Source: Candidatus Bathycorpusculum sp. (lineage in GTDB: Archaea > Thermoproteota > Bathyarchaeia > Bathyarchaeales > Bathycorpusculaceae). Taken from it: 64,000 nt of DNA. Location of the stretch: NCBI GenBank assembly GCA_009778385.1, contig WRJX01000104.1:120218-184217 (forward strand). The letters run 5' to 3'. Positions 1 to 64,000 of the stretch are shown in pieces; position 1 is the first letter of the stretch; the number at the start of each line of letters is the position of its first letter. Below the pieces are notes generated by a model. It was given only the letters and a program-made list of their open reading frames with translations, had not been told where the DNA came from and did no database searches. The translations under genes and the position numbers were made by a program.

Positions 1-113
1 GTTACACAAAAAACAGACTAATAGCTATAAATAAATTATCGACAAAACTATTGGGCATTGTTTGGTGTTTGTTTAGTGGTTATGTACGTAAAAAGTATAA
101 GGTTTGAAGGTTT

Positions 114-307
114 TTACTTTTTTTCTTCCTTGGGCTTGGATCCGATTTCGACGACAAGTATGTTTACCTGGTAGTTTTTGCCACCTGACATCATTTTACC
201 TTGTGCATGATAACCGCGCTACCCGTTTTAAAGTCTTTTTTACCCAAAAGGAAATTCATTCTTTCGCCATTTAACTCAATAGTAACCATATCAACGTCAT
301 TACTCAT
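114..307 (-). pseudogene. small conserved archaeal-type protein interrupted by a frameshift
   Basis: Reading the minus strand from ATG at 307 gives a basic, strand-rich start (MSNDVDMVTIELNG) that runs to FKTGS, then leaves frame and stops early. A frame one base away carries on as GYHAQGKMMSGGKNYQVN and ends in EIGSKPKEEKK, with its stop at 114-116. The whole segment is 194 nt, one short of 65 codons, so a single missing base near 214-219 would restore an open frame of about 64 residues. A lost G in a GG pair (giving FKTGSRGYHAQGK) is the simplest repair. It resembles a family of short archaeal proteins of unknown role that I recall only loosely. It may be a real lesion or an assembly error. 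Confidence 0.5.
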
Positions 308-493
308 TTTTCAAAACATCCTATCTCATGATTTAAACAGCACATTGCTACTTTTCACCTTTTCGCTAAACCAAAAACTAAAACACCATAAACCACAAAC
401 CTGTTCAGTTGATTGTAAACTATAAAAATGGTCTAATCCACCCTCACAATAGAGGTAACTCGATACAGTGAGTTTATGCATTGAGAAAATGTT

Positions 494-572
494 TGGTGCG
501 GTCGCCGGGATTTGAACCCGGGATCATTAGCTTGGAAGGCTAAAGTCCTAAACCAGGCTAGACGACAACCGC
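494..572 (-). tRNA. tRNA-Gly (UCC), CCA encoded
   Basis: On the minus strand the acceptor arm GCGGTTG pairs with CGACCGC with one G-U. The anticodon stem TTAGC/GCTAA encloses the loop CTTCCAA, whose anticodon is TCC. The T arm CCGGG-TTCAAAT-CCCGG is perfect. The discriminator A at 497 is followed by a genomically encoded CCA (496-494). No intron is seen. Confidence 0.95.
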
Positions 573-949
573 CCTTTTTGTAGAGCAACATCATTTTTGC
601 TCAGTGTATTAGGCAGACAATAGCTTGAGTTTTTAATAAAGTTTTCAGGGCAGCTGAATGTTTGTTTTGCACTAGTAACTGTGGCTTGTTAGCATACCAT
701 GTTATGATCTGGTTATTTTGTTTATTTTTAAGAGTGGTGATAATGTTGTTAGGAAAGAGAGTAGCTGTATGTTAGCGAGGTGCCTTTTTAGTTGAAGTTT
801 TTGATGTAGAAATTGTTTTGAAAGGGCGTGTGATGGATTTTAACAGTTTTTGTTCGCAGAATTTTGTGTGGTTTTTTGTTTTTTGGGGGAAGGATATATC
901 TTGGTCAATAATTTTATGCTTAGGTTTATCTATGTTAGAGAGGAAAGTT
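573..949. other. intergenic stretch without a recognised gene
   Basis: This lies between tRNA-Gly and the Elf1-like gene. An open frame in phase with the Elf1-like gene extends upstream to about 818, but its translation is Trp/Phe-rich and does not look like protein. I see only AT-rich promoter-like sequence for the two flanking genes. Confidence 0.5.
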
Positions 950-1222
950 ATGTGTCCAGAAATGCACAAGGTGCCCAGTAATAGTATTAAGGTTTTAACT
1001 AAAGATGCAAAGCAGATGGTTAATGGCCCGTATTATTGTCCAAAGTGTCGGAAGGAGTTGTTGCAAATTTTGGGGAATGTTGATAAGAAAGAGGTTTTTG
1101 CCGTCTGTAAATGCGGCATATCTCAACAGTTAACTTATGCACCAGTTTTTCAACCAATTGACTACTATAACAAATTTCGAGACATCTGGAAAAAACAAAC
1201 CTACGGCATAATCAAACGCTAA
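950..1222 (+). CDS. Elf1-like zinc-ribbon protein (transcription elongation factor family)
   Basis: A protein of about 90 residues if started at ATG 950, which has an AGAGAGG purine tract just upstream. It has a CPKC pair followed by a compact CKCG pair, then a conserved end (QPIDYYNKFRDIW) that matches the Elf1 family pattern in which the zinc ribbon precedes a P-x-D-x-Y-x-K-F segment. Elf1 binds RNA polymerase during elongation in eukaryotes, and homologues occur in TACK archaea. The ribbon spacing is tighter than usual and the protein carries a longer N-terminus than typical Elf1, so it could be a divergent paralogue. An upstream in-frame ATG at 932 is an alternative start. Confidence 0.65.
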   Translation: MCPEMHKVPSNSIKVLTKDAKQMVNGPYYCPKCRKELLQILGNVDKKEVFAVCKCGISQQLTYAPVFQPIDYYNKFRDIWKKQTYGIIKR

Positions 1223-1321
1223 ACCAGAGCACTTATTTTTTGCTCAAACTAAACACTTGAAGTCGTCTTAAAATTCAGGTGCTGATTAATCCCAATATAT
1301 ACTTTGATTGATTTTGATATA

Positions 1322-2848
1322 CTATATTTCGGTTTTAAGTTGACGGTTGTTTCTTTTTGGTGTGAATGTGTTGAGGGTGTTTTTGATTTCGGCTATTATT
1401 AGTTTAAGGAGCTTGCGTGCTTGCTTGTCAATTGCGAGGAGTAACAGGAGATAGATACTGATTCCAGTGACTGTTTTTATAAATGTTAGCATTAGGGTGG
1501 TTGTGGTGGGTGTGAGGTAAAGTATTAAGGCCATTGTTGCTGCTGCGAGGATATATTTTGTGATGCTTTGCCATGCAATTGGTAGTTTTATTTGTTTGTG
1601 CATGACTAGATATAGTCCGATAAAAGTTGTTGTGTGTACACCAATGTTTACTAGAATCACATAGATTACTGACTCGATGGGGGTTGCGGGGATTTGGGTT
1701 AAGACAAGATAGATTAGTGGGAGAGATATTGCAGCTTGGATAAATGATAGGGAGAATACCTTGAAGATTCGGGTTTTGGGTAGTTGTCGGAGGGGGATTT
1801 TACCGTCGGTGTCAAAGTTTTCGGTGCCCATTAGGTAGTTATTATAGAAGGCACTTACCATAACAATTAACGTGTCGATTGTTAGCATAATTAGGGCTGG
1901 CCATGCTATGGCAAAGTCTATATTTAGAACTGTTAAAAATGAAGTGGACATAACTATATTTAGGGTCGCTATGGGGATAGCAAACATTAGAACCATTTTA
2001 AATGAGTTATCGACATGCTCATGGACGGCACTGTTGCTTAGCAGTTTGGGATATAATGCAAAAGCTAAGGATGAGGCATAGGTTATAATGTTTGCAAGAG
2101 CCCAAGCAACTTGGTAGTAAGCACGGGTCTCAGCACCACCAAAATAATACAGAAGAACGAGGGCAAAGGCGAGGAGTTGGGTTCCAGCGGCATTGTAAGC
2201 AATTAAAGTTGAGCCTTTTAACCATTCTTTTAAGTAGTCTAGACGAATCTTTTGTTTAAATTCGTCTTTAAAAATTTGAATGTAGTAGAACGCTTGTATC
2301 AAAAAAGATAAAGTTAAGCTCAAAATTGCGCCTAGGAATAGCTGTTTGAGTCCAAGGATAATGATGAATGCTAAAACAATTTTTACTATTTCAGCAATTA
2401 GTATACCATAACCTATTATTTGCGGTTTATATGAACGTAGACAGGCTTCAAGATTAGTTATTAATGCAGTACCTAAAATATACAGGGATGCGAGGTAGTA
2501 GATTGGTAGGTACTCGTGGGTTCCGATGGTTTGGGCTATGAGGGTTATGATTGGAAAATAAATTGCTATAGAGCCTAAAGCAATGATAAGATTTGCAATT
2601 ATGCTGGTTTTTACTGCACCTTCTTTACTTCTTGCCACAAAACGTGTTGCCCAAAATGGAATGAATCCTGTAAAAATCAAAAAGTAAGCAGTGTAATCAA
2701 AAATGTTTGTCCATGTGCCATACTGTTCAGAGGTCATAGATCGAGTTAAAAGTAATGTGTAGACTAAACCGGTAATGACACTTAGAATTTGGGCTGTAAA
2801 TATGATAAACCCAGAATATTGAAGCCTTAATTGCTTTTTATCTTCCAT
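1322..2848 (-). CDS. polysaccharide/oligosaccharide flippase (MATE-like, Wzx type)
   Basis: A 508-residue integral membrane protein with about 12-14 hydrophobic segments spread over its whole length. The first helix begins around residue 12 and is followed by SGFIIFTAQILSV and the LLTRSMTSEQYGTW signature typical of the RfbX/Wzx branch of the MATE fold. Members move lipid-linked oligosaccharides across the cytoplasmic membrane for glycan or S-layer glycoprotein assembly. The C-terminal tail is short and basic. The gene stands alone, with tRNA and Elf1 genes upstream on the map and rtcB behind it. Substrate cannot be inferred. Confidence 0.85.
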   Translation of the reverse strand: MEDKKQLRLQYSGFIIFTAQILSVITGLVYTLLLTRSMTSEQYGTWTNIFDYTAYFLIFTGFIPFWATRFVARSKEGAVKTSIIANLIIALGSIAIYFPIITLIAQTIGTHEYLPIYYLASLYILGTALITNLEACLRSYKPQIIGYGILIAEIVKIVLAFIIILGLKQLFLGAILSLTLSFLIQAFYYIQIFKDEFKQKIRLDYLKEWLKGSTLIAYNAAGTQLLAFALVLLYYFGGAETRAYYQVAWALANIITYASSLAFALYPKLLSNSAVHEHVDNSFKMVLMFAIPIATLNIVMSTSFLTVLNIDFAIAWPALIMLTIDTLIVMVSAFYNNYLMGTENFDTDGKIPLRQLPKTRIFKVFSLSFIQAAISLPLIYLVLTQIPATPIESVIYVILVNIGVHTTTFIGLYLVMHKQIKLPIAWQSITKYILAAATMALILYLTPTTTTLMLTFIKTVTGISIYLLLLLAIDKQARKLLKLIIAEIKNTLNTFTPKRNNRQLKTEI

Positions 2849-2990
2849 GTCATACTTTCCCGTCTAGGCCTGCTTTTAAATTAAAGATTGCATCATATAC
2901 ATTAGTGTCTGGTGTTAGTTGTAAAGTTATTTTCTAATTCTAAAGTAAGCAGTAGTGGTGATACTTAAAAAATGAGAAGGGGAAGAAGTT

Positions 2991-4478
2991 TTAGCCTTTA
3001 ACAACTGATAGGGGTACAAGTCGTGCTACTTTGGTTGCTATGCCAACTTGGTCACTGACGTCTGCAACTGTATCGACGTTTTTGTATGCTGGGTCGGCTT
3101 CTTCGGCTAACACCATTGGGCTTGCTGCTCGAACAGTTATGCCACGTTTTTCAAGGCCTGTTTTGATTTCTCCGCCCCAATATTTACGTTTGGCTGCAGA
3201 TCTACTCATCATACGTCCAGCACCATGTGCGGTAGAGCCAAAAGTTAAATCCATGGCTTTTTGACTGCCAACTAGAACCCATGAACTTGTTCCCATGCTA
3301 CCGGGGATAAGGACGGGTTGGCCTTCACTTCGGTAGTCTGCTGGTACATCTGGGTGTCCGGGTGGAAAAGCACGCGTTGCACCTTTACGATGAACCCAAA
3401 CTTTTTTGGTTTCATTGCCAATTTTATGATCTTCAATTTTTGCAATGTTATGAGCAACATCATAAACAAGTTTTAGACAAAGTTTTTCTGGATCCTGTTT
3501 TAGTACCTGCTGGAAGCTTTGACGTACCCAGTGCATGATAGCATGACGATTAGCAAACGCATAATTTACGGCACAGGCCATTGCTTGATAGTAATTATGG
3601 GCTTCAAGACTTGTTCCCGGTGCGCAGGCTAATTCTCGATCTGGAACACTAATTTTGTATTTTTGAATGGCGTGTTCCATGACGCGCAGGTAATCTGAGC
3701 AAACTTGATGCCCATACCCCCGGGAACCGCAATGTATCATAACAGTTATTTGACCTTCATGGGTTATGCCAAAGGTTTTAGCGGTTTTTGCGTTAAATAT
3801 TTTGTCGACTTTTTGGATTTCAAGAAAATGATTCCCTGAACCTAAAGTGCCAATTTGTGTTAAACCCCGACTTTTAGCTGTGTTTGAAACCATATCTGGA
3901 TTGGCATTTATCATGCAGCCTTGTTCTTCACAGTGCTCTGCATCTTCTTTCCAACCTAAACCACGTTCAATTAAAAAGTTTACACCATCAACAGTTAGAC
4001 GGTCTAGGTCACTGTTGCTTATTGTTAGGTCTTTTCTGCGGCTACCTAATCCTGAGGGAACATTATGAAATATGGCTTCTGCAAGAGCAGGTAAGTGGGG
4101 ACGTATGTTTTGTTCTGTGAGGTTTGAAGTTAAAAGTCTAACACCACAGTTGATATCATATCCAACGCCGCCGGGGCTTATGACGCCTTCATTGTGATCA
4201 GTTGCTGCAACTCCTCCTATGGGAAATCCATACCCTTCATGCCCATCAGGTAAAGTGATTGCATACTTGTAAATACCAGGTAATTGTGCAACATTGGCGC
4301 ATTGCCAAAGCGTTCGGTCAGTTTGCATTTTCTCCAGTAAGTTTTGATTAGCAAAAATCATACCGGGAACACGCATATCTGCTTTGTACTGGGGAATCTT
4401 CCAAAGGTAATCAGTAACTTTTTCCAGAGGAACATGTTCTGGTGCTGGTCGTCCTTCATCTTCGCTCAAAAATTTCAC
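2991..4478 (-). CDS. rtcB: tRNA-splicing ligase RtcB
   Basis: A 495-residue protein of normal family length with no intein. It joins RNA 2',3'-cyclic phosphate and 5'-OH ends with GTP and Mn2+, sealing tRNA exons. DGH at 78-80 and GYDINCGVR with metal-binding Cys111 are present, as are GSGNHF, HCGSRGYGHQ, and the HGAGR motif whose His418 corresponds to the guanylylated histidine. The N-terminus VPLEKVTDYLWKIP matches archaeal RtcB, which supports the start. Its activator archease lies 1.7 kb away on the same strand, separated by an MBL hydrolase and the oppositely oriented adk. Confidence 0.97.
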   Translation of the reverse strand: MKFLSEDEGRPAPEHVPLEKVTDYLWKIPQYKADMRVPGMIFANQNLLEKMQTDRTLWQCANVAQLPGIYKYAITLPDGHEGYGFPIGGVAATDHNEGVISPGGVGYDINCGVRLLTSNLTEQNIRPHLPALAEAIFHNVPSGLGSRRKDLTISNSDLDRLTVDGVNFLIERGLGWKEDAEHCEEQGCMINANPDMVSNTAKSRGLTQIGTLGSGNHFLEIQKVDKIFNAKTAKTFGITHEGQITVMIHCGSRGYGHQVCSDYLRVMEHAIQKYKISVPDRELACAPGTSLEAHNYYQAMACAVNYAFANRHAIMHWVRQSFQQVLKQDPEKLCLKLVYDVAHNIAKIEDHKIGNETKKVWVHRKGATRAFPPGHPDVPADYRSEGQPVLIPGSMGTSSWVLVGSQKAMDLTFGSTAHGAGRMMSRSAAKRKYWGGEIKTGLEKRGITVRAASPMVLAEEADPAYKNVDTVADVSDQVGIATKVARLVPLSVVKG

Positions 4479-4514
4479 CAGCTACACAAAAAAGAAAGAG
4501 ATGTTATAAAACAT

Positions 4515-5438
4515 TTAGGAGACAAGTTTTGTCTGGGTTTTTTTGGCGTACTCTATAAAACCGCAGATGCTGTTATCTATTGCAGTTTTAGCGTAAACCT
4601 TGTGTTCGCGCAAAAAGTTTGCAAGTTTACTCATTATAGGATCTTCTGTTAGGACACTTGTAGCAATTTGCTCAAAGGTTTGATTTTGTTTTACTGCCTC
4701 TTGTACTATTTTATCCCACATCAACAGCTGCGCCTTGTAACCACGTAAACGTCTAACTGCGTCGTCTGCTTTTCCAAAGTGACTATAATACAACACAGAA
4801 GGACGAAAATCAATGAGCTTATTTAATGAGGCAATGGAGGCATCAAGGTAGAAAGGCGGCGGAGTGGTTGGAGATACCAGGTTGAACTCTTGGAAATAGG
4901 TACCTGCGGCGTCACCTAGAAAGATACCATTGTTAAAGCTTTCGTGGAAGCTTAGACTATGCGAAGCGTGACCTAGAGTTTCAAAAATTGTTAGTTTGCC
5001 GTTATCGCCAAAGTTAATTGTACCCTCGGTCATAGGGATCACTCTGTCTTGGGGAACAGGTTCAGGTTTTCCAAATATTTCACTTACAAAACCAAGCACA
5101 GACTGTGAGGAGGACCAAAGTTTTTCAGGATTAACTATGTGGGGGATACCTCTTGGATGGACCAGGATTTTAGCGTTTGGCAGATGTTTGAGCAGAGTTC
5201 CTGCACCGCCTCCATGATCAAGATGGATATGTGTGATTGCAATGGTATCTATGTCTTCAGGGTTTATTTTTAATTCAGCTAAACCACAGAGTAAATTGGG
5301 TATAGAGTTAGTTGGTCCTGTCTCTATAAGTACAGCCTTTTTAGCGGTCTTTATAACATAGCTTCCAATGAGACTTTTGTATCCACCCGTTTCAAGATCA
5401 ATCAGGTAGAGATTTTTTCCGATTTGTTTAGTGTGCAA
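4515..5438 (-). CDS. MBL-fold metallo-hydrolase
   Basis: 307 residues. The metallo-beta-lactamase motif THIHLDHGG sits around residues 69-77 and is followed by later ligands (HASHSLSF, GDAAG, YSHFG). The N-terminal half is the lactamase fold; the C-terminal third, from about residue 215, is a helical tail with KADDAVRRLRGYKAQLLMWDKIVQE. Enzymes of this subgroup hydrolyse thioesters or small metabolites, and the exact substrate cannot be told. Its stop is 36 nt upstream of rtcB, so the two may be cotranscribed. It diverges from adk. Confidence 0.85.
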   Translation of the reverse strand: MHTKQIGKNLYLIDLETGGYKSLIGSYVIKTAKKAVLIETGPTNSIPNLLCGLAELKINPEDIDTIAITHIHLDHGGGAGTLLKHLPNAKILVHPRGIPHIVNPEKLWSSSQSVLGFVSEIFGKPEPVPQDRVIPMTEGTINFGDNGKLTIFETLGHASHSLSFHESFNNGIFLGDAAGTYFQEFNLVSPTTPPPFYLDASIASLNKLIDFRPSVLYYSHFGKADDAVRRLRGYKAQLLMWDKIVQEAVKQNQTFEQIATSVLTEDPIMSKLANFLREHKVYAKTAIDNSICGFIEYAKKTQTKLVS

Positions 5439-5566
5439 ACTTAATCCTTCTTGTGCGTTAGGTGAGAGCTATTATGCATAAAGGTTTCCATAAAATAGTG
5501 CGAGTTACGCAATAAATTTATTATTTAGTTTCAGTCAAAGTTGAGCAGCCACCGGAGAAAGTTAAA

Positions 5567-6220
5567 GTGAGAGCTATCATCTTTGGAGCACCAGGTGCAG
5601 GTAAAGGCACTTATTCAACTAGGCTTAAAGCCAAACTTGGTGTTGAAGTTATTGCCATGGGAGATATCTTCCGTGCGCAGGTAAAAGAAAATTCCGAGTT
5701 AGGTAAAAAAGTAAAGAGTTACGTAGAAAAAGGCGCGTTAGTTCCTGACGAAATCGTTGTTGAAGTATTAAAGCAACATTTAGCTAGAATTCCACAAGGG
5801 GCAGGCGTAATTTTAGATGGTTTTCCACGAACGCTTGAACAAGCTAAAACGTTAGAAGCAATTTTTGAGCTCGACGTTATTTTGTTGCTTGATGTACCTG
5901 ATTGGATAATAATTGAACGACTTTCTTCACGACGAATCTGCAAAAACTGTAGCACTGTTTACAACATTAGATTCCTTAAACCTAAAGTTGAAGGAATCTG
6001 CGATAAATGTGGCGGTGAACTTTATCAACGCTCAGACGACAGTCAAGACGTTATCAAAAACAGACTAAAAATTTACCAAGACCAAACTAGCCCCTTGCTT
6101 ATCTACTACAAAGACAAGAATGTACCAATCATTACTTCAAAAACAACTGCCGTTGACACGCCACCAGAACCACTTGTTAAGCAAATGCTCGAAGAATTAA
6201 AGAAGCTAAAACTGGCTTAA
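5567..6220 (+). CDS. adk: adenylate kinase (zinc-lid type)
   Basis: 217 residues. P-loop GAPGAGKGT is at 7-15, the NMP-binding region includes GDIFRAQV, FPRT supplies the conserved Arg, and the LID holds CKNCSTVYN ... CDKCGGELYQR, a four-cysteine zinc site. It interconverts AMP and ATP with two ADP. This is the long bacterial/euryarchaeal type, not the short trimeric archaeal AdkA. The start is GTG at 5567, preceded by GGAGAAAG at normal spacing. Its 3' end overlaps the convergent archease gene by four bases. Confidence 0.95.
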   Translation: MRAIIFGAPGAGKGTYSTRLKAKLGVEVIAMGDIFRAQVKENSELGKKVKSYVEKGALVPDEIVVEVLKQHLARIPQGAGVILDGFPRTLEQAKTLEAIFELDVILLLDVPDWIIIERLSSRRICKNCSTVYNIRFLKPKVEGICDKCGGELYQRSDDSQDVIKNRLKIYQDQTSPLLIYYKDKNVPIITSKTTAVDTPPEPLVKQMLEELKKLKLA

Positions 6221-6678
6221 ATATCTAAAATAAACTCTAAAACTACCTTACCTTCTTTTTCACGCATAACAACCATTCGATGATATGTTACTGCTTTAAC
6301 TGCCACTTTTTGAGGATGCTTTTTAGATTGAAACTTTTCACCCCAAACGTGCGCCGTAATTTTAAATGACTCAGCGGTTTCAGTCCAATCAGTTATTTGA
6401 AATTTTGAATATAACATACCTTTGGTTTCAGAATTCACCAGCAAAGCTTCAAGCCAACTATACAGAAGGGCATACTGATCTTCAGCTTCTACGGTTATTA
6501 TTTCCTCTTCTTTTTGACCAACTTTCCCAGTTTTAGTTATAGTTTCAAACATAGCCAACGCAGCATTCTCATAGGCTTCCTGCATTGAGTCACCATAAGC
6601 TCTAACGTAAACATCTGCTGTATGCTCTAAAAACTCAAATTTTCCTTCAAATTGTTTTACGCTCATTCTAAAATTCAC
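6217..6678 (-). CDS. archease, RtcB-activating protein
   Basis: 153 residues. The signature FEFLEHTADVYVRAYG with the conserved EHTAD at 18-22 is present, along with ALLYSWLEALL, KAVTYHRM and a C-terminal VLEFILDI metal-binding end. Archease speeds RtcB guanylylation and allows multiple turnover. The length is normal for archaea. ATG at 6666 (MSVKQF) is an equally good start. The gene converges on adk and overlaps its stop. Together with rtcB it completes a tRNA exon-ligation module in this window. Confidence 0.95.
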   Translation of the reverse strand: MNFRMSVKQFEGKFEFLEHTADVYVRAYGDSMQEAYENAALAMFETITKTGKVGQKEEEIITVEAEDQYALLYSWLEALLVNSETKGMLYSKFQITDWTETAESFKITAHVWGEKFQSKKHPQKVAVKAVTYHRMVVMREKEGKVVLEFILDI

Positions 6679-6918
6679 ACATTTATCTATGAGGTATCAC
6701 TTCTAAAAACACTTTCCCTAAACAAAAACAAATACTTGTTTAACACTGCAATGAACACCATAAACAAGCCAGATTAGCCCCATTCTACCACTAAAGCCTG
6801 TGATGATTTGGGCAACCAGACTTTCTGGGCGCGTATGAAGAATTAGAACTGCTTGTGTGCAGTTATAGTCATCGGTGTGTTTGCGGTTTTTGTAAGCTTT
6901 GGTTGTGTTATTGGTGTT

Positions 6919-7962
6919 TTAGAAGTGTTTTGAGATTTTTTGAATTGCTGCCGCGGCTAGTTTTGCAGAGTTCTGGATGTCTTGTATGTTTAGTATTGCG
7001 GTGGGGCTGTGGATGTAGCGCGTTGGGATTGAGATAGTGCCACTTGGTATGCCCTGGCGCGTTAGGGTTATTCTTGCAGCATCTGTGCTACCCATTAGAC
7101 CGGATTCGAGTTGTATTGTAATTTTTTCTTCTTCAGCGGTGTCTAAGAGCCACCGTAAAATTTTGGGGTGAGTGATTAAGCCTGAGTCAGAAATTGTTAG
7201 TGTTGGGCCTTTACCTGTTTTTGCGCTTGTATCATATTCGCGAACTCCTGGAACATCGCCTGCAACAGTCACATCTAGGGCTAAGGCTATATCTGGGTTG
7301 ATACCGAAAGCGGCTGTGCCTGCACCGCGAAGTCCAACTTCTTCTTGAACTGTGCCTACGGCATATACGGTGTAGTCTGTTTTGTCTAAAAGTTTGAGCG
7401 TCTCAACCATGGCTAAGCAACCAGCTCTGTTATCAAAAGCTTTGCCCATGACCATGTCTTTGTTTAGAGCGGCATATTTTATGTCAAAAGCTACGGGATT
7501 ACCTATAGATATACCCATTTTTACTGCAGCCTCTTTGTTTTCAGCACCAACATCAATGAACAAATCATCAAATGCTAAGACTTTCCTACGCTCGTCCTCC
7601 TTTTGAACGTGAGGCGGCTTTGAGCCTATGACACCAGAGTAGACACCGTTTTTAGTGTGAACAGTTACTTTTTGGGCTGGCAGGATACGATCATCTATGC
7701 CCCCGATTTTTGAGAACTGGAGAAAACCTTCTTTTGTGATTGTTTTTACCATTAAGCCAACCTCGTCCATATGAGCTGCAAGCATAATTTTTGGCTTATC
7801 GGGTTTACCTTTTTTTATGGCGATGACATTTTCAAGTCTGTCAACAGTTATTTCGTCAACGTATGGTTTTATGAGTTGGATTAATAGTTCTCGAACAGGA
7901 GTTTCATTGCCTGTTACTCCACAGGCGTTTGAAAGTTTTTCTAAATTTTCATTTAATGACAA
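6919..7962 (-). CDS. M42-family aminopeptidase (glutamyl/deblocking type)
   Basis: 347 residues, the normal length for M42 enzymes, which form TET dodecamers and trim peptides left by the proteasome. AAHMDEVG with metal ligand His64 is present, as are FDNRAGC, the catalytic VQEEVGLRGA, ALDVT, and the final ligand in PTRYIHSPTA. The N-terminal segment NLEKLSNACGVTGNE is typical of the family. It is a stand-alone gene; the next minus-strand gene upstream is a small membrane protein. Confidence 0.93.
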   Translation of the reverse strand: MSLNENLEKLSNACGVTGNETPVRELLIQLIKPYVDEITVDRLENVIAIKKGKPDKPKIMLAAHMDEVGLMVKTITKEGFLQFSKIGGIDDRILPAQKVTVHTKNGVYSGVIGSKPPHVQKEDERRKVLAFDDLFIDVGAENKEAAVKMGISIGNPVAFDIKYAALNKDMVMGKAFDNRAGCLAMVETLKLLDKTDYTVYAVGTVQEEVGLRGAGTAAFGINPDIALALDVTVAGDVPGVREYDTSAKTGKGPTLTISDSGLITHPKILRWLLDTAEEEKITIQLESGLMGSTDAARITLTRQGIPSGTISIPTRYIHSPTAILNIQDIQNSAKLAAAAIQKISKHF

Positions 7963-8079
7963 GTAACAATACCTTCCGTGCCTATTTGTATGATTTACTT
8001 TTGAAGTAAATTGTTATTAAACAATTATGGTACAGACAAAAGAAAAAGATTACTCATTACCCTTTTATAAACGGGAAAA

Positions 8080-8307
8080 TCATGATGACGGCGATGAATT
8101 GTAAGTTCTGCGACGACGACCAGTATTAGCGTGGTAGTCAATCAGTAGCACCATACCTTGTATTAATAGAAACAAGCCAATTATGTAGCCTACAAGTTGC
8201 GGCAAAATGAACAACAATATCCCAAAGACTATACATATTACAGCCAAAATGGGTGTAGATACGTTTATACCTGCTTTCTTTAACCCTTTATCAACGATGT
8301 CAGCCAA
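8080..8307 (-). CDS. small two-helix membrane protein
   Basis: About 75 residues if started at TTG 8307, which has GGAGG (minus strand) at 8321-8317 nine bases upstream. A longer frame from 8415 lacks such a site and adds unconvincing sequence. The protein begins LADIVDKGLKKAGI, then has two hydrophobic helices (ILAVICIVFGILLFIL and VGYIIGLFLLIQGMVLLI) and a basic RRRR tail that probably stays in the cytoplasm. I do not recognise the family. Confidence 0.65.
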   Translation of the reverse strand: MADIVDKGLKKAGINVSTPILAVICIVFGILLFILPQLVGYIIGLFLLIQGMVLLIDYHANTGRRRRTYNSSPSS

Positions 8308-8527
8308 AATTTTAAGCCTCCATTGTAAACGACAGGTGAAGACAGATAAAAAATTATTGGTAAGCTTAGCTAAAACCGCTGGATCGGCTAGATTTTGGTA
8401 ATGCAGTAAACACAATGTTTGAATGCAACGTAAAGTTTGATTTGTGTTGTCTTTTGTTTTTTCTGGTTGTAAGTATGGATAATTCTTAAATTGTTAAACT
8501 GTATTCCAAAGAGATTAGGTGTAAAAA

Positions 8528-9460
8528 ATGGCGCAACCAAGTTTCAAAACAGTTTTTGTTTTCCTTGATACTGATAAGTATTGTAGTCCGTTTGACCTGT
8601 TAGTAGCGGTGGATTGTTTTCCAGATTCTATGATATTTAAGTATGAAAATGTGACAAGTGAAGATGCTCCAAAGATTGTCTTTGATTTGCTTTTCCCACG
8701 TGGCCCAGCAGGCGCGGCACATACAAAAATCTTCATCAACGGCAGCAACTTTGAAGAAGTAGAAAAGGTTGTTGTTGCAACTCAAAATGCCATGAAGTCA
8801 GCCCCATGGGGAAACAGCATTATTGTTGATCCAAGAGGGGGGTACTCTACAGCGGCAGCAGCAGTAGCGAAAACTTTTGGTGTTTCTATGGAGAAAGGCT
8901 TAGGCAGTCTTGAGGGGAAGAAGGTTACGGTTCTTGCAGGTACAGGTCCAGTTGGTCAAACAGCGGCACGTATTTATGCTGCAGAAAAAGCAGATGTGAC
9001 AATTACCAGCCGCAGTCTTGCTAAGGGTCAGGTTGTTGCTGATAAAATCAACGCTGAAGTTGGCATGCAAAGAGTCAAAGTTGTTGAGGTTAGCAAACCA
9101 GAACAGACCGTTGCAGCAATACAAGATGCAGAAATTATTCTTGCAGCAGGCGCAGGCGGGATCCAACTCTTATCTAAAGCAGATATTAATTCTGCAACAA
9201 AATGCAAGATCATCGGAGACATAAACGCAATCAAACCTTTGGGTGTTGAAGGTTTAGGCTCTAACGATGATGGTGTTGAACTTAAACCGGGTGCTTTTGG
9301 CATCGGTGCGTTAGCTATTGGTAAACTAAAGATTAAGACCGAAACAGAAATGATTAAACGTGCAACTGCTGAACCACAGGGACTTTTTGACTACTCAATT
9401 GCGTACACTATAGCGAAGGACACAATTCTAAAGAAACTTGCAAAGTCTGCCGCAAAATAA
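8528..9460 (+). CDS. mtdB: NAD(P)-dependent methylene-tetrahydromethanopterin dehydrogenase (MtdA/MtdB type)
   Basis: 310 residues. The N-terminal domain has the FPRGPAGAAHTKIF pterin-site segment typical of MtdA/MtdB. The C-terminal Rossmann domain carries VLAGTGPVGQTAARIYAAE and the TSRS segment that selects the dinucleotide phosphate. MtdB oxidises or reduces methylene-H4MPT with NAD(P) and is best known from methylotrophic bacteria; archaeal methanogens use the unrelated F420-dependent Mtd. It would serve the methyl branch of C1 metabolism or folate-like one-carbon supply. It is monocistronic, followed by a hairpin and T-tract. MtdB is favoured over MtdA only by the archaeal context. Confidence 0.85.
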   Translation: MAQPSFKTVFVFLDTDKYCSPFDLLVAVDCFPDSMIFKYENVTSEDAPKIVFDLLFPRGPAGAAHTKIFINGSNFEEVEKVVVATQNAMKSAPWGNSIIVDPRGGYSTAAAAVAKTFGVSMEKGLGSLEGKKVTVLAGTGPVGQTAARIYAAEKADVTITSRSLAKGQVVADKINAEVGMQRVKVVEVSKPEQTVAAIQDAEIILAAGAGGIQLLSKADINSATKCKIIGDINAIKPLGVEGLGSNDDGVELKPGAFGIGALAIGKLKIKTETEMIKRATAEPQGLFDYSIAYTIAKDTILKKLAKSAAK

Positions 9461-9481
9461 GCGGCTTTTCAATCTTTTTTT
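9449..9481 (+). terminator. hairpin plus T-tract after mtdB
   Basis: GCCGC (9449-9453) pairs with GCGGC (9461-9465), with a loop that includes the mtdB stop codon, followed by TTTTC and a run of seven T. It resembles an intrinsic terminator, and archaeal RNA polymerase also stops at such T-tracts. Confidence 0.6.
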
Positions 9482-9557
9482 CGTTTGTAAAGAATTATAT
9501 TTATTTATGTTGAATTACTTAGTGGCGCTCGGAACCTTACAATTCAAGAGGCATTAA

Positions 9558-10658
9558 ATGAGTCTAAATGGGGCAGTTGCTAATACTACGGCTGTTGCTG
9601 GCTTAAGCAATGCACTTCAGCAAATGTTGAACATTAGTGCTACAAGTGCTGAAATTTTGGTTTCAGTTTTAATACTTAGTGTTGTTGGTTTTATTGGCTG
9701 GGGTTCATATGTTATTATTAGTAGATATATTAGCAGCTGGACCACAAAATTCGCGACAAAATTAAACAAGGACATAGGAGCTACCGTAAAGGTAGTTATA
9801 GCAGTATTAATTGGAATTTTAGTCATTAGATTTTCATTATCACCACTTTCATTTCTTGAACCATACAATTTAGATAACCTATTTTTGATTGTACAAATTC
9901 TACTTACAGCGTACGCTGTTTCAAAAATTGCAGGTGTTTTCATTGATTGGCTTGCAGGCAGGACAGCCCCACGTAACGGAAAAAGCAGTAACCATTTAAT
10001 GTCTATCCTAAAAAAAGTTGTAACAGTAGCCATTTTCATTGTAGCTTTTATAATAATTTTGAATTCGTTTGAAATTCAAGGAGCACTGGAAAGCACGCTT
10101 GTGGGTGTTGGTGTTGGCAGTGTTGCGATAGCATTTGCTCTTCAGAGCACTTTAAGTGACTTTTTTAGTGCATTCTATATTTATTTTGATCATCCATTTG
10201 AGATAGGTGATTTCATTGGTATTGGTGAACACCTTGGAACAGTCAAAAACATTGGTATACGGACCACAAGGCTCCAGCTTTTACAGGGCGAAGAATTAGT
10301 AATTCCAAATAAAGAAGTTACTTCGTCAAATGTTAGAAATTTTAGAAAACTAAAAAGCAGAAGAGTAGTCTTCAAAATAGGTGTAACTTATGATACTTCA
10401 AATGAGAAAATCAAGAAAATTCCACCAATGATTGTTGATATAATAAAAAATGTTAAGGGTGCTACACCTCAATTTGTGAACTTTAACGAGTTTGGGGAGT
10501 ACAGTTTAAAATTCTTCATTAGTTACTATGTCAACTCACCGGAGTATGTCAGGTATCTTGAGGTTCAACAAGAGATCAATTTAGCTATAAGAGAAGCTTT
10601 TGAGCGTGAAGGTATAGAGCTGGCATATTTGAAGAATGCAGTATTTCTCAAGAGTTAG
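9558..10658 (+). CDS. MscS-family small-conductance mechanosensitive channel
   Basis: 366 residues. Four hydrophobic segments lie before residue 200; the pore-lining TM3 is rich in Gly and Ala (STLVGVGVGSVAIAFALQS), followed by LSDFFSAFYIYFDHPFEIGDFI, the MscS signature, and then a beta domain with VKNIGIRTTRLQ and PNKEVTSSNVRNF. It opens on membrane tension and releases solutes on osmotic downshock. It is larger than E. coli MscS because of an extra N-terminal helix. It has no obvious operon partner. Confidence 0.93.
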   Translation: MSLNGAVANTTAVAGLSNALQQMLNISATSAEILVSVLILSVVGFIGWGSYVIISRYISSWTTKFATKLNKDIGATVKVVIAVLIGILVIRFSLSPLSFLEPYNLDNLFLIVQILLTAYAVSKIAGVFIDWLAGRTAPRNGKSSNHLMSILKKVVTVAIFIVAFIIILNSFEIQGALESTLVGVGVGSVAIAFALQSTLSDFFSAFYIYFDHPFEIGDFIGIGEHLGTVKNIGIRTTRLQLLQGEELVIPNKEVTSSNVRNFRKLKSRRVVFKIGVTYDTSNEKIKKIPPMIVDIIKNVKGATPQFVNFNEFGEYSLKFFISYYVNSPEYVRYLEVQQEINLAIREAFEREGIELAYLKNAVFLKS

Positions 10659-10759
10659 TTGCTTTCTTTCATTTCTCTTAATTTTTAAGTGCAGAGTAAT
10701 ATGTTGTTTTTTCATTAATTTGGTACTCATCACGCTGGTAGAGCTAAATAGAACGCAGG

Positions 10760-10942
10760 CTATTCTTCTTTTTGTATTATCAGTTTTCCATTTACGATAC
10801 GTACCAGCAACTCGTCTGTTTCTTTAATTGGAAACGCTTTATCTGTAACGACATATGATGAGATGAACACGAAATATTTATTGTATTTCTTGCCTCTGGT
10901 TATTGTTGGCTTATTGACTAGTTTAGCGCGTCCTATTTTCAT
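10760..10942 (-). CDS. small basic protein of unknown function
   Basis: 60 residues: MKIGRAKLVNKP, then GKKYNKYFVFISSYVV and a tail of alternating charged and hydrophobic residues ending LLVRIVNGKLIIQKEE. The shape is beta-rich and recalls a swapped-hairpin AbrB-like subunit, but no clear motif proves it. No strong ribosome-binding site is seen. Coding is plausible from the balanced composition and the orderly end. Confidence 0.5.
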   Translation of the reverse strand: MKIGRAKLVNKPTITRGKKYNKYFVFISSYVVTDKAFPIKETDELLVRIVNGKLIIQKEE

Positions 10943-11164
10943 GTGTGGTTTCCCTTTGTGTCCCTAATTGTAACACACAATCATAATGCGTTTTCTGAGG
11001 CCAACATGAAACATTATTTGGCCCAATTAGGACTACAAGTTTTAAATAGCAAAAAACACAACTATAAAAAATCAAAAAAGTCACCCTTGCCTTAAGCAAG
11101 CTGCAAATCATCCAAAACATCAACGACACACAGATTGAAAAGACCGCAAAAGAAGACAAAATCA

Positions 11165-11371
11165 ATGACACCTAAAAATCAGCAAAACAAAAAGAAGACC
11201 CAACAACCAATAAAACCCAATTCAAAACTAAACTACGAAGTCCGCACAATTTTTTGTCCAACATGCAACAAAAAAACGACTAAAACAATACGTGTAATAG
11301 ATGCCCCCAACTTTAGAATTGAAGAATATGAATGCGATAACTGTAGAAAACGATTTAGAATAACTAGTTAG
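11165..11371 (+). CDS. small zinc-ribbon protein with a basic N-terminus
   Basis: About 68 residues from ATG 11165; an in-frame TTG at 11135 would add ten. A Lys/Gln/Asn-rich, probably disordered first third is followed by a two-knuckle ribbon, CPTCNKKTTKTIRV ... ECDNCRKRFRITS. The spacing suits a zinc ribbon of the nucleic-acid-binding kind. An ACTATAAAAAATC element near 11060 could be its TATA box. I do not recognise a specific family. Confidence 0.6.
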   Translation: MTPKNQQNKKKTQQPIKPNSKLNYEVRTIFCPTCNKKTTKTIRVIDAPNFRIEEYECDNCRKRFRITS

Positions 11372-11950
11372 CAAAAAGTTACTCAAAGAAACTAAACATA
11401 TCCAACAGTAACCGTCCAAGTGATTTGGAATAAATTTCTGAATACAATAATTGAGAAAATAACTGTCAAAAACACAAGCAGTTAACAACTTTCAAACCTC
11501 GCAGGGAGCTTTCTGAAACGAATCACCCATAAACGCATAATCGCATACCCAAAAATAACCGCCTAAACTAGATTCTTTTTATAGCAGTTCCCAGTTTAAA
11601 ATACAAGTGTGGGTGTGGGAGGCCTCATACAGATATCCATACACAACAACACCCAATCAACCCCCTCCTCCCACATCCATAACTTTGCTTCCTATTTAGG
11701 CAATACATAAATTTTTAACAAAAATTAGACAAACAAATTAAACATAAGTGTAAACAAAAAAATGAAACATGTTAGGTGCAACATTACCGCTACATCGGCA
11801 CAAATAGTACGAGCACAGCCCAAGCGATAAAACGTATAATAGTAGTAGATATTTTCTATTGAATTCTAATATCATTGTTGAATTGCACCTATAGAGTGGC
11901 AATTGACAAAAAACATGTCATTAGTATGTTGAAAATGGTAGAAGAGGGTT
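11372..11950. other. 579-base intergenic region with two inverted repeats
   Basis: No protein-coding frame looks real here. The region holds a long hairpin at 11611-11678, preceded by a TATA-like element, and a second pair of nine-base arms, TAGGTGCAA (11773-11781) and TTGCACCTA (11883-11891), about 100 bases apart. The second pair may be chance. Confidence 0.5.
11574..11690 (+). ncRNA. candidate small non-coding RNA
   Basis: GGGTGTGGGAGG (11611-11622) pairs with CCTCCCACATCC (11667-11678), 12 base pairs with one G-U, around a 44-base loop. TCTTTTTATAG at about 11574-11584 would act as a TATA box placing transcription start near 11605-11610, right at the foot of the stem. No C/D or H/ACA boxes, SRP or RNase P features are visible. 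It could also be a structured terminator. Confidence 0.25.
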
Positions 11951-13111
11951 TTAGAAGACGTTTGCGATGCGGTTACAGGCTTCTTTGATGCGTTCTTTTG
12001 GTTGTGTGAAGGTGATGCGTACGTATCCTTCGCCGCATTTGCCAAAGCCAACTCCTGGTGTTACGGCGATGCCGGCGTCGAGTAAATTGGTTGCAAATTT
12101 CATTGAGTCTCCTTTGCAGTTGACCCATACGTAAAATGTTGCTTTTGGTGTTTTGCAGGGGTAGCCGATTTTTTCCAGTGTATTTACAAGAAGGTCACGA
12201 CGTTCTTGAAGGATTTGGTTGTTTTTATGTAGAAATTCTGGTTGGTCACTATTTTTATACACACTTAAGGCTGTGGCTGCGGCTTTTTGAGTGTAGACGG
12301 GCGGTCCAGAGTCGATTTGGGATTTGATTTTTGTTAAGCCGGCTATGAGTTGTTTGTTGCCGACAGCAAATGCGATACGGTCGCCGGTCATGTTGAAAGT
12401 TTTGGATAGTGAATGGAATTCGATTGCAACTTCATCGGCACCGGGGATTTCAAGGATGCTTGGGGCGCGGTAATTGTCGTATGTGATTTCTGAGTAGGCA
12501 TTATCATAGCAGAGGATTATATTGTTGTCTTTGGCAAAGTCAACAGCTTCTTTTAGAAATGTTTTGTCAACAATTGCGGCTGTGGGATTATTTGGGTAGT
12601 TTAGAAACATCATGCGTGCATTGTCAGCGTTAATTGCATTTAGGTCGGGTTGGAAGTTGTTATCTTCGATCATGGGCATTGGCGTAGTTATGCCGTCGCA
12701 TAAGATTGCGCTTCCATTGGCATATACAGGGTATGCCGGGTCAGGTACAAGTACCTTATCACCGGGATTGATGAAGACGCGGGCGATGTTTGCGAGGCCT
12801 TCTTTGGAGCCTAACAATGCGATTACCTGGTCGTGTGTGACATCTATGTTAAAGCGTTTTTTGCACCATGTTACTACTGCCTCTCGGAAGACTGGTTCAC
12901 CTTGACTAAATGAGTAGTTGTGGTTTTTCGGGTTGGAGGCTTCTTTGGCGAGGGCTTCAATTACAAAGTCGGGTGGTGGAAGGTCAGGATCGCCAATACT
13001 TAATGAAATTAGGTCTATGCCTTGGGCTTTTTTTTCTTTTTGGATTTTTTCTATTTCGGCAAATAGGTATGGTGGTAATCGTTTAATTCTTTCTGCGTAT
13101 TCAAAGTTCAT
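11951..13111 (-). CDS. dapL: LL-diaminopimelate aminotransferase
   Basis: 386 residues from ATG 13111 (MNFEYAERIKRLPPYLFAEI), which has GGAG nine bases upstream; a longer frame from 13162 runs into dapF. Fold-type I aminotransferase: SLSIGDPDLPPPDFV, NYPNNPTAA, the PLP lysine in HSLSKTFNMTGDR, and VRITFTQP near the end. DapL turns tetrahydrodipicolinate directly into LL-DAP, bypassing DapD, DapC and DapE, none of which is seen here. It overlaps the dapF stop by 11 nt, the last gene of the lysine run. General aspartate-type aminotransferase is the alternative; the neighbours favour DapL. Confidence 0.85.
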   Translation of the reverse strand: MNFEYAERIKRLPPYLFAEIEKIQKEKKAQGIDLISLSIGDPDLPPPDFVIEALAKEASNPKNHNYSFSQGEPVFREAVVTWCKKRFNIDVTHDQVIALLGSKEGLANIARVFINPGDKVLVPDPAYPVYANGSAILCDGITTPMPMIEDNNFQPDLNAINADNARMMFLNYPNNPTAAIVDKTFLKEAVDFAKDNNIILCYDNAYSEITYDNYRAPSILEIPGADEVAIEFHSLSKTFNMTGDRIAFAVGNKQLIAGLTKIKSQIDSGPPVYTQKAAATALSVYKNSDQPEFLHKNNQILQERRDLLVNTLEKIGYPCKTPKATFYVWVNCKGDSMKFATNLLDAGIAVTPGVGFGKCGEGYVRITFTQPKERIKEACNRIANVF

Positions 13112-13961
13112 TCTTGTTTTCTCCAAATAGGGTTCCTTGGTAAATTTTTTCGGCGACACCACTTAGAAACAGGTGTTTGTCAATAATTTCAACCTGTAGG
13201 TCTCCACCTGGTAGGTGTGCGGTGACTTTGTTATTGACTTTGTCGAGTTTGTTTGCGGCTGCTATAGCGGCGCAGGTTCCGGTGCCACAAGCAAGGGTTT
13301 CGCCGCAGCCACGTTCCCAGACGCGCACTTTAAGTTCATTTTTTGCTATGACTTGCACGAAACCGACGTTGGTACGGTTAGGAAAAATTTCATGATGCTC
13401 TATCAATGGACCGAGGTATTCGACTGGTGTTTTATCAACGCTTTCAACAAATATTATACAGTGTGGATTGCCCATGGATAGGCAGGTTATGTTGTATGTC
13501 TCTTTACCAACAACTAAGTCGCAGTTTATGCAGGTGCCTTCTCCGGTCATGGGTAAAGATTTACGTTCCCAATTCGGTATACCCATATCAACTCTAACTG
13601 TTACAACCTCATTGTTACTGTTAAGGTCTAGTTGGATATTTTTTATGCCTGAGAGGGTTTCAACTTGAAACTCGGGTTTTCTGAGGATACCTGTTTCATA
13701 GCAGTATTTGCTGAAGCATCGGATGCCATTGCCACACATTTCTGCTTCGCTACCATCGGAGTTGAAAATTCGCATTTTTATATCGGCTACGTTCGAGTTG
13801 TAGACAAGTAGTAACCCGTCTGCACCAACTGAAAATCGGTGTGTACAAAGTTTTTTGGCTATGGTGGAAGCTTTTTGGTCATCTATCGCTTGGTTTCGGT
13901 TATCGATTACTATGTAGTCATTTCCTAAGCCGTGCATCTTCCAAAACTGCATATTACTCAC
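13101..13961 (-). CDS. dapF: diaminopimelate epimerase
   Basis: 286 residues. It interconverts LL- and meso-diaminopimelate with two catalytic cysteines, seen as Cys76 in AEMCGNGIRCF and Cys225 in ETLACGTGTCA. KMHGLGNDYIVID opens the protein as in all DapF. GNPHC and the GADGLL loop are also present. It overlaps lysA by 8 nt upstream and dapL downstream, so translation is probably coupled. Confidence 0.96.
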   Translation of the reverse strand: MSNMQFWKMHGLGNDYIVIDNRNQAIDDQKASTIAKKLCTHRFSVGADGLLLVYNSNVADIKMRIFNSDGSEAEMCGNGIRCFSKYCYETGILRKPEFQVETLSGIKNIQLDLNSNNEVVTVRVDMGIPNWERKSLPMTGEGTCINCDLVVGKETYNITCLSMGNPHCIIFVESVDKTPVEYLGPLIEHHEIFPNRTNVGFVQVIAKNELKVRVWERGCGETLACGTGTCAAIAAANKLDKVNNKVTAHLPGGDLQVEIIDKHLFLSGVAEKIYQGTLFGENKNEL

Positions 13962-15249
13962 CCTGTTGTGTTATCCGCTGGGTTGTCAGTAGGTCTTGGA
14001 ATTGTTCTCGTTCTCTGACTAATACGGGTTTTCCCTGGCGGATCATGACTTCTGCTGCACGTGGACGAGAGTTGTATTGAGAACTCATACTAAAGCCGTA
14101 AGCTCCGGCGTTGAGAATGGCTAAGACGTCACCTTCTACGACCTGTGGCAGTTCGCGGTCTTTAGCCAAGATATCTCCTGACTCACATATAGGACCAACA
14201 ACATCAAACATATCAGTGTTTTTAGGGTTTAGGTTGTTTGCTACCAAAATCTGATGATAAGACCCATACATTGTCGGACGTATCAACGTGTTGAAACCTG
14301 CGTCTACACCGATAAATTTGTGATGAGGCGTAATCTTTAATGTATTAACAGTGGTTAGTAAGACGCTTGCATCACAAATTAGGTATCTACCTGGTTCGAT
14401 GCATAGAAACGGCTTTCCTAAGTGGTATTCTTTTACTTTGGACTTAAAGAGTGAAACTACTTTGGAGACAAATTCAGATAAGTCCAGTTCCTTGTCTTCT
14501 GGTTGATAAGGAACCCCAAGGCCACCACCTATGTCAATGAATTCAAAATCTATACCTAATTCGTCATGCACCCGCTTAGCAATGCTTAGAAGCTTTTCTA
14601 CTGCTTGAAGATATGGATCGATTTCTAGGATACCTGAGCCAATGTGCATGTGTATACCAAAGCGTTCAACTCGGGCTTTTTTTGCAGTTGCATATGCTTT
14701 TAAAGCAGCTTCTTCCCAGAGACCGAACTTTGTTTGTGGCCCAGCTGTAATACAGTGGTTATGGTGACCGGCACCAACTTCAGGGTTGACACGTACAGAA
14801 ATTGTTGGAGGAACTGCAATTTTTAGCAGACGATCGAGTTCACTTTGACTATCAATGTTTATGGTAATACCTGCGTCAGCAAGGAATTTGAGCTCATCAT
14901 TTCGGACACTTGTACCGGTGAAGAGTATACGATCTGGAGTATAGCCACTGCTTAGACCCATGAAAACTTCACAAGGACTAACAGCGTCAAGATATGCACC
15001 CTCAGATTGAAGAACATTTAACACTGTTAAATTCGGATTAGCCTTACAGGCATAATAAATATGTACATCCTTATACTTATCCACTATAGCATTATATAAT
15101 CGGTTATAGTTTTCACGGATTCGCTTCTCACTTATCACATAAAGAGGAGTATCATATTTTTGTGCTAATTCCTCAACCGAGAAACCATCAAAGTACAGAT
15201 TACCTTTGCGATCCTCTAAGGGTTCACGAAGTTTACGTTTAACCATCAA
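13954..15249 (-). CDS. lysA: diaminopimelate decarboxylase
   Basis: 431 residues. The fold-type III PLP enzyme decarboxylates meso-DAP to L-lysine. Lys69 in YYACKANPN holds PLP, the HIGSGI motif follows, and GGGLGVPY, EPGRYL and the C-terminal CESGD and NAGAYGFSMSSQYN motifs are all present, giving a complete active site across the dimer. The gene overlaps dapF by 8 nt and follows asd by 34 nt. Confidence 0.96.
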   Translation of the reverse strand: MMVKRKLREPLEDRKGNLYFDGFSVEELAQKYDTPLYVISEKRIRENYNRLYNAIVDKYKDVHIYYACKANPNLTVLNVLQSEGAYLDAVSPCEVFMGLSSGYTPDRILFTGTSVRNDELKFLADAGITINIDSQSELDRLLKIAVPPTISVRVNPEVGAGHHNHCITAGPQTKFGLWEEAALKAYATAKKARVERFGIHMHIGSGILEIDPYLQAVEKLLSIAKRVHDELGIDFEFIDIGGGLGVPYQPEDKELDLSEFVSKVVSLFKSKVKEYHLGKPFLCIEPGRYLICDASVLLTTVNTLKITPHHKFIGVDAGFNTLIRPTMYGSYHQILVANNLNPKNTDMFDVVGPICESGDILAKDRELPQVVEGDVLAILNAGAYGFSMSSQYNSRPRAAEVMIRQGKPVLVREREQFQDLLTTQRITQQGE

Positions 15250-15283
15250 TTACACCAAACTTAAATTAACATAAAGAAAAATT

Positions 15284-16342
15284 TTAGGCTAAGCCTTTGG
15301 AAACATATAACTCAGCACTTAGAATACCGCCACCTGCAGCACCCCTAATTGTATTGTGACCCAGACACATGTATTTGAAGGTCATAATGGGGTCTTTGCG
15401 TATCCTACCAACTACAACACTCATACCACAGCCTGCATCACGATCAAATCTAGGTTGAGGACGACTATTTTCATGCCGCACAACAATCGGATTAACCGGA
15501 GCACTTGGCAACTTGAGCTTTTGAGGTTCACCCTGAAATTTGGCGAATACTTCCTCTATTTCCTCTATAGTTGGATCTTGCTCAAGCTTTATAAAGACAG
15601 ATTCTAAGTGACCATCTTTAACGTTAACACGGTTACAACTTGCACTGAGCTGAAATTCAGCGTTCTGCACAGTATAACCATTGTAGTTACCCAGAATTTT
15701 AAGAGCTTCAGCTTCCATTTTTTCTTCTTCACCTGAAATGAACGGAACCACATTATCAATAATGTCTAAAGAGGGAACACCTGGGTAACCTGCACCACTT
15801 AGCGCCTGCATCGTAGAGACCATTATTTGCTTTAAGCCAAACTGCATAAGCGGCTTTAGAGTAATCGCAAGCTGGATTGTACTACAGTTAGGATCCGTTG
15901 TAATAAAGCCCTTCCAACCACGTTGTTTCTGCTGGATTTTGACCATTTCAGCATGATCAGGGTTAATTTCTGGAATGATCAAAGGAACATCTTTATCCAT
16001 ACGATGAGCACTTGCTTTGCTGAAAACCGGGTATAGCGCACCGAATTGCTCTTCAACCGAACCCGCAAGATCACCCGGAAGAGAAGAAAACACCAAATCC
16101 ACCTCACCTGCTTGCTCTACTGACGCTACATCAGCATTTACGATTGGCATTTCAGCGATTTCTTTTGGAAGCTCGGTTTCCATGAGCCAAGGACAAGCGT
16201 CTTTATATTTTTTGCCTGCTGACCGCTCTGATGCGGCAAGGACTTCTATTTGGAACCATGGGTGACCTTGTAGGAGTTGTATGAACCGTTGTCCAACGGC
16301 TCCAGTTGCGCCTAAAACGGCGACTTTACGCTTCAACGACAT
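15284..16342 (-). CDS. asd: aspartate-semialdehyde dehydrogenase (archaeal/fungal type)
   Basis: 352 residues. Reduces aspartyl phosphate to aspartate semialdehyde with NADPH. GATGAVGQRFIQLL is the nucleotide loop, and the catalytic cysteine is Cys153 in TTDPNCSTI. SSLPGDLAG, MSVVVGRIR and HNTIRGAAGG match the archaeal/fungal branch, not the E. coli type. Its product feeds DapA next door, Hom at 45.6 kb and probably the DUF39 homocysteine enzyme at 34 kb. There is an 89-nt gap to dapB upstream. Confidence 0.96.
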   Translation of the reverse strand: MSLKRKVAVLGATGAVGQRFIQLLQGHPWFQIEVLAASERSAGKKYKDACPWLMETELPKEIAEMPIVNADVASVEQAGEVDLVFSSLPGDLAGSVEEQFGALYPVFSKASAHRMDKDVPLIIPEINPDHAEMVKIQQKQRGWKGFITTDPNCSTIQLAITLKPLMQFGLKQIMVSTMQALSGAGYPGVPSLDIIDNVVPFISGEEEKMEAEALKILGNYNGYTVQNAEFQLSASCNRVNVKDGHLESVFIKLEQDPTIEEIEEVFAKFQGEPQKLKLPSAPVNPIVVRHENSRPQPRFDRDAGCGMSVVVGRIRKDPIMTFKYMCLGHNTIRGAAGGGILSAELYVSKGLA

Positions 16343-16431
16343 AACTAATTCTTCCTCTATTGCTGTTCTTTTTGTATATTTTTCTTTGTTGATAAAAAGT
16401 TAACGGGTAAAAAAACCAGTTAGGCTAAAAG

Positions 16432-17226
16432 TTAGGTTAAGCCTAAGACGTCAACCATGCTGTATACTTTAGGCATATTTTGTTTGTTCAACCATTCAGC
16501 CGCATAAACTGCACCTTGAGCGAGGGCATCACGAGAAAATGCTGTATGCTCAATTCGCAACATTTCATGAGGACCTGCAACAATTAGATCATGAATACCA
16601 GAGATACCGCCTGCACGTAGCGAGGTAATTTCCATTTCATCAGGCTGTCTTACACTCATACCGTCTCGTCCGGTAACAGTCTTTGTGTAACCTCGCGTAT
16701 TTGAAACAATTTCCCCAAGCTTTTTAGCAGTTCCACTTGGAGCATCTTTTTTGCCTGTATGATGAATTTCGTTTATGCTAAAATCATAATTTTGGGGAAA
16801 AGCTTTGAGCACATCTATAAGCTTGAAAAAGATATTAATGCCTACACTATAATTGGGGGAAAACACTACAGGAACTTGGCCATCCATTACCTGGATAATT
16901 GCACGATTTTGTTCTGAGGTAAAGCCTGTGGTACCAAGGACTATGCGTTTTTTTTGGCTTACAACTATGGGAATATTTGTCAAGTCTGCTGTGGGAGATG
17001 TGAAACTGATGAAGACATCAGCTTCTGAAAGTGCATTGATAAGTTGATCACTGCTCAAAATTTCTGTGTTTTGATCAGATATTGCTAATTCTTGAAGCGT
17101 TTTACCTACTGCAGGGCTGTTAGGGGCTTCTATTGCACCAACTGTTTGTATACCCTTAGCATGGGCTTGTTGGATGATTGCGGTGCCCATTCTGCCTGCG
17201 GCACCTGCGACACAGAGTTTAAGCAT
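16432..17226 (-). CDS. dapB: 4-hydroxy-tetrahydrodipicolinate reductase
   Basis: 264 residues. GAAGRMGTAI at 8-17 binds NAD(P)H; FTSPTADL, GTTGF, SPNYSVGIN and EIHHTGKKDAPSGTA with the catalytic His pair and Lys are all present. The C-terminal half has the DapB substrate domain (SLRAGGISGIHDL, EHTAFSR). It overlaps dapA by 8 nt, as in a coupled operon. Confidence 0.96.
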   Translation of the reverse strand: MLKLCVAGAAGRMGTAIIQQAHAKGIQTVGAIEAPNSPAVGKTLQELAISDQNTEILSSDQLINALSEADVFISFTSPTADLTNIPIVVSQKKRIVLGTTGFTSEQNRAIIQVMDGQVPVVFSPNYSVGINIFFKLIDVLKAFPQNYDFSINEIHHTGKKDAPSGTAKKLGEIVSNTRGYTKTVTGRDGMSVRQPDEMEITSLRAGGISGIHDLIVAGPHEMLRIEHTAFSRDALAQGAVYAAEWLNKQNMPKVYSMVDVLGLT

Positions 17227-18256
17227 ATGTTAATCCCATAAGATATTTTTCGTTGTATAGGCGGTCTTTAAGGTTTACGCCAAAGTAATCAGCAATTGGT
17301 TCAAGCACTTGTGGGTTTACCTCGTAGACTTTGCGGGCGTTTGCCAATACGGTTTCGATACCGGCACGGGTCATCTTACCTAATGGTTGTCTGCATGGTC
17401 CTGAGGGCATACCTAAGATGTTCATCAGGGTCTTGAAGGGAAGAGGGTTTCTTGCTTTGCATACAACTGGACCATAAGGTGTCTGTTCTTGTGTCTTTAC
17501 GGTGACAATATTGAAGAGGGGTTGAAGTGCTTGGTGGATTACTGCGGCAGCTTCGGTGTTTCCGTCAAGTATATAGTGAATCATGTCGGCCACTGCGCGG
17601 GGTGCAATGTTGGATACTACAGAGATTACTCCCTTTGCTCCAATGTCTGGATTTGTCATCATAGTATAGGTTTTGTCATCATCACCGCTTAGAATTTCAA
17701 AGTCCTCTCCACAGAGCTGCCTTGTTAGAATCATGTTGTTTAGATCTCCTGTTGCCTCTTTTACAGATCGTACGTTTGGGTATTGTTGATGTAGTATTGC
17801 GAGGTCTTGAGGTAAAAGTTGGGTTCCAGTTCGTCCAGGGATGATGTATGGAATTATTTGCACGTCAGGAAATTGCTTTGCGATGGGTTCAATATACTCT
17901 TTGCGGATTTCTATTGAGCTTGGACCGTTGTAGTATGGGTCTACGAGTAGGACAGCATTTATACCTGCGTTCTTAGCGTGTTGGGTTCCTTCAATGGCTT
18001 CTTGGGTTGAGTTACTTCCTGTGCCAGCGATTGTAAAGCATCTGTTGCCAGCGTATTCACAGGTTTTTTCGATTACTTTGCTATGTTCTTCCCAATTTAG
18101 AGTGGGAGATTCACCTGTTGTGCCTACGGCAAGTAAGCCGTTTACACCCTCTTGGATTTGGAAATCTATAAGGTGGCATAACCCTTCGTAGTCTACTTGT
18201 TGTTTTGTGTTCATTGGCGTAATTAAGGCCGTTGTGCAGCCATTGAATGTAAACAT
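17219..18256 (-). CDS. dapA: 4-hydroxy-tetrahydrodipicolinate synthase with a C-terminal extension
   Basis: 345 residues, about 50 more than the usual 290-300. The TIM barrel has GTTGESPTL, Tyr137 in IPYIIPGRTG and the Schiff-base Lys166 in VRSVKEATGD, so it should condense pyruvate with aspartate semialdehyde. The extra tail begins around residue 295 (ETVLANARKVYEVNP) and contains EPIADYFGVNLKDRLYNEKY. The usual tail is shorter. It is the first gene of the lysine operon, with a good TATA box and an RBS (AGAGGAAA). Another class I aldolase, such as a KDG-type aldolase, is less likely given dapB beside it. Confidence 0.9.
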   Translation of the reverse strand: MFTFNGCTTALITPMNTKQQVDYEGLCHLIDFQIQEGVNGLLAVGTTGESPTLNWEEHSKVIEKTCEYAGNRCFTIAGTGSNSTQEAIEGTQHAKNAGINAVLLVDPYYNGPSSIEIRKEYIEPIAKQFPDVQIIPYIIPGRTGTQLLPQDLAILHQQYPNVRSVKEATGDLNNMILTRQLCGEDFEILSGDDDKTYTMMTNPDIGAKGVISVVSNIAPRAVADMIHYILDGNTEAAAVIHQALQPLFNIVTVKTQEQTPYGPVVCKARNPLPFKTLMNILGMPSGPCRQPLGKMTRAGIETVLANARKVYEVNPQVLEPIADYFGVNLKDRLYNEKYLMGLTYA

Positions 18257-18643
18257 TGAAATTTCCTCTTTATAGAAAATATAATAACGTAACTACGTAT
18301 TTAAATTTTACGAACAACACATTAATTTTTCGTAAAGCGTAACAATATCAAATATAATTAAGAAATAAAACACGCAAAAGTACGTAAACAGCAAACGCAC
18401 CATCAACCATAAACCTCAAAACAGGGTTCCGTTAACTTCATAGGCGATATCTGTCTGTTAATAACTGTGTTATAAATCAACCATTTTTTTAAAGCTTACA
18501 TTTTGGCGTTAGTTTTAGGATGACGCAAAATAACCTGTCCGAGTTTATTTTAGAATATGCCTAATTCACTGTTTACATAATTACCCAATCGTTAACATGG
18601 AAAACAAAACCCACAAAAAGTTACCAGAACCCAAATTTTTAGA
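18257..18643. other. 387-base spacer holding the dapA promoter
   Basis: This is an AT-rich region between dapA and the GT39-like gene. It holds the dapA promoter and operator-like repeat near 18272-18311. The rest has no open frame that looks coding, and only scattered CGTA motifs. Confidence 0.5.
18287..18311 (-). promoter_or_regulatory. dapA TATA box with an adjoining inverted repeat
   Basis: On the minus strand AAAATTTAAATA is a good archaeal TATA box, placing transcription start about 18272. Directly downstream, ACGTA (18287-18291) and TACGT (18294-18298) form a short inverted repeat separated by two bases, where a repressor would block initiation. The site may be used by an Lrp-like or lysine-responsive regulator, but none is proven. 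Confidence 0.4.
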
Positions 18644-20245
18644 TTACCCTGTAAAGTTTAGGATGAATATCCGTTGAGGGTTAACACCAAATGTCTGCTC
18701 GTCAGTTATATGCGTAAAGTTACCTGAATCGCAGAGTTGTGCATAATACGGCACGACATCACCATATTCATAAATGAAGACATACTGCACATTATATTGC
18801 CTACATTGTTCGATAAATTCAGTAATATCAAAGTTCGGCGTGTAAGCATCCACAGGTAAAAATGGATACTGAAAAACCTCTATATCGCGATCACCTTTTT
18901 CCCAAAGGTAGAACTGTACTACGTTCTGGTTAAAAATGTTAAAGGGACACATAACCATGATTGATTTATTAGCCGCCATATTGGTGAATGCATAGTTAGT
19001 GGCACCTTTGATGTCTACGGTTATGTGCTGTCTTGAAATAAAACTATACGTGTCATATACACTATAGAACATAGCACCCGCCACCGCAACAACCAGCACC
19101 ACTGAGGCAGCTTTAACTAAACGCTTTCTACCCACTGAACCCGACTTTTTCTGTACATTCCGCAAAGCACCACCAAGCGTCAATATAGCAGTAGACGCAG
19201 AAATTGCCAAGACAGGAAACAGTGGCGTCACATAACGCCATTCCCTATTAGATATAAACGTAAAAAAGACAAAAATAACTGCAAACCAAAGCAGAATAAA
19301 CTTGTCTTCACGTCGATGTCGCCAAACCATCAAAACTAAACCAGCTAAACCTAAAACGTAAAGAAAAACAGAGATTGGATGAAAATCGCTGTAGGGCCAA
19401 ACCATCTCTATGAAGTAAAAAAGGGGAACAGGAAAACGAGTGCTATAGACAGAACGTGCAGGATTACCAACTTGAAGAGCATAAAGCCATTGATCAAGAA
19501 GTGCGTTCTTATAAACTTGGTAGGCAATCGCCACCCACGGAATCACAACCACCACTGCAGTAGCTATGGTTAATGAAAAATTTTTGAAAGCAAATTTTAA
19601 CTGTTTTCGCGCCAACAAGAAGATACTCAACAGCATTATCACGCCTGCAATGAGCATCTGATACTTTACCAAAAAACCCAAACCAAGAGCCAAACCACTT
19701 AGCACTAACATTCGATCTTGATGAACAGTCAACCAACGATAAAAACAAAGCAAAGATACCATGACAAAAAACATCAGGGCAGTCTCTAACAATGCACAAC
19801 CAGAAAGCCAAAAGAACCCAGGCATTAACCCCAGCATAACCGCTGAAAGCAAAGCAACTTTACCATCATACATGTAATGAGCTAACTCAAAGACGGCCCA
19901 AAGTGAAAGAATAGCAAAAACTACTGAAAACAGCCGACCTGTAAAAAGACTAATGCCAAAGACTTTAAAGGAGATAAATGTTAATGCATCGAAAAGCGGT
20001 GGATAGAAGGCATTACCTACAAATTTACCATAGAACCCAAAATAAAGAAGAGATCCACCGTTGAGGTGACTAACTTCATCCCACTGTATAGGCGTCTTTG
20101 TAAGGTTAAACAGGAGAATAAGAGTATAAACTAATGCAAACCCTAGAAAGAGAAGACGCCACTTGTTTAAAACTGTCCGCAACCGAGATTCTTCTGCATG
20201 GAACAAACCTCTCAACACATCCTTAATCGAGACCATTTTTCCCAT
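18644..20245 (-). CDS. GT-C membrane glycosyltransferase (GT39/ArnT-like)
   Basis: 533 residues with about 11-12 membrane segments. The first extracytoplasmic loop carries the acidic motif TPIQWDEVSHLNGG that GT-C enzymes use for catalysis, followed by FYPPLFDALTFISFKVFG and the conserved GRLFSVVF. The last 110 residues form a soluble outer domain (MVMCPFNIFNQN to the end). Family members transfer sugars from polyprenyl phosphate donors to proteins or lipids on the outer face of the membrane. Acceptor unknown. Confidence 0.85.
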   Translation of the reverse strand: MGKMVSIKDVLRGLFHAEESRLRTVLNKWRLLFLGFALVYTLILLFNLTKTPIQWDEVSHLNGGSLLYFGFYGKFVGNAFYPPLFDALTFISFKVFGISLFTGRLFSVVFAILSLWAVFELAHYMYDGKVALLSAVMLGLMPGFFWLSGCALLETALMFFVMVSLLCFYRWLTVHQDRMLVLSGLALGLGFLVKYQMLIAGVIMLLSIFLLARKQLKFAFKNFSLTIATAVVVVIPWVAIAYQVYKNALLDQWLYALQVGNPARSVYSTRFPVPLFYFIEMVWPYSDFHPISVFLYVLGLAGLVLMVWRHRREDKFILLWFAVIFVFFTFISNREWRYVTPLFPVLAISASTAILTLGGALRNVQKKSGSVGRKRLVKAASVVLVVAVAGAMFYSVYDTYSFISRQHITVDIKGATNYAFTNMAANKSIMVMCPFNIFNQNVVQFYLWEKGDRDIEVFQYPFLPVDAYTPNFDITEFIEQCRQYNVQYVFIYEYGDVVPYYAQLCDSGNFTHITDEQTFGVNPQRIFILNFTG

Positions 20246-20575
20246 TGCTTAATCCCCAGGTGTACAAGACGTTACAGGCAGACATCCTGAGCCACATATG
20301 AACAGCATACGCATTTAAAATTTACTGTATTTACCATAAAGGTATAGTAAACAAAAGCAAGAGGAGAAAACGTTACAGGCACCACTAAACACGCGATATA
20401 CAAATATAAACTATCCACTGAAAAATAATGAAAACAAGATTCTGCTAACTTTAGACATCTAAAACATCACCATGAACTTAACAGAATCATTAATACCCAC
20501 TTCTCTTTGATGAAAGAAAAATAATTAAACTAAAAAATAAGAAAGGGGTTGGTTGATGCGTACTACGAGCCTATT
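20246..20575. other. 330-base spacer
   Basis: No coding frame is credible. TTTTAAATGCG on the minus strand near 20310-20320 may be the promoter of the GT39-like gene. The 12-base word ACGTTACAGGCA occurs twice, at 20269-20280 and 20370-20381; its meaning is unknown. Confidence 0.45.
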
Positions 20576-20773
20576 TTAGGCTTTGCCTTTTTCTTCTTTA
20601 CCGTAGTATTCGGTCCATTTCAGTTTACGGGCATCTCTGCCGAATTTCAAGCTACTTTTCTTGCATTTGCTTGAATCAAACCACAAAATGGAACCGTCAT
20701 TTTTAACGTACATCATGCCCGTACCCGCTGGGAAATCGTTGCCGCAAAATGAACATTTTCTTGCTTTTGGCAT
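20576..20773 (-). CDS. rpl24e: 50S ribosomal protein L24e
   Basis: 65 residues from ATG 20773 (MPKARKCSFCGNDFPAGTG). MYVKNDGSILWFDSSKCKK and the WTEYYG end are diagnostic. The usual zinc ligands are CxxC plus CxxxC; here the third position is Asp (WFDSSKC instead of FCSSKC), so zinc may be lost or held differently. It is last of the L7Ae-S28e-L24e ribosomal run. Confidence 0.93.
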   Translation of the reverse strand: MPKARKCSFCGNDFPAGTGMMYVKNDGSILWFDSSKCKKSSLKFGRDARKLKWTEYYGKEEKGKA

Positions 20774-20796
20774 GACCAATCATTCTCCATCGGTGT

Positions 20797-21030
20797 TTAT
20801 CTTGTGATTTTCTTTGCTTCACGTTCTGTTTCACGGAGCATTAAGATATCTTGGGCCCTCACAGGTCCTTTAACATTGCGTGTAATGATTCTGCCTTTGT
20901 CTTTGCCTTCCATGATGCGCACTCTGACCTGCGTGATTTCACCGGTAACGCCTGTGCGTCCGATGACCTGTATAACCTCTGCGGGAATCAACACATCCTG
21001 CGCTGCAGCGCGTTCTTCTTTAGCACTCAT
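20797..21030 (-). CDS. rps28e: 30S ribosomal protein S28e
   Basis: 77 residues. The conserved [18 protein letters not shown] core and the C-terminal [22 protein letters not shown] match S28e closely. Its ATG overlaps the L7Ae stop (TAATG), so the two are probably translationally coupled. L24e follows 23 nt later. Confidence 0.97.
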
Positions 21031-21407
21031 TACTGAGTTCCTCGTCTAACCTGGTCGAGCCGCGTAACTATTTCTTTTATTAAACCTGAAGCTTCTTCTC
21101 TAATAATGCACGCTGATGCACATGGAACGTCAATACCTATTGCTTTGCCCAACGCTTCCTTTGTTGGAACAAACACATAAGGAATCTTTCGCTCATCACA
21201 AAGCAAAGGCAAATGTGCAATAACTTCTGGAGGATCAACATCCTCCGCTATAACAACAAGTTTTGCTATTGACCGCTCAACAGCTTTTGTGGCCTCGTTA
21301 GTTCCTTTCCTAACGGCACCAGATTTTGAAGCAATAGATAGGGCTTCATAGGCTGCATCTACGATTTCTTTTGGAACATCAATTTTTACATAGAATGGTT
21401 TTGTCAT
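21030..21407 (-). CDS. rpl7ae: 50S ribosomal protein L7Ae
   Basis: 125 residues from ATG 21407 ([12 protein letters not shown]); an in-frame extension to 21449 adds unlikely sequence. [18 protein letters not shown] is the kink-turn RNA-binding helix, followed by [12 protein letters not shown] and the archaeal [18 protein letters not shown]7Ae sits in the large subunit and also in C/D and H/ACA guide RNPs and RNase P. Gar1, another H/ACA protein, is divergently encoded next to it. Confidence 0.97.
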
Positions 21408-21568
21408 TTTTCTTGACCTCACCCTTTTAAGGCAAAAGCATATCAACACTTCTCATTAAAGAAGCTTTCTACTAAAAATTATCTATATTTCACCACTATA
21501 CAAACATAAAAACAAAAGCTTTAAATGCATACTTACATTGAATTGAATGTTTTCTGAGGGAACCAGGT

Positions 21569-21814
21569 TTGCAAAGAATGGGCAAAGCATTAAGTGTTAC
21601 ACCATCAAGCAGCCTTATCATAAAGATAGAAAGCCTTCCAAAAATTGGCTGTGAGGTCGCTGACGAAAGCTTAACTGTTGTGGGAAAAGTTTTTGACATT
21701 ATCGGTCCAGTGTCATCACCCTACGCAGTAATTAAACCAAACATAAAAAATCCCGCTACATTACTCAACAAACCATTATACTTGCTTCTCCCAAAAACGC
21801 GGGGCAAAAAATAA
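21569..21814 (+). CDS. gar1: H/ACA RNA-protein component Gar1
   Basis: 81 residues. The six-stranded barrel is short and starts MGKALSVTPSSSLIIKIE, with DESLTVVGKVFDIIGPVSSPYAVIKP as the family core and PLYLLLPK at the end. Gar1 binds Cbf5 and controls pseudouridylation turnover. TTG at 21569 is eight bases after GAGGG and is preferred to ATG 21578. The stop overlaps the tfb start (TAATG); a gar1-tfb pair is common in archaea. TTTAAATGCATA near 21520 is the likely TATA box. Confidence 0.9.
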   Translation: MQRMGKALSVTPSSSLIIKIESLPKIGCEVADESLTVVGKVFDIIGPVSSPYAVIKPNIKNPATLLNKPLYLLLPKTRGKK

Positions 21815-22788
21815 TGACTGTTGAGGATAACAACAGTAAGAGAAAACTAGAAACTAGCCCAACAACAAAAATCGAAGCAACAGAAATACAAGCATGTCCT
21901 GAATGCGGTAGCACAAGAATAATGCGTGACTATGAATACGCCGAAGTTGTTTGCATGGACTGCGGTTTTGTTGTCCAACAAAAAATTACATACAGAGGAC
22001 CAGAATGGAGAGCCTTTGACGATGGACAAAGAGCAAAACGCATGAGAGTCGGCGCACCGCTAACCTACACCATTCACGACAAAGGATTATCAACAGTTAT
22101 TGACTGGCATGACAAAGACGTTTATGGCAAAAGTCTCTCAGTTGGCCAAAAATCCCAAGTGTACCGTTTACGCAAATGGCAAAGACGTATAAGAGTTTCA
22201 GACTCAACAGAACGCAATCTAGCCGTTGCATTATCAGAAATCATCAAAATTTCCAACATCTTAAACCTACCAAAAAACATTCTAGAAACAGCATCAGTTA
22301 TTTACCGAAAAGCAGTAAAAGAACGCCTAATAAGCGGACGCTCAATCCGAAGCGTAACATCAGCTGCACTCTATTTAGCATGCAGACAATGCGGATTACC
22401 AAGATCCATTGATGAAATCGCAAAAGCCTCAACCGTAAGCAAAAAAGAAATAGGAAGAAGTTATCGCTTCCTAATAAAAGAACTCAACTACACAATACCG
22501 CCACTTCGACCAAGCCAATACATAACCAAATTCTCTAACCAACTAACAATACAAGGAAAAGTAGAAGAAGTCGCCCATAAAATCATCCTAGCAGCAAAAG
22601 ACGGCAAACTCACCTCCGGACGCGGACCAGCAGGCATCGCAGCAGCAGCAAGTTACGCTGCATCAGTACTAACAGGCGAACGCAAAACTCAAAAAGAAAT
22701 CGCAGAAATTGCACACGTCACTGAAGTAACTATCAGAAACCGCTATAAAGAACTTACAAAAAAACTAATGATCGAAATAAGCATCTAA
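21814..22788 (+). CDS. tfb: transcription initiation factor IIB (TFB)
   Basis: 324 residues. An N-terminal zinc ribbon has Cys28, Cys31, Cys47 and Cys50, followed by the B-finger linker (FDDGQRAKRMRVGAPLT) and two cyclin-like repeats of about 90 residues (from about 125 and about 220). The recognition helix in the second repeat, AHVTEVTIRNRYKEL, contacts the BRE. It recruits RNA polymerase to TBP on the TATA box. It is coupled to gar1. Confidence 0.98.
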   Translation: MTVEDNNSKRKLETSPTTKIEATEIQACPECGSTRIMRDYEYAEVVCMDCGFVVQQKITYRGPEWRAFDDGQRAKRMRVGAPLTYTIHDKGLSTVIDWHDKDVYGKSLSVGQKSQVYRLRKWQRRIRVSDSTERNLAVALSEIIKISNILNLPKNILETASVIYRKAVKERLISGRSIRSVTSAALYLACRQCGLPRSIDEIAKASTVSKKEIGRSYRFLIKELNYTIPPLRPSQYITKFSNQLTIQGKVEEVAHKIILAAKDGKLTSGRGPAGIAAAASYAASVLTGERKTQKEIAEIAHVTEVTIRNRYKELTKKLMIEISI

Positions 22789-23060
22789 CACTCCACTGTT
22801 TATTCTCAACCCTTTAAAGAACTTGTTAATTTTTGCACACTCACTTAAAAAATAAGATTCACACGAATTAAACATAGCATATTATGAACTAAAACGTCAA
22901 ACACACTTCTTTAAATTGGAAACAAACGTAAAACTCATGAGTGGATAAGCTTTAAAGACGTCAGTAATCTGCGTGGAGAAATTCAAACCCTTAAAAATAT
23001 TTGGATTATCAAAAATGGTAATAGGTATTTTTTTAAGCGTGATTTTTCCATATTTAGCAT
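22789..23060. promoter_or_regulatory. spacer with a leaderless promoter for the DUF116 gene
   Basis: ATTTTTTTAAGC at about 23028-23040 lies about 25 bases before the ATG at 23061, so the message probably starts at or next to its start codon; no ribosome-binding site is present. The rest of the spacer is AT-rich with nothing recognised. Confidence 0.45.
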
Positions 23061-23675
23061 ATGCCCTATAAATTTACTTTCGATTTATCTAATGTACCGA
23101 GATTTTTCTTCACCGAACTTGCAACGGTGAGTTACCAAAAGGGCATGCATACAGCTGTCTTAAAAACCTCCATGGATATAATAAAAAAATTCAAAATCGA
23201 AGAAGCAACAGGTCTAAACATTAACGATGCAGTAATTTTACTTCACGACCTAATGGACATGCAAGCAGAAAACATGATTGAACGCAAAAAATTTTTAGAA
23301 AGCAAAAAAAGAGCACTTTTACTTCCACACTGTTCAAGAAAATACTTAGATAACCGTTGCAAAGCAGTTTTCGACATAAACATCCCAAGCTATATTTGCT
23401 CACACTGCTCTGAAGACTGCCTTGTCAGTCAAGCAGATAAAATAGCCAAAGAAAAAAACTACGACGTATTTGTTTTACCAGGTGGCAGCTGTATCTCCAA
23501 AATTTTGAACAGTGCAAGCTATGAAGGAGTTGTAGGTGTGGCATGCGGTGAAGAAGTTAAAATGCTACGCCCACTGTTAAACAATATGAAGATGGCAGGA
23601 CAAGCCATACCATTGATAAAAAATGGCTGTGCAAACACTGTTTTTAATATAGAAACACTTGTAAAAGTACTTTAA
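23061..23675 (+). CDS. DUF116 family protein
   Basis: 204 residues. A helical first third is followed by a cysteine-rich C-terminal domain: LPHCSRKYLDNRCKA, YICSHCSEDCLVSQ, FVLPGGSCI, VACGEEVKML and NGCANTVFN. DUF116 proteins are found in archaea and anaerobic bacteria; the cysteine array suggests iron-sulfur or other metal binding, but the function is not established. It is probably expressed from a leaderless promoter. No operon partner. Confidence 0.85.
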   Translation: MPYKFTFDLSNVPRFFFTELATVSYQKGMHTAVLKTSMDIIKKFKIEEATGLNINDAVILLHDLMDMQAENMIERKKFLESKKRALLLPHCSRKYLDNRCKAVFDINIPSYICSHCSEDCLVSQADKIAKEKNYDVFVLPGGSCISKILNSASYEGVVGVACGEEVKMLRPLLNNMKMAGQAIPLIKNGCANTVFNIETLVKVL

Positions 23676-23795
23676 ACATTAATCAACAACTAACTCCAAT
23701 TTCTAAAAAAATAGCACAACTTTAAGCAAAAAATAATTTAAAAATCATTGAATCGTAAAATTTTAAGAAAATAAAGTAAAACAAATAAATGATGA

Positions 23796-23957
23796 TTACT
23801 TTACTATTTCGCGTTTCTTCCAGCGCAAATTCTTACATTTACACTTACGACATTTTAGCGCTGTTTCTGCATTTCGCGCACCGCAGTCGCGACAGATTTT
23901 CATGTACAACCTGTGCTTTTGAGCAATTGTTTTCTTAACTGGATCTAATATCGGCAT
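23796..23957 (-). CDS. rpl40e: 50S ribosomal protein L40e
   Basis: 53 residues, easily missed because of its size. MPILDPVKKTIAQKHRLYMK leads into a four-cysteine zinc module, CRDCGARNAETALKCRKCKC, and ends LRWKKREIVK, matching archaeal L40e. It is monocistronic on the minus strand. Confidence 0.92.
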   Translation of the reverse strand: MPILDPVKKTIAQKHRLYMKICRDCGARNAETALKCRKCKCKNLRWKKREIVK

Positions 23958-24028
23958 GTGATGTTATCCTTCTATTTCCCTCTTTGATGGTTAACTGTCA
24001 AATATACCTTTTGTCTAAACTTTACAAT

Positions 24029-24505
24029 TTATTTGATTACTTCAATCGTCACATAGGAACGAGTGTCTTCTATACCATCAATATTGTAAAGTTTTTTAAG
24101 CACATCATCAAGATTTTCACGCTCAACCATAATTAAAGCATCAACCTCACCTGCAATACGAAAAGCCCTAGAAATTGCCAACTGACGAATCTGTTCATAC
24201 ACACGAATACGCTTTATCGGTGAAATTTTTAACAAAATAAAAGCAGGCGTGGAAGATACTCCCAAAGCATCAAGACCCTTATCGGTGACATCAATAAATC
24301 CTCGCCCAGTTCTGATGTAACCACGAATTTTTAATTTGCGCAAATGAACATTTAGAGCTTGGCGACTTATACCTAATTGACTTGACAACTCATCCTGTTT
24401 AACACGAAGTGTATAGGTACTAGTTGATCGGCCCTTTTCATACAGAGTCTTAAGAAGCTGTATTGAACGTTTAGTTAATGGTTCCAAAGTTTTCCCTTTT
24501 ATCAT
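24029..24505 (-). CDS. winged-helix regulator with an Lrp/AsnC-type ligand domain
   Basis: 158 residues. The N-terminal half is a winged helix (VKQDELSSQLGISRQALNVHLRKLKIRGYIRT). The C-terminal 75 residues form an alpha-beta RAM/ACT-like domain (AFRIAGEVDALIMVERENLDDVLKKLYNIDGIEDTRS). This is the Lrp/AsnC layout with a longer linker. Such regulators respond to amino acids. Given the many amino-acid operons in the window it is a candidate regulator of them, which is inference only. Confidence 0.8.
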   Translation of the reverse strand: MIKGKTLEPLTKRSIQLLKTLYEKGRSTSTYTLRVKQDELSSQLGISRQALNVHLRKLKIRGYIRTGRGFIDVTDKGLDALGVSSTPAFILLKISPIKRIRVYEQIRQLAISRAFRIAGEVDALIMVERENLDDVLKKLYNIDGIEDTRSYVTIEVIK

Positions 24506-24644
24506 CTTTTATTAAATTAAACCGTACATTAGCATCATCAGTGCTTCCTTAAGAATATGACTATAATAAAACGAAAAAATTACAAAAAATATAACGTTTA
24601 AACAAAAATAAAAGACAAAAAAGTTCAATTATAAATTTAAATAT

Positions 24645-25964
24645 TTATGGAGTTAATCTTACCCTATCACGAGGGTACAAGGTTACCTCGCGAATATTTT
24701 TTCGACCTGAGAGAATCATCGTTAAACGCTCGAGTCCAATAGCCCAACCAGCATGAGGAGGCATACCCCAATCGAATGCTTGGAGATGGAACTTAAAAGA
24801 TTCAGGATTCAAATCTTTTTCTTGCATCCTGCTAATAAGTTGATCTTTACGTTCGATTCTTGTTCCGCCAGAAACAAGCTCTATATAACGCCACATAAGG
24901 TCAAAGCCTTCACAAACTTCGGGTTTGTCTTTTCTGGGTTTAATGTAGAAAGTTTTAGCCTTCGATGGCCAATCAGTTACAAAGTAGAAGAACGGATAGA
25001 GTTTGCCTAATTCGCGGAATGCTTCAGTTGAAATGTCTTCGCCCCAAGGGATTTCTACACCGCGCTCTTTTAGGCTCTCGAGGACTTCAGTATAAGTTAA
25101 ACGTTTGAATGGAAGTTCTGGAACTTCAAATTTGTACTTAAGTATGTGTAGCTCATTGACGCATTTCTCTTTAACAGTTACAAAGACATGGTGAATAACT
25201 TGCTCTAAAAGCGCCATCACGTCATCTGCGTCGGCAAATGCTTGTTCAATGTCTACGCTTGTGAATTCACTTAGGTGCCGTCGTGTATGGGATTCTTCTG
25301 CTCGGAAAAATGGTCCCACTTCAAAGACTTTTTCCAAGCTCATGGTTAATTGTTCCTTATAGAGTTGTGGACTCTGTGCAAGGTAAGCAATTTGGTCGAA
25401 GTATTTTACGCTGAAAAGTTCTGCGCCGCCTTCAGTTGCAGAGGCTATAATTCTTGGAGTATGAACTTCAAGGTAGCCTTTCTCAAAAAGGAAACTGCGT
25501 ATTACTTGTAGTGCGGTATGCTGGATTTTAAAAATTGCAAGTGTAGTTTCAGTTGTTAAGTCAAGGGCTCTTGCGTCGAGGCGAGTTTCAATGTTTGCAG
25601 GTGTTTTGCCGGTGACGTCTATTGGCAACTGTTCGTTTGCAATGTTTAAAACTTTGATTTCTGTTGGAATGATTTCTATGCCGCGGTGGGTCATGTTTGT
25701 TTTTTTAACTGTGCCTTTTATGGCTATACTGAAACGTTTCTGTAAAAGGTCAGATTTTTGCAGTACCTCTGGGGATATACGTTTTTTTGGTATGGTTATT
25801 TGAATGGTTCCGGTGCTGTCTTGCATGATTATAAATCGGATGCCGCCAAGGTCACGTACTTCTTGAACCCATCCAAACAGGATGATTTCTTGTGTGTCTA
25901 AATCTGGAGAAACTTTGTTAATGTTGTGTGTTTTTACCCAGTCTCCAATGAAGTCCATGTCCAT
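24645..25964 (-). CDS. aspS: aspartyl-tRNA synthetase (archaeal type)
   Basis: 439 residues, the archaeal size without the bacterial insertion. The N-terminal OB-fold binds the anticodon (EIILFGWVQEVRDLGGIRFIIMQDS). The class II core has FRAEESHTRRHLSEFTSVDIE as motif 2 and GWAIGLERLTMILSGRKNIREVTLYPRD as motif 3. It charges tRNA-Asp and perhaps tRNA-Asn; specificity cannot be judged here. It follows the NusA-like gene by 14 nt. Confidence 0.96.
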   Translation of the reverse strand: MDMDFIGDWVKTHNINKVSPDLDTQEIILFGWVQEVRDLGGIRFIIMQDSTGTIQITIPKKRISPEVLQKSDLLQKRFSIAIKGTVKKTNMTHRGIEIIPTEIKVLNIANEQLPIDVTGKTPANIETRLDARALDLTTETTLAIFKIQHTALQVIRSFLFEKGYLEVHTPRIIASATEGGAELFSVKYFDQIAYLAQSPQLYKEQLTMSLEKVFEVGPFFRAEESHTRRHLSEFTSVDIEQAFADADDVMALLEQVIHHVFVTVKEKCVNELHILKYKFEVPELPFKRLTYTEVLESLKERGVEIPWGEDISTEAFRELGKLYPFFYFVTDWPSKAKTFYIKPRKDKPEVCEGFDLMWRYIELVSGGTRIERKDQLISRMQEKDLNPESFKFHLQAFDWGMPPHAGWAIGLERLTMILSGRKNIREVTLYPRDRVRLTP

Positions 25965-25978
25965 GGCTACTTCAACCG

Positions 25979-26488
25979 TTAATCTGCAAATTCAACGCGT
26001 ATAGACATTTTTCTTACACTTTGAGCGATGCCTTTAAGTGTAGTTAGATCAAACGGCAATTGTTGTCCACGTTTACGTTTTAAGATGACGCGAGTTTCAG
26101 TTGTTCCATCAGGTAGCCAGATAGTGTTGATTGTAAAAATGCTGAAGGGTACAAAGAGATCTTCAAGGAATTTGCGGTCGTCAACACCATATTCAAGTAT
26201 TCGCACATTCTTACCTGTTTCATCGCTTAAGGCTTTGATAATTTTACCGCCATAACCTAGTAAACGTGGCACATCACCATGGCCAACGAGAATTGCCAAG
26301 GTCCTTTCTACTTCAACAGCTTTATAGAAACAGACACTCTGAAGTGTAGGATATTTATCCTCCATGCTGAGTAAAAGTTTGGCGATTCTAAGATCTAAAT
26401 CACTTATTTCTCCAGCTTTTACTTTAGCTGAACATTTTTGGCATAGCATGCCACTCTTTAGGCAGAAACTGCATAGTTCGGTTTTCAT
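25979..26488 (-). CDS. archaeal NusA-like KH-domain protein
   Basis: 169 residues. A short N-terminal zinc-finger-like segment (CSFCLKSGMLCQKC) precedes two KH-like modules, the first around VGHGDVPRLLGYGGKIIKALS with the GxxG loop (GYGG), the second near the C-terminus. Archaeal NusA-type proteins bind RNA and are linked to termination or translation. The N-terminal four-cysteine motif is also seen in related archaeal proteins. It lies between alba and aspS in the same direction. Confidence 0.8.
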   Translation of the reverse strand: MKTELCSFCLKSGMLCQKCSAKVKAGEISDLDLRIAKLLLSMEDKYPTLQSVCFYKAVEVERTLAILVGHGDVPRLLGYGGKIIKALSDETGKNVRILEYGVDDRKFLEDLFVPFSIFTINTIWLPDGTTETRVILKRKRGQQLPFDLTTLKGIAQSVRKMSIRVEFAD

Positions 26489-26545
26489 GATTGAATCGCC
26501 TCATTTTACGGTAAATAGGAGCAACGACCAAAGTCATTTAAGCGC

Positions 26546-26824
26546 TCAGCGGTGAAGAGTTATCTCGATTGTGCTTACATTGCTAAGTTGAGCTTCTTCG
26601 TCTTGCGGTTGAACTTGATCGGTTCCAATTGCAATTGCTTTAACCTTTACACTTGGAAGGAATTTACGCCTTACAACTTCAACTACATCAATAGCTCTAC
26701 TGATTGCTTTCCCTCGCGCTTTAATATTAACTTCTTCAGCTCCGCCATGAAAGAAGGTTATGCAAGCAAGTACATAGTTCATTACTGGTTTTTTACCGAT
26801 CAACACTGCATTTGCTTCTGACAT
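26546..26824 (-). CDS. albA: chromatin protein Alba
   Basis: 92 residues. [16 protein letters not shown] carries the Lys11-Lys12 pair (equivalent of acetylated Lys16 in Sulfolobus); [22 protein letters not shown] and the [12 protein letters not shown] end are typical. Alba dimers coat DNA and bind RNA. It is followed by the NusA-like gene after 57 nt. Confidence 0.96.
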
Positions 26825-27164
26825 AGCTTTACTCCTAAATTAACATTTCAAGATGCGGTTTAAGTAGCTTTTTCTCCAAACATAAATACATTATGGTACA
26901 AGATGATTTTTCTAGCCTAAAAAATCAAGACACATCACACAACAACTAAAAATCAAACAAGCCATGAATCATACAACTACAAATCAAACCATCCACTGAA
27001 CCATTTTCTATAAAGCTAAAAAATTTTCATCATTACAAACCATCCCAACTTTGCATAGAATAACATAGAAGCAAGCTGACCAGAGCCTTTGTTAACATAA
27101 ATCTTGAATTTAGGATAAGTCTTTATCAAGTTTAATACACTACAATCTTATAGGAAGAATAAAA
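26825..27164. other. 340-base divergent spacer between alba and the IMPase gene
   Basis: It must hold both promoters. Much of 26920-27010 is A/C-rich on the plus strand with few G. AAGTTTAATACAC near 27128-27140 is a likely TATA box for the IMPase gene, with AGGAAGAA before its ATG. No gene is seen. Confidence 0.45.
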
Positions 27165-27989
27165 ATGAACGCTCAACCAGACTGGTTTAAAATCTTAACC
27201 GACTGCAAAAACAATGTTGAAAAAGCAATAAAGCCACACCTAAAAACCTTAAATGAACCATACCCTGATCTTGGAAAAGGCGCAGGAGGAGACATAATGA
27301 AACCAGTGGATTTAGCCGCAGAAAAAGCCATCGTTGACACACTACAAAACTATGACATTTCATTTTCACTAATTAGTGAAGAGTCAGGATTTGAAAAATA
27401 TGGCAACACTCCAGAAGAATACTACATCACAATTGACCCAATCGACGGCACAACCAATCTACTACGTGGACTACCATTTTATGCTTCATCAATTGCCGTT
27501 TCAAAAAAACCAGTCATAACAGAAGTTTACGCAGCCTTAGTCACTGACTTGTATCATGACATAACTTACATAGCACAAAAAGACAAAGGAGCATTCCGTG
27601 ACGGCGAAAAAATCAAAACCTCACAGGTAATCTCGCTTCAAGAAGCCGTACTTGGAATGGATCTTAACACTTACAAAGTTGCAGAAGTTGCACCTAAACT
27701 AACCGATTTAATCCAACAAACCAAACACATCAGACATTACGGTGCCAACGCTTTAGAATTGTGCTATGTCGCCAACGGATTAACTGACGCATTTGTGGAC
27801 ATACGAGGAAAACTACGCACCACCGACGTCGCAGCAGGCTTTTTGATAATTAAAGAAGCAGGCGGCGTAGTAACAGGCATAGACAACCAGCCAATCAATG
27901 TTAAATTAGACCCCAAACAAACCCTAAAGTTTGTAGCATCCAGCAACACCAAAATCCACCAAACAATCCTTGAATTAGTCAAACCCTAA
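27165..27989 (+). CDS. inositol monophosphatase / fructose-1,6-bisphosphatase family enzyme
   Basis: 274 residues. Metal-binding motifs: SEESG with Glu72-Glu73, and IDPIDGTTN with Asp91, Asp94, Gly95, Thr96. A third acidic residue lies in KLRTTDVAAGFLI. Archaeal members often hydrolyse both inositol-1-phosphate and fructose-1,6-bisphosphate (FBPase class IV), contributing to gluconeogenesis or inositol-lipid synthesis. Substrate is not decided by sequence alone. Confidence 0.9.
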   Translation: MNAQPDWFKILTDCKNNVEKAIKPHLKTLNEPYPDLGKGAGGDIMKPVDLAAEKAIVDTLQNYDISFSLISEESGFEKYGNTPEEYYITIDPIDGTTNLLRGLPFYASSIAVSKKPVITEVYAALVTDLYHDITYIAQKDKGAFRDGEKIKTSQVISLQEAVLGMDLNTYKVAEVAPKLTDLIQQTKHIRHYGANALELCYVANGLTDAFVDIRGKLRTTDVAAGFLIIKEAGGVVTGIDNQPINVKLDPKQTLKFVASSNTKIHQTILELVKP

Positions 27990-28285
27990 TCTAAAACTCT
28001 TCTTTTCCACCCCCATAATTTTAATAAAACCGCAAAAAAGTTGCTGATTACCCAAATTTAATGATTTTTGGCAGCAAACCAGCCTATGGAACAAACCAAA
28101 AAAGAAAACAGTAAAGGGTTGATTGATTCAGTTTTGCGTTTGACATTGCAAACATAATACGTTCAGAGAATTACTTGCATAACGAACATATCTTGACATG
28201 CTTAGCAGTTAAAACCGTTTAACACTGAAAATGTTGCATAAAATTTATTGGAACCGAAAACTCCAATATAAGTTGTGAGTCAGTC

Positions 28286-28885
28286 TTGTCTTCAGAAAAT
28301 AACGATGACCTCCCTGAATGGTTCAAAAAACACCGGGCACAATCCAAAAACCCATTCTTTGGCGACATAGATAACATGTTCCACGAAATAGAGAAAATGA
28401 TGGAAAATGAATTCAAAAACTTTCAAGAAAAAATCCCCAAAGAATACATCAAAGAACGCAAACTACCAGACGGCAGCACCGCTAAAGAACTTGGGCCATT
28501 CGTGTACGGCTACAGCATGAAAATTGGACCAGACGGCAAACCAGACATCCAAGAATTTGGAAACCTCAAAAAAAGCCTCAAAGGCCCCGAAATAAAAGAA
28601 GAACGTGAACCCCTTGTCGACGTAGTAGATAACGCTGATGAAATTCGAGTTGTTGTCGAACTACCAGGCGTCGAAAAAACTGACATAAAACTACACGGAA
28701 CTGATGATTCTTTAACTATTTCTGTTGACACCACACAGTACAGATACTATAAAGAAATCGAACTACCCGTTAAAACCCGTATCAAAGAGGCAAAATCAAC
28801 CTACAAGAACGGTGTTTTAGAAGTGGTCATTCCCAAACTTGAACCATCAAACAACCCTAAAGGCGAACCAATTAATATAAGCTAA
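28286..28885 (+). CDS. Hsp20 / alpha-crystallin small heat-shock protein with a long N-terminus
   Basis: 199 residues. The first 105 are charged and helical (PEWFKKHRAQSKNP, DNMFHEIEKMMENE). The alpha-crystallin domain starts near EPLVDVVDNADEIRVVVELPGV and ends with YKNGVLEVVIPK, the conserved closing strand. Small heat-shock proteins hold unfolding clients without ATP. No I-x-I tail is evident. The start is TTG at 28286. The next gene encodes a SWIM protein 49 nt downstream. Confidence 0.9.
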   Translation: MSSENNDDLPEWFKKHRAQSKNPFFGDIDNMFHEIEKMMENEFKNFQEKIPKEYIKERKLPDGSTAKELGPFVYGYSMKIGPDGKPDIQEFGNLKKSLKGPEIKEEREPLVDVVDNADEIRVVVELPGVEKTDIKLHGTDDSLTISVDTTQYRYYKEIELPVKTRIKEAKSTYKNGVLEVVIPKLEPSNNPKGEPINIS

Positions 28886-28934
28886 ACTAAAAGCCTAAAT
28901 CCTTCATCTTTTCTAGATAAACACGTGTAAACTG

Positions 28935-29345
28935 TTGACTGACAACTCTGAAATAGAAACCTTAAATGCTATTTGCAAGCAAGCTAAAGTAGCAGGCAAA
29001 CTATCAGGCGAAAACATTAATGAACTCTACGAACTTTTTGGACAACGTTTCACTAAAGCATTAGATACACTTAAGGACAACAGAGTTAAAAAGTATATTT
29101 TTAAGCCCAGTATGCGCATAGTTTGGATTGTTGTAGGTCGTGAACGAGACTATTTAATTATGCCTGAAGCAGAATACTGCACCTGTGATGATTTTTATTT
29201 TAGAGTTTTAGACAAGAAGGTTCACATGTGTTATCATCTTTTTGCTCAAAAAATCGCACAGAACTTAGGGTGGTTTGAAACCATTAATGCTAACGATGAA
29301 AACTATAACATGCTCATGAATGAGTGGAAAAAAGCTACACCTTAA
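28935..29345 (+). CDS. SWIM zinc-finger protein
   Basis: 136 residues from TTG 28935. The CxC...CxH SWIM core is YCTCDDFYFRVLDKKVHMCYHLFA, preceded by the strand-rich KYIFKPSMRIVWIVVGRERDYLIMPE. Small archaeal SWIM proteins resemble eukaryotic Sws1, a Rad51-paralogue partner in recombination, so a role in DNA repair is possible. It lies between the hsp20 gene and a small membrane protein, with an RPA-like protein gene nearby. The last helix (NLGWFETINANDENY) caps the domain. Confidence 0.75.
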   Translation: MTDNSEIETLNAICKQAKVAGKLSGENINELYELFGQRFTKALDTLKDNRVKKYIFKPSMRIVWIVVGRERDYLIMPEAEYCTCDDFYFRVLDKKVHMCYHLFAQKIAQNLGWFETINANDENYNMLMNEWKKATP

Positions 29346-29389
29346 ATATTTAGATGCTACAAGAGTAGGTAAACACAAGGAGAATCTCA

Positions 29390-29518
29390 ATGGATTTAAG
29401 TGCATATTTCACAATATTGCAGTATATCTTAATGGGCGCAACCGCAGTTGTTATACTGTTAATCTTCCTTTACGTTTATCATAGTAAAGATGATGAAGAG
29501 AACAAAGAAAAAGAGTAA
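29390..29518 (+). CDS. small single-helix membrane protein
   Basis: 42 residues: MDLSAYFTILQYIL, a hydrophobic segment (GATAVVILLIFLYVY), then a charged tail (HSKDDEENKEKE) on the cytoplasmic side. AAGGAGAA sits at a proper distance before the ATG. It is too short to assign, but the signals are consistent. Its stop forms part of the shared hairpin with the convergent DUF131 genes. Confidence 0.7.
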   Translation: MDLSAYFTILQYILMGATAVVILLIFLYVYHSKDDEENKEKE

Positions 29519-29542
29519 AACTTTTTTTAACCTATTACTCTT
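29511..29542. terminator. bidirectional hairpin between convergent genes
   Basis: AAGAGTAA (29511-29518) and TTACTCTT (29535-29542) are perfect arms around a 16-base loop that contains seven T. They include the stop of the small membrane protein and lie at the stop of the DUF131 gene, so the hairpin may end both transcripts. Confidence 0.55.
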
Positions 29543-29868
29543 CGTGCTCTTCTATAAAAGATAAAGAATAAAGAGAGTATTGCAACAGCAATCACTATAC
29601 TAGTTAGTATCAACCAATCTGAGTTAGGTCCCGCTCCAAACCCGATAGGAATTGGACCAATGAAAACAACGCCGCCTACACTGCTAGAACCGCCACTATT
29701 CATAATAGTAGTAGCCATCAACACGATTACACCAATAAAAACCAATATAAAACCCAACATTAACAAACCAAACAATCGACTAGAAGAAACATGGACATCA
29801 CCCCATTGGTCATCAGGTTGATTTTGATTTTCAAACACAGCAATTACCTTAACATCAAATAATACCAT
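29527..29868 (-). CDS. DUF131-family membrane protein (copy 2)
   Basis: 113 residues. Two membrane helices (FGLLMLGFILVFIGVIVLMA and the DWLILTSIVIAVAILSLFFIFY segment) flank the conserved loop GGVVFIGPIPIGFG. An N-terminal stretch of about 30 charged residues is not seen in copy 1. The frame overlaps the previous gene by 25 nt; GTG at 29838 (after VIA) is an alternative start that removes the overlap. Function unknown. Confidence 0.75.
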   Translation of the reverse strand: MVLFDVKVIAVFENQNQPDDQWGDVHVSSSRLFGLLMLGFILVFIGVIVLMATTIMNSGGSSSVGGVVFIGPIPIGFGAGPNSDWLILTSIVIAVAILSLFFIFYRRARRVIG

Positions 29869-30110
29869 ACCACAAACGCAACTGTTAAAGCTAAAGCAAA
29901 CACAAGTACAGTTTTCACTGATTTTTTGTCGGTTCCAAAAATTATCGGTATTGGCCCAATCATAATTACACCTGCACCACGCACTCTACCACACCCTTCA
30001 CCCCCTACATCACACGACTTACCCACTAAAACTAAAATGGACACTACCACAAGTAAAATGCCAAATGCAATTAGAAGAAATGCAACAGTGTACAACACAG
30101 AGGAATCCAT
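29844..30110 (-). CDS. DUF131-family membrane protein (copy 1)
   Basis: 88 residues. N-terminal helix TVAFLLIAFGILLVVVSILVLV, then the motif GAGVIMIGPIPIIFGTD and a second helix near the end. The motif GxIPIxFG is shared with the next gene, showing a tandem duplication. The two cysteines in KSCDVGGEGCGRVRG are on the outer side or in the loop. DUF131 has no known function. Confidence 0.8.
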   Translation of the reverse strand: MDSSVLYTVAFLLIAFGILLVVVSILVLVGKSCDVGGEGCGRVRGAGVIMIGPIPIIFGTDKKSVKTVLVFALALTVAFVVWYYLMLR

Positions 30111-30213
30111 GCTTAATCAAAGATATTTGATTTTTAGGTTTTAATAAACTTTCAAAACACGCTTTTTGGACGTAAACTATAAACAAGCAAAGCACCTATT
30201 TCATGTATAGTGT

Positions 30214-31365
30214 ATGATAATCCAAGAAATTATTGCAGCAATACTTGCCAGACATCCAGAACTGTCCGAACAGCAAATCCAAGAAATACTTATCCAAGAA
30301 AAAGAGCGTTCAGGTGGTTTACTAGGTGACGAAACACTCTTGCGGCTGATAGCAGCAAGACAGGGTGTTGAAGTTACCAAACAGATGGAATTCAGTGGGA
30401 CTTTGTCGTCAGGACGTCTATTTTCAGGTTTGAACGATGTTTCAGTTGAAGGTAAAATAGTCGCTGTTTTTCCAGCACGCAGTTTTAACGGTGGTGAAAA
30501 AAGCGGCAAATTCGCTAACCTGATGATTATTGATGAGGACAGTATCTTACGCATTGTTTTATGGAATGATAAAGCAGAAATTGTTGAGAACGGCGAACTG
30601 CAAACTGGACAAATTGTTAGGCTTCTACATGGTTACACAAAAAATGATCGGTATGGTAAAGTTGAACTGCATTTGGGGGGTAAAAGCAGAATTGAAATTA
30701 ACGAAAATCCTCAAATTAGTTACCCTGGCGTAGAAAAGTTTGCCTCAAAAATAGGCGAAATTACTAACACTTTTAACAATGTGCATTTAGTGGGCATGGT
30801 TAAAGAAGTACTTGGTTCAAAAACGTTCACTAAAGGTGACGGCACAGAAGGCAAACTTATGCGTTTCACCTTTGTAGACGATTCAGCAGAAATCACAGTT
30901 GTCGCTTGGAATGGCAAAGTTGATGCACTTGAACGACAACTCAAACCTAAAGCTTGTCTGTACCTGATTAACGGTAAAGTTAAAGAAAAAGAAAGCGGCG
31001 GTTTTGAAGTTCACGTTGACTCAACAAGCTTTGTGCAGGTTCAACCAGTTACGCTTCAGATGATTAAACTGGCAGATTTAAAAGAAGGCGACGTTGTTAA
31101 CGTGGAAGGCGATGTTTCAAACATTGACCCCGTAAAAGAAGTAACCACGGGTAAAGGTGAACAAATTAAACTGCTCACTTTTGAGTTAGAAGACGAAACG
31201 GGTTCAGTGCGGGTTTCAGCATGGCGCAACCAAGTTGAGCAACTCAGCAATTTGAAGCTGGGTGATGAGGTTACTATAGAAAATGGGTTTGTTAAGAAAG
31301 GGTATGGAAATAAATTGGAGATATCCACCCGTAGTGGAACCCAATTTATAGTTAAAACTATTTGA
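30214..31365 (+). CDS. rpa: RPA-like single-stranded DNA-binding protein with multiple OB folds
   Basis: 383 residues. A helical N-terminal domain of about 60 residues (ELSEQQIQEILIQEK) is followed by three OB folds, starting near VSVEGKIVAVFPAR, VHLVGMVKEVLGSKTF and VNVEGDVSNIDPVK; each carries the (V/I)xW motif (LRIVLWND, ITVVAWNG, VRVSAWRN). No zinc finger. This is the archaeal replication protein A family, which coats ssDNA. It has a plausible leaderless or short-leader start (TATAGTGT-ATG). It converges on the ICDH-type gene with an 8-nt overlap. Confidence 0.88.
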   Translation: MIIQEIIAAILARHPELSEQQIQEILIQEKERSGGLLGDETLLRLIAARQGVEVTKQMEFSGTLSSGRLFSGLNDVSVEGKIVAVFPARSFNGGEKSGKFANLMIIDEDSILRIVLWNDKAEIVENGELQTGQIVRLLHGYTKNDRYGKVELHLGGKSRIEINENPQISYPGVEKFASKIGEITNTFNNVHLVGMVKEVLGSKTFTKGDGTEGKLMRFTFVDDSAEITVVAWNGKVDALERQLKPKACLYLINGKVKEKESGGFEVHVDSTSFVQVQPVTLQMIKLADLKEGDVVNVEGDVSNIDPVKEVTTGKGEQIKLLTFELEDETGSVRVSAWRNQVEQLSNLKLGDEVTIENGFVKKGYGNKLEISTRSGTQFIVKTI

Positions 31366-32377
31366 TTTTTTCGACGATAGCATCTGCCATGTCGCTTGTT
31401 GTTGCGCTTCCACCTAAGTCGGCGGTTCGAATTTTTCCTTCAACAAGCACTGCAACGACTGCAGCTTCAATCTTTTTGAATGCTTCTTTCTCGCCGAGAT
31501 AGTCAAGCATCATTGCACCTGCAAGTATGGTTGCAATTGGGTTTACACGATTCATACCAGTATATTTTGGTGCACTACCGTGTACTGGCTCAAACATGCC
31601 ATAAGTTTCACCGATATTTGCACCTGCTGCAAGACCAAGACTACCAGTTACTTGCGCTGCTTCGTCACTAAGAATGTCACCAAACAGGTTTGTGGTGACC
31701 ATAACATCATAAGTGGCAGGCTGCTTGATTAATTGCATAGTTGCGGCATCAATGTGTAGGTCATCAACTGTGACCTCAGGATACCGTTTTTGAACTTCTT
31801 TTACTGCATCTTTGAATATGCCGTCAGTTATGCGTAGAATGTTACCTTTGTGTATGTATGTTAAGTGTTTTTTGCGTTGCATTGCCAGCTTAAAAGCGTA
31901 TTCAGCAACTCTGATTGATGCTTCAGTAGTAATGATTCGAAAAGCAACACTTACTCCGGGGGCGATAAGTGCTTCTTGACCTGAATAGAGACCTTCAGTA
32001 TTTTCTCTGACCACAACTAGGTCGATGTCGGGTTTTAGTGATTCTATGCTTGGGAAGCTTTTGCATGGACGAACATTAGCATATAAATTGAACATTCGAC
32101 GTAGGGTAACTGCAACACTGACTGGCGCACCAGGTTCCTCGGGGGTAGTCATTGGACCTTTAAGGCATGCATCAGTTTTTTTAATCATCTCAACTGTTTC
32201 TTTAGGAAGGTTTGTTCCGTGTTCTGGAATACAGTGAGCACCTGCTTCACCATAAATGTAGTTAAGTTTAAAGTTTGAAGTTTTTTGGACTTCATCAAGA
32301 ACCTTTATGGTTGCTTCTGTTACTTCAGGCCCAATTCCGTCGCCTTTAAGGACCGCAATATTGTAAGTTTTAACCAT
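31358..32377 (-). CDS. isocitrate/isopropylmalate dehydrogenase family enzyme
   Basis: About 339 residues from ATG 32377 ([19 protein letters not shown]), or 351 with a TTG- or GTG-like upstream extension. GDGIGPE starts the fold; [12 protein letters not shown] supplies the substrate arginine; [26 protein letters not shown] and [12 protein letters not shown] complete it. The loop that fixes specificity ([14 protein letters not shown]) fits archaeal isocitrate or homoisocitrate dehydrogenases as well as LeuB. No leuCD or acs genes are beside it, so the substrate stays open. Confidence 0.75.
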
Positions 32378-32740
32378 TCTATTTCTACCAAGGTTAATTG
32401 TTAATGTTTTCATTTATCAGCATATCGTTTAGACATTTGACTTCTAACGGGCAAAATAAACAATACCTGCACATACAGCAAAAGAAAAGTCATGGTTGGA
32501 ACCACAGGTGACCAACTAACTATAGATATGTCTTTGAATAGCAGGTATAGCAGTAGTAAATTGAGAAGAATAGATTCATTGCAAAACTATTATGCCGGTT
32601 AGTTTCGCCAAGAAGTCTAGACAAACAGTATACTAATACTTCACGTCTAATGTATTCGAATTGAATCTGGTAACCACAGTGGGAAAAAGTAACATGGTTA
32701 AGTGGAATTGGGTGCAAAACAACCCAAACTAAGAATAGTT
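32378..32740. other. 363-base spacer upstream of the dehydrogenase gene
   Basis: This includes the dehydrogenase promoter. A 74-codon minus-strand frame at 32520-32744 translates to Phe/Tyr/Cys-rich sequence without a ribosome-binding site and is probably not coding. Nothing else was seen. Confidence 0.45.
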
Positions 32741-33463
32741 TCAAGGTTCAATCTTTATTATCTGTGGAATTTCACCAGCTGTACCCACTTTACCCTGATA
32801 TAGAACAAACACACCCAACACACCCGGAATACTTAAACCCCGCTTAAGCCCAGCTGCAATGCCTGCATCAACATTTCCCTTTACCACGTTACCAACCGCT
32901 GTAGCAGCGGCATCTGCCAAACCAGCATCCCTACAAAAAACCGTTGCAGCCTCAGCATCACCGAAGCTAAAAGCGTGGCTAAATCTGCCTGAACTTGTTG
33001 CCACCCCAATTGGGAACTTGTTGAGCCTAAAGCCGAAGCGTTTCGACAACGGCTCATTACCCGCGGCTAAAGCCACATCAATTGGCCTATCAGAAACCGC
33101 AGAGACTTCTCCGCCATCCTCCACAACTGCAACTTTACAACCAACCTTTTGCATGTCAACCACGGCTAAATCAGCTATGACACCGGCAACTGCCGCCATT
33201 GGCCCAACATCTGCTTTCTGCGCCGCCAACGCCATTAATTTAGCAACCAAAGGCTCAGTAGGCACTGAGATTGGATTAAAAGTATAGAAAAAAATTTGAT
33301 GCACCCGCATGTAGCTTTCAAGATCTTGGTAGTTACGTGTGATTGACTCTTTAGCAGCGGCTATACCTTGCGGGATATCACTGATTATGTGGCAAACACT
33401 ATCCTTGTATGTGTAATCTTCTTTGAAGAGATTATTTGGCAACTTATTTTTCCCGATACCCAC
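32741..33463 (-). CDS. UPF0280 (COG2122, ApbE-like) protein of sulfide assimilation
   Basis: 240 residues. GPMAAVAGVIADLA is the hallmark ApbE-type metal/flavin segment, followed by VVEDGGEVSAVSDRPIDVALAAG and a C-terminal GLADAAATAVGN. The Methanosarcina homologue MA1715 is needed for efficient sulfide assimilation, working alongside the DUF39 and NIL-ferredoxin proteins encoded just upstream here. Its frame overlaps the ferredoxin stop by 20 nt, an indication of coupled expression. The molecular role is not known. Confidence 0.85.
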   Translation of the reverse strand: MGIGKNKLPNNLFKEDYTYKDSVCHIISDIPQGIAAAKESITRNYQDLESYMRVHQIFFYTFNPISVPTEPLVAKLMALAAQKADVGPMAAVAGVIADLAVVDMQKVGCKVAVVEDGGEVSAVSDRPIDVALAAGNEPLSKRFGFRLNKFPIGVATSSGRFSHAFSFGDAEAATVFCRDAGLADAAATAVGNVVKGNVDAGIAAGLKRGLSIPGVLGVFVLYQGKVGTAGEIPQIIKIEP

Positions 33464-33887
33464 TACTACTGCTACGCATATGTTCAGCGTTAGAATACCT
33501 AACCGAGTTTATTGCCCTAGCTGGGCAAGCATCCACACATATGTTACAGACACTTCCGACACATTTCTCCTTGTTAAACTGGATTGACAAATCCTTTGTT
33601 ACACTAATTGCCTCCACAGGACACAAAGCAACACAGGAACCACAGTTAAAACAGCGGTCGCTGTCTATCTCAATAAGTTTAGGCACTGTTACGGTTGCAC
33701 CTTTCTGGCGAAAGGCCGACACGATTTTATCAACCTCTTCATCTGGAACTTCAAGAACAATCTCTCCACCCTTTGAGTTAATGTGTGCCGCCAAAATTGC
33801 AACCAACACTTTGTTTTCCAAGATAACCTCTGAAACAACAGGCTCAGAAACTAGGTTTTCATTTAGTCGTATAAGAATACGTGCCAT
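33444..33887 (-). CDS. NIL-domain protein with two 4Fe-4S clusters (homocysteine biosynthesis partner)
   Basis: 147 residues. An N-terminal NIL domain (about 1-75; ending PDEEVDKIVSAFRQKGATV) is joined to a bis-ferredoxin: CFNCGSCVALCPVEA around residue 85 and CVGSVCNICVDACPARA after it. This is the MA1822-type partner of the DUF39 homocysteine enzyme and probably delivers electrons for sulfur insertion. It starts 5 nt after the DUF39 stop and overlaps the UPF0280 gene. Confidence 0.9.
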   Translation of the reverse strand: MARILIRLNENLVSEPVVSEVILENKVLVAILAAHINSKGGEIVLEVPDEEVDKIVSAFRQKGATVTVPKLIEIDSDRCFNCGSCVALCPVEAISVTKDLSIQFNKEKCVGSVCNICVDACPARAINSVRYSNAEHMRSSSSGYREK

Positions 33888-33891
33888 AATT

Positions 33892-35397
33892 TTACCGTCC
33901 TAACAGTTTAGAAACATCTTCAGAGGTTACTATACCTAAGACTTTACGATCAGAATCAACCACAGGCAGAGCTGAAATATTATGTTGCGCCATACGTTTT
34001 GAAGCGCTTTCCAATGGTTCGTCAGGTTTAGCAGTTATAACTCTACGGGTCTCAATATCAGCAAGCGCTTTTTTGCCTTCAGCCATTGCACGAGTAATAT
34101 CCCATGAAGTAACTATACCTAAGAGTTTACCGCTGGAATCAATGACAACAATGTGATTTACAGATTTTGTAACTATACGTTCAGCGATAGCTCGAATTTC
34201 CTCATTTTCCATACAGGTAACAACTGGATGCATAACGTTGGAGACAAACGGAATTTCTTGTGTTTGGCGCATCGGCTTAACAACAGTGTCAAGTGGAAGC
34301 CGCTCTATGGGTGCTGTTAAGGTAAATTCACGTTCATCAATCCAATCCTTGAGGGTTTGAGCAACTTTTTTTGCCATTTTCAGACTGGAAAGCGAACTAA
34401 CACGAACCCGTTTACCATTAACCGTTATTGCACCGGATTTAAGTTCAGCATATGAAACTTTACGCAGGTTAGGTCTATCCCGACGCATAACGCTATAGTC
34501 AATTACGTCAGTAAAAATTTCGGTATCACGTATTGCAGTTTTTCGAACTAACCCCTCGTTGAGAATTGGTATAGGTATGCCTAAACCAACATACATCGAT
34601 GTACCATAACGAGTGAATGCTGCACCCTGTAAGAATTCGGGACTCATTTTTTTGGCGTCCCCTTTAACCATTAATGTACCGTTGAGATTCTTTGGGCTAT
34701 GCTGTGTGCCTTCACCAATGATGTAACCTTGACCGCCACCCAAGAAAATTTTTGTGCCAAATCCTATGGTCTCATAGTCAGGATCATTCATAAGCGGGTT
34801 AAGTTCGCCAGCACCGGAAAAAGTGGCGTTACGCATACGTGGCAGAAGCTTATTCATGTAAGTATAAATTGTTTCATCACTACCATTGATTGCACAGTTA
34901 TAGCGTTGGTAACAATTACGGAAGTTAAGCAGATAAAACTGGTTAAGATCATCTTTGGTTATAGTAGTTTTAACTGCCGCTCTAGGATAACAATCAGTGC
35001 CATATGCTGTTGCACGCAGTTCAACTTCGTTACCAGCAACCAACTCTTGAATCACATGTCCGCCTCCATATTCAAAAGGCTTTTTTTCACAAGAATTTGT
35101 CGCGCCAATAAACAAATCAACTGCAGCACCAGGATGGCAGACTTCCACGTCATTAAGCCATGCACGCTGGATTTTGATGGGTGGATCAGAATGACCAAGA
35201 TTAATGAGGGCCCCTGAGGAGCACATTGCCCCAAAAGTACCAGTTGTTACAACGTCTACTTCTTTGAAGGCAACCTCTACACCACTGCTTTCTACAAGCT
35301 TTTTCATTTCTTCAGCAGTTAGGACCTGAGCGTCGCCTTTGATGATTTTCTGGTTAATTTCCTCAATTGTCCGAGTTTTCTGATCTTGTTTAGACAA
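33892..35397 (-). CDS. homocysteine biosynthesis protein DUF39 (COG1900) with a C-terminal CBS pair
   Basis: 501 residues. The DUF39 domain covers about 1-370, and two CBS domains follow (EEIRAIAERIVTKSVNHIVV and LESASKRMAQHNISALPVV). Cys59 (GAMCSSG) and Cys136 (GTDCYPR) are the likely catalytic pair. In methanogens this enzyme, with the ferredoxin partner, converts aspartate semialdehyde and sulfide to homocysteine without O-acylhomoserine. Here Asd supplies the semialdehyde. The CBS pair may sense adenylates or S-adenosyl compounds and gate the step. Confidence 0.9.
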   Translation of the reverse strand: MSKQDQKTRTIEEINQKIIKGDAQVLTAEEMKKLVESSGVEVAFKEVDVVTTGTFGAMCSSGALINLGHSDPPIKIQRAWLNDVEVCHPGAAVDLFIGATNSCEKKPFEYGGGHVIQELVAGNEVELRATAYGTDCYPRAAVKTTITKDDLNQFYLLNFRNCYQRYNCAINGSDETIYTYMNKLLPRMRNATFSGAGELNPLMNDPDYETIGFGTKIFLGGGQGYIIGEGTQHSPKNLNGTLMVKGDAKKMSPEFLQGAAFTRYGTSMYVGLGIPIPILNEGLVRKTAIRDTEIFTDVIDYSVMRRDRPNLRKVSYAELKSGAITVNGKRVRVSSLSSLKMAKKVAQTLKDWIDEREFTLTAPIERLPLDTVVKPMRQTQEIPFVSNVMHPVVTCMENEEIRAIAERIVTKSVNHIVVIDSSGKLLGIVTSWDITRAMAEGKKALADIETRRVITAKPDEPLESASKRMAQHNISALPVVDSDRKVLGIVTSEDVSKLLGR

Positions 35398-35499
35398 GTA
35401 TCCTTACCTTGATATCAATCGAAAAGTAACCCAAACAATATAATATTTACGCAAAAAATAGCTCATAAAAAGGTTAAGCAAAAGAGGGAAGTTGGTGAT

Positions 35500-38400
35500 T
35501 TACCATTGTTTCCAAGGGATTTCGTCCATGTATTCGTTGAGACTGCGGATGGATTGCCCGTTCTGGTTGTTTTTCTTTAGTACGTCTACGAGGGCTTCTG
35601 CGAGCTGCAGGTTGGTGATGACTGGCACGTTGAATTCTACCGCTTGTCGTCGAATGATATAGCCATCGGTTAGGATGTCTGAGTAACTTGTTTGACGATT
35701 AGCAACTGGCACGTTAATAACTAGGTCGATTTTTCGTTCTTGCAAGTAGTCGAGAATGTTGGGGTTAACTTGGGCGTCTTTAACTTTGTAGAGGACTGTG
35801 GTGTTTATGCCTGAATCGATTAAAACGTTGGCTGTGTGTGCTGTGGCGTAGATGCGGAAGTTCATTTCTTGGAAGGCTTTAGCGATTGGGATGACCCGTT
35901 TTTTGTGTTCTTGGTCGCCGCCGACACTGATGAGGATTGCACCATCTTTGGGTGGAATATTGACTTCTGCGGCTTGTAATGCTTTACTAAATGCGTCGGA
36001 AAAGTTTTCGCCTATACATGCAACTTCGCCTGTGCTAAGCATTTCTACACCCAAGACTGGATCAGCTCCACTAAGGCGCATAAAGCTGAACTGGGGAACT
36101 TTAACACCTACGTGTGGAACAACTGCCATGGGGGATAGCTGTACATTGATTTTTTTGCCCAACATTGCAAGGGTTGCTTGTTCAATCAAGTTTACACCGC
36201 GAGTTTTGCTGACAAACGGCATTGATCGTGAAGCTCGTAAGTTGCACTCAATAACATTTACAACATCGTTTTTTACTAGGTACTGGATGTTGTAGGGACC
36301 ACGGATTTTGAGCGCTTTTACAATGCGTTGTGTACAGTCTTCGATGTCTTTTTGAACCTCAACCTTTAACGCTTGTGGTGGAATGGTCATGGTTGCATCT
36401 CCACTGTGGACACCCGCATTTTCTACGTGTTCCATGATTGCACCGATTAGCACATTGTCGCCGTCACTAACTCCATCAACTTCGACTTCTTTGGCACCAG
36501 TTATGAATTTGCTGATGACTACTGGGTGATCATGTGAAACTTTGGCTGCGAGATTTAGAAAGTTTTCAAGTGATACTTCGTTATAGGCTACACGCATGGC
36601 GCTACCAGAGAGGACGTAGCTAGGGCGAACTATAACGGGGTAACCGATTTTTTCTGCAGAACGCTTAGCATCTGCGATGGATACGAGTTTGCTCCAAGGT
36701 GGCTGGCTAATGCCCAGTTGGTCGAGGAGGGCACTAAATTTGCTGCGGTCTTCGGCTAAATCGACATCATGTGCTGATGTGCCTAGAATTTTAGCGCCTG
36801 AGTCTGTTAGTTTCATGGATAAATTATTTGGGATTTGTCCACCGACGCTTGTGATTACGCCAATGGGGTTTTCCTTCTCATAAATATCCATGATTCGTTC
36901 GTTGGTTAGTTCTTCAAAGTATAGTTTATCAGATACGTCGTAGTCGGTGCTGACGGTTTCTGGGTTATAGTTTATCATGATGGCTTCTTTTATGCCGTTT
37001 TTCTTTAATGCCCAAACGGTGTTTACGCCACACCAGTCGAATTCAACACTTGAGCCAATACGGAAAACGCCTGCGCCAAGCACGAGGACTTTGCTTGTGG
37101 TGATGGAGAGTTCTATGTCGTCTTCGTCTCCGCCGTAGGTCATGTAGAGATAGTTAGTTTTGGCGGGGTATTCAGCGGCTAAAGTGTCGATTTGTTTTAC
37201 TGATGGGATGATTTTGGCGTTTTTACGGAATTTGCGAATAGTTGCTTCGTCAGTGTTTTGACAAACGGCAATTTGTTCGTCTGAGAAGCCGATGCGTTTA
37301 GCTTCTCGTATAATTTCAATAGCTGCGGATTCACCAAGGTTTAGGTTGCGTAGTTTATCTTCCATGTTAAGGATGTTTTTGATTTTGTTTAGGAAGAACT
37401 GGTCGATGCCGCTTAGGCGATAAATTTCAGGTACGCTTAAGCCCATGCGAAGGGCTTTGCTAATTTTATAGAGGCGTTCATCAGTTGGGTTTGCTAGTTC
37501 GTCACGGATGTGTTCTTCTGATTCAGGTTCAGAGTCTTCAGGGTTGCAGACTAGGCCAATTTTGCCGATGTCGAGCATTCGCACAGCTTTTTGTAATGCT
37601 TCTTCAAAGCAGCGACCGATTGCCATGACTTCGCCTACACTACGCATTTGGGGTCCAACATGGCGATCGACGTTTTTGAATTTCTGAAGGTCCCATCGTG
37701 GAATTTTAATAGTGAGGTAGTCAAGGGCTGGTTCAAAGCAAGCGGTTGTTACTTCAGTAACTTTGTTAATTAATTCCGGTAACAGGTATCCAAGAGCTAG
37801 TTTAGTGGCAATGTAAGCGAGAGGGTAACCTGTGACTTTGCTGGCAAGTGCACTACTTCTTGACATTCTTGAGTTTACTTCGATGACACGGCATTCTTCT
37901 GACTTTGTGTTCAGTGCCCATTGTATGTTGCATTCACCGATTATGCCTAAGTGTCGAATTGCATTTATGGAGATTTGACGGATTTTGTGGTATTCACGAT
38001 TAGTCATCGTTTGTGAGGGAGCAACAACAATACTATCACCGGTATGAACACCCATGGGGTCAAAGTTTTCCATATTGCAGATGGCTAGACAGTTGTCTGC
38101 GTAGTCCCGCATAACCTCATACTCGATTTCTTTCCAGTGACCAACATATTCCTCAATTAACACTTGACCGATACGGCTCTGCGCGATGCCTCTTGTAACG
38201 ATTTCTTTGAGTTCAGTAACGTTGTGGGCGACACCGCTACCTTTACCACCTAAAGTGTAAGCTACGCGGACAATGACTGGGTAACCGATTTCTTCTGCAA
38301 TTTCCATGGCGGCGTTTAAGCTTGTTGCAGATTTGCTTTTTAGGGGTGGAACGTCAGCTTTAAGCATTGATTGACGAAAACGTTCTCGGTCTCCGGTATC

Positions 38401-38772
38401 CTCAATTGCAGAGATGGGTGTACCGAGAACTTTAACGTTGTACTTGTCAAGAATACCGGTTTTGGCAAGTTCAATACCGCAGTTAAGTGCGGTTTGACCA
38501 CCGAACCCTAGTAAAATGCCGTCGGGGCGTTCTTTTGCTATGACTTTTTCTACAAATTCAGGGGTAACCGGTAGAAGGTACACTTTGCCTGAAAGTCTAG
38601 GGTCGGTTTGGATTGTTGCAATGTTTGGGTTAATGAGAACGGTCTCTATACCTTCCTCATGTAGGGCTTTTAGGCATTGGCTTCCACTGTAATCGAATTC
38701 GGCGGCTTCACCAATTTTAATTGCGCCGCTTCCAAGAACAAGAACTTTATGTATCCAATCGAATTTTGGCAT
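35500..38772 (-). CDS. carB: carbamoyl-phosphate synthase large subunit
   Basis: 1090 residues, full length. Two homologous ATP-grasp halves start with VLVLGSGAIKIGEAAEFDYSG and VLVLGAGVFRIGSSVEFDW; the allosteric MGS domain is at about 950-1090 (GAILISVGGDQEHKKR). It makes carbamoyl phosphate for arginine and pyrimidines from bicarbonate, ATP and ammonia channelled from CarA. carA stops immediately before its ATG (TAA-ATG). Intact, no split or intein. Confidence 0.97.
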   Translation of the reverse strand: MPKFDWIHKVLVLGSGAIKIGEAAEFDYSGSQCLKALHEEGIETVLINPNIATIQTDPRLSGKVYLLPVTPEFVEKVIAKERPDGILLGFGGQTALNCGIELAKTGILDKYNVKVLGTPISAIEDTGDRERFRQSMLKADVPPLKSKSATSLNAAMEIAEEIGYPVIVRVAYTLGGKGSGVAHNVTELKEIVTRGIAQSRIGQVLIEEYVGHWKEIEYEVMRDYADNCLAICNMENFDPMGVHTGDSIVVAPSQTMTNREYHKIRQISINAIRHLGIIGECNIQWALNTKSEECRVIEVNSRMSRSSALASKVTGYPLAYIATKLALGYLLPELINKVTEVTTACFEPALDYLTIKIPRWDLQKFKNVDRHVGPQMRSVGEVMAIGRCFEEALQKAVRMLDIGKIGLVCNPEDSEPESEEHIRDELANPTDERLYKISKALRMGLSVPEIYRLSGIDQFFLNKIKNILNMEDKLRNLNLGESAAIEIIREAKRIGFSDEQIAVCQNTDEATIRKFRKNAKIIPSVKQIDTLAAEYPAKTNYLYMTYGGDEDDIELSITTSKVLVLGAGVFRIGSSVEFDWCGVNTVWALKKNGIKEAIMINYNPETVSTDYDVSDKLYFEELTNERIMDIYEKENPIGVITSVGGQIPNNLSMKLTDSGAKILGTSAHDVDLAEDRSKFSALLDQLGISQPPWSKLVSIADAKRSAEKIGYPVIVRPSYVLSGSAMRVAYNEVSLENFLNLAAKVSHDHPVVISKFITGAKEVEVDGVSDGDNVLIGAIMEHVENAGVHSGDATMTIPPQALKVEVQKDIEDCTQRIVKALKIRGPYNIQYLVKNDVVNVIECNLRASRSMPFVSKTRGVNLIEQATLAMLGKKINVQLSPMAVVPHVGVKVPQFSFMRLSGADPVLGVEMLSTGEVACIGENFSDAFSKALQAAEVNIPPKDGAILISVGGDQEHKKRVIPIAKAFQEMNFRIYATAHTANVLIDSGINTTVLYKVKDAQVNPNILDYLQERKIDLVINVPVANRQTSYSDILTDGYIIRRQAVEFNVPVITNLQLAEALVDVLKKNNQNGQSIRSLNEYMDEIPWKQW

Positions 38773-39900
38773 TTATTTTGCCTCCAAAGTTTTTTTGAAT
38801 TTATCAAATAGTATTTCAGTGTCACATGGTCCAGGTGAGGCCTCAGGATGCCATTGAATAGCAAAGACGGGTTTAGTTTTGTGCCTTATGCCTTCAACGG
38901 TTTTGTCGTTAGGGTTTACATACCAAGGTTCAAATGGTGTCTGCTTTAGGGTTTCCATGTTTATTGCGTAACCGTGATTTTGGATAGTAATGTAACAACG
39001 TGAACTATTCAAGTCAAGAGCAGGCTGATTTTGGGACCTGTGTCCAAATTTGAGTTTGTAAGTATCTGCACCCAATGCTAAAGCCAATATTTGAGCACCT
39101 AAACAGATACCCATCATCGGAATTTTTTCCGTTAATTCGCGAACAGTTTCGATTGTTTTTGCGTTTTGTTTGGGGTCTCCTGGTCCGTTGCTAACAAGGA
39201 CACCGTCAGGGTGATAAGCGAGAATTTCAGGAGCTGAGGTGTCGTATGGTACACGAATAACGTTTATTCCACGGCTAAGCAGGTTACGGATAATGCTGAA
39301 TTTGGTTCCACAGTCAATTAGTACAACGGTTAGTTTGCCATCAATATTGTACTTGCAGGTCGTTTTAACTGAAACTTCCTTGACTAGATTAGTCTGTTGG
39401 TGGTCAGCGATGTTGGGACGATTTTTCAGAAGGTTTTCGAGGTTGGGTTCTTCGTTTGTGTCAAAAACTTGTAGTATGCCAAACATAACACCGTTGGATC
39501 GTAGTTTTTTAGTTAATCGTCTTGTGTCTATGCCGTAGATTCCGGGGACGCCTTCGTCGGATAACCATTTATCTAGGGTGCGTGTGGATGCCCAATGGTA
39601 TGGTTCAAGACAGAGTTCGTGGATGACTAATCCTTGAACTTGAATGTGATCTGATTCGAAGTAAAGGGGTATTCCAAGGTCAAGTTCATTTGAGGGAACG
39701 CCATAGTTACCTATCAGAGGATAGGTGAGAGTTAAGATTTGTCCTTTGTAGGATGGGTCGGTTAAAGATTCAGTGTACCCGACCATTGAAGTTGAAAAAA
39801 CCACTTCACCGCTTATTTTTCCTGTAGCACCAAAACCTTTTCCGATAAATGACGTTCCGTCTTCAAGAAGCAGAATTGCTTTTTTATTTTTATCTGACAT
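38773..39900 (-). CDS. carA: carbamoyl-phosphate synthase small subunit
   Basis: 375 residues from ATG 39900, which has GGAG nine bases upstream; TTG 39915 is the alternative. The N-terminal domain has LLEDGTSFIGKGFGATG; the class I glutaminase has the nucleophile in MGICLGAQ and the His-Glu pair in WHPEASPG. It releases ammonia from glutamine for CarB, which follows directly. argH ends 23 nt upstream. Confidence 0.97.
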   Translation of the reverse strand: MSDKNKKAILLLEDGTSFIGKGFGATGKISGEVVFSTSMVGYTESLTDPSYKGQILTLTYPLIGNYGVPSNELDLGIPLYFESDHIQVQGLVIHELCLEPYHWASTRTLDKWLSDEGVPGIYGIDTRRLTKKLRSNGVMFGILQVFDTNEEPNLENLLKNRPNIADHQQTNLVKEVSVKTTCKYNIDGKLTVVLIDCGTKFSIIRNLLSRGINVIRVPYDTSAPEILAYHPDGVLVSNGPGDPKQNAKTIETVRELTEKIPMMGICLGAQILALALGADTYKLKFGHRSQNQPALDLNSSRCYITIQNHGYAINMETLKQTPFEPWYVNPNDKTVEGIRHKTKPVFAIQWHPEASPGPCDTEILFDKFKKTLEAK

Positions 39901-39923
39901 ATGTTGTGACTCCAAAGTTTAAT

Positions 39924-41414
39924 CTACCTATTTTGATTTATATTATCTAATGACTGTGAAGAGTACAAATCTATCAAAGCATCCAGTGTGTTTGATGTGT
40001 TTGAAAGTGCCGTTTTAAGGCTTAAAACTGCCTTTTCAGATTCCACATGACTTTTGAGCCTTTCTTTTAAGGCTATTTCAACCTTAGCGGGTGATGGCCC
40101 ACCTTGAACTTTATAGTTTTCCACTATTTTACGCGGATTTGTGCATTCAATTATATCTTCCAACTTAACATTTAACTCTAAATTGGCATTATCTTTTGCA
40201 GCTTTTTGTAACATTTGAGAAGTTACATCCAGCAACGTTTGCTTAGATTCAATTAATGACTTAACAAGGGCTCCAACGATTTTGTGAGCGGTACGAAAAG
40301 CCACGCCATATTTGCGTACCAACATGTTTGCCAGTTCAGTTGCTCCAACAAAGCCTGCGGCAGCTTTTTCTTCTACGTTACTGGAAACCTTAATGTATGG
40401 AATCAATTGAGCAAAGATGTTTAGTGATGCTTTTAGATTGTCTGTTGCATCCCAAAGTTTAGGGGTTATTTCTTGAAAGTCAAGATTATAAGCTGTTGGC
40501 AAACTTTTAATTGCCGCTGCCGCCGCAACATAATCACCAAGTGCATAACTGGCTCTTGCACGAATAACCTCGAGGCATTCGGGATTCTTTTTTTGTGGCA
40601 TAATACTACTGGTTGACGTGAATTCGTCTGGCAACTCGACTGTACCAAACTCAGCGCTACTCCAAATAATTAGGTCTTCAGCAAAGCGGCTCAAGTTTAC
40701 AGCGGTTAATGTTAAAGTAGCGATTGTTTCAATTATGAAGTCCCGGCTGCCCACTGCGTCAATCGAGTTTTCCAAAACATCATCAAAGCCTAAAAGTTCA
40801 GAGGTGCGTTTACGGTTTAATGGGAAACTTGTAGTTGCCAATGCACCTGCACCAAGTGGCGAAAGGTTAACGCGTTTGTAAGTGCCTTGCAAGCGTTGTA
40901 GGTCACGTTCTAACACGTCATGCTGTGAAACAAGATAGTGAGCGTATGTTACAGGTTGAGCCGCTTGCAGGTGAGTGTATTCCAGAATTATTGTGTGTAG
41001 ATGCTTAGCTGCTGTGTCAAGCAGGTTCTGCTGCATTTCCAAGATTTCCTGCATGATAAAGAGCAAATCATTGCGCAGAGTCATGCGAATGGCTGTTGTG
41101 ACTTGGTCATTTCGGCTTTTTGCAACATGTATATTGCCGCCAACTTCAGGACCTATTTGGGCTAGAACTGCTTCTTCAACTGCCATGTGCACATCTTCTG
41201 CGTTGGGATCAAGTGTAGATGCAGAGAGAGCTGCAAGGGCAGCAAGAATTTTTGTGCCAGTCTGCCATTGAATAATATTTTGCTCCATAACCATGGCAAC
41301 GTGAGCTTTATTGATAGCCAAAACTGCCTCTGCGAGGCGGATATCGTCTTTTCTTGAAGAGGTAAAATGAATAACATTGTCTCGAACATTGCCGAGTCGT
41401 CCTCCATGCAACAT
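39924..41414 (-). CDS. argH: argininosuccinate lyase
   Basis: 496 residues, near the usual length. The fumarase/aspartase signature SSIMPQKKNPECLEVIR is present, with KSRNDQVTTAIRMTLR, TQLQAAQP-type catalytic histidine region (THLQAAQPVTYAHYL) and SPLGAGALATTSFPL. It cleaves argininosuccinate to arginine and fumarate. The order argG-argH-carA-carB, all same strand, suggests one operon. ArgB, C, D, J and F are not in the window. Confidence 0.96.
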   Translation of the reverse strand: MLHGGRLGNVRDNVIHFTSSRKDDIRLAEAVLAINKAHVAMVMEQNIIQWQTGTKILAALAALSASTLDPNAEDVHMAVEEAVLAQIGPEVGGNIHVAKSRNDQVTTAIRMTLRNDLLFIMQEILEMQQNLLDTAAKHLHTIILEYTHLQAAQPVTYAHYLVSQHDVLERDLQRLQGTYKRVNLSPLGAGALATTSFPLNRKRTSELLGFDDVLENSIDAVGSRDFIIETIATLTLTAVNLSRFAEDLIIWSSAEFGTVELPDEFTSTSSIMPQKKNPECLEVIRARASYALGDYVAAAAAIKSLPTAYNLDFQEITPKLWDATDNLKASLNIFAQLIPYIKVSSNVEEKAAAGFVGATELANMLVRKYGVAFRTAHKIVGALVKSLIESKQTLLDVTSQMLQKAAKDNANLELNVKLEDIIECTNPRKIVENYKVQGGPSPAKVEIALKERLKSHVESEKAVLSLKTALSNTSNTLDALIDLYSSQSLDNINQNR

Positions 41415-41454
41415 TTTAGACGTTTTCCATACCTCCTGATTTTTTGTTTTTGTT

Positions 41455-42675
41455 CTACTTAGTAGTCTTTGAGGTTTTCGGTTCCTTTGATGCTTTTAAT
41501 GCATTACACATCTTTGTTTGCATACCCCAGAGCTCAATAAAGCCTTTTGCGTATGATTGATCGAAGCCTGTTTTGATGTTATAGTTTGCCAAGTTCTTAT
41601 CATAAAGAGAGTTTGGTGAACTACGTCCGACCACTTGCATACTGCCCTTGTAAAGTTTAAGCTTGACTTCACCGTTAACGTTTTCTTGTGACTGATTGAT
41701 AAAGGCATCAAGATCACTTTTTAATGGATCAACCCATAAACCTGCGTAAGCAAGAAAAACCCACTGATCATCAATTGATTGCTTGAACAGGTTTTCATGA
41801 CGTGTCATAACCATCTTTTCAAGGTCTTTGTGAGCTTCTAAAATAACAAGCGCCGCTGGGCATTCATAAACTTCACGAGATTTCAAACCAATAATGCGAT
41901 CTTCAATATGATCAATTCTACCTACACCATTTCGGCCCGCAATTTTGTTTACTTCCTCAATAAGTTCAAGCGGCTGCATAGCCTTGCCATTGACAGCTAC
42001 TGGAACGCCTACCTCAAAAGTGATTGTTATATATTCAGGGTTATCTGGAGCGTTTTCCGGCGCAACTGTCCATTCATATGCGTCTGCAGGGGGCTCAACA
42101 CTGGCATCTTCAAGTAGGCCACATTCTATAGCTCGGCCCCAAACGCTGGCATCTATGCTGTATTTAGTTGCGTTAATTGAGATTGGAATGCCATTAGCTT
42201 TGGCGTAGTCCATTTCTTCCTCGCGGGTCATACTCCAGTCACGTATGGGAGCTAACACTTTCATTTCAGGGGATAAACTGCTAAGGGTAATGTCGAAACG
42301 GACTTGATCGTTTCCACGTCCGGTGCAACCGTGTGCAAGACCTGTGGCGCCTTCTTGTTTACCAATTTCAACCATCTTTTTTGCGATTAATGGCCTAGAT
42401 AGGCTGGTACTGATGGGGTATTTACCTTCATAAAGCGCGTTGGCTTTGATAGCTGGGAAGATGTAGTCTTTTGCAAATTCATCTTTAGCGTCAATTGAGA
42501 AGTGTTTTAGAACACCAAGTTTTTTGGCTTTTTCTTCTGCACCTATAAGGTCTTCGCCTTGACCTACATCAACTGTGACTGTGATTACTTGAGCGTCATA
42601 TTTTTCTTGGAGGTCTTTAATTAGCACAGATGTGTCTAAGCCGCCACTATATGCGAGCACAATTTTCTCAGTTAT
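41455..42675 (-). CDS. argG: argininosuccinate synthase, probable AUA start
   Basis: About 406 residues if started at ATA 42675, giving MTEKIVLAYSGGLDTS, the normal N-terminus with the PP-loop YSGGLDTS. GTG at 42660 would leave only MLAYSGG and drop the first beta strand. GGGGG at 42684-42688 is eight bases before the ATA, and no ATG, GTG or TTG lies between the in-frame upstream stop and 42660. Other motifs: GCTGRGNDQVRF and the LIDHIEDRI-like segment RIDHIEDRIIGLKSRE. It joins citrulline and aspartate. It is first of argG-argH-carA-carB. Confidence 0.92.
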   Translation of the reverse strand: MTEKIVLAYSGGLDTSVLIKDLQEKYDAQVITVTVDVGQGEDLIGAEEKAKKLGVLKHFSIDAKDEFAKDYIFPAIKANALYEGKYPISTSLSRPLIAKKMVEIGKQEGATGLAHGCTGRGNDQVRFDITLSSLSPEMKVLAPIRDWSMTREEEMDYAKANGIPISINATKYSIDASVWGRAIECGLLEDASVEPPADAYEWTVAPENAPDNPEYITITFEVGVPVAVNGKAMQPLELIEEVNKIAGRNGVGRIDHIEDRIIGLKSREVYECPAALVILEAHKDLEKMVMTRHENLFKQSIDDQWVFLAYAGLWVDPLKSDLDAFINQSQENVNGEVKLKLYKGSMQVVGRSSPNSLYDKNLANYNIKTGFDQSYAKGFIELWGMQTKMCNALKASKEPKTSKTTK

Positions 42676-42798
42676 TGTTTGTTCCCCCTTTTGTAAGTTA
42701 AATTATTCGCTCATACCTTGCGGCTGTATTTTTAAACCTTATGACATCTTTGTTACATAATAATCTTTAAATGTACTATTTGATACACTCATATTTCC
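42676..42798. promoter_or_regulatory. divergent promoter region of argG and the ACT-domain gene
   Basis: Minus strand GTTTAAAAATAC near 42728-42740 is a likely argG TATA box. On the plus strand CTTTAAATGTAC near 42762-42774 serves the ACT-domain gene, about 25 bases before its start. No clear operator is seen. Confidence 0.45.
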
Positions 42799-43377
42799 AT
42801 GACGATAGCTCAAAACGTGCGTAACTACTTACGAAATAAGCCATATTTGCTTGAAGCATTAGAAAAAAACATAGTTAACCTAAGCGAGCTATCACGACAA
42901 ATTCAAAGTGAACTAAAAACTGACAATACAAGTGCTGTAAAAGCTGCCCTGCGGCGTTTCTCAGAAGAACTACAAAAATACAAACAGAAAAGAGAAGAAA
43001 AAGTTCTTGCTCTGCTTAGACGTAGCAGTATAGCCGTTTACGATCGAAAAAGTGTCATGATAACTTCTAAAGAAATTCAATCTAAAAATAGTATGAAAGT
43101 TGACTTACCAGGAAAATATGTGTACTTAGTAGACAAAGCAGATTTGCCTGAACGCATAAACACTCTGGTAAAGCATGAGAATTGCACTATGATTGTTGTT
43201 CGTTCACCAGAAGAGTTAGAAGCAACACCAGGTGTTGTCGCGTTTCTTGCAACTTTGTTAGCAGAGCAAAACGTTAACATGGTCGAGTTCATTTCATGTT
43301 GGACTGAAACAATCATAGTTGTAGAAAAGAAAGACAGCCTAAAAACCTATGAAGTTCTCTCAAATATAATAGGTTAA
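42799..43377 (+). CDS. ACT-domain putative regulator of amino-acid biosynthesis
   Basis: 192 residues. The first 60 form a helical, HTH-like region (LSELSRQIQSELKTDNTSAVKAALRRFSEEL). A strand-rich link follows, and then an ACT-like domain (RINTLVKHENCTMIVVRSPEELEATPGVVAFLATLLAEQNVNMVEFISCWTETIIVV). It fits the archaeal ACT-domain family found with amino-acid genes. It sits 64 nt before thrB and diverges from argG, so control of threonine or arginine genes is plausible, which is inference. Confidence 0.7.
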   Translation: MTIAQNVRNYLRNKPYLLEALEKNIVNLSELSRQIQSELKTDNTSAVKAALRRFSEELQKYKQKREEKVLALLRRSSIAVYDRKSVMITSKEIQSKNSMKVDLPGKYVYLVDKADLPERINTLVKHENCTMIVVRSPEELEATPGVVAFLATLLAEQNVNMVEFISCWTETIIVVEKKDSLKTYEVLSNIIG

Positions 43378-43441
43378 CTCAACTGTAAGCAAAAATTAAT
43401 AATATTCACAATCGTAAGTTTCTAGCCAGAGTGAAAATAAG

Positions 43442-44392
43442 ATGCCAGCAGAACAAGTTACAGTAAAAGCGCCAGCAACAAGTGCTAATCTTGGTCCAGG
43501 TTTTGATGTTTTTGGTATAGCTCTTGAGCAGCCAAGCGATAAAGTAGTCTTAACAGCCATCAGACAGGGGGTGAAAATCCAAATCAGCGGTATAGGAGCA
43601 AGGACAATTTCGCTTACACCTGAAAAAAACACTGCAGGTCTTGTAGCAAAAGCAATGATAAATGATTTTAAATTAAAAACTGGTTTGCATATTCATGTGG
43701 AAAAAGGTGTTTTTCCTGGAAAAGGTTTAGGAAGCAGCGCAGCCTCAGCAGCTGCAGTAGCCGTTGGTATCAACACTATGTTTGACTTAGGTTTAAACAG
43801 TAAACAGTTAATTGAGTATGCAGCAAAAGGTGAAATAGCCTCTGCAGGTTCTGAACATGCAGACAACGTGTCAGCGGCAGTATGTGGAAATTTTGTACTT
43901 ATCCGTTCATACCATCCATTAGAGATAATTAATTTAGAGTGCCCTAAAGACATGGAATTAGCTATAGCTATGCCTAAAATGATTACTCCTCCAAATAAAA
44001 CAGAGAAAGCTCGAGCAGTCATTCCCAAACTTGTGCCACTAGAAAAACATGTGCATAATATAGGCAAAGTAGCGGCTATGGCAGCGGGTTTTGCCATTGG
44101 GGATGTGGATATTATTGGTCAATCTATGATAGATGGTATTGTTGAACCAGCAAGGGCATCATTAATTCCAGGTTATAGTAAAGTTAGAGAAAACGCGTTA
44201 AACGCAGGAGCCTTAGGTGTGACAATAAGTGGTGCAGGACCAACCATGATAGCTATTGTAAACAGGAAAACAGGAGATACAGCCAAAGTTGCAGCGGCAA
44301 TGCGTGAAGGGTTTCTATCGGCGGGTTATGACTCTAATGCTTTTGCAACAAAACCCGGCAAAGGCGCCTGTGTAGTGGAGATGAAAAAATGA
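43442..44392 (+). CDS. thrB: homoserine kinase
   Basis: 316 residues, GHMP kinase. KAPATSANLGPGFDVFG opens the fold; FPGKGLGSSAASAAAVAVGIN is the ATP loop; VTISGAGPTMIAI closes it. It phosphorylates homoserine for threonine synthesis. It overlaps thrC by four bases (ATGA). Confidence 0.96.
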   Translation: MPAEQVTVKAPATSANLGPGFDVFGIALEQPSDKVVLTAIRQGVKIQISGIGARTISLTPEKNTAGLVAKAMINDFKLKTGLHIHVEKGVFPGKGLGSSAASAAAVAVGINTMFDLGLNSKQLIEYAAKGEIASAGSEHADNVSAAVCGNFVLIRSYHPLEIINLECPKDMELAIAMPKMITPPNKTEKARAVIPKLVPLEKHVHNIGKVAAMAAGFAIGDVDIIGQSMIDGIVEPARASLIPGYSKVRENALNAGALGVTISGAGPTMIAIVNRKTGDTAKVAAAMREGFLSAGYDSNAFATKPGKGACVVEMKK

Positions 44393-45642
44393 GTTACCAA
44401 GAATGTATAAATTGTCATACAAAATATGGCATAGATGAAATAGTTTATTTCTGTAAAAAATGTGGGGACATCCTTGAAATAAAAATGGATATGGAAAGAG
44501 CAGCGGAAGCTGTTAAAACTGGAGATCACAAGAAGAAAGCTCCATTATCAGTTTGGCGGTACCGTGATTTTATGCCAATCCATGAAGCCACAAATGTGGT
44601 CACTTTAAGCGAAGGAGGAACAGGTTTACACCGTTCTGAACGTTTAGGTGAAGCTTTAGGACTTACTAATTTGTGGATTAAAAATGAGGGAGAGAATCCA
44701 ACGGGTAGTTTCAAAGACAGAGGTATGACCGTTGGGGTAACTAAAGCTGTTGAGCTTGGCGCAAGACATGTAATCTGTGCATCCACAGGCAATACAAGTG
44801 CTAGTTTAGCTGCTTACGCAGCCCGCGCAGGCATACGTTGCACTGTTTTAATCCCTTCAGGTAAAATTGCTTACGGTAAATTGTCGCAAGCAATGATTCA
44901 TGGTGCCAAAGTTTTGCAAGTTCGAGGTAATTTTGATGAAGCTTTAGAGTTTGTACTAAAACTTGCTGAAAAACACAGAAGTATTTACTTGCTTAACTCA
45001 ATTAACCCGTTCCGTATTGAGGGGCAAAAATCTTTAGGTTATGAGATTTGTGAGCAGTTAGATTACGATGCGCCAGATCGTTTAATAGTGCCTGTTGGCA
45101 ATGCGGGAAACATAAGTGCTATCTGGAAGGGCTTTAGTGAGTTTTACAAGCTGGGATTATTAAACAAGTTACCCAAGATGACGGGGATACAAGCGGCTGG
45201 TTCAGCCCCTATTGCCAAAGCTATCAAGAGTCATAGTAACAAAATTGTGCCCGTTGCGGAACCTGAAACTGTTGCAACAGCCATTCGTATTGGTGCACCA
45301 GTAAGTTGGAAGAAAGCCCTCAATGCTATTAATGAGTCGCATGGAACGGCAGAAACTGTTACGGACGAAGAAATTCTTGATGCACAAAAACTACTAGCCC
45401 AAGTTGAAGGTATATTTGTAGAACCTGCAAGTGCCTCTTCAATTGCTGGCCTTAAGAAACTTGTACGCAACGGTATAATTAACAAAAATGAGCGGGTTGT
45501 TTGTGTTACTACGGGTCATGGTTTAAAGGATCCAGATACTGCCATTAAGATGAGTGAAAAGCCCGTTGAAGTTGATGCGGAAATGTCAGCTATCGAAAAT
45601 GCTTTAGGCATTAAAGCCCAAGTAGCAGTAATACAGAGGTGA
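44389..45642 (+). CDS. thrC: threonine synthase
   Basis: 417 residues. An N-terminal zinc-ribbon-like segment (ECINCHTKYG ... FCKKCG) leads to a fold-type II PLP core with the Lys in NPTGSFKDRGM, the phosphate/Asn loop ASTGNTSASLAAYAARAG and VPVGNAGNISAIW. It turns O-phosphohomoserine into threonine. Translation is coupled to thrB; hom starts 7 nt after its stop. Confidence 0.96.
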   Translation: MSYQECINCHTKYGIDEIVYFCKKCGDILEIKMDMERAAEAVKTGDHKKKAPLSVWRYRDFMPIHEATNVVTLSEGGTGLHRSERLGEALGLTNLWIKNEGENPTGSFKDRGMTVGVTKAVELGARHVICASTGNTSASLAAYAARAGIRCTVLIPSGKIAYGKLSQAMIHGAKVLQVRGNFDEALEFVLKLAEKHRSIYLLNSINPFRIEGQKSLGYEICEQLDYDAPDRLIVPVGNAGNISAIWKGFSEFYKLGLLNKLPKMTGIQAAGSAPIAKAIKSHSNKIVPVAEPETVATAIRIGAPVSWKKALNAINESHGTAETVTDEEILDAQKLLAQVEGIFVEPASASSIAGLKKLVRNGIINKNERVVCVTTGHGLKDPDTAIKMSEKPVEVDAEMSAIENALGIKAQVAVIQR

Positions 45643-45649
45643 ATGTGAC

Positions 45650-46678
45650 ATGAGGATCATTTTAGTTGGCTATGGTATTGTCGGTAAGGGCGTAACAACA
45701 ATCCTTGCTAGAAGACACTTAGAAAAAATTGCAAGTTACGGGTTTAATCCCAAAGTTGTTGCCATCGCTGATATTGATGGGGCAGTTATTAATACTAGAG
45801 GTTTTAGTCCTGAAAAGCTTGAAGCATTTAAACAAAAAGGATACCCAATTTCGGCGGATACAGAATTTGGTCACCAAGGCATGACTGCTCTTGAAGTAAT
45901 TGAGAACGTAGAAGCAGAAGTTGTTGTAGAAGTAACTCCGGTTAACATTAAAACTGCTGAACCAGCACTTTCACACATCACTAAAGCCTTCAAAACAGGT
46001 AAACATGTTGTTACAACAAATAAGGGGCCGCTTGCATTGGCTATGCCAGCTTTAACTGAACTTGCAGAATACAACAATGTGTTCTTGCGGTTTAGTGGCA
46101 CAGTTGGAGGGGGAACACCCATGTTAGAATTTGCCAAGCGTTGCCTTGCAGGGGATAGAATTCTTACAATAAAAGGCATTCTAAACGGTACGACCAACTA
46201 TATCTTGTCTGAAATGGGTCAAAATCGTATTTCATTTCAAGAAGCATTAGTAAATGCGCAGAAGCTTGGCTATGCGGAAAGAGAGCCATCCATGGATGTT
46301 GATGGATTTGATACAGCATGTAAAATTGTTATCTTATCTAACTGGATCATGGGTAAGAAAGTAACTTTAAAAGATGTAGACATTACAGGTATTCGAGGGG
46401 TCACACTTGAGATGCTTCAGGATGCGGCGAAAAGAAGCAGCACCATTAAGCTTATTGGTACTGTAGATAACAATGAAGTTTCAGTTAGGCCGTTAGAAAT
46501 TTCGTGGACAAACCCATTATGTGTCAGTGGAGTTCTTAACGCGGTTACTTTCCAAACTGAATATGCCGCAGATCAAACTTTAATTGGTCGTGGCGCAGGT
46601 GGAATTGAGACAGCAAGTGCTGTTTTAAGAGATCTCTTAGACATAAGACATAAGTTGGCCTCAAAACTACTATCCTAA
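45650..46678 (+). CDS. hom: homoserine dehydrogenase
   Basis: 342 residues without the C-terminal ACT domain. GYGIVGKGV is the nucleotide loop; TTNKGPLALAMPAL is the NAD(P)-site lysine region; GTVGGGTPMLEFAKR and GILNGTTNYILSEM with the catalytic DVDGFDTACK follow. It reduces aspartate semialdehyde to homoserine. Lack of ACT means feedback must be exerted elsewhere, for instance on the aspartate kinase next door. Confidence 0.96.
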   Translation: MRIILVGYGIVGKGVTTILARRHLEKIASYGFNPKVVAIADIDGAVINTRGFSPEKLEAFKQKGYPISADTEFGHQGMTALEVIENVEAEVVVEVTPVNIKTAEPALSHITKAFKTGKHVVTTNKGPLALAMPALTELAEYNNVFLRFSGTVGGGTPMLEFAKRCLAGDRILTIKGILNGTTNYILSEMGQNRISFQEALVNAQKLGYAEREPSMDVDGFDTACKIVILSNWIMGKKVTLKDVDITGIRGVTLEMLQDAAKRSSTIKLIGTVDNNEVSVRPLEISWTNPLCVSGVLNAVTFQTEYAADQTLIGRGAGGIETASAVLRDLLDIRHKLASKLLS

Positions 46679-46696
46679 AAAGGGCTGAAAAATAGC

Positions 46697-48106
46697 ATGA
46701 AAAAAATAATAATGAAATTCGGTGGAACCAGTGTTGGCACAGGCGAAAACATACGCCAAGTAGCTGACATAGTCACACAATACTCCAAAGAATACAGAAT
46801 CTCTGTTGTAGTTTCAGCTTTAGCAGGTGTTACAAACAAGCTTTTAGAAGTTGCCTGTCAAGCAAAGAATGGCGATGAAAAACTAGTCAAAAACGTCACT
46901 GATGAGCTGTTGCAAAAACACAGAGAAGCAGTTGTATCTGCAATAACAGGTAAACCATTACAAAAAGAAGTTAACCAAATAATAGAGGAAATTGTAGGGG
47001 AACTTGAAAAAGTTTTAACAGGCATCTGCTATGTAGGTGAATTAACACCTAAATCAAAAGATTACGTGGTCTCCTTTGGTGAGCGCTTATCAGCCCCAAT
47101 TGTTTGGGGTGCAATACGAGATCACAAACTTGAAACTCAATGTTTCACAGGCAAAGAAGCAGGAATTGTAACTGATTCCAACTTTGGTGATGCAGATCCT
47201 CTAATGAATTTCACCATGCATCTTGTACGTGAAAGACTTGGACCGCTTTTAGAAAAAGGCGTAACCCCCGTAGTTACAGGTTTTATTGCTGCGGACCAAA
47301 ATGGCATTGTAACCACTGTTGGACGTGGAGGCAGTGACTATACCGCAACTATTCTTGGTGTTGCATTAGAAGTTGACGAAGTTTGGATATGGACAGATGT
47401 TGACGGAATTATGACAACTGATCCAAAGCTTGTTTCTACAGCAAAACTGTTGCCACAACTCAGTTATCAAGAAGCTGCAGAAATGGCAATTTTTGGCGCA
47501 AAGGCCATGCACCCACGCGCGTTGGGACCAGTAAGTAAAGAAAATATTCCAGTTAGAATCCGCAATGCTTTCCATCCAGAAAACCCAGGCACGCTCATCA
47601 CTAAAGAACCAGTTGCAGATGCAAAACAAGCTGTTAAAGCTGTAGCTATGATAAAAGATGTAGCCATGCTTAACGTTAACGGCGCCGCAATGGTTGGCGC
47701 ACCCGGAAGCTATGCAAAAGTTTTCGATGTACTTGGCAAAAACAACATCAACGTTATGATGATATCTACAGCTGTTTCTGAAGCAAACATTTCAATGATA
47801 ATCAAACGCAATATACTTAGTAGAGCAATCAGCAACCTTGAAATCGCTCTTTTAGAACGCGGCGGACTAGTTAGTGAAGTAACAGCTGAAGATGATGTCG
47901 CCGTAATTGCAGTCATGGGAGCCTACATGAAAGGCACCCTAGGTATAGCATCAAAAATCTTTGCCACTGTAGCCAAAAAAGGCATAAACATTCGCATGAT
48001 TGCCCAAGGCAGCTCAGAGTTAAACATCAGCTTTGTCGTCAAAGAAAAAGACGCCATAGAAATTGTCAAAGCAATACACGAAGAATTCAACCTCGACAAA
48101 ACATAG
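46697..48106 (+). CDS. lysC: aspartate kinase with tandem ACT domains
   Basis: 469 residues. The amino-acid kinase domain starts MKKIIMKFGGTSVGTG and includes VVSALAGVTNKL, SFGERLSAPIV and GRGGSDYTATILG. Two ACT domains follow from about residue 320 (MLNVNGAAMVGAPG and VAVIAVMGAYMKG), the usual site for lysine or threonine feedback. It phosphorylates aspartate and is last in the thrB-thrC-hom-lysC run, supplying both this operon and the lysine genes at 12-18 kb. Confidence 0.96.
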   Translation: MKKIIMKFGGTSVGTGENIRQVADIVTQYSKEYRISVVVSALAGVTNKLLEVACQAKNGDEKLVKNVTDELLQKHREAVVSAITGKPLQKEVNQIIEEIVGELEKVLTGICYVGELTPKSKDYVVSFGERLSAPIVWGAIRDHKLETQCFTGKEAGIVTDSNFGDADPLMNFTMHLVRERLGPLLEKGVTPVVTGFIAADQNGIVTTVGRGGSDYTATILGVALEVDEVWIWTDVDGIMTTDPKLVSTAKLLPQLSYQEAAEMAIFGAKAMHPRALGPVSKENIPVRIRNAFHPENPGTLITKEPVADAKQAVKAVAMIKDVAMLNVNGAAMVGAPGSYAKVFDVLGKNNINVMMISTAVSEANISMIIKRNILSRAISNLEIALLERGGLVSEVTAEDDVAVIAVMGAYMKGTLGIASKIFATVAKKGINIRMIAQGSSELNISFVVKEKDAIEIVKAIHEEFNLDKT

Positions 48107-48376
48107 TAAACCTCCTCTCTAATTTTTATTTTATTTCTAATCATTTAGCATCAATTCAGCAAATTGGTAATTGACGATAAAGTAAGAACACGGAACCACC
48201 CTTACAGGCATACTAGTTAAACCCTTGAACTCAACAGTTCACAACAATCAAACATTTTAACGCCTACCGATTAAACACAAAATCAAAACAACAACCAAAA
48301 CACAACAACAAAAAGTCAGCTCAAATACAACCAGCTACTACACAACTGTAAAGGCTCTTAGTAATCTATCCACTAT

Positions 48377-48415
48377 AACCTTAACTTGCCCCACAATTTT
48401 TGGGGCAAGACACGC
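48377..48415. repeat. direct repeat copy 1 with hairpin
   Basis: AACCTTAACTTG begins a 39-base element that recurs at 48939-48977 with about 80-85 percent identity. In this copy CTTGCCCCA (48385-48393) and TGGGGCAAG (48401-48409) form a nine-pair stem around CAATTTT, which would act as a terminator for convergent transcripts. Confidence 0.6.
48385..48409. terminator. stem-loop between convergent genes
   Basis: A perfect nine-base stem with a seven-base T-rich loop, just beyond the 103-residue membrane protein stop (48418) and 280 bases after lysC. Confidence 0.5.
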
Positions 48416-48417
48416 TT

Positions 48418-48714
48418 TTAGGTTAGTTCATTGATCTCCTTACGCACAGCTTTAAGTTTTTCTCTAAATGAATATGCACTATAACCACACAACAAAGCAA
48501 CTACTCCAAAAACCAAGACAGCCCAATCATAGTTTGACCATGTCATAGCATTGATTAACGATATTTGAAGCACAAAGACTATTGAAGCTATAGCGCCAAT
48601 AAAACAACTGAAAAAACCCGCAATGTTAATTCGAAGTTCAGAGTAAAGTTTGACTATTTTAATCTGTGTTGTTCTATCCACTACTTCAATTGTCCCTTGC
48701 TCATGTTCTGTCAT
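48418..48714 (-). CDS. small two-helix membrane protein of unknown function
   Basis: 98 residues from ATG 48714 (MTEHEQGTIEVV), or 103 from an upstream TTG at 48729. A charged N-terminal third (about 30 residues) precedes helix 1 (NIAGFFSCFIGAIASIVFVLQ) and helix 2 (YDWAVLVFGVVALLCGYSAYSF); it ends in a basic coiled tail (REKLKAVRKEINELT). The composition is orderly and the ends are sensible, so it is probably real. It is flanked by the direct repeats at 48377 and 48939. Confidence 0.6.
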   Translation of the reverse strand: MTEHEQGTIEVVDRTTQIKIVKLYSELRINIAGFFSCFIGAIASIVFVLQISLINAMTWSNYDWAVLVFGVVALLCGYSAYSFREKLKAVRKEINELT

Positions 48715-48729
48715 AATTTCACTGCTCAA

Positions 48730-49194
48730 TAGGATTGCAATGTAGACTTTTTATGTTTTGGTATCTCTGCACTTTTAACGACACATAAAACGCATGTACC
48801 CCAAGAGGCAACCTCAAACATAGTAAGCCGTCAATTAAGAAGGAAATAACATTCCAGGATATGATAAAAGGTGAAAAAATTATAACCCTTTCAATTGTGT
48901 TTGTACTTGTGATCGGTAATTTTGCATCGGTAGTGCAAACCTTAACTTGACCCATAATTTTTGAGGGAAGAAAACGTTATGTTCAAAGAATTCCATGTTA
49001 ACCTCGTTTTTGAACACAATCAATGTGCCTATTCCAAGTGGATATTTGTGTGTACGCAGATTTCACTTAAAAAGCATCGCTAAACATTGTTCAGATCATT
49101 TAAGCGTTCTCCAAAAGCTACCTCATCAATCGCCAATAAAACTGACGGACAAAATGACTCTTTCCCCTTTAAACCTCCATTTGATGGCTTATCT
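48730..49194. other. 465-base spacer with repeat copy 2
   Basis: A minus-strand frame (48719-48955) and a plus-strand frame (48995-49198) exist but neither has a ribosome-binding site or family-like features. Repeat copy 2 is at 48939-48977. Confidence 0.4.
48939..48977. repeat. direct repeat copy 2, hairpin degraded
   Basis: AACCTTAACTTG is identical to copy 1 over its first 12 bases, then ACCCATAATTTTTGAGGGAAG replaces the paired CCCC/GGGG arms with substitutions on both sides, so the stem is weakened here. The spacing between copies is 562 bases, bracketing the small membrane gene. Confidence 0.55.
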
Positions 49195-49620
49195 TTAAAT
49201 TCTATGGGTTAAGTTAAGATTATAACCAGGTAGCGCTAACGGTTTCATATGATCCTTAAGAAAGGCAAAATTGTCTGAACTGAATAAATGACTACTACAA
49301 TGGCAATCTGAACACCCAAAATTAAGTATAGCCTCACTATGTCTATCCAGCAATTGAGCTGTTTGGCATTCACACATTTTGTCGCCCACTAAACAGTAAA
49401 TCTGTACCACTTCTACGGCATCATCGGCCAACAAATAGTCAATATGCCAAAATAGCCGTTTTTCTTTACGCATATGCCGTTTAACACGAGATTCAATGCC
49501 ACCTTGTGCTGAACCAACATAAGCATACAAACCAGCAGAAAAAACAATTTCCCCCAAAGCACCAATTTTCAGCTTTTTTGAAGCGTTGATTTTTATTATA
49601 AGTACATAGATACCTTTCAT
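49195..49620 (-). CDS. GIY-YIG (DUF123) nuclease-family protein
   Basis: 141 residues from ATG 49620 (MKGIYVLIIKINAS) preceded by GGTGGAG. AGLYAYVGSAQGGIESRVKRHMRKEKRLFWHIDYLL is the DUF123 core, with GLYAYVG in place of GIY-YIG and a RVKRH segment with the catalytic Arg and His. Cysteine and histidine residues (MCECQTAQLLD, GCSDCHCSSHLF) suggest a metal site. DUF123 members include archaeal proteins and fusions with endonuclease III; the substrate is not known. Confidence 0.85.
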   Translation of the reverse strand: MKGIYVLIIKINASKKLKIGALGEIVFSAGLYAYVGSAQGGIESRVKRHMRKEKRLFWHIDYLLADDAVEVVQIYCLVGDKMCECQTAQLLDRHSEAILNFGCSDCHCSSHLFSSDNFAFLKDHMKPLALPGYNLNLTHRI

Positions 49621-49783
49621 AGTACTCTCCACCTAGTATTCAGATGTAAAATAAGATTCACATAAATGATGTTGTATGATAGAGTAATCCAACTTTTTAT
49701 AATCTATATTCACAGTGTTTAACCCATTCTTTGACAGTAACATTGGTACAAGTGATAATACAGCACTTTAAAAAAAGAAAAAA

Positions 49784-51124
49784 TTATTGGCTTTTAATTT
49801 TTTTGATAAAGCCCTCTAAAACGTCTTCCATAACTGGGCGACCAATTTCCTGCAGGTCATATTTTACTCGCGTGTTAGGTTTGTTAATCCTTATTACCCT
49901 CGCTAGGTCAATTGGCGTGGCTATAACCACGGAATCGCAGTTAGTTCGGTCAATGGTGTCGGATAGATCTTTCATTTGCTGTTCGTCATAACCCATAGCT
50001 GGCAATAACTGACCAATATTTGGGTAAATACGGTAGGTATCGGCCAATTTTCCCACTGCATATGGTCTTGGGTCAATGATTTCAGCAGCTCCAAAACGGC
50101 GAGCTGCAACAATTCCGGCTCCAATTTTCATCTCGCCATGTGTAAGAGTTGGACCGTCTTCTATCACCAATACCCGTTTGCCGTGTATGACCTCAGGCTT
50201 ATCTACTCTTAAGGTAGAGACGGCGTCTACTACTACAGCTTTGGGGTTTACTTGTTCGATATTCTTTCTAACCGTTTGTATATTATCAAAGTCGGCGCTA
50301 TCAATTTTATTGATTACCACAGCATCGGCTAAGCGTAATGTCACTTCACCAGGATAATAGGAAAGTTCATGACCTGGTCGATGTGGATCTACTACTGTGA
50401 CCATGAAGTCAGGACGGAAGAAAGGAAAGTCGTTGTTTCCACCATCCCATAGGATCACATCACAACCGTTCGGATCGTTTTCCGCCGCGCGTAGAATAGC
50501 TTCGTAATCCACACCGGCATAAATAACATTTCCACGTGCGATATGAGGCTCATACTCCTCCATCTCTTCAATAGTGCAATGATGTTTAGTGAGATCATCA
50601 ATGCTAGCAAAGCGTTGTACTTTCTGAGCTTCCAGATCACCATACGGCATAGGATGGCGTACAGCAATTACTTTTAAATTATGGGCCATAAGTACTTCTG
50701 CGACACGACGTGAAGTTTGACTTTTGCCGCAGCCAGTACGTACCGCTCCCACTGCAATTACAGGTTTCACGCTTTTGAGCATAGTGTTTTTAGGACCAAG
50801 CAGTGTAAAGTCCGCGCCAGCAGCGTTCACTTTTGCGCCTATACTCATAACCGTGGCGTAGGAGACATCGCTATACGAAAAGACACATTCATCAACATCG
50901 AGCTCTTTAATTAACGACTCCAAGTTGTCCTGCACGTAAATAGGAATTCCCTCAGGATAAAGACTGCCTGCAAGTGTTGCGGGGTATTTACGACCCGCTA
51001 TGTTTGGAATTTGTGTGGCTGTAAAGGCAACCACCTTGTAATCAGGATTATCCCGATAAACGGTATTAAAATTATGAAAATCTCGTCCAGCTGCACCAAT
51101 AATTATGATTTTGCGCTGCTTCAT
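49784..51124 (-). CDS. cyclic 2,3-diphosphoglycerate synthetase-like GTPase
   Basis: 446 residues from ATG 51124 (MKQRKIIIIGAAGRDFHN), which has GGAGAG at a good distance; a 12-residue upstream extension is less likely. An N-terminal Rossmann-like domain (about 1-115) precedes a P-loop NTPase domain with GAVRTGCGKSQTS near 126-138 and DxxG/NKID-type motifs (WDGGNND, VVINKIDSAD). It resembles CpgS of Methanothermus, which makes cyclic 2,3-diphosphoglycerate, but many members are uncharacterised, so the product here is uncertain. It is unlinked to sugar genes. Confidence 0.8.
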   Translation of the reverse strand: MKQRKIIIIGAAGRDFHNFNTVYRDNPDYKVVAFTATQIPNIAGRKYPATLAGSLYPEGIPIYVQDNLESLIKELDVDECVFSYSDVSYATVMSIGAKVNAAGADFTLLGPKNTMLKSVKPVIAVGAVRTGCGKSQTSRRVAEVLMAHNLKVIAVRHPMPYGDLEAQKVQRFASIDDLTKHHCTIEEMEEYEPHIARGNVIYAGVDYEAILRAAENDPNGCDVILWDGGNNDFPFFRPDFMVTVVDPHRPGHELSYYPGEVTLRLADAVVINKIDSADFDNIQTVRKNIEQVNPKAVVVDAVSTLRVDKPEVIHGKRVLVIEDGPTLTHGEMKIGAGIVAARRFGAAEIIDPRPYAVGKLADTYRIYPNIGQLLPAMGYDEQQMKDLSDTIDRTNCDSVVIATPIDLARVIRINKPNTRVKYDLQEIGRPVMEDVLEGFIKKIKSQ

Positions 51125-51279
51125 ATATGTCTCTCCTTTAGAAGACATCAATTTTTTCATATATAAATTTTATAACTCTAATAAATTTTCAACAATATAA
51201 TAAGACCCTGAATGAGTCTTTCATATGGAAGTAATTAAGCGGTTTTGGTTTTTACTGACAATTTTTTATAACTATAGTG

Positions 51280-51699
51280 CTAAGCGGAGAGCAATGTCAG
51301 GGTTGTTTTGGTTTGAACATATTTCTTGGCTTTATCTCTAAGACTTTGATCTTCGGTTATGAGCTGGATATTTTTTTGTTTAGAGAAATAAATATAACTT
51401 GAATCATAAAACGAGAGGTTTTCGGTTTTTGCTATTTTCATAATCTGCTGAAAAGTTACATCATGGTTTAGGATTTTTTCGGTTCTCGATAAAATAATTT
51501 GGGTAACTTTTTCTAATGTTTCTATCTCCTGAGGAGTTAAAAATTTGGTAAGACGATTTTCTTTTAAAAGTACATTACCTACCTCGTAAACAGTTAGGTC
51601 AAGAATAAATGATTTTTGAAGCTGCTGGAGAGTAGTTTGTACATTTGCTTTTTTGATTAAAAAGATGAATGCACTTGCGTCAAATAGGTATTGTTTCAT
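51280..51699 (-). CDS. vapC: VapC-type PIN-domain toxin
   Basis: 139 residues. FDASAFIFLIKK holds the first PIN aspartate; VYEVGNVLLKE, FYDSSYIYFSK and ITEDQSLRDKAKK hold the remaining acidic residues of the four-acid RNase site. VapC toxins cleave tRNA or rRNA to stop growth. It overlaps vapB by four bases (ATGA), as expected for a coupled toxin-antitoxin pair. Confidence 0.88.
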   Translation of the reverse strand: MKQYLFDASAFIFLIKKANVQTTLQQLQKSFILDLTVYEVGNVLLKENRLTKFLTPQEIETLEKVTQIILSRTEKILNHDVTFQQIMKIAKTENLSFYDSSYIYFSKQKNIQLITEDQSLRDKAKKYVQTKTTLTLLSA

Positions 51700-51920
51700 C
51701 TTTGGTCTCTTGAATCATATACGGTGGTTATGATTTCCGCGTCTGGAATTTTTTCAAGTACCAGTTTCATTTCATTTATTGCGTTAGATAGTTCAGCGTT
51801 TTCGATTTTACGAATTTCATCCTCTAGGGCGGTACGGACTGTTTCGCTGATGTTGATTTTGTGTTGGCGAATTTTGTCTTTTAGAGTTTTTTCCACTCGT
51901 ATGGTAATAATTTCTGACAT
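51696..51920 (-). CDS. vapB: VapB-type antitoxin
   Basis: 74 residues. The N-terminus SEIITIRVEKTLKDKIRQH is a ribbon-helix-helix DNA-binding segment, followed by NISETVRTALEDEIRKIENAE and a flexible tail that would wrap the toxin. It neutralises VapC and represses its own promoter. The ATG lies about 25 bases from a TATA box, so the message is probably leaderless. Confidence 0.85.
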   Translation of the reverse strand: MSEIITIRVEKTLKDKIRQHKINISETVRTALEDEIRKIENAELSNAINEMKLVLEKIPDAEIITTVYDSRDQR

Positions 51921-52308
51921 ACAAAATATGTATTACACTTACGTATATAAGAATAATGTCATACACTAAATGTAATACAACAAACCATCAAAAACACCAA
52001 CAATAGCATAAATCAAACCAAACCCACCCAAAATAACAAAGATCAAAACAAGTAAACCTCAACACCCATAAAAACACCCAAACATCCAGCCCAAAACAAC
52101 CAGTCTCACTAACCATCAAACAAAAAAACATCACTCAACTAAAACCACCACCATCAAAACACAACTTTAACCTAAACACAAAAACAAACAAAAACAGTCC
52201 AACTATAAAAATTGCTTAACTATTAATCGTTAAACTGTATTTTCCCTAATCAGGAACTAAAAAAAGTAGCTAAGTTAGACCCGTCATTTCGACGGGCTTA
52301 ACATTAAC
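51921..52308. other. 388-base A/C-rich spacer with the vapBC promoter
   Basis: The first 60 bases hold the vapBC control region. From 51965 to about 52215 the plus strand is almost free of G (about seven in 240 bases). No open frame is credible and no IS end is seen. Confidence 0.55.
51929..51979 (-). promoter_or_regulatory. vapBC promoter with operator arms flanking the TATA box
   Basis: TGTATTACACTTA (51929-51941) and TAAATGTAATACA (51967-51979) are inverted arms matching at 12 of 13 positions, about four helical turns between centres. Between them the minus strand has TCTTATATACG, a TATA box that puts the transcription start near 51921, at the vapB ATG. A VapBC complex bridging both arms would cover the TATA box. 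Confidence 0.6.
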
Positions 52309-53592
52309 TTATAGCGGCAGGTCCTTTTCTTTGAAAACCTTCACCGCCAATACAAAAAGCACTACGCCGATAATGCCGAGCACAAGAAACTGAATGCCAA
52401 AACTACCACCCGATGCAATTGCACTTGGATCATACAGGGTGTTTAGTGAAAAATACTTTAGAAAACCTAACCCCTCTCCAAACCCACTCATCATTTGCAA
52501 CAAATAGAAAGCAACAGGTATTCCTGCACCAAGGGCCAACGAATTGTTTGCGGAATTAAATAAACAGGAACAGAAAAACGAAATTCCACTCACAGCAAAA
52601 ATTAAAAGAAACGCCCCAAAATTCATCATAAGAAAATCCTGAACACTAAAATTCAAACTCTCATCAAGCACAAGATGCTTTGAGGCAAGCTGCGCATTAA
52701 TAACACCAACAAACGCTGCCTTCTGCATTTCAAGCGCCGCTCCTTCATTTGGCGCTAAGGCCAAGGTTTCATCAGGCACTAAAGATGCAGCTGTAGCTGC
52801 AGCCTCCAATGCACGCGCATTATTCTTGATTTTCGCCAAATCAGACATTAACCCAGCAACATCAGTATCAAGCACATCCGCAGCCGCCGTAATACCCGCC
52901 AAAAACTTTTGCTGATACTCCGCAGCTTCCCCAGGCGTCAGCGTAGATTGACTTGAGCCACCACCAATCTTTTGCTGAAGATAAACCCTATAAACATCCT
53001 CATTAATCCGCCTAGCCCCAGCACCTACCGCAACCGCCTCAGGATTATCAAGAATCATATTCAAATTACCAGCCACAGTCGCCTTATCCCAACCAAACGC
53101 CTCAGACACCGTCTTAACATCAGCAGTGTATGCGTCACCAAAAACACTCCCCTGCGTCACTTGAACAGCAGCAAGCCCCACAAGACTAACAACTAGAAAC
53201 ATACACAAAACAGCAGTAATCAAATACGCACCCTTAGTCGCCGCAACGGTTCGTCTCTTTATCGGCGTTGACAATGTATATGCCATCGAACCCTTGTCCA
53301 CCTGCGAAGCAATCAGGCCATTTGCCGTAAGAACAACAAAAATAACCGGCAAAACAACAGCAAGCATACCATAAAAGCTACGGGCAAGCGTACCATTTAA
53401 CGTTAAAACACTCATACGGCTCCCCAAGCTATCGCCAAATACACCTGACAGTGTTTCCATTACACTATTCATCATAATAGGGTCAAATGTCGAAATGACT
53501 AAGACCCCCATCACAGATAACGCCGCTGTAAAAATCAGCCACAACTTATAATTCGATTTAAATGTATGTACCAAGATTGTTTTATTAAACAT
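52309..53592 (-). CDS. ABC-2 type transporter permease
   Basis: 427 residues from ATG 53592 (MFNKTILVHTFKSNYKLW), which has AAGGAGAG upstream; an ORF extension to 53634 overlaps the ATPase gene more. About six membrane helices; the first and the LSTPIKRRTVAATKGAYLITAVL segment are typical ABC-2 elements. A large Ala/Glu-rich external domain of about 180 residues follows (residues about 140-320). It would pair with the two ATPases encoded upstream in the same run. Substrate unknown. Confidence 0.85.
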   Translation of the reverse strand: MFNKTILVHTFKSNYKLWLIFTAALSVMGVLVISTFDPIMMNSVMETLSGVFGDSLGSRMSVLTLNGTLARSFYGMLAVVLPVIFVVLTANGLIASQVDKGSMAYTLSTPIKRRTVAATKGAYLITAVLCMFLVVSLVGLAAVQVTQGSVFGDAYTADVKTVSEAFGWDKATVAGNLNMILDNPEAVAVGAGARRINEDVYRVYLQQKIGGGSSQSTLTPGEAAEYQQKFLAGITAAADVLDTDVAGLMSDLAKIKNNARALEAAATAASLVPDETLALAPNEGAALEMQKAAFVGVINAQLASKHLVLDESLNFSVQDFLMMNFGAFLLIFAVSGISFFCSCLFNSANNSLALGAGIPVAFYLLQMMSGFGEGLGFLKYFSLNTLYDPSAIASGGSFGIQFLVLGIIGVVLFVLAVKVFKEKDLPL

Positions 53593-54487
53593 TGTTTTGT
53601 CTCTCCTTATATAAGCTATTGAAATATTTTTCAAGAGTATATTTGATTTCAGATATGAATTTTATTCTATATTCTTTCAAAACTGTGAAAAAAGAGTTTA
53701 TGCTATCGTCACAAACATTGACAATCACTTGATTTTGTTCCTCCTTCTTTTCTTCAAAGCTAAAATCCAGAGCCGTAAACCGTTTGTAATCTTGCTTTGA
53801 GATAAATTCAATTTTATACGACTTATTTTCATTATGCCTTATCTCTTTTGTAGATTTAACGGCAAGAATTTTCCCATCCTTGATGAGCGCAACCTTATCA
53901 CAGGTATCCTCAACTTCATCAAACAAATGGGTGGACATAAAAATCGTCTTACCCTTTTTCTTCTCCTCATTTAGTATATCGATAAACCTGACCCGCATCA
54001 ATGGATCAAGCCCAGTTGTAGGCTCATCAAGAATCAAAATTTCACGATCACCCATAAACGCGGCAACGATAGCGGTTTTTTGCTTCATGCCCTTTGACAT
54101 GCGATTTAATTTTGCTGTCGGGTCAAGCTGGAGCTTTTCAGTGATATAGTTCGCATAAGACATGTCTTTGACTCCAAGCAAATCCGCCTGCCCTTTAAGA
54201 AAGTCCGTTCCGGTAGGTGCATCAGGAAAGGCAATTTCTCCCGGTATGTAGCCAGTCAGACTTTTGATTTTTGCCGAGTCGTTCCAACAGTCAAGTCCGT
54301 CTATAGCGGCCCTGCCACTGTTAGGTTTCAAAAAACCCATCAAATGACGAATCATGGTGGTTTTTCCGGCTCCGTTTGTGCCTACAAAACCAAATACCTC
54401 GCCGCGCTCAATTTCTAAACTGACATCAAAGATACCGCGCCCATCGCCATAATCCTTGGTCAGATTTTTTACTTCAATTAACGGCAT
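53585..54487 (-). CDS. ABC transporter ATPase (second copy)
   Basis: 300 residues. Walker A is GTNGAGKTT near residue 36, the signature is MSKGMKQK, Walker B is ILILDEPTTGLDP and the H-loop is STHLFDE. The C-terminal 80 residues form a separate strand-rich tail. It closely resembles the preceding ATPase, as a tandem duplicate. It overlaps the permease start by 8 nt and the other ATPase by 14 nt. Confidence 0.92.
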   Translation of the reverse strand: MPLIEVKNLTKDYGDGRGIFDVSLEIERGEVFGFVGTNGAGKTTMIRHLMGFLKPNSGRAAIDGLDCWNDSAKIKSLTGYIPGEIAFPDAPTGTDFLKGQADLLGVKDMSYANYITEKLQLDPTAKLNRMSKGMKQKTAIVAAFMGDREILILDEPTTGLDPLMRVRFIDILNEEKKKGKTIFMSTHLFDEVEDTCDKVALIKDGKILAVKSTKEIRHNENKSYKIEFISKQDYKRFTALDFSFEEKKEEQNQVIVNVCDDSINSFFTVLKEYRIKFISEIKYTLEKYFNSLYKERQNNV

Positions 54488-55436
54488 TTATGATCTTATC
54501 TCCCTTCAAGTTGTTTGTTTTTCGTTCTTTGTCATAAAATCTCATGAAATAATCTTCAAGAGTGAATTTAATTTCCGAGAAAAATTTCAAGCGATATCCA
54601 GATATCAACTCTATAAATTCGTTGATGTCCTTATCGTCGATATGGATGTTTGCCTGATTTCTTTGTTCTTTTACTGAGGCGATTTCATAAGGAATTTGGG
54701 TTTTTTCCATATTTGAATGGCTTTGGAATCTTTCAAATTCGGTTTTAGAGTTGAATTCTATCTTGAAGGTTTTGGTTTTGCTGTGGCGTAAATCGTCTGC
54801 GATAAAGGATGAAACAAGTCGGCCGTCTTTTATGATGGAAATTTTATCGCAAGTGGCATCTACCTCAGAAAATATGTGTGAAGACAGAAGGATGGTTTTG
54901 CCTCGTTTCTTTTCGGTTTTAATGAACTCGATAAATATTTCTTGCATGACTGGATCAAGTCCGCTGGTTGGTTCGTCTAGGACAAGGACTGCTGGGTCGT
55001 GCATAAAGGCGGTTACGATGGCGAGTTTTCGTTTCATACCAAGGGGCATTCGTTTTAATCCGCCTGAGGGTTCGAGTTCGAATCGTTTAATAAGAGTTTC
55101 TGTGTAGGCCATGTCGGTTATTTTGCGCAGATCCGCCATCATTTTTATGAATTGTGTGCCTGTGAGAGAATCGGGTAGAGCGATTTCTCCTGGCAGATAG
55201 CCGAGGTTTTTTTGTATCTCATAATAGTTTTCCCAACTGCTTAGGCCGTTTACAAGGGTGCGACCGGCTTGGGGGCGGGAAAATCCCATAATGTGGCGGA
55301 TAGTGGTTGTCTTTCCAGCACCATTTGGACCTAAGAAGCCATAGACCTCACCTTTTTCAACATTGAACGAGACGTCAAAAACACCTCTATTGTGACCAAA
55401 ATCCTTTGTCAAGTGCTCAACTTGTATAACTGACAT
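54474..55436 (-). CDS. ABC transporter ATPase (first copy)
   Basis: 320 residues. Walker A is GPNGAGKTT, the signature is MPLGMKRK (unusual against LSGGQ), Walker B is VLVLDEPTSGLDP and the H-loop is SSHIFSE. It starts MSVIQVEHLTKDFGHNRGVFD. It is preceded by GAGGA at ideal spacing and lies 2 nt after marR. With one permease gene, the two ATPases may form a heterodimer. Confidence 0.92.
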   Translation of the reverse strand: MSVIQVEHLTKDFGHNRGVFDVSFNVEKGEVYGFLGPNGAGKTTTIRHIMGFSRPQAGRTLVNGLSSWENYYEIQKNLGYLPGEIALPDSLTGTQFIKMMADLRKITDMAYTETLIKRFELEPSGGLKRMPLGMKRKLAIVTAFMHDPAVLVLDEPTSGLDPVMQEIFIEFIKTEKKRGKTILLSSHIFSEVDATCDKISIIKDGRLVSSFIADDLRHSKTKTFKIEFNSKTEFERFQSHSNMEKTQIPYEIASVKEQRNQANIHIDDKDINEFIELISGYRLKFFSEIKFTLEDYFMRFYDKERKTNNLKGDKIINAVN

Positions 55437-55438
55437 TT

Positions 55439-55939
55439 TTATTCCTCCTTTACCTGATTAGTTTTAAAATATTTGTCTCTCATTTTTTCTGTGATGTTTT
55501 TGCTTACCTGATATAGTTGGTCGATGATTGCAAACAATTGTTTTAGAGAATCTTCACCTGCGACATTGATGTATTCTGTGAGGTAGTCATCAATAATTTT
55601 GTCAAAGTGTTCGATAGCTTTGTATCCCGTTGTGGTTAGAGTTACGATAATTTTGCGGCGGTTGTTTTTATCTGTCTCCCTTACAAGATAACCCTTTTTT
55701 TCAAGGGTGCTTAGCATTTTAGAAACGCCTGATTTTGAAATGAACTGACTGCTTTGGATATCTAACAAACTAAAGTTGCTTTCTGAATCAGTCTTTGCAA
55801 CGCTTCTGAGTAGAAGAAATTCGTACAAACTAACGCCTACCAGTGTTTGAATTGTATCATTCATTTCAGTCATGGCAATTATGCCACGTCGCCTAAGGTT
55901 TACTGCTAGTTGCATTAGCTGTTCTTTTGTTTGATCCAC
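55439..55939 (-). CDS. MarR-family transcriptional regulator
   Basis: 166 residues from GTG 55939. The winged helix has QSSQFISKSGVSKMLSTLEKKGYLVRETDKNNRRKIIVTLTTTG, with KNNRRK at the wing. Helices at both ends form the dimer. It is the first gene of the marR-ABC-ABC-permease cassette and probably controls it through the palindrome just upstream. Confidence 0.92.
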   Translation of the reverse strand: MDQTKEQLMQLAVNLRRRGIIAMTEMNDTIQTLVGVSLYEFLLLRSVAKTDSESNFSLLDIQSSQFISKSGVSKMLSTLEKKGYLVRETDKNNRRKIIVTLTTTGYKAIEHFDKIIDDYLTEYINVAGEDSLKQLFAIIDQLYQVSKNITEKMRDKYFKTNQVKEE

Positions 55940-55961
55940 GTTAACTTCCCTAACCCCTTTT

Positions 55962-55996
55962 ATTGTTTACTATTCAACAGTTGAATAGTAAACAAT
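55962..55996. promoter_or_regulatory. perfect 35-bp palindrome, probable MarR operator
   Basis: Seventeen-base arms beginning ATTGTTTACTATTCAAC are exactly mirrored around a single central A at 55979, with no mismatch. The centre is 40 bases upstream of the marR GTG. The minus-strand AAACAATAAAAGG overlap could serve as TATA box, so binding would block initiation. Confidence 0.75.
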
Positions 55997-56144
55997 TGTG
56001 GGTATTAATATGCATTATGCTTCTTTAAAAAAACGTTTTACCAAAATTATTTCCGCAAAACTATGAACAGAACAGGAGCTTTTTTGATGGACATTGGTTA
56101 AGAAAAAGCTATTCTGCCCATGTTTCCACAGACAAGAAAGCTGT

Positions 56145-56172
56145 AATGAACGCGATTTGAAATGCGTTCATT
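56145..56172. terminator. stem-loop after the nuclease-helicase gene
   Basis: AATGAACGC (56145-56153) and GCGTTCATT (56164-56172) form a perfect nine-base stem with a ten-base loop, 29 bases beyond the stop of the large minus-strand gene. Confidence 0.5.
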
Positions 56173-56200
56173 GTAGTGTTAAAGTACAAGGTTCAGGAAT

Positions 56201-59200
56201 TTATTTTTCTGATTTGACATAGATTTCAATTTTTACCTGAGAAGGCACTGCTTGATTTATGAATTTTGAGAGGTCGCCTGTCCAACAAGGTTTAGAATTT
56301 GCAGTATATCCAACTGTTTGAGAAATTCCACGCCACAGAAGCGCTTTATCATAATCTTTTGCGTCTTGAGGCATGAATTCAAAAATTGAGCGGCTAGCGA
56401 TGATGACAAGTTTTTTCTTCATACGACTAATTGAGACATTTATACGGTTAAGATTTAGCAAGAAGTCACTTTCACCTCGGATATAGTCAGAATCGCTGAC
56501 AGTAGAACTAATTATTATAAAGTCTGCTTCCCCGCCTTGATAGCGTTCAACTGTGTCTACACGAGTTTCACTGTAACCTTCTGCAAGCATGTTTTTGAGC
56601 AAACCCTTTTGAGCATTGTGTGGAGTAATTATGCCAACTGTTTTAGGAGACACACAACGTACCAGCGTGTTAGCAATTAAAGCTTCAGTAAAGTTGGATT
56701 GAAAACTTTCTGTCTCATCATGCACGATAAGTACAAACACATTTTCAGGTTCAAACACTACGTCTAACCCGTCAGTTTTAGGTTTAGATAAAGTCAGTGT
56801 TTCTCGCTGATCAGAGCGGAAGTCAATTTGATCTTTTTCATAAACCCATTCTTTAAGAAAAGCTGCGACAACTGAGTGACATCTATGACTTTCACAAAGG
56901 CGTTCAGCGGGAATGTCTACAGGATTTGGACACTTTATCCGTTCGATTCCCAGATCCTCGTTACGTAGGAGGCGTAGGAAGTCCATTGCAGAAAGAAATG
57001 AGGCCATTTCTTCAAGGGTTCGGCGGTCTTCTTTTTCCCAATTATGAGAGACAATAGGAGACAGTTGACGATGATCACCTGCGATGAGAATTTGGCTACT
57101 TTTGGTCAGAAAACTTCCAGATAAAATGAGTTCGGGTAGACGCATCATACTTGCTTCATCAACGACTAGAAGGTCAAAGAAACCTTCTCCCCACGGGGGT
57201 TCGTTGCCGCCGATTTTTTTCATAAGCCCATACAAACTTGGTGGGGTTAGACATAAAATCAGTGGGTCAGCCGCGGATGGTTTAGGTGTTAGCGTTGTTT
57301 GATTCATTAAAATTCCTGTTAGTTCTTCAATGGTGTCTTTGTCTTCGTTATAGTTGATGTAGGTAACGCCGTCTATGGGTTCAGCTGAAGCAGTGTTGCT
57401 GCTTAGTACACGGAAGATCTGTAAATTTTTGAGGTCTTTACCATCTGTGCTAATGTATTCTTGCCAGCAGCGGGCAAGTTTAGTGACAAATTCTTGTATA
57501 GCCTTGTGAGTCGGTGCAACCATGAGTACGCGACATTTTGAGATGGCATGGTGAGCAGCAACATGAGATAGAACTGCCAGTTGCAAAGTTTCAGTCTTAC
57601 CGGTTCCAGGTGGGCCTTGAAGCATAACTATGGGTTCTTTGCCAAAAACGTGATCGACAAAACGGGCTTGTTCGGCTTTTGGTGGAAGGCGCCTGTTTGT
57701 CATCCAGTTAAGAAAGTGTGTAGCTCCAGTCATGGGTAGTGCAGTGTGTGTAGAGTTAGTGGTTTTTCCTGCCAAGTAATCTGTCAAAAGGAGGTAGAGC
57801 ATGTTATTGTTTGAGTAGTCAAGGCATTTTGCTGCCCTATCTGAGATGATGTCATCAGCTAGTTCGTCAAGGATGTAGTAGCGTCCTTTCTCGAAGAGTT
57901 GCATGTATTTGGCTTTGGCTTTTTCTGGGTTAGTTGTGGGCAGGTTGTGCCAGGCGCTGTATTTGCTGCCTTTGCCTCTTGGCCAACTTACTACTTTAAG
58001 GGTGATTTCAAATTTTTGTATGTCAACTTTGTTAACGATGGCCCGGGCGGATTTTTCGACTTCTGAGGGGGAACGTTTTTGGGCTTCTTCAAACTGGCCA
58101 GCTGAGTTTTTAGTAAGTTCTGTTACTACCATCCAGTCACCTGAGCTAGAGTCATCAGAACCTTTGACTCGGCAGGCGTTAGCTACGCAATCAGTTTTAG
58201 GCATCCCAATGCCTTCATAGATGAGTTTGCCGCAGACCGTAAATTCTTGTTCAGATTCAAATACGTTTGTGCACTGGAAAATTAAAGATCTACCAGATGC
58301 AACTCGCTGGTAAGGTAGCAATGCGTAGTGTTGGTACATTTCTTGTCGTTTAGAAAAGTATTCCAAGTCAAGAAATTCTCTGCAGCTTCGCTCAAGGGTT
58401 GAAGGCCCTAAAGAGAATTCGGCGATTGTTGGAACATCAATTGGTGCCTTTTTTAATCTGCGGTTGCGGATGGTTAGTGATCGCTCAATATGTTCAAGGG
58501 CCAGACAGATTTTTTGTCCCATGAGGTTAAGTTCTTCGTCAGTTATGCGACGAGTTTTTTGGGTGTAATCACACCATTTACGCTTTTCTAGTAGAATTTT
58601 GGCTTTACCTTTTTCATGATAATTTTCAAGTTTGCCTTTTGCCCCCCAGATATATTCAACGGGTAATTGGTTGCTAAATCGGGCGCGTGCGGGATAATAG
58701 CCGTCCTTTTGCACTATTTCGTCTCGCAGGAAAACGATGGAGCCGTCAGGATTTCTGTTAAAAGGTAGAGCATAATTGAACAGACCATCGCGGAAAACTA
58801 GACTTAAATCAACTGTAGTGTTGTCTTTTCGTTTGGTTGTCCAGTTTTTGCGATCAAAAAATGCTATTTGCTCAAGAATAGGCAGAAGACCATAGCTATG
58901 GAATTTGAGGGCTTTTCTATGGCGGACCTCATCTTGAAGAATTGAAAACATTGGTTGGTCAATTGCTTGTCTTAAACCTAGAAGGTCTCTTATTGCATTG
59001 GCGCTGATAAGTGAGGGATGGCGGCATACCGCTTTCATAAGGATGTCACGTTCTTGTCGGCTAAAGAAATACAGGTGCATGGGCGCTTTGCTGGAGTTAC
59101 CTGCTTCATTTGCAACTTTTTGAATTGCAATTGTTAAGTCTTTGAAGAAGGCTTCAAGCAAATCTTTTTCCTGATCAAGGCACGCTTGATGGTCATCGGG

Positions 59201-60553
59201 CAAGGCGCGAACGACTTGGGAGACGCTTGGAGGTTCACCACGGTACCGTGTACAGTTTACTCGTGCACTAATTAATGAGACTATATCAAGCATATAGTCC
59301 CATTCAACAAAGAGGTAAATGCGAATCATACTGTCAGGGCTAAACATTAGTGAGGTATCAACACCCATAGGAGGACTATCTTCTGGGAGACCACCATACC
59401 CAGTACTGGTTAACCATGGCATCCAACGGCTTTTACTTGCATAACAACTACCAGGACGAATTCCACTTAGCATATATTGAGCACGTTCAATTAACCAATC
59501 TAGTTTAGGACCAACGATTGGATCAGCAGATAATTCATAGACTTTTTGAGGATCATTAGCTGGGAGATTCTTGAAGTCATAAGGGCGCAAACTGTAGGTA
59601 TCAAATACTGGCTTAAGCCTTGCTAAGTCTTCAAGTTTTGAAATACCATAATACCTAAGAGTCTTCTGTTCACCTCGGCTTAGGTTAAGTAAAGCTATGT
59701 TTTCAGTTTCTACTGCACAAATGATACAGCATTCATTAAAGCCACAGTTGTCACAACTCAAACATAACTGAAACTCTACATGCTCCAATGGTGTTTGGTG
59801 AATGCGGTTTAATTCACCATTTTCGGCAAGTAGCCGTTCAACATCCTGAAGTAGCGGACTTAGCTTGAATTTGGGCAGACTTTCAGGGTTAAGGTTTTCA
59901 AGGCTTGTTTCACGGTTGATTACGCCGCCTTCAATTTCAACCTTAGATATTAAATCAGCAAGGACTTGGGAAAGCAGTATTGCATAAATTGCCACTTGAA
60001 TACGGTGGGTAGTCTGTTCTTTCCATGAAGCCTTGAGTTCAAAAATTCGTACAGTTACTTTTCCGTTTTTAATCGGCCAAATTGCGATTAAATCAGCTAT
60101 ACCAGTTATGTTCCACACTCCAATGGAGCCTTTCATAGGCACTTGATAGAGCAGTATAGTTCGGGTGCTAGTTTTTTCGTCTGTTAAGAGCTGTGTTTCA
60201 ATAATTTTGCGTAGTTCATTTAAAGAATCCACAGCTCTGTCCCAACCATGCTGATAAGGATCATACTTAGTAGCAAAGTCATGGTAATCAGTGGCTTTTT
60301 CTTGTAGTTCAGAAATTTTTTTTGCTTCAAATAATTTACCTGCACCATAAAGCAGAGGGCTAATAGGTTTGAAGGCTTCAGGCCATTTGCGTTTTTTTAA
60401 TTCTTTACCTTCAAATTTTAATTTAAAAAAGCGTGGACAACAGTTAAAACGAATATACTCCGCTATTCCTGAAGCTGTCAAAGAGTTACCGTTTTGATTT
60501 TCAGCCTCATCATCAAGATAAGAGAAATCTGCATCTATGTCTCCAGCGCTCAA
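56201..60553 (-). CDS. large fusion: Cas4/Dna2-like PD-(D/E)XK nuclease, RNase H-like region and SF1B helicase
   Basis: 1450 residues from TTG 60553 (GAGG nine bases upstream). The N-terminal nuclease domain is RecB/Cas4-like: NITGIADLI with Asp154, FELKASW with Glu172 and Lys174, and HRIQVAIY with Gln186 and Tyr190. Cysteines at 38-39, 264, 267, 270, 275-276 and 279 look like an iron-sulfur site. The region about 405-600 resembles the RNase H-like YprB domain of TM0106-type proteins but has lost the first Asp of DxE (LFVEWD). The C-terminal helicase has GPPGTGKT at 980-987, DEAS near 1132, GDHRQLSP and SISR near 1375 (UPF1/DNA2 group). It is monocistronic. A DNA-processing or defence role is possible; no known defence partner lies beside it. 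Confidence 0.85.
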   Translation of the reverse strand: MSAGDIDADFSYLDDEAENQNGNSLTASGIAEYIRFNCCPRFFKLKFEGKELKKRKWPEAFKPISPLLYGAGKLFEAKKISELQEKATDYHDFATKYDPYQHGWDRAVDSLNELRKIIETQLLTDEKTSTRTILLYQVPMKGSIGVWNITGIADLIAIWPIKNGKVTVRIFELKASWKEQTTHRIQVAIYAILLSQVLADLISKVEIEGGVINRETSLENLNPESLPKFKLSPLLQDVERLLAENGELNRIHQTPLEHVEFQLCLSCDNCGFNECCIICAVETENIALLNLSRGEQKTLRYYGISKLEDLARLKPVFDTYSLRPYDFKNLPANDPQKVYELSADPIVGPKLDWLIERAQYMLSGIRPGSCYASKSRWMPWLTSTGYGGLPEDSPPMGVDTSLMFSPDSMIRIYLFVEWDYMLDIVSLISARVNCTRYRGEPPSVSQVVRALPDDHQACLDQEKDLLEAFFKDLTIAIQKVANEAGNSSKAPMHLYFFSRQERDILMKAVCRHPSLISANAIRDLLGLRQAIDQPMFSILQDEVRHRKALKFHSYGLLPILEQIAFFDRKNWTTKRKDNTTVDLSLVFRDGLFNYALPFNRNPDGSIVFLRDEIVQKDGYYPARARFSNQLPVEYIWGAKGKLENYHEKGKAKILLEKRKWCDYTQKTRRITDEELNLMGQKICLALEHIERSLTIRNRRLKKAPIDVPTIAEFSLGPSTLERSCREFLDLEYFSKRQEMYQHYALLPYQRVASGRSLIFQCTNVFESEQEFTVCGKLIYEGIGMPKTDCVANACRVKGSDDSSSGDWMVVTELTKNSAGQFEEAQKRSPSEVEKSARAIVNKVDIQKFEITLKVVSWPRGKGSKYSAWHNLPTTNPEKAKAKYMQLFEKGRYYILDELADDIISDRAAKCLDYSNNNMLYLLLTDYLAGKTTNSTHTALPMTGATHFLNWMTNRRLPPKAEQARFVDHVFGKEPIVMLQGPPGTGKTETLQLAVLSHVAAHHAISKCRVLMVAPTHKAIQEFVTKLARCWQEYISTDGKDLKNLQIFRVLSSNTASAEPIDGVTYINYNEDKDTIEELTGILMNQTTLTPKPSAADPLILCLTPPSLYGLMKKIGGNEPPWGEGFFDLLVVDEASMMRLPELILSGSFLTKSSQILIAGDHRQLSPIVSHNWEKEDRRTLEEMASFLSAMDFLRLLRNEDLGIERIKCPNPVDIPAERLCESHRCHSVVAAFLKEWVYEKDQIDFRSDQRETLTLSKPKTDGLDVVFEPENVFVLIVHDETESFQSNFTEALIANTLVRCVSPKTVGIITPHNAQKGLLKNMLAEGYSETRVDTVERYQGGEADFIIISSTVSDSDYIRGESDFLLNLNRINVSISRMKKKLVIIASRSIFEFMPQDAKDYDKALLWRGISQTVGYTANSKPCWTGDLSKFINQAVPSQVKIEIYVKSEK

Positions 60554-60694
60554 ATTTTTATTGCCTCTTGAAAGTACGTGTTATCTTTAACTAATGTTAA
60601 GATTATTGTATTTAGCAATAGTTTAAACCAAAAACGCAAAAATCAAATCAAACATTAACAACATAGACTAAGCAAAGGTAACAGGAAAAAAAGT

Positions 60695-61267
60695 ATGGCA
60701 AAACTAGCTAAACCCATAAAACAATTAACCCTTGACAGCCTTCCCGCCACATCCATAAAACAAGATACAAACACAAAACCGGCAGTCCAAAAGCAAATTC
60801 ATATAACCAAAATAGAAGCTACAACAAGAATTGACGAATTAGTCCTCAAAGTCAGTTTCAGGCTTGAACCATCTTGGCGAACATTTTCCAAAGTTAAAGC
60901 TGACCTGTTTTTTGAAGACACCCATATTAGTGCAGTTTCTATCCAAGTACTTCAAGGGCCCTTAGGAACAAACGAACTAGAGTACAGTTGGGTAATGGAT
61001 ACAAAAAACATAGCCAAAGGAACATACCACTTAAGAGTTGAAATGTATGAAGCGTGGTCTTCAGATGAAAGGTCATGTCAAACTATCCGTGAGATAACAG
61101 TAAACTATGTACCTAAAACACGGCAGGAACGCCTAATCAGAATTCCTATTGTGAAAAGTGTTACAGGCGCAGATATGGCAGTTATCTCAAACCAAGAAAA
61201 GCGTTTGTATTTGGACCTAGAAAAAGCAATGAAAAAAGAACAGTTAAGTCGACGGAACGACTTTTGA
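60695..61267 (+). CDS. hypothetical protein, unknown family
   Basis: 190 residues. The first 35 are Lys/Thr/Pro-rich and probably disordered; then a beta-sandwich-like segment of about 110 residues (IHITKIEATTRIDELVLKVSF, KADLFFEDTHISAVS, TYHLRVEMYEAW). The C-terminal 45 residues are helical and charged (NQEKRLYLDLEKAMKKEQ). I recognise no family; the sandwich recalls an Ig-like fold. It diverges from the nuclease-helicase, and the two promoters lie within 141 bases, so co-control is possible. Confidence 0.65.
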   Translation: MAKLAKPIKQLTLDSLPATSIKQDTNTKPAVQKQIHITKIEATTRIDELVLKVSFRLEPSWRTFSKVKADLFFEDTHISAVSIQVLQGPLGTNELEYSWVMDTKNIAKGTYHLRVEMYEAWSSDERSCQTIREITVNYVPKTRQERLIRIPIVKSVTGADMAVISNQEKRLYLDLEKAMKKEQLSRRNDF

Positions 61268-61316
61268 AAACGCTAACATCTTTCTAAGTACGTGAAATTA
61301 AACATCCACCAAACGC

Positions 61317-61877
61317 TCAACCAAGAAGGTGCTCCAACAAAATCCGCACCCCGATGAGAATTAACACCGCACCACCCACGATTTTTATTCTGTTACCAAA
61401 GAACCTACCCAGACGACATCCAAAGTAAAAGCCAACAAAAGACAACCCAAACGTAACTATGCCAATTACTAAAATAGGCATTAGAATACCTGTTTGTAGA
61501 AACGCAAAACTCAAACCCACCATTAGGGCATCAATGCTGGTAGCAACTGCCAGAACAAGCAGAGTGTAGAGGTTGAGACTGGAGGTTTTCTGTTCCGTCT
61601 CCTTTTTTGTCCCATCGTAAATCATCTTGACACCAATGAATGCAAGTAGACCAAAGGCTATCCAGTGATCCACTTCCATGATAATGCTTTGGAGACTGAG
61701 CCCAATGAGCCAGCCGACTATAGGCATGAGCATCTGGAAACCGCCAAAAAATACCGCCGTCAAAAGTGCCGATCGACGCCGTTGACTGCCGAGTATGTTC
61801 ATGCCGTTTGCAATCGAAACTGCAAATGCATCCATAGCTAAACCCACAGCAATCAAGATGATAGTTATGGCATCCAC
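61317..61877 (-). CDS. mntP: manganese efflux pump MntP
   Basis: 186 residues with six membrane helices in two repeats. LAMDAFAVSIANGM and ATSIDALMVGLSF are the paired Asp motifs of the family; each half repeats an AxxDAxxVxL pattern. It exports Mn2+ when cytoplasmic levels are high. The length is normal. No Mn riboswitch was seen upstream. Confidence 0.93.
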   Translation of the reverse strand: MDAITIILIAVGLAMDAFAVSIANGMNILGSQRRRSALLTAVFFGGFQMLMPIVGWLIGLSLQSIIMEVDHWIAFGLLAFIGVKMIYDGTKKETEQKTSSLNLYTLLVLAVATSIDALMVGLSFAFLQTGILMPILVIGIVTFGLSFVGFYFGCRLGRFFGNRIKIVGGAVLILIGVRILLEHLLG

Positions 61878-62485
61878 TGATTATACACAACAACCATTTT
61901 TTAGATTGGATGATATAGACTTTCCGCTGGCAGCTAAGAAAGTCAGGTTAGAGGAAAAGTTTTAGGGTTCGCCCAAGTGCGCAAGTTTCTGATAATTTTA
62001 TCTAAGACACAACTATCCAAGGACTGATACAGGGTAACTCTGTTATGATGATGACATGTTTACCTCACGTTTAGCGTAAAACATTTCCATACAGGCACCA
62101 ACAAAGAAAACCGACAAATACACAATATAATGTCGGCTGATTGGCATCGACAAAGTCGTGCTCTACAAAATCGAAGGCGGTGCAGGTTTTCCACCAGCAC
62201 TCCTCAGCGCCTCTGTAGAGAACCTCATGTGCACGACGAGTTTTCTTTAAGGATCTATGCCAGATCACTCGGGCACGTTTTCCTATACAATCTTTGGGAC
62301 GATTATTCTAGCTGAGCTTGCGCAGAGTTAGCGGTTTTTCAACGACTTTATATCCCTGTATAGTTATGTCCATTGGTTTATTGTCAAGGGTTTGTGTCTC
62401 AGTCATTACAGATCACTGTAACAATGTTGCAGTATCACTCATAAGATACCTAAAGAGTTAAAGACATACAATTTGAGGTCCCACA
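61878..62485. other. 608-base region with a transposon-gene relic
   Basis: Between mntP and the secreted protein gene. The part at 62251-62373 is a decayed DUF2080 gene. The minus-strand frame at 62071-62268 and the opposite plus-strand frame at 62130-62315 have no family features. Local GC is higher than in the flanks near 62130-62240, which may mark foreign DNA. Confidence 0.45.
62251..62373 (-). pseudogene. remnant of a DUF2080 transposon-encoded protein gene
   Basis: From ATG 62373 the frame reads MDITIQGYKVVEKPLT, the family start, then drifts and hits TAG at 62310-62308. The next frame over gives CASSARIIVPK, matching the family pattern GNSARVYVPK, and the original frame resumes with DCIGKRARVIW. 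Two compensating frameshifts and a stop mark a dead gene. DUF2080 genes travel with archaeal insertion sequences; no transposase or terminal repeats remain visible here. Confidence 0.6.
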
Positions 62486-63889
62486 CTATCTTTGGTTCCA
62501 GTAGTAGATGTAGTCATATTTTTCTGTAGCAGGATAATTTGGATCTTCAAAAACTATGTCTAATTTTAGTCCATATTGGTCTATTTTGTTTTCTATTTGG
62601 TTCCAGATTTTCTGTGAAGCGCTGTCTGCAGGCCATATGCCCCATATATTGTCTTGAGGGTTTCGCATGCCCCAGCCATAGTTTTGAGGTAATACTAGTG
62701 CTGCTTCAGCTTTTATGCCACCATGGGTTACCTCAGGATTTTGAACCACATCACTCCAGAAGCGTTCAAGGGCTTGAAAATGTTCCTCTCGTAGGATATT
62801 GGGATCCGTTGAATTTTCGGAATAGTTAAAAATAATCACATATTCAGCACCCGCTTCATAGGAGGCTTTCATTTGTTCAAACATTTCTTCACCGTCAGGA
62901 AGATATGGCATTTGATTGTATTTCCAAGTAATCATTGTACCCCAGCTCTTACCTTGAAGATTTGCTGCTCCTCGTACTAGTCCAATTTCTTGAGTGACAG
63001 AATGATTCCAACCCAACTGCGCAAGTATAAAATCATACCCACTCTGATAATCCCACCAATAAAGACCATAATCAGAGGTAAAGACTAAAATTGATTCTTC
63101 ATTTAACTGCGTTTTATTCATAACTCCAAATATCATGTTCTTTGTTGAGTTTACGAATGCTTTGGCAGCGTCATCATGATTCTGTAAAGGGTTTTGTTTT
63201 AGAAGCTTTTCATAAGATAGCTGTGGTATGTATTCTGTGATATTTTCTGCAGTATAAAAATTACCTCTATTTGATAGTACGAATGTTCCGTCAGGATAAT
63301 AAACAAATTCACTGAACGCAGAAGTAGTGATTCTGCCATCAGGGTGGTATGTAAAAGCTGTGTTATTAGCGTTCCACTGGATTGTTCCATCGGTATTCTT
63401 ACCGGTTAGTATAATTTCGTCTACAGCTACAGCTCCGGTAAATGCGCTTCTGAAATAAACATTTTGATCAAGCATTCTTCCTCCAGGTTCATCACTAAAG
63501 TATACTCCAATAAAGTGTTCGCCCCATCTTTCTTTTGCAGTATTAACCCATTCGTTGAAGTTGACAGTTGGGTCATAATTCGCGGCACTGCGATAAACTG
63601 CGTAATTTAATTTTGAGGCGATTGCATAATCACCTATTTCCTCAATTATTGCAGTATTTTGTAAAGCTCCCGCTTGTAGAGTGAAAAGGTTTGTGTAATC
63701 TTTTACTTTGTCGATTAGTTCTTTTGCCTCTTGAACCGAACCACCACAATACGTAACACCAACATAAAACCCATCATCATAAAACTGTTTTGAATCTTTG
63801 TTAAGCAGAGCATAACTCGTGATTGTTATCAATCCAATAATTAACAACAATATTACAACTACCCCTGTAAGCAACTTTGATTGTCTCAT
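62486..63889 (-). CDS. secreted or membrane-anchored glycoside-hydrolase-like protein
   Basis: 467 residues. Residues about 7-30 are one hydrophobic segment (VVVILLLIIGLITITSYAL), a signal anchor. The rest is extracellular and aromatic-rich: GFYVGVTYCGGSVQEAKELID, VYFSDEPGGRMLDQN with acidic residues that could be catalytic, two Y-x-PDG segments (TYHPDGRITTS, VYYPDGTFVLS), and a C-terminal AALVLPQNYGWGMRNPQDNIWGIWP. The layout is that of a TIM-barrel glycosidase of uncertain family. Substrate unknown. Confidence 0.6.
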   Translation of the reverse strand: MRQSKLLTGVVVILLLIIGLITITSYALLNKDSKQFYDDGFYVGVTYCGGSVQEAKELIDKVKDYTNLFTLQAGALQNTAIIEEIGDYAIASKLNYAVYRSAANYDPTVNFNEWVNTAKERWGEHFIGVYFSDEPGGRMLDQNVYFRSAFTGAVAVDEIILTGKNTDGTIQWNANNTAFTYHPDGRITTSAFSEFVYYPDGTFVLSNRGNFYTAENITEYIPQLSYEKLLKQNPLQNHDDAAKAFVNSTKNMIFGVMNKTQLNEESILVFTSDYGLYWWDYQSGYDFILAQLGWNHSVTQEIGLVRGAANLQGKSWGTMITWKYNQMPYLPDGEEMFEQMKASYEAGAEYVIIFNYSENSTDPNILREEHFQALERFWSDVVQNPEVTHGGIKAEAALVLPQNYGWGMRNPQDNIWGIWPADSASQKIWNQIENKIDQYGLKLDIVFEDPNYPATEKYDYIYYWNQR

Positions 63890-64000
63890 AAACTAACCCT
63901 CTGTCCTATGTACATATAGCAGTATAACTTTTCGTTAACTATATAACTAGCGGTGTGTATTTGTGTTGTGGTGTTTGTATTGCCTAATCCTGTGTCGAAT
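63890..64000 (-). promoter_or_regulatory. promoter of the secreted protein gene
   Basis: On the minus strand AGTTATATAGTTAACG and a second AAGTTATACTGC lie about 35-65 bases before the start codon. Either could be the TATA box. The window ends here. Confidence 0.35.

Follow-up and report, generated by a model that had tools for sequence, protein, structure and literature searches.

A 1450-residue Cas4/Dna2-type nuclease-helicase of a Bathycorpusculum-type archaeon with relatives on haloarchaeal plasmids

Introduction

Helicase-nuclease fusions decide the fate of DNA ends, which are either repaired or destroyed. In Dna2, a nuclease, a barrel and a motor are carried on one chain, and some bacteria have TM0106-type nucleases fused to UPF1-type motors. 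MkoA of the Mokosh system has a kinase domain and a phospholipase D partner, and the motor of Hna belongs to superfamily 2 (SF2). In the available part of one account, UvrD-Cas4-like fusions, which combine a Cas4-like nuclease with a superfamily 1 helicase, are described as standing alone or lying beside restriction-modification genes (PMC5704561). The defences of archaea are called poorly characterised in the accessible text of another (PMC12988326), and the enzyme described here, if defensive, would add a single-protein system to them.

Results and discussion

Comparison with described helicase-nucleases

The window, a stretch of 64,000 nucleotides from a Bathycorpusculum-type archaeon, includes at positions 56201-60553 of the minus strand an intact gene for 1450 residues, which has a TTG start, is translated with one terminal stop and has orthologues. 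The open reading frame was correctly placed in an earlier note on this DNA, from which the strand was absent; the plus strand of the same interval gives 79 stops on reading. Coordinates of the domains given below likewise refer to the minus strand. Overall, the earlier reading of the gene as that of a 1450-residue nuclease-helicase is partly supported.

Like Dna2 (5eax, 5ean), the encoded protein has an N-terminal RecB/Cas4-type nuclease with a predicted Fe-S site, a likely barrel and an SF1B motor on one chain, but it differs in an extra RNase H/DEDD-type module predicted between the nuclease and the barrel, and in its patchy, accessory distribution. It shares a RecB-like nuclease with the TM0106-type proteins (TIGR03491): of 34 members of its own family, 27 match that model with E values no higher than 0.01. 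The window protein, however, does not appear even at E 0.1 and was not assigned to the TM0106 family, and none of the 21 genomes searched exceeds the curated cut-off of 97.45 bits. The combination of a Cas4-like nuclease with a superfamily 1 helicase is shared with the UvrD-Cas4-like fusions, as far as these are covered in the available part of the source (PMC5704561), whereas the window motor is of the UPF1/Dna2-type SF1B rather than UvrD type and is accompanied by the predicted RNase H-like module.

The best PADLOC match of the window protein, at E 1.9e-43, is Mokosh MkoA, with which, as with Hna, it has the idea of a helicase-nuclease in defence in common. The best-matching stretch, 1125-1400, lies within the motor, and neither the protein nor the scanned neighbours gave a Pfam match to a kinase or phospholipase D, so that membership of Mokosh was rejected. 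PADLOC is without a family of its own for the window protein, which weighs against a defence role. The best Foldseek matches of the model of residues 1-960 are to the Argonaute-associated Cas4 protein ACE1 (9iac, 9iab), the chains of which, at 266-269 residues, are too short to include a helicase; no paper on ACE1 was found in the literature search. Literature searches also found no study of the 1450-residue family, which is annotated in databases. Helicase-nuclease fusions are already known; in this one a single chain, found in archaea and bacteria and on plasmids, unites a Cas4-type nuclease with a motor of the Dna2 type and a predicted second fold of exonuclease type.

Domain structure

A PD-(D/E)XK nuclease domain of the Cas4/Dna2/AdnAB/EXO5 type occupies residues 20-290 (59684..60496). 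The active-site residues Asp154, Glu172-x-Lys174, Gln186 and Tyr190 (59984..60094), found at the positions claimed earlier, form a complete Asp...(D/E)-x-Lys...Gln-x3-Tyr motif of Cas4/Dna2/AddB-type nucleases, and are kept in 120/120 close relatives. In a broader set, where identity falls as low as 24%, all 98 rows have them, position 172 being either Asp or Glu. AlphaFold models of the protein (pLDDT 91 and 92) confirm the N-terminal nuclease fold for which a check had been proposed. A search of PDB sequences with the nuclease profile (alignment A3) gave no matches. Enzymes of the Cas4/Dna2/AddB type carry four cysteines, the first ahead of the nuclease core and the other three behind it. 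This pattern is present here as Cys39 (60437..60439; 91 of 98 rows) and Cys267-x2-Cys270-x5-Cys276 (59726..59755; 90, 91 and 90 rows, respectively), which are predicted to be an iron-sulfur site. The cysteine cluster at 264-279 pointed out earlier includes three widely conserved members but omits Cys39.

In the AlphaFold model, residues 396-714 (58412..59368) fold like RNase H and the DEDD exonucleases and include acidic residues that are conserved; they are predicted to be a second nuclease-like domain. The canonical motifs of such exonucleases are DxE, D and (Y or H)xxxD; Asp419, Glu462, Glu/Asp501 and Glu690 are conserved here, but their spacing is non-canonical and Gln predominates at position 417 (68 of 98 rows). 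The profile of this domain (alignment A7) had no match among PDB sequences. Both modules of the fusion described in the earlier note were confirmed, but this second nuclease-type fold was overlooked there, and because of it the protein is more than a nuclease and a helicase.

The SF1B UPF1/Dna2-type motor spans residues 960-1400 (56354..57676), with AAA_11 and AAA_12 over their cut-offs and Walker A at residues 980-987 (57593..57616), in agreement with the earlier claim of a complete helicase. The invariant residues of its motifs are present in 34/34 rows, and it resembles Dna2, SMUBP2, UPF1 and Sen1. Dna2 is the best PDB sequence match, the phmmer match being confined to residues 1114-1395. 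A strand-rich region at residues 757-897 (57863..58285; DSSP of the model) is likely the accessory barrel of the motor (Dna2/UPF1 domain 1B). A structural row for Dna2 5eax covers 23-899 of the model, but with an rmsd of 24.3. Of the other alignments, A4 consisted of the window piece and 97 of 358 proteins, A5 of 34 rows and A8 of 61 rows.

Proposed function

The best explanation, to which we would give somewhat less than an even chance, is an accessory, stand-alone, likely defensive enzyme. Starting at an end, it would unwind foreign or broken DNA and degrade the strands so released. SF1B enzymes, Dna2 among them, move 5'-3' on single-stranded DNA, and by analogy the motor would do the same. 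The cysteines would hold an iron-sulfur cluster bracing the nuclease, the unwound strand would be fed to the Cas4/Dna2-type nuclease and cut, and the DEDD-type domain may trim the other strand. The main target would be the DNA of invaders, not breaks in the DNA of the cell itself. As to the stand-alone DNA end-processing or anti-element enzyme proposed earlier, the fusion, the accessory region and the lack of a constant neighbour are in keeping with it.

The resemblance of the motor to SMUBP2, UPF1 and Sen1, together with matches of the second fold to RNA exonucleases, could also point to an RNA-processing UPF1/SMUBP2-like helicase with nuclease domains acting on RNA or RNA-DNA hybrids. Dna2 and AddB act on DNA, however, and the plasmid neighbours described below are genes of restriction and DNA-repair type. 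Cas4 nucleases likewise act on DNA, according to the available part of the source (PMC5704561). We regard such an RNA-processing role as very improbable.

Distribution and chromosomal context

Full-length or near full-length relatives are present in 32 of 90 genomes of the archaeon's family, representing 3 of 32 genera; no relative of the 1450-residue protein was found in the other 29 genera sampled, nor in 381 of 398 genomes of the phylum. Further full-length or near full-length relatives, at 27-34% identity, are on haloarchaeal plasmids and one Chloroflexota plasmid. The housekeeping distribution beside replication genes against which the earlier note had set its reading was not seen, the relatives being patchy across Thermoproteota, Halobacteria and Chloroflexota. 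Viral contigs included no close relative when searched with the window protein, and a search with alignment A5 gave at least five loci, matching motor pieces only among the matches listed. Partial matches to the motor were found in 4 of 50,697 phage records, none covering 80%.

Within the genus the gene is carried by 26 of 32 genomes, the copies being 65-83% identical to that of the window, and dN/dS values of 0.045-0.090 in 6/6 orthologue pairs tested, though rough because dS is 1.1-2.0, indicate strong purifying selection. Such prevalence and identity, with dN/dS <0.1, are unusual for a fast-turning defence gene. Promoter and terminator scans gave sites no more numerous than in shuffles.

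This commonness and conservation would suit a repair enzyme akin to Dna2 or AddAB, which would resect broken ends of cellular DNA and aid or replace HerA-NurA. The best match of the motor to Dna2, and the MrfA/MrfB-like and Mre11/Rad50-like pairs among the plasmid neighbours, would suit it too, as would the NurA model, matched in no more than 10 of the 32 genomes of the genus, the window's own not among them. However, the matches to NurA are borderline and do not complement the gene, being present in 3 of 6 genomes that lack it and 7 of 26 that carry it (p 0.35), and NurA was dropped as a complementary gene. As it was not found in the 29 genera and 381 phylum genomes above, the protein is not a general resection enzyme, and we regard a repair role as unlikely, if a serious rival to defence.

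In the genus the gene occupies a variable slot flanked by the aspK and lysK operons, two amino-acid biosynthesis operons that adjoin directly in relatives with an empty slot. In the window the left edge of the slot is the aspartate kinase gene (46697..48106, plus strand); the lysK side is off this contig, which ends with the window. The gene had accordingly been placed rightly in the accessory part of the window, and the VapBC-like pair and MarR gene named close by are both real by Pfam. No neighbour is constant across the genus loci (27 counted, some cut by contig ends; L086, of a g25 genome, fell out at the threshold used), as expected from the earlier claim of no known partner. A divergent 190-aa neighbour (60695..61267, plus strand) adjoins the gene in 8 of 27 loci but was rejected as an obligate partner, because a genome that lacks the gene has this neighbour too and a single genome can carry it at as many as four places. 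Slot neighbours are mostly not defence genes among the matches listed, which is a point against defence. The same applies to Piwi, matched in three of the 32 genus genomes and over cut-off in none; hence, the Argonaute link seen on plasmids does not reach the genus.

Plasmid relatives and their neighbours

Relatives were found on 10 plasmid records. Argonaute, Mrr or other restriction-type genes are near the plasmid copies in 6/10 records vs 2/10 control stretches, a one-sided p of 0.085 (0.056 with the second copy) for categories fixed after the lists were seen, which itself tells against defence. The co-location with defence genes that had been proposed as a check is weak: suggestive on plasmids, but poor in the archaeon's own genus. 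The strict terms were Piwi, restriction endonuclease or HsdR, DNA methyltransferase, HNH, CBASS and Dnd, matched at L031, L032, L033, L034, L035 and L040 but not at L036, L037, L038 and L039. Phospholipase D (L037) and PD-(D/E)XK (L039) were left out, and including both gives 8/10. Controls were roughly opposite stretches of the same 10 plasmids, with matches at L110 (CBASS) and L115 (Dnd, HNH); a UvrD helicase (L113), a MazF toxin (L114) and a PIN protein (L107) were left out.

A Piwi gene lies near three of the plasmid relatives, a point in common with the Argonaute-associated ACE1. The defensive reading could be extended, rather doubtfully, to a one-gene anti-invader system of archaea and Chloroflexota, a chain with a Dna2-type motor and two nuclease folds that would load at free ends and degrade both strands; on haloarchaeal plasmids it would destroy DNA in company with sensors of the Argonaute or Mrr type. 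The family has cultured haloarchaeal hosts, which makes its role directly testable. No cas1 or cas2 is annotated beside the relatives in 11 plasmid stretches.

The plasmid records, with one copy among replication genes, next to those for a DNA polymerase and a flap nuclease, and integrases near other copies, would fit a role in helping plasmids or integrated elements to replicate or persist, the gene having later become fixed on the genus chromosome. Such an origin is improbable in view of the long vertical life of the gene on genus chromosomes with no constant element gene alongside, and of the lack of a full-length copy in viral contigs or phages among the matches listed. Returning to defence, the repair-type pairs and the copy among replication genes weigh against it, as does one further plasmid copy that has neither.

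The nuclease-helicase gene and its motor

The nuclease-helicase proposed in the earlier note is encoded by a single intact gene (56201-60553, minus strand), which starts with TTG and runs for 1450 codons. It belongs to a 2.18 Mb genome assembled in 105 contigs, and the window forms the end part of contig C104. The UPF1/DNA2-type SF1B helicase also claimed there was found at residues 960-1400, where AAA_11 and AAA_12 matched over the cut-off together with Dna2, SMUBP2 and UPF1 chains. A second nuclease fold, predicted at residues 396-714, was not part of that description. Purifying selection on the gene is strong, with dN/dS at 0.045-0.090 in 6 of 6 pairs tested, though the ratios are rough because dS is 1.1-2.0.

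Frames of 1868-1928 residues that weakly match the motor occur in 28 of 32 genomes of the genus, and a frame of 876-878 residues in three genus genomes gives a better motor match than these; contigs C77 and C69 of G000 provide examples.

Distribution of relatives

The family is wide yet patchy, which is also new. Among named genomes, 22 loci with best segments 64-86% identical were found in Candidatus Bathycorpusculum, other Bathyarchaeia or Nitrososphaerota. Residues 1-960 were matched in 17 of 398 phylum-sample genomes, including that of the window, and all 17 belong to one family. Within that family, the full-length profile gave some match in 59 of 90 genomes, many being short motor matches, and by our reading of the match table 32 of the 90 carry full-length or near full-length copies. 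These are distributed over the window's genus (26/32, one split across two contigs) and two other genera, g24 (4/7) and g25 (2/4, one cut), with none detected by this profile in the 47 genomes of the 29 other genera.

Named matches in protein searches were from Halobacteria in one search and from Chloroflexota, Bacillota and Gaiellaceae in another. A tblastn search matched 133 plasmid records. Query coverage was 80% or more in nine of them, eight haloarchaeal and one from Chlorohelix (Chloroflexota), with 27-34% identity; one further haloarchaeal record reached 68% coverage. In a 57-row tree, where group labels are ours and follow the search that found each row, a branch with support 100 splits the bacterial-query set from the Bathyarchaeial set, and other sequences lie between. 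The family is already annotated, since some database records carry the name 'bifunctional RecB family nuclease/DEAD/DEAH box helicase', and the phrase 'bifunctional RecB family nuclease' had no occurrence in a literature text search.

A variable slot between the aspK and lysK operons

The accessory location suggested earlier was borne out and can now be specified. In the window's genus the junction between the aspartate kinase (aspK) and lysK operons is a variable slot, filled with other genes in members lacking the nuclease-helicase. The window contig carries only the aspartate kinase side (46697-48106, plus strand). The nuclease-helicase lies between both operons on one contig in five genomes (G006, G012, G016, G024 and G025), with one of the two operons inverted in G006 and G025. 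Among genus members without the gene, the slot of G013 holds about 28 kb, beginning immediately after aspartate kinase with a type IIG-like restriction-modification protein of 907 aa (L087:1880-4600); G005 and G004 have a few small genes there, G004 also a 690-aa thioredoxin-like protein; and in G122, also without the gene, a single 228-aa frame separates aspartate kinase from lysK. Aspartate kinase and lysK are directly adjacent in two genomes that lack the gene, G210 and G226, and in two that have it at another place, G281 and G232; in G281, of a different genus, it is on the same contig, 1.17 Mb off. Given the varied slot contents and the closed junctions in relatives, the gene was most likely acquired into an accessory slot and then kept there.

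Just after the aspartate kinase gene in the window, a 34-base direct repeat occurs twice (48377-48410 and 48938-48971), the copies being 88% alike and 561 bases apart.

Neighbours within the genus

Consistent with the claim of no known partner, no constant neighbour was found among 27 loci, some of them cut by contig ends. A PIN-domain toxin with a CcdA-like antitoxin (51280-51920, minus strand) is present in the window, and seven other loci also have the toxin downstream of the nuclease-helicase. Relatives of the 190-aa protein at 60695-61267 (plus strand), which has no Pfam match over cut-off, occur in 25 of the 32 genomes of the genus, at up to four sites in a single genome. A cytosine methylase gene is nearby in a few loci. 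When 137 neighbour proteins were scanned with PADLOC, each of the 25 families listed, out of 138, matched one or two proteins; methylases and SNF2-type helicases were among these matches. Matches to the NurA model, several of them at borderline scores, were limited to 10 of 32 genus genomes; NurA is either very diverged or partly lost in the genus.

Plasmid relatives and a possible role in defence

The neighbourhoods of the ten plasmid relatives (L031-L040) were examined within 10 kb. A Piwi protein is present in L033, L034 and L035, a Mrr-type nuclease lies directly downstream in L031 and L032, and L040 includes an HNH nuclease. L034 and L035 both have an RNase_H_2 protein adjoining a DEAD-box helicase; the L034 helicase, which was scanned, has the MrfA zinc domain. 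L033 includes a calcineurin-type phosphoesterase adjoining an SMC-like ATPase, arranged as in Mre11-Rad50. The L036 relative is surrounded by replication genes, and L038 has no neighbour of these kinds in this range. On one Haladaptatus plasmid, a second family copy adjoins dcm and a SacI-type nuclease. Under strict terms, 6 of 10 gene stretches contain a defence gene; for control stretches taken from these plasmids the figure is 2 of 10 (p 0.085, one-sided; counting the second copy, 0.056). This co-location is a hint, not proof; within the genus the association is weak.

Two Cas4-like arrangements are linked with defence in PMC5704561, a Cas4-like nuclease in fusion with a UvrD helicase and Cas4-like genes accompanying YprA-type helicases, and prokaryotic Argonautes have been linked with Cas4-type nucleases and helicases (PMC6299218, PMC2743648). 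The present protein differs from the UvrD fusions described in PMC5704561, the main text of which does not contain the word UPF1, in having an SF1B motor instead, and from the Cas4-like fusions described there in the addition of a predicted RNase H-like module. A DNA end-processing or anti-element enzyme, as the earlier note inferred, is still the best reading; defence ranks somewhat ahead of repair.

The 269 kb haloarchaeal plasmid NZ_CP119784.1 carries two family copies (L037 and L105), with three genes annotated as tRNA-guanine transglycosylase near one of them.
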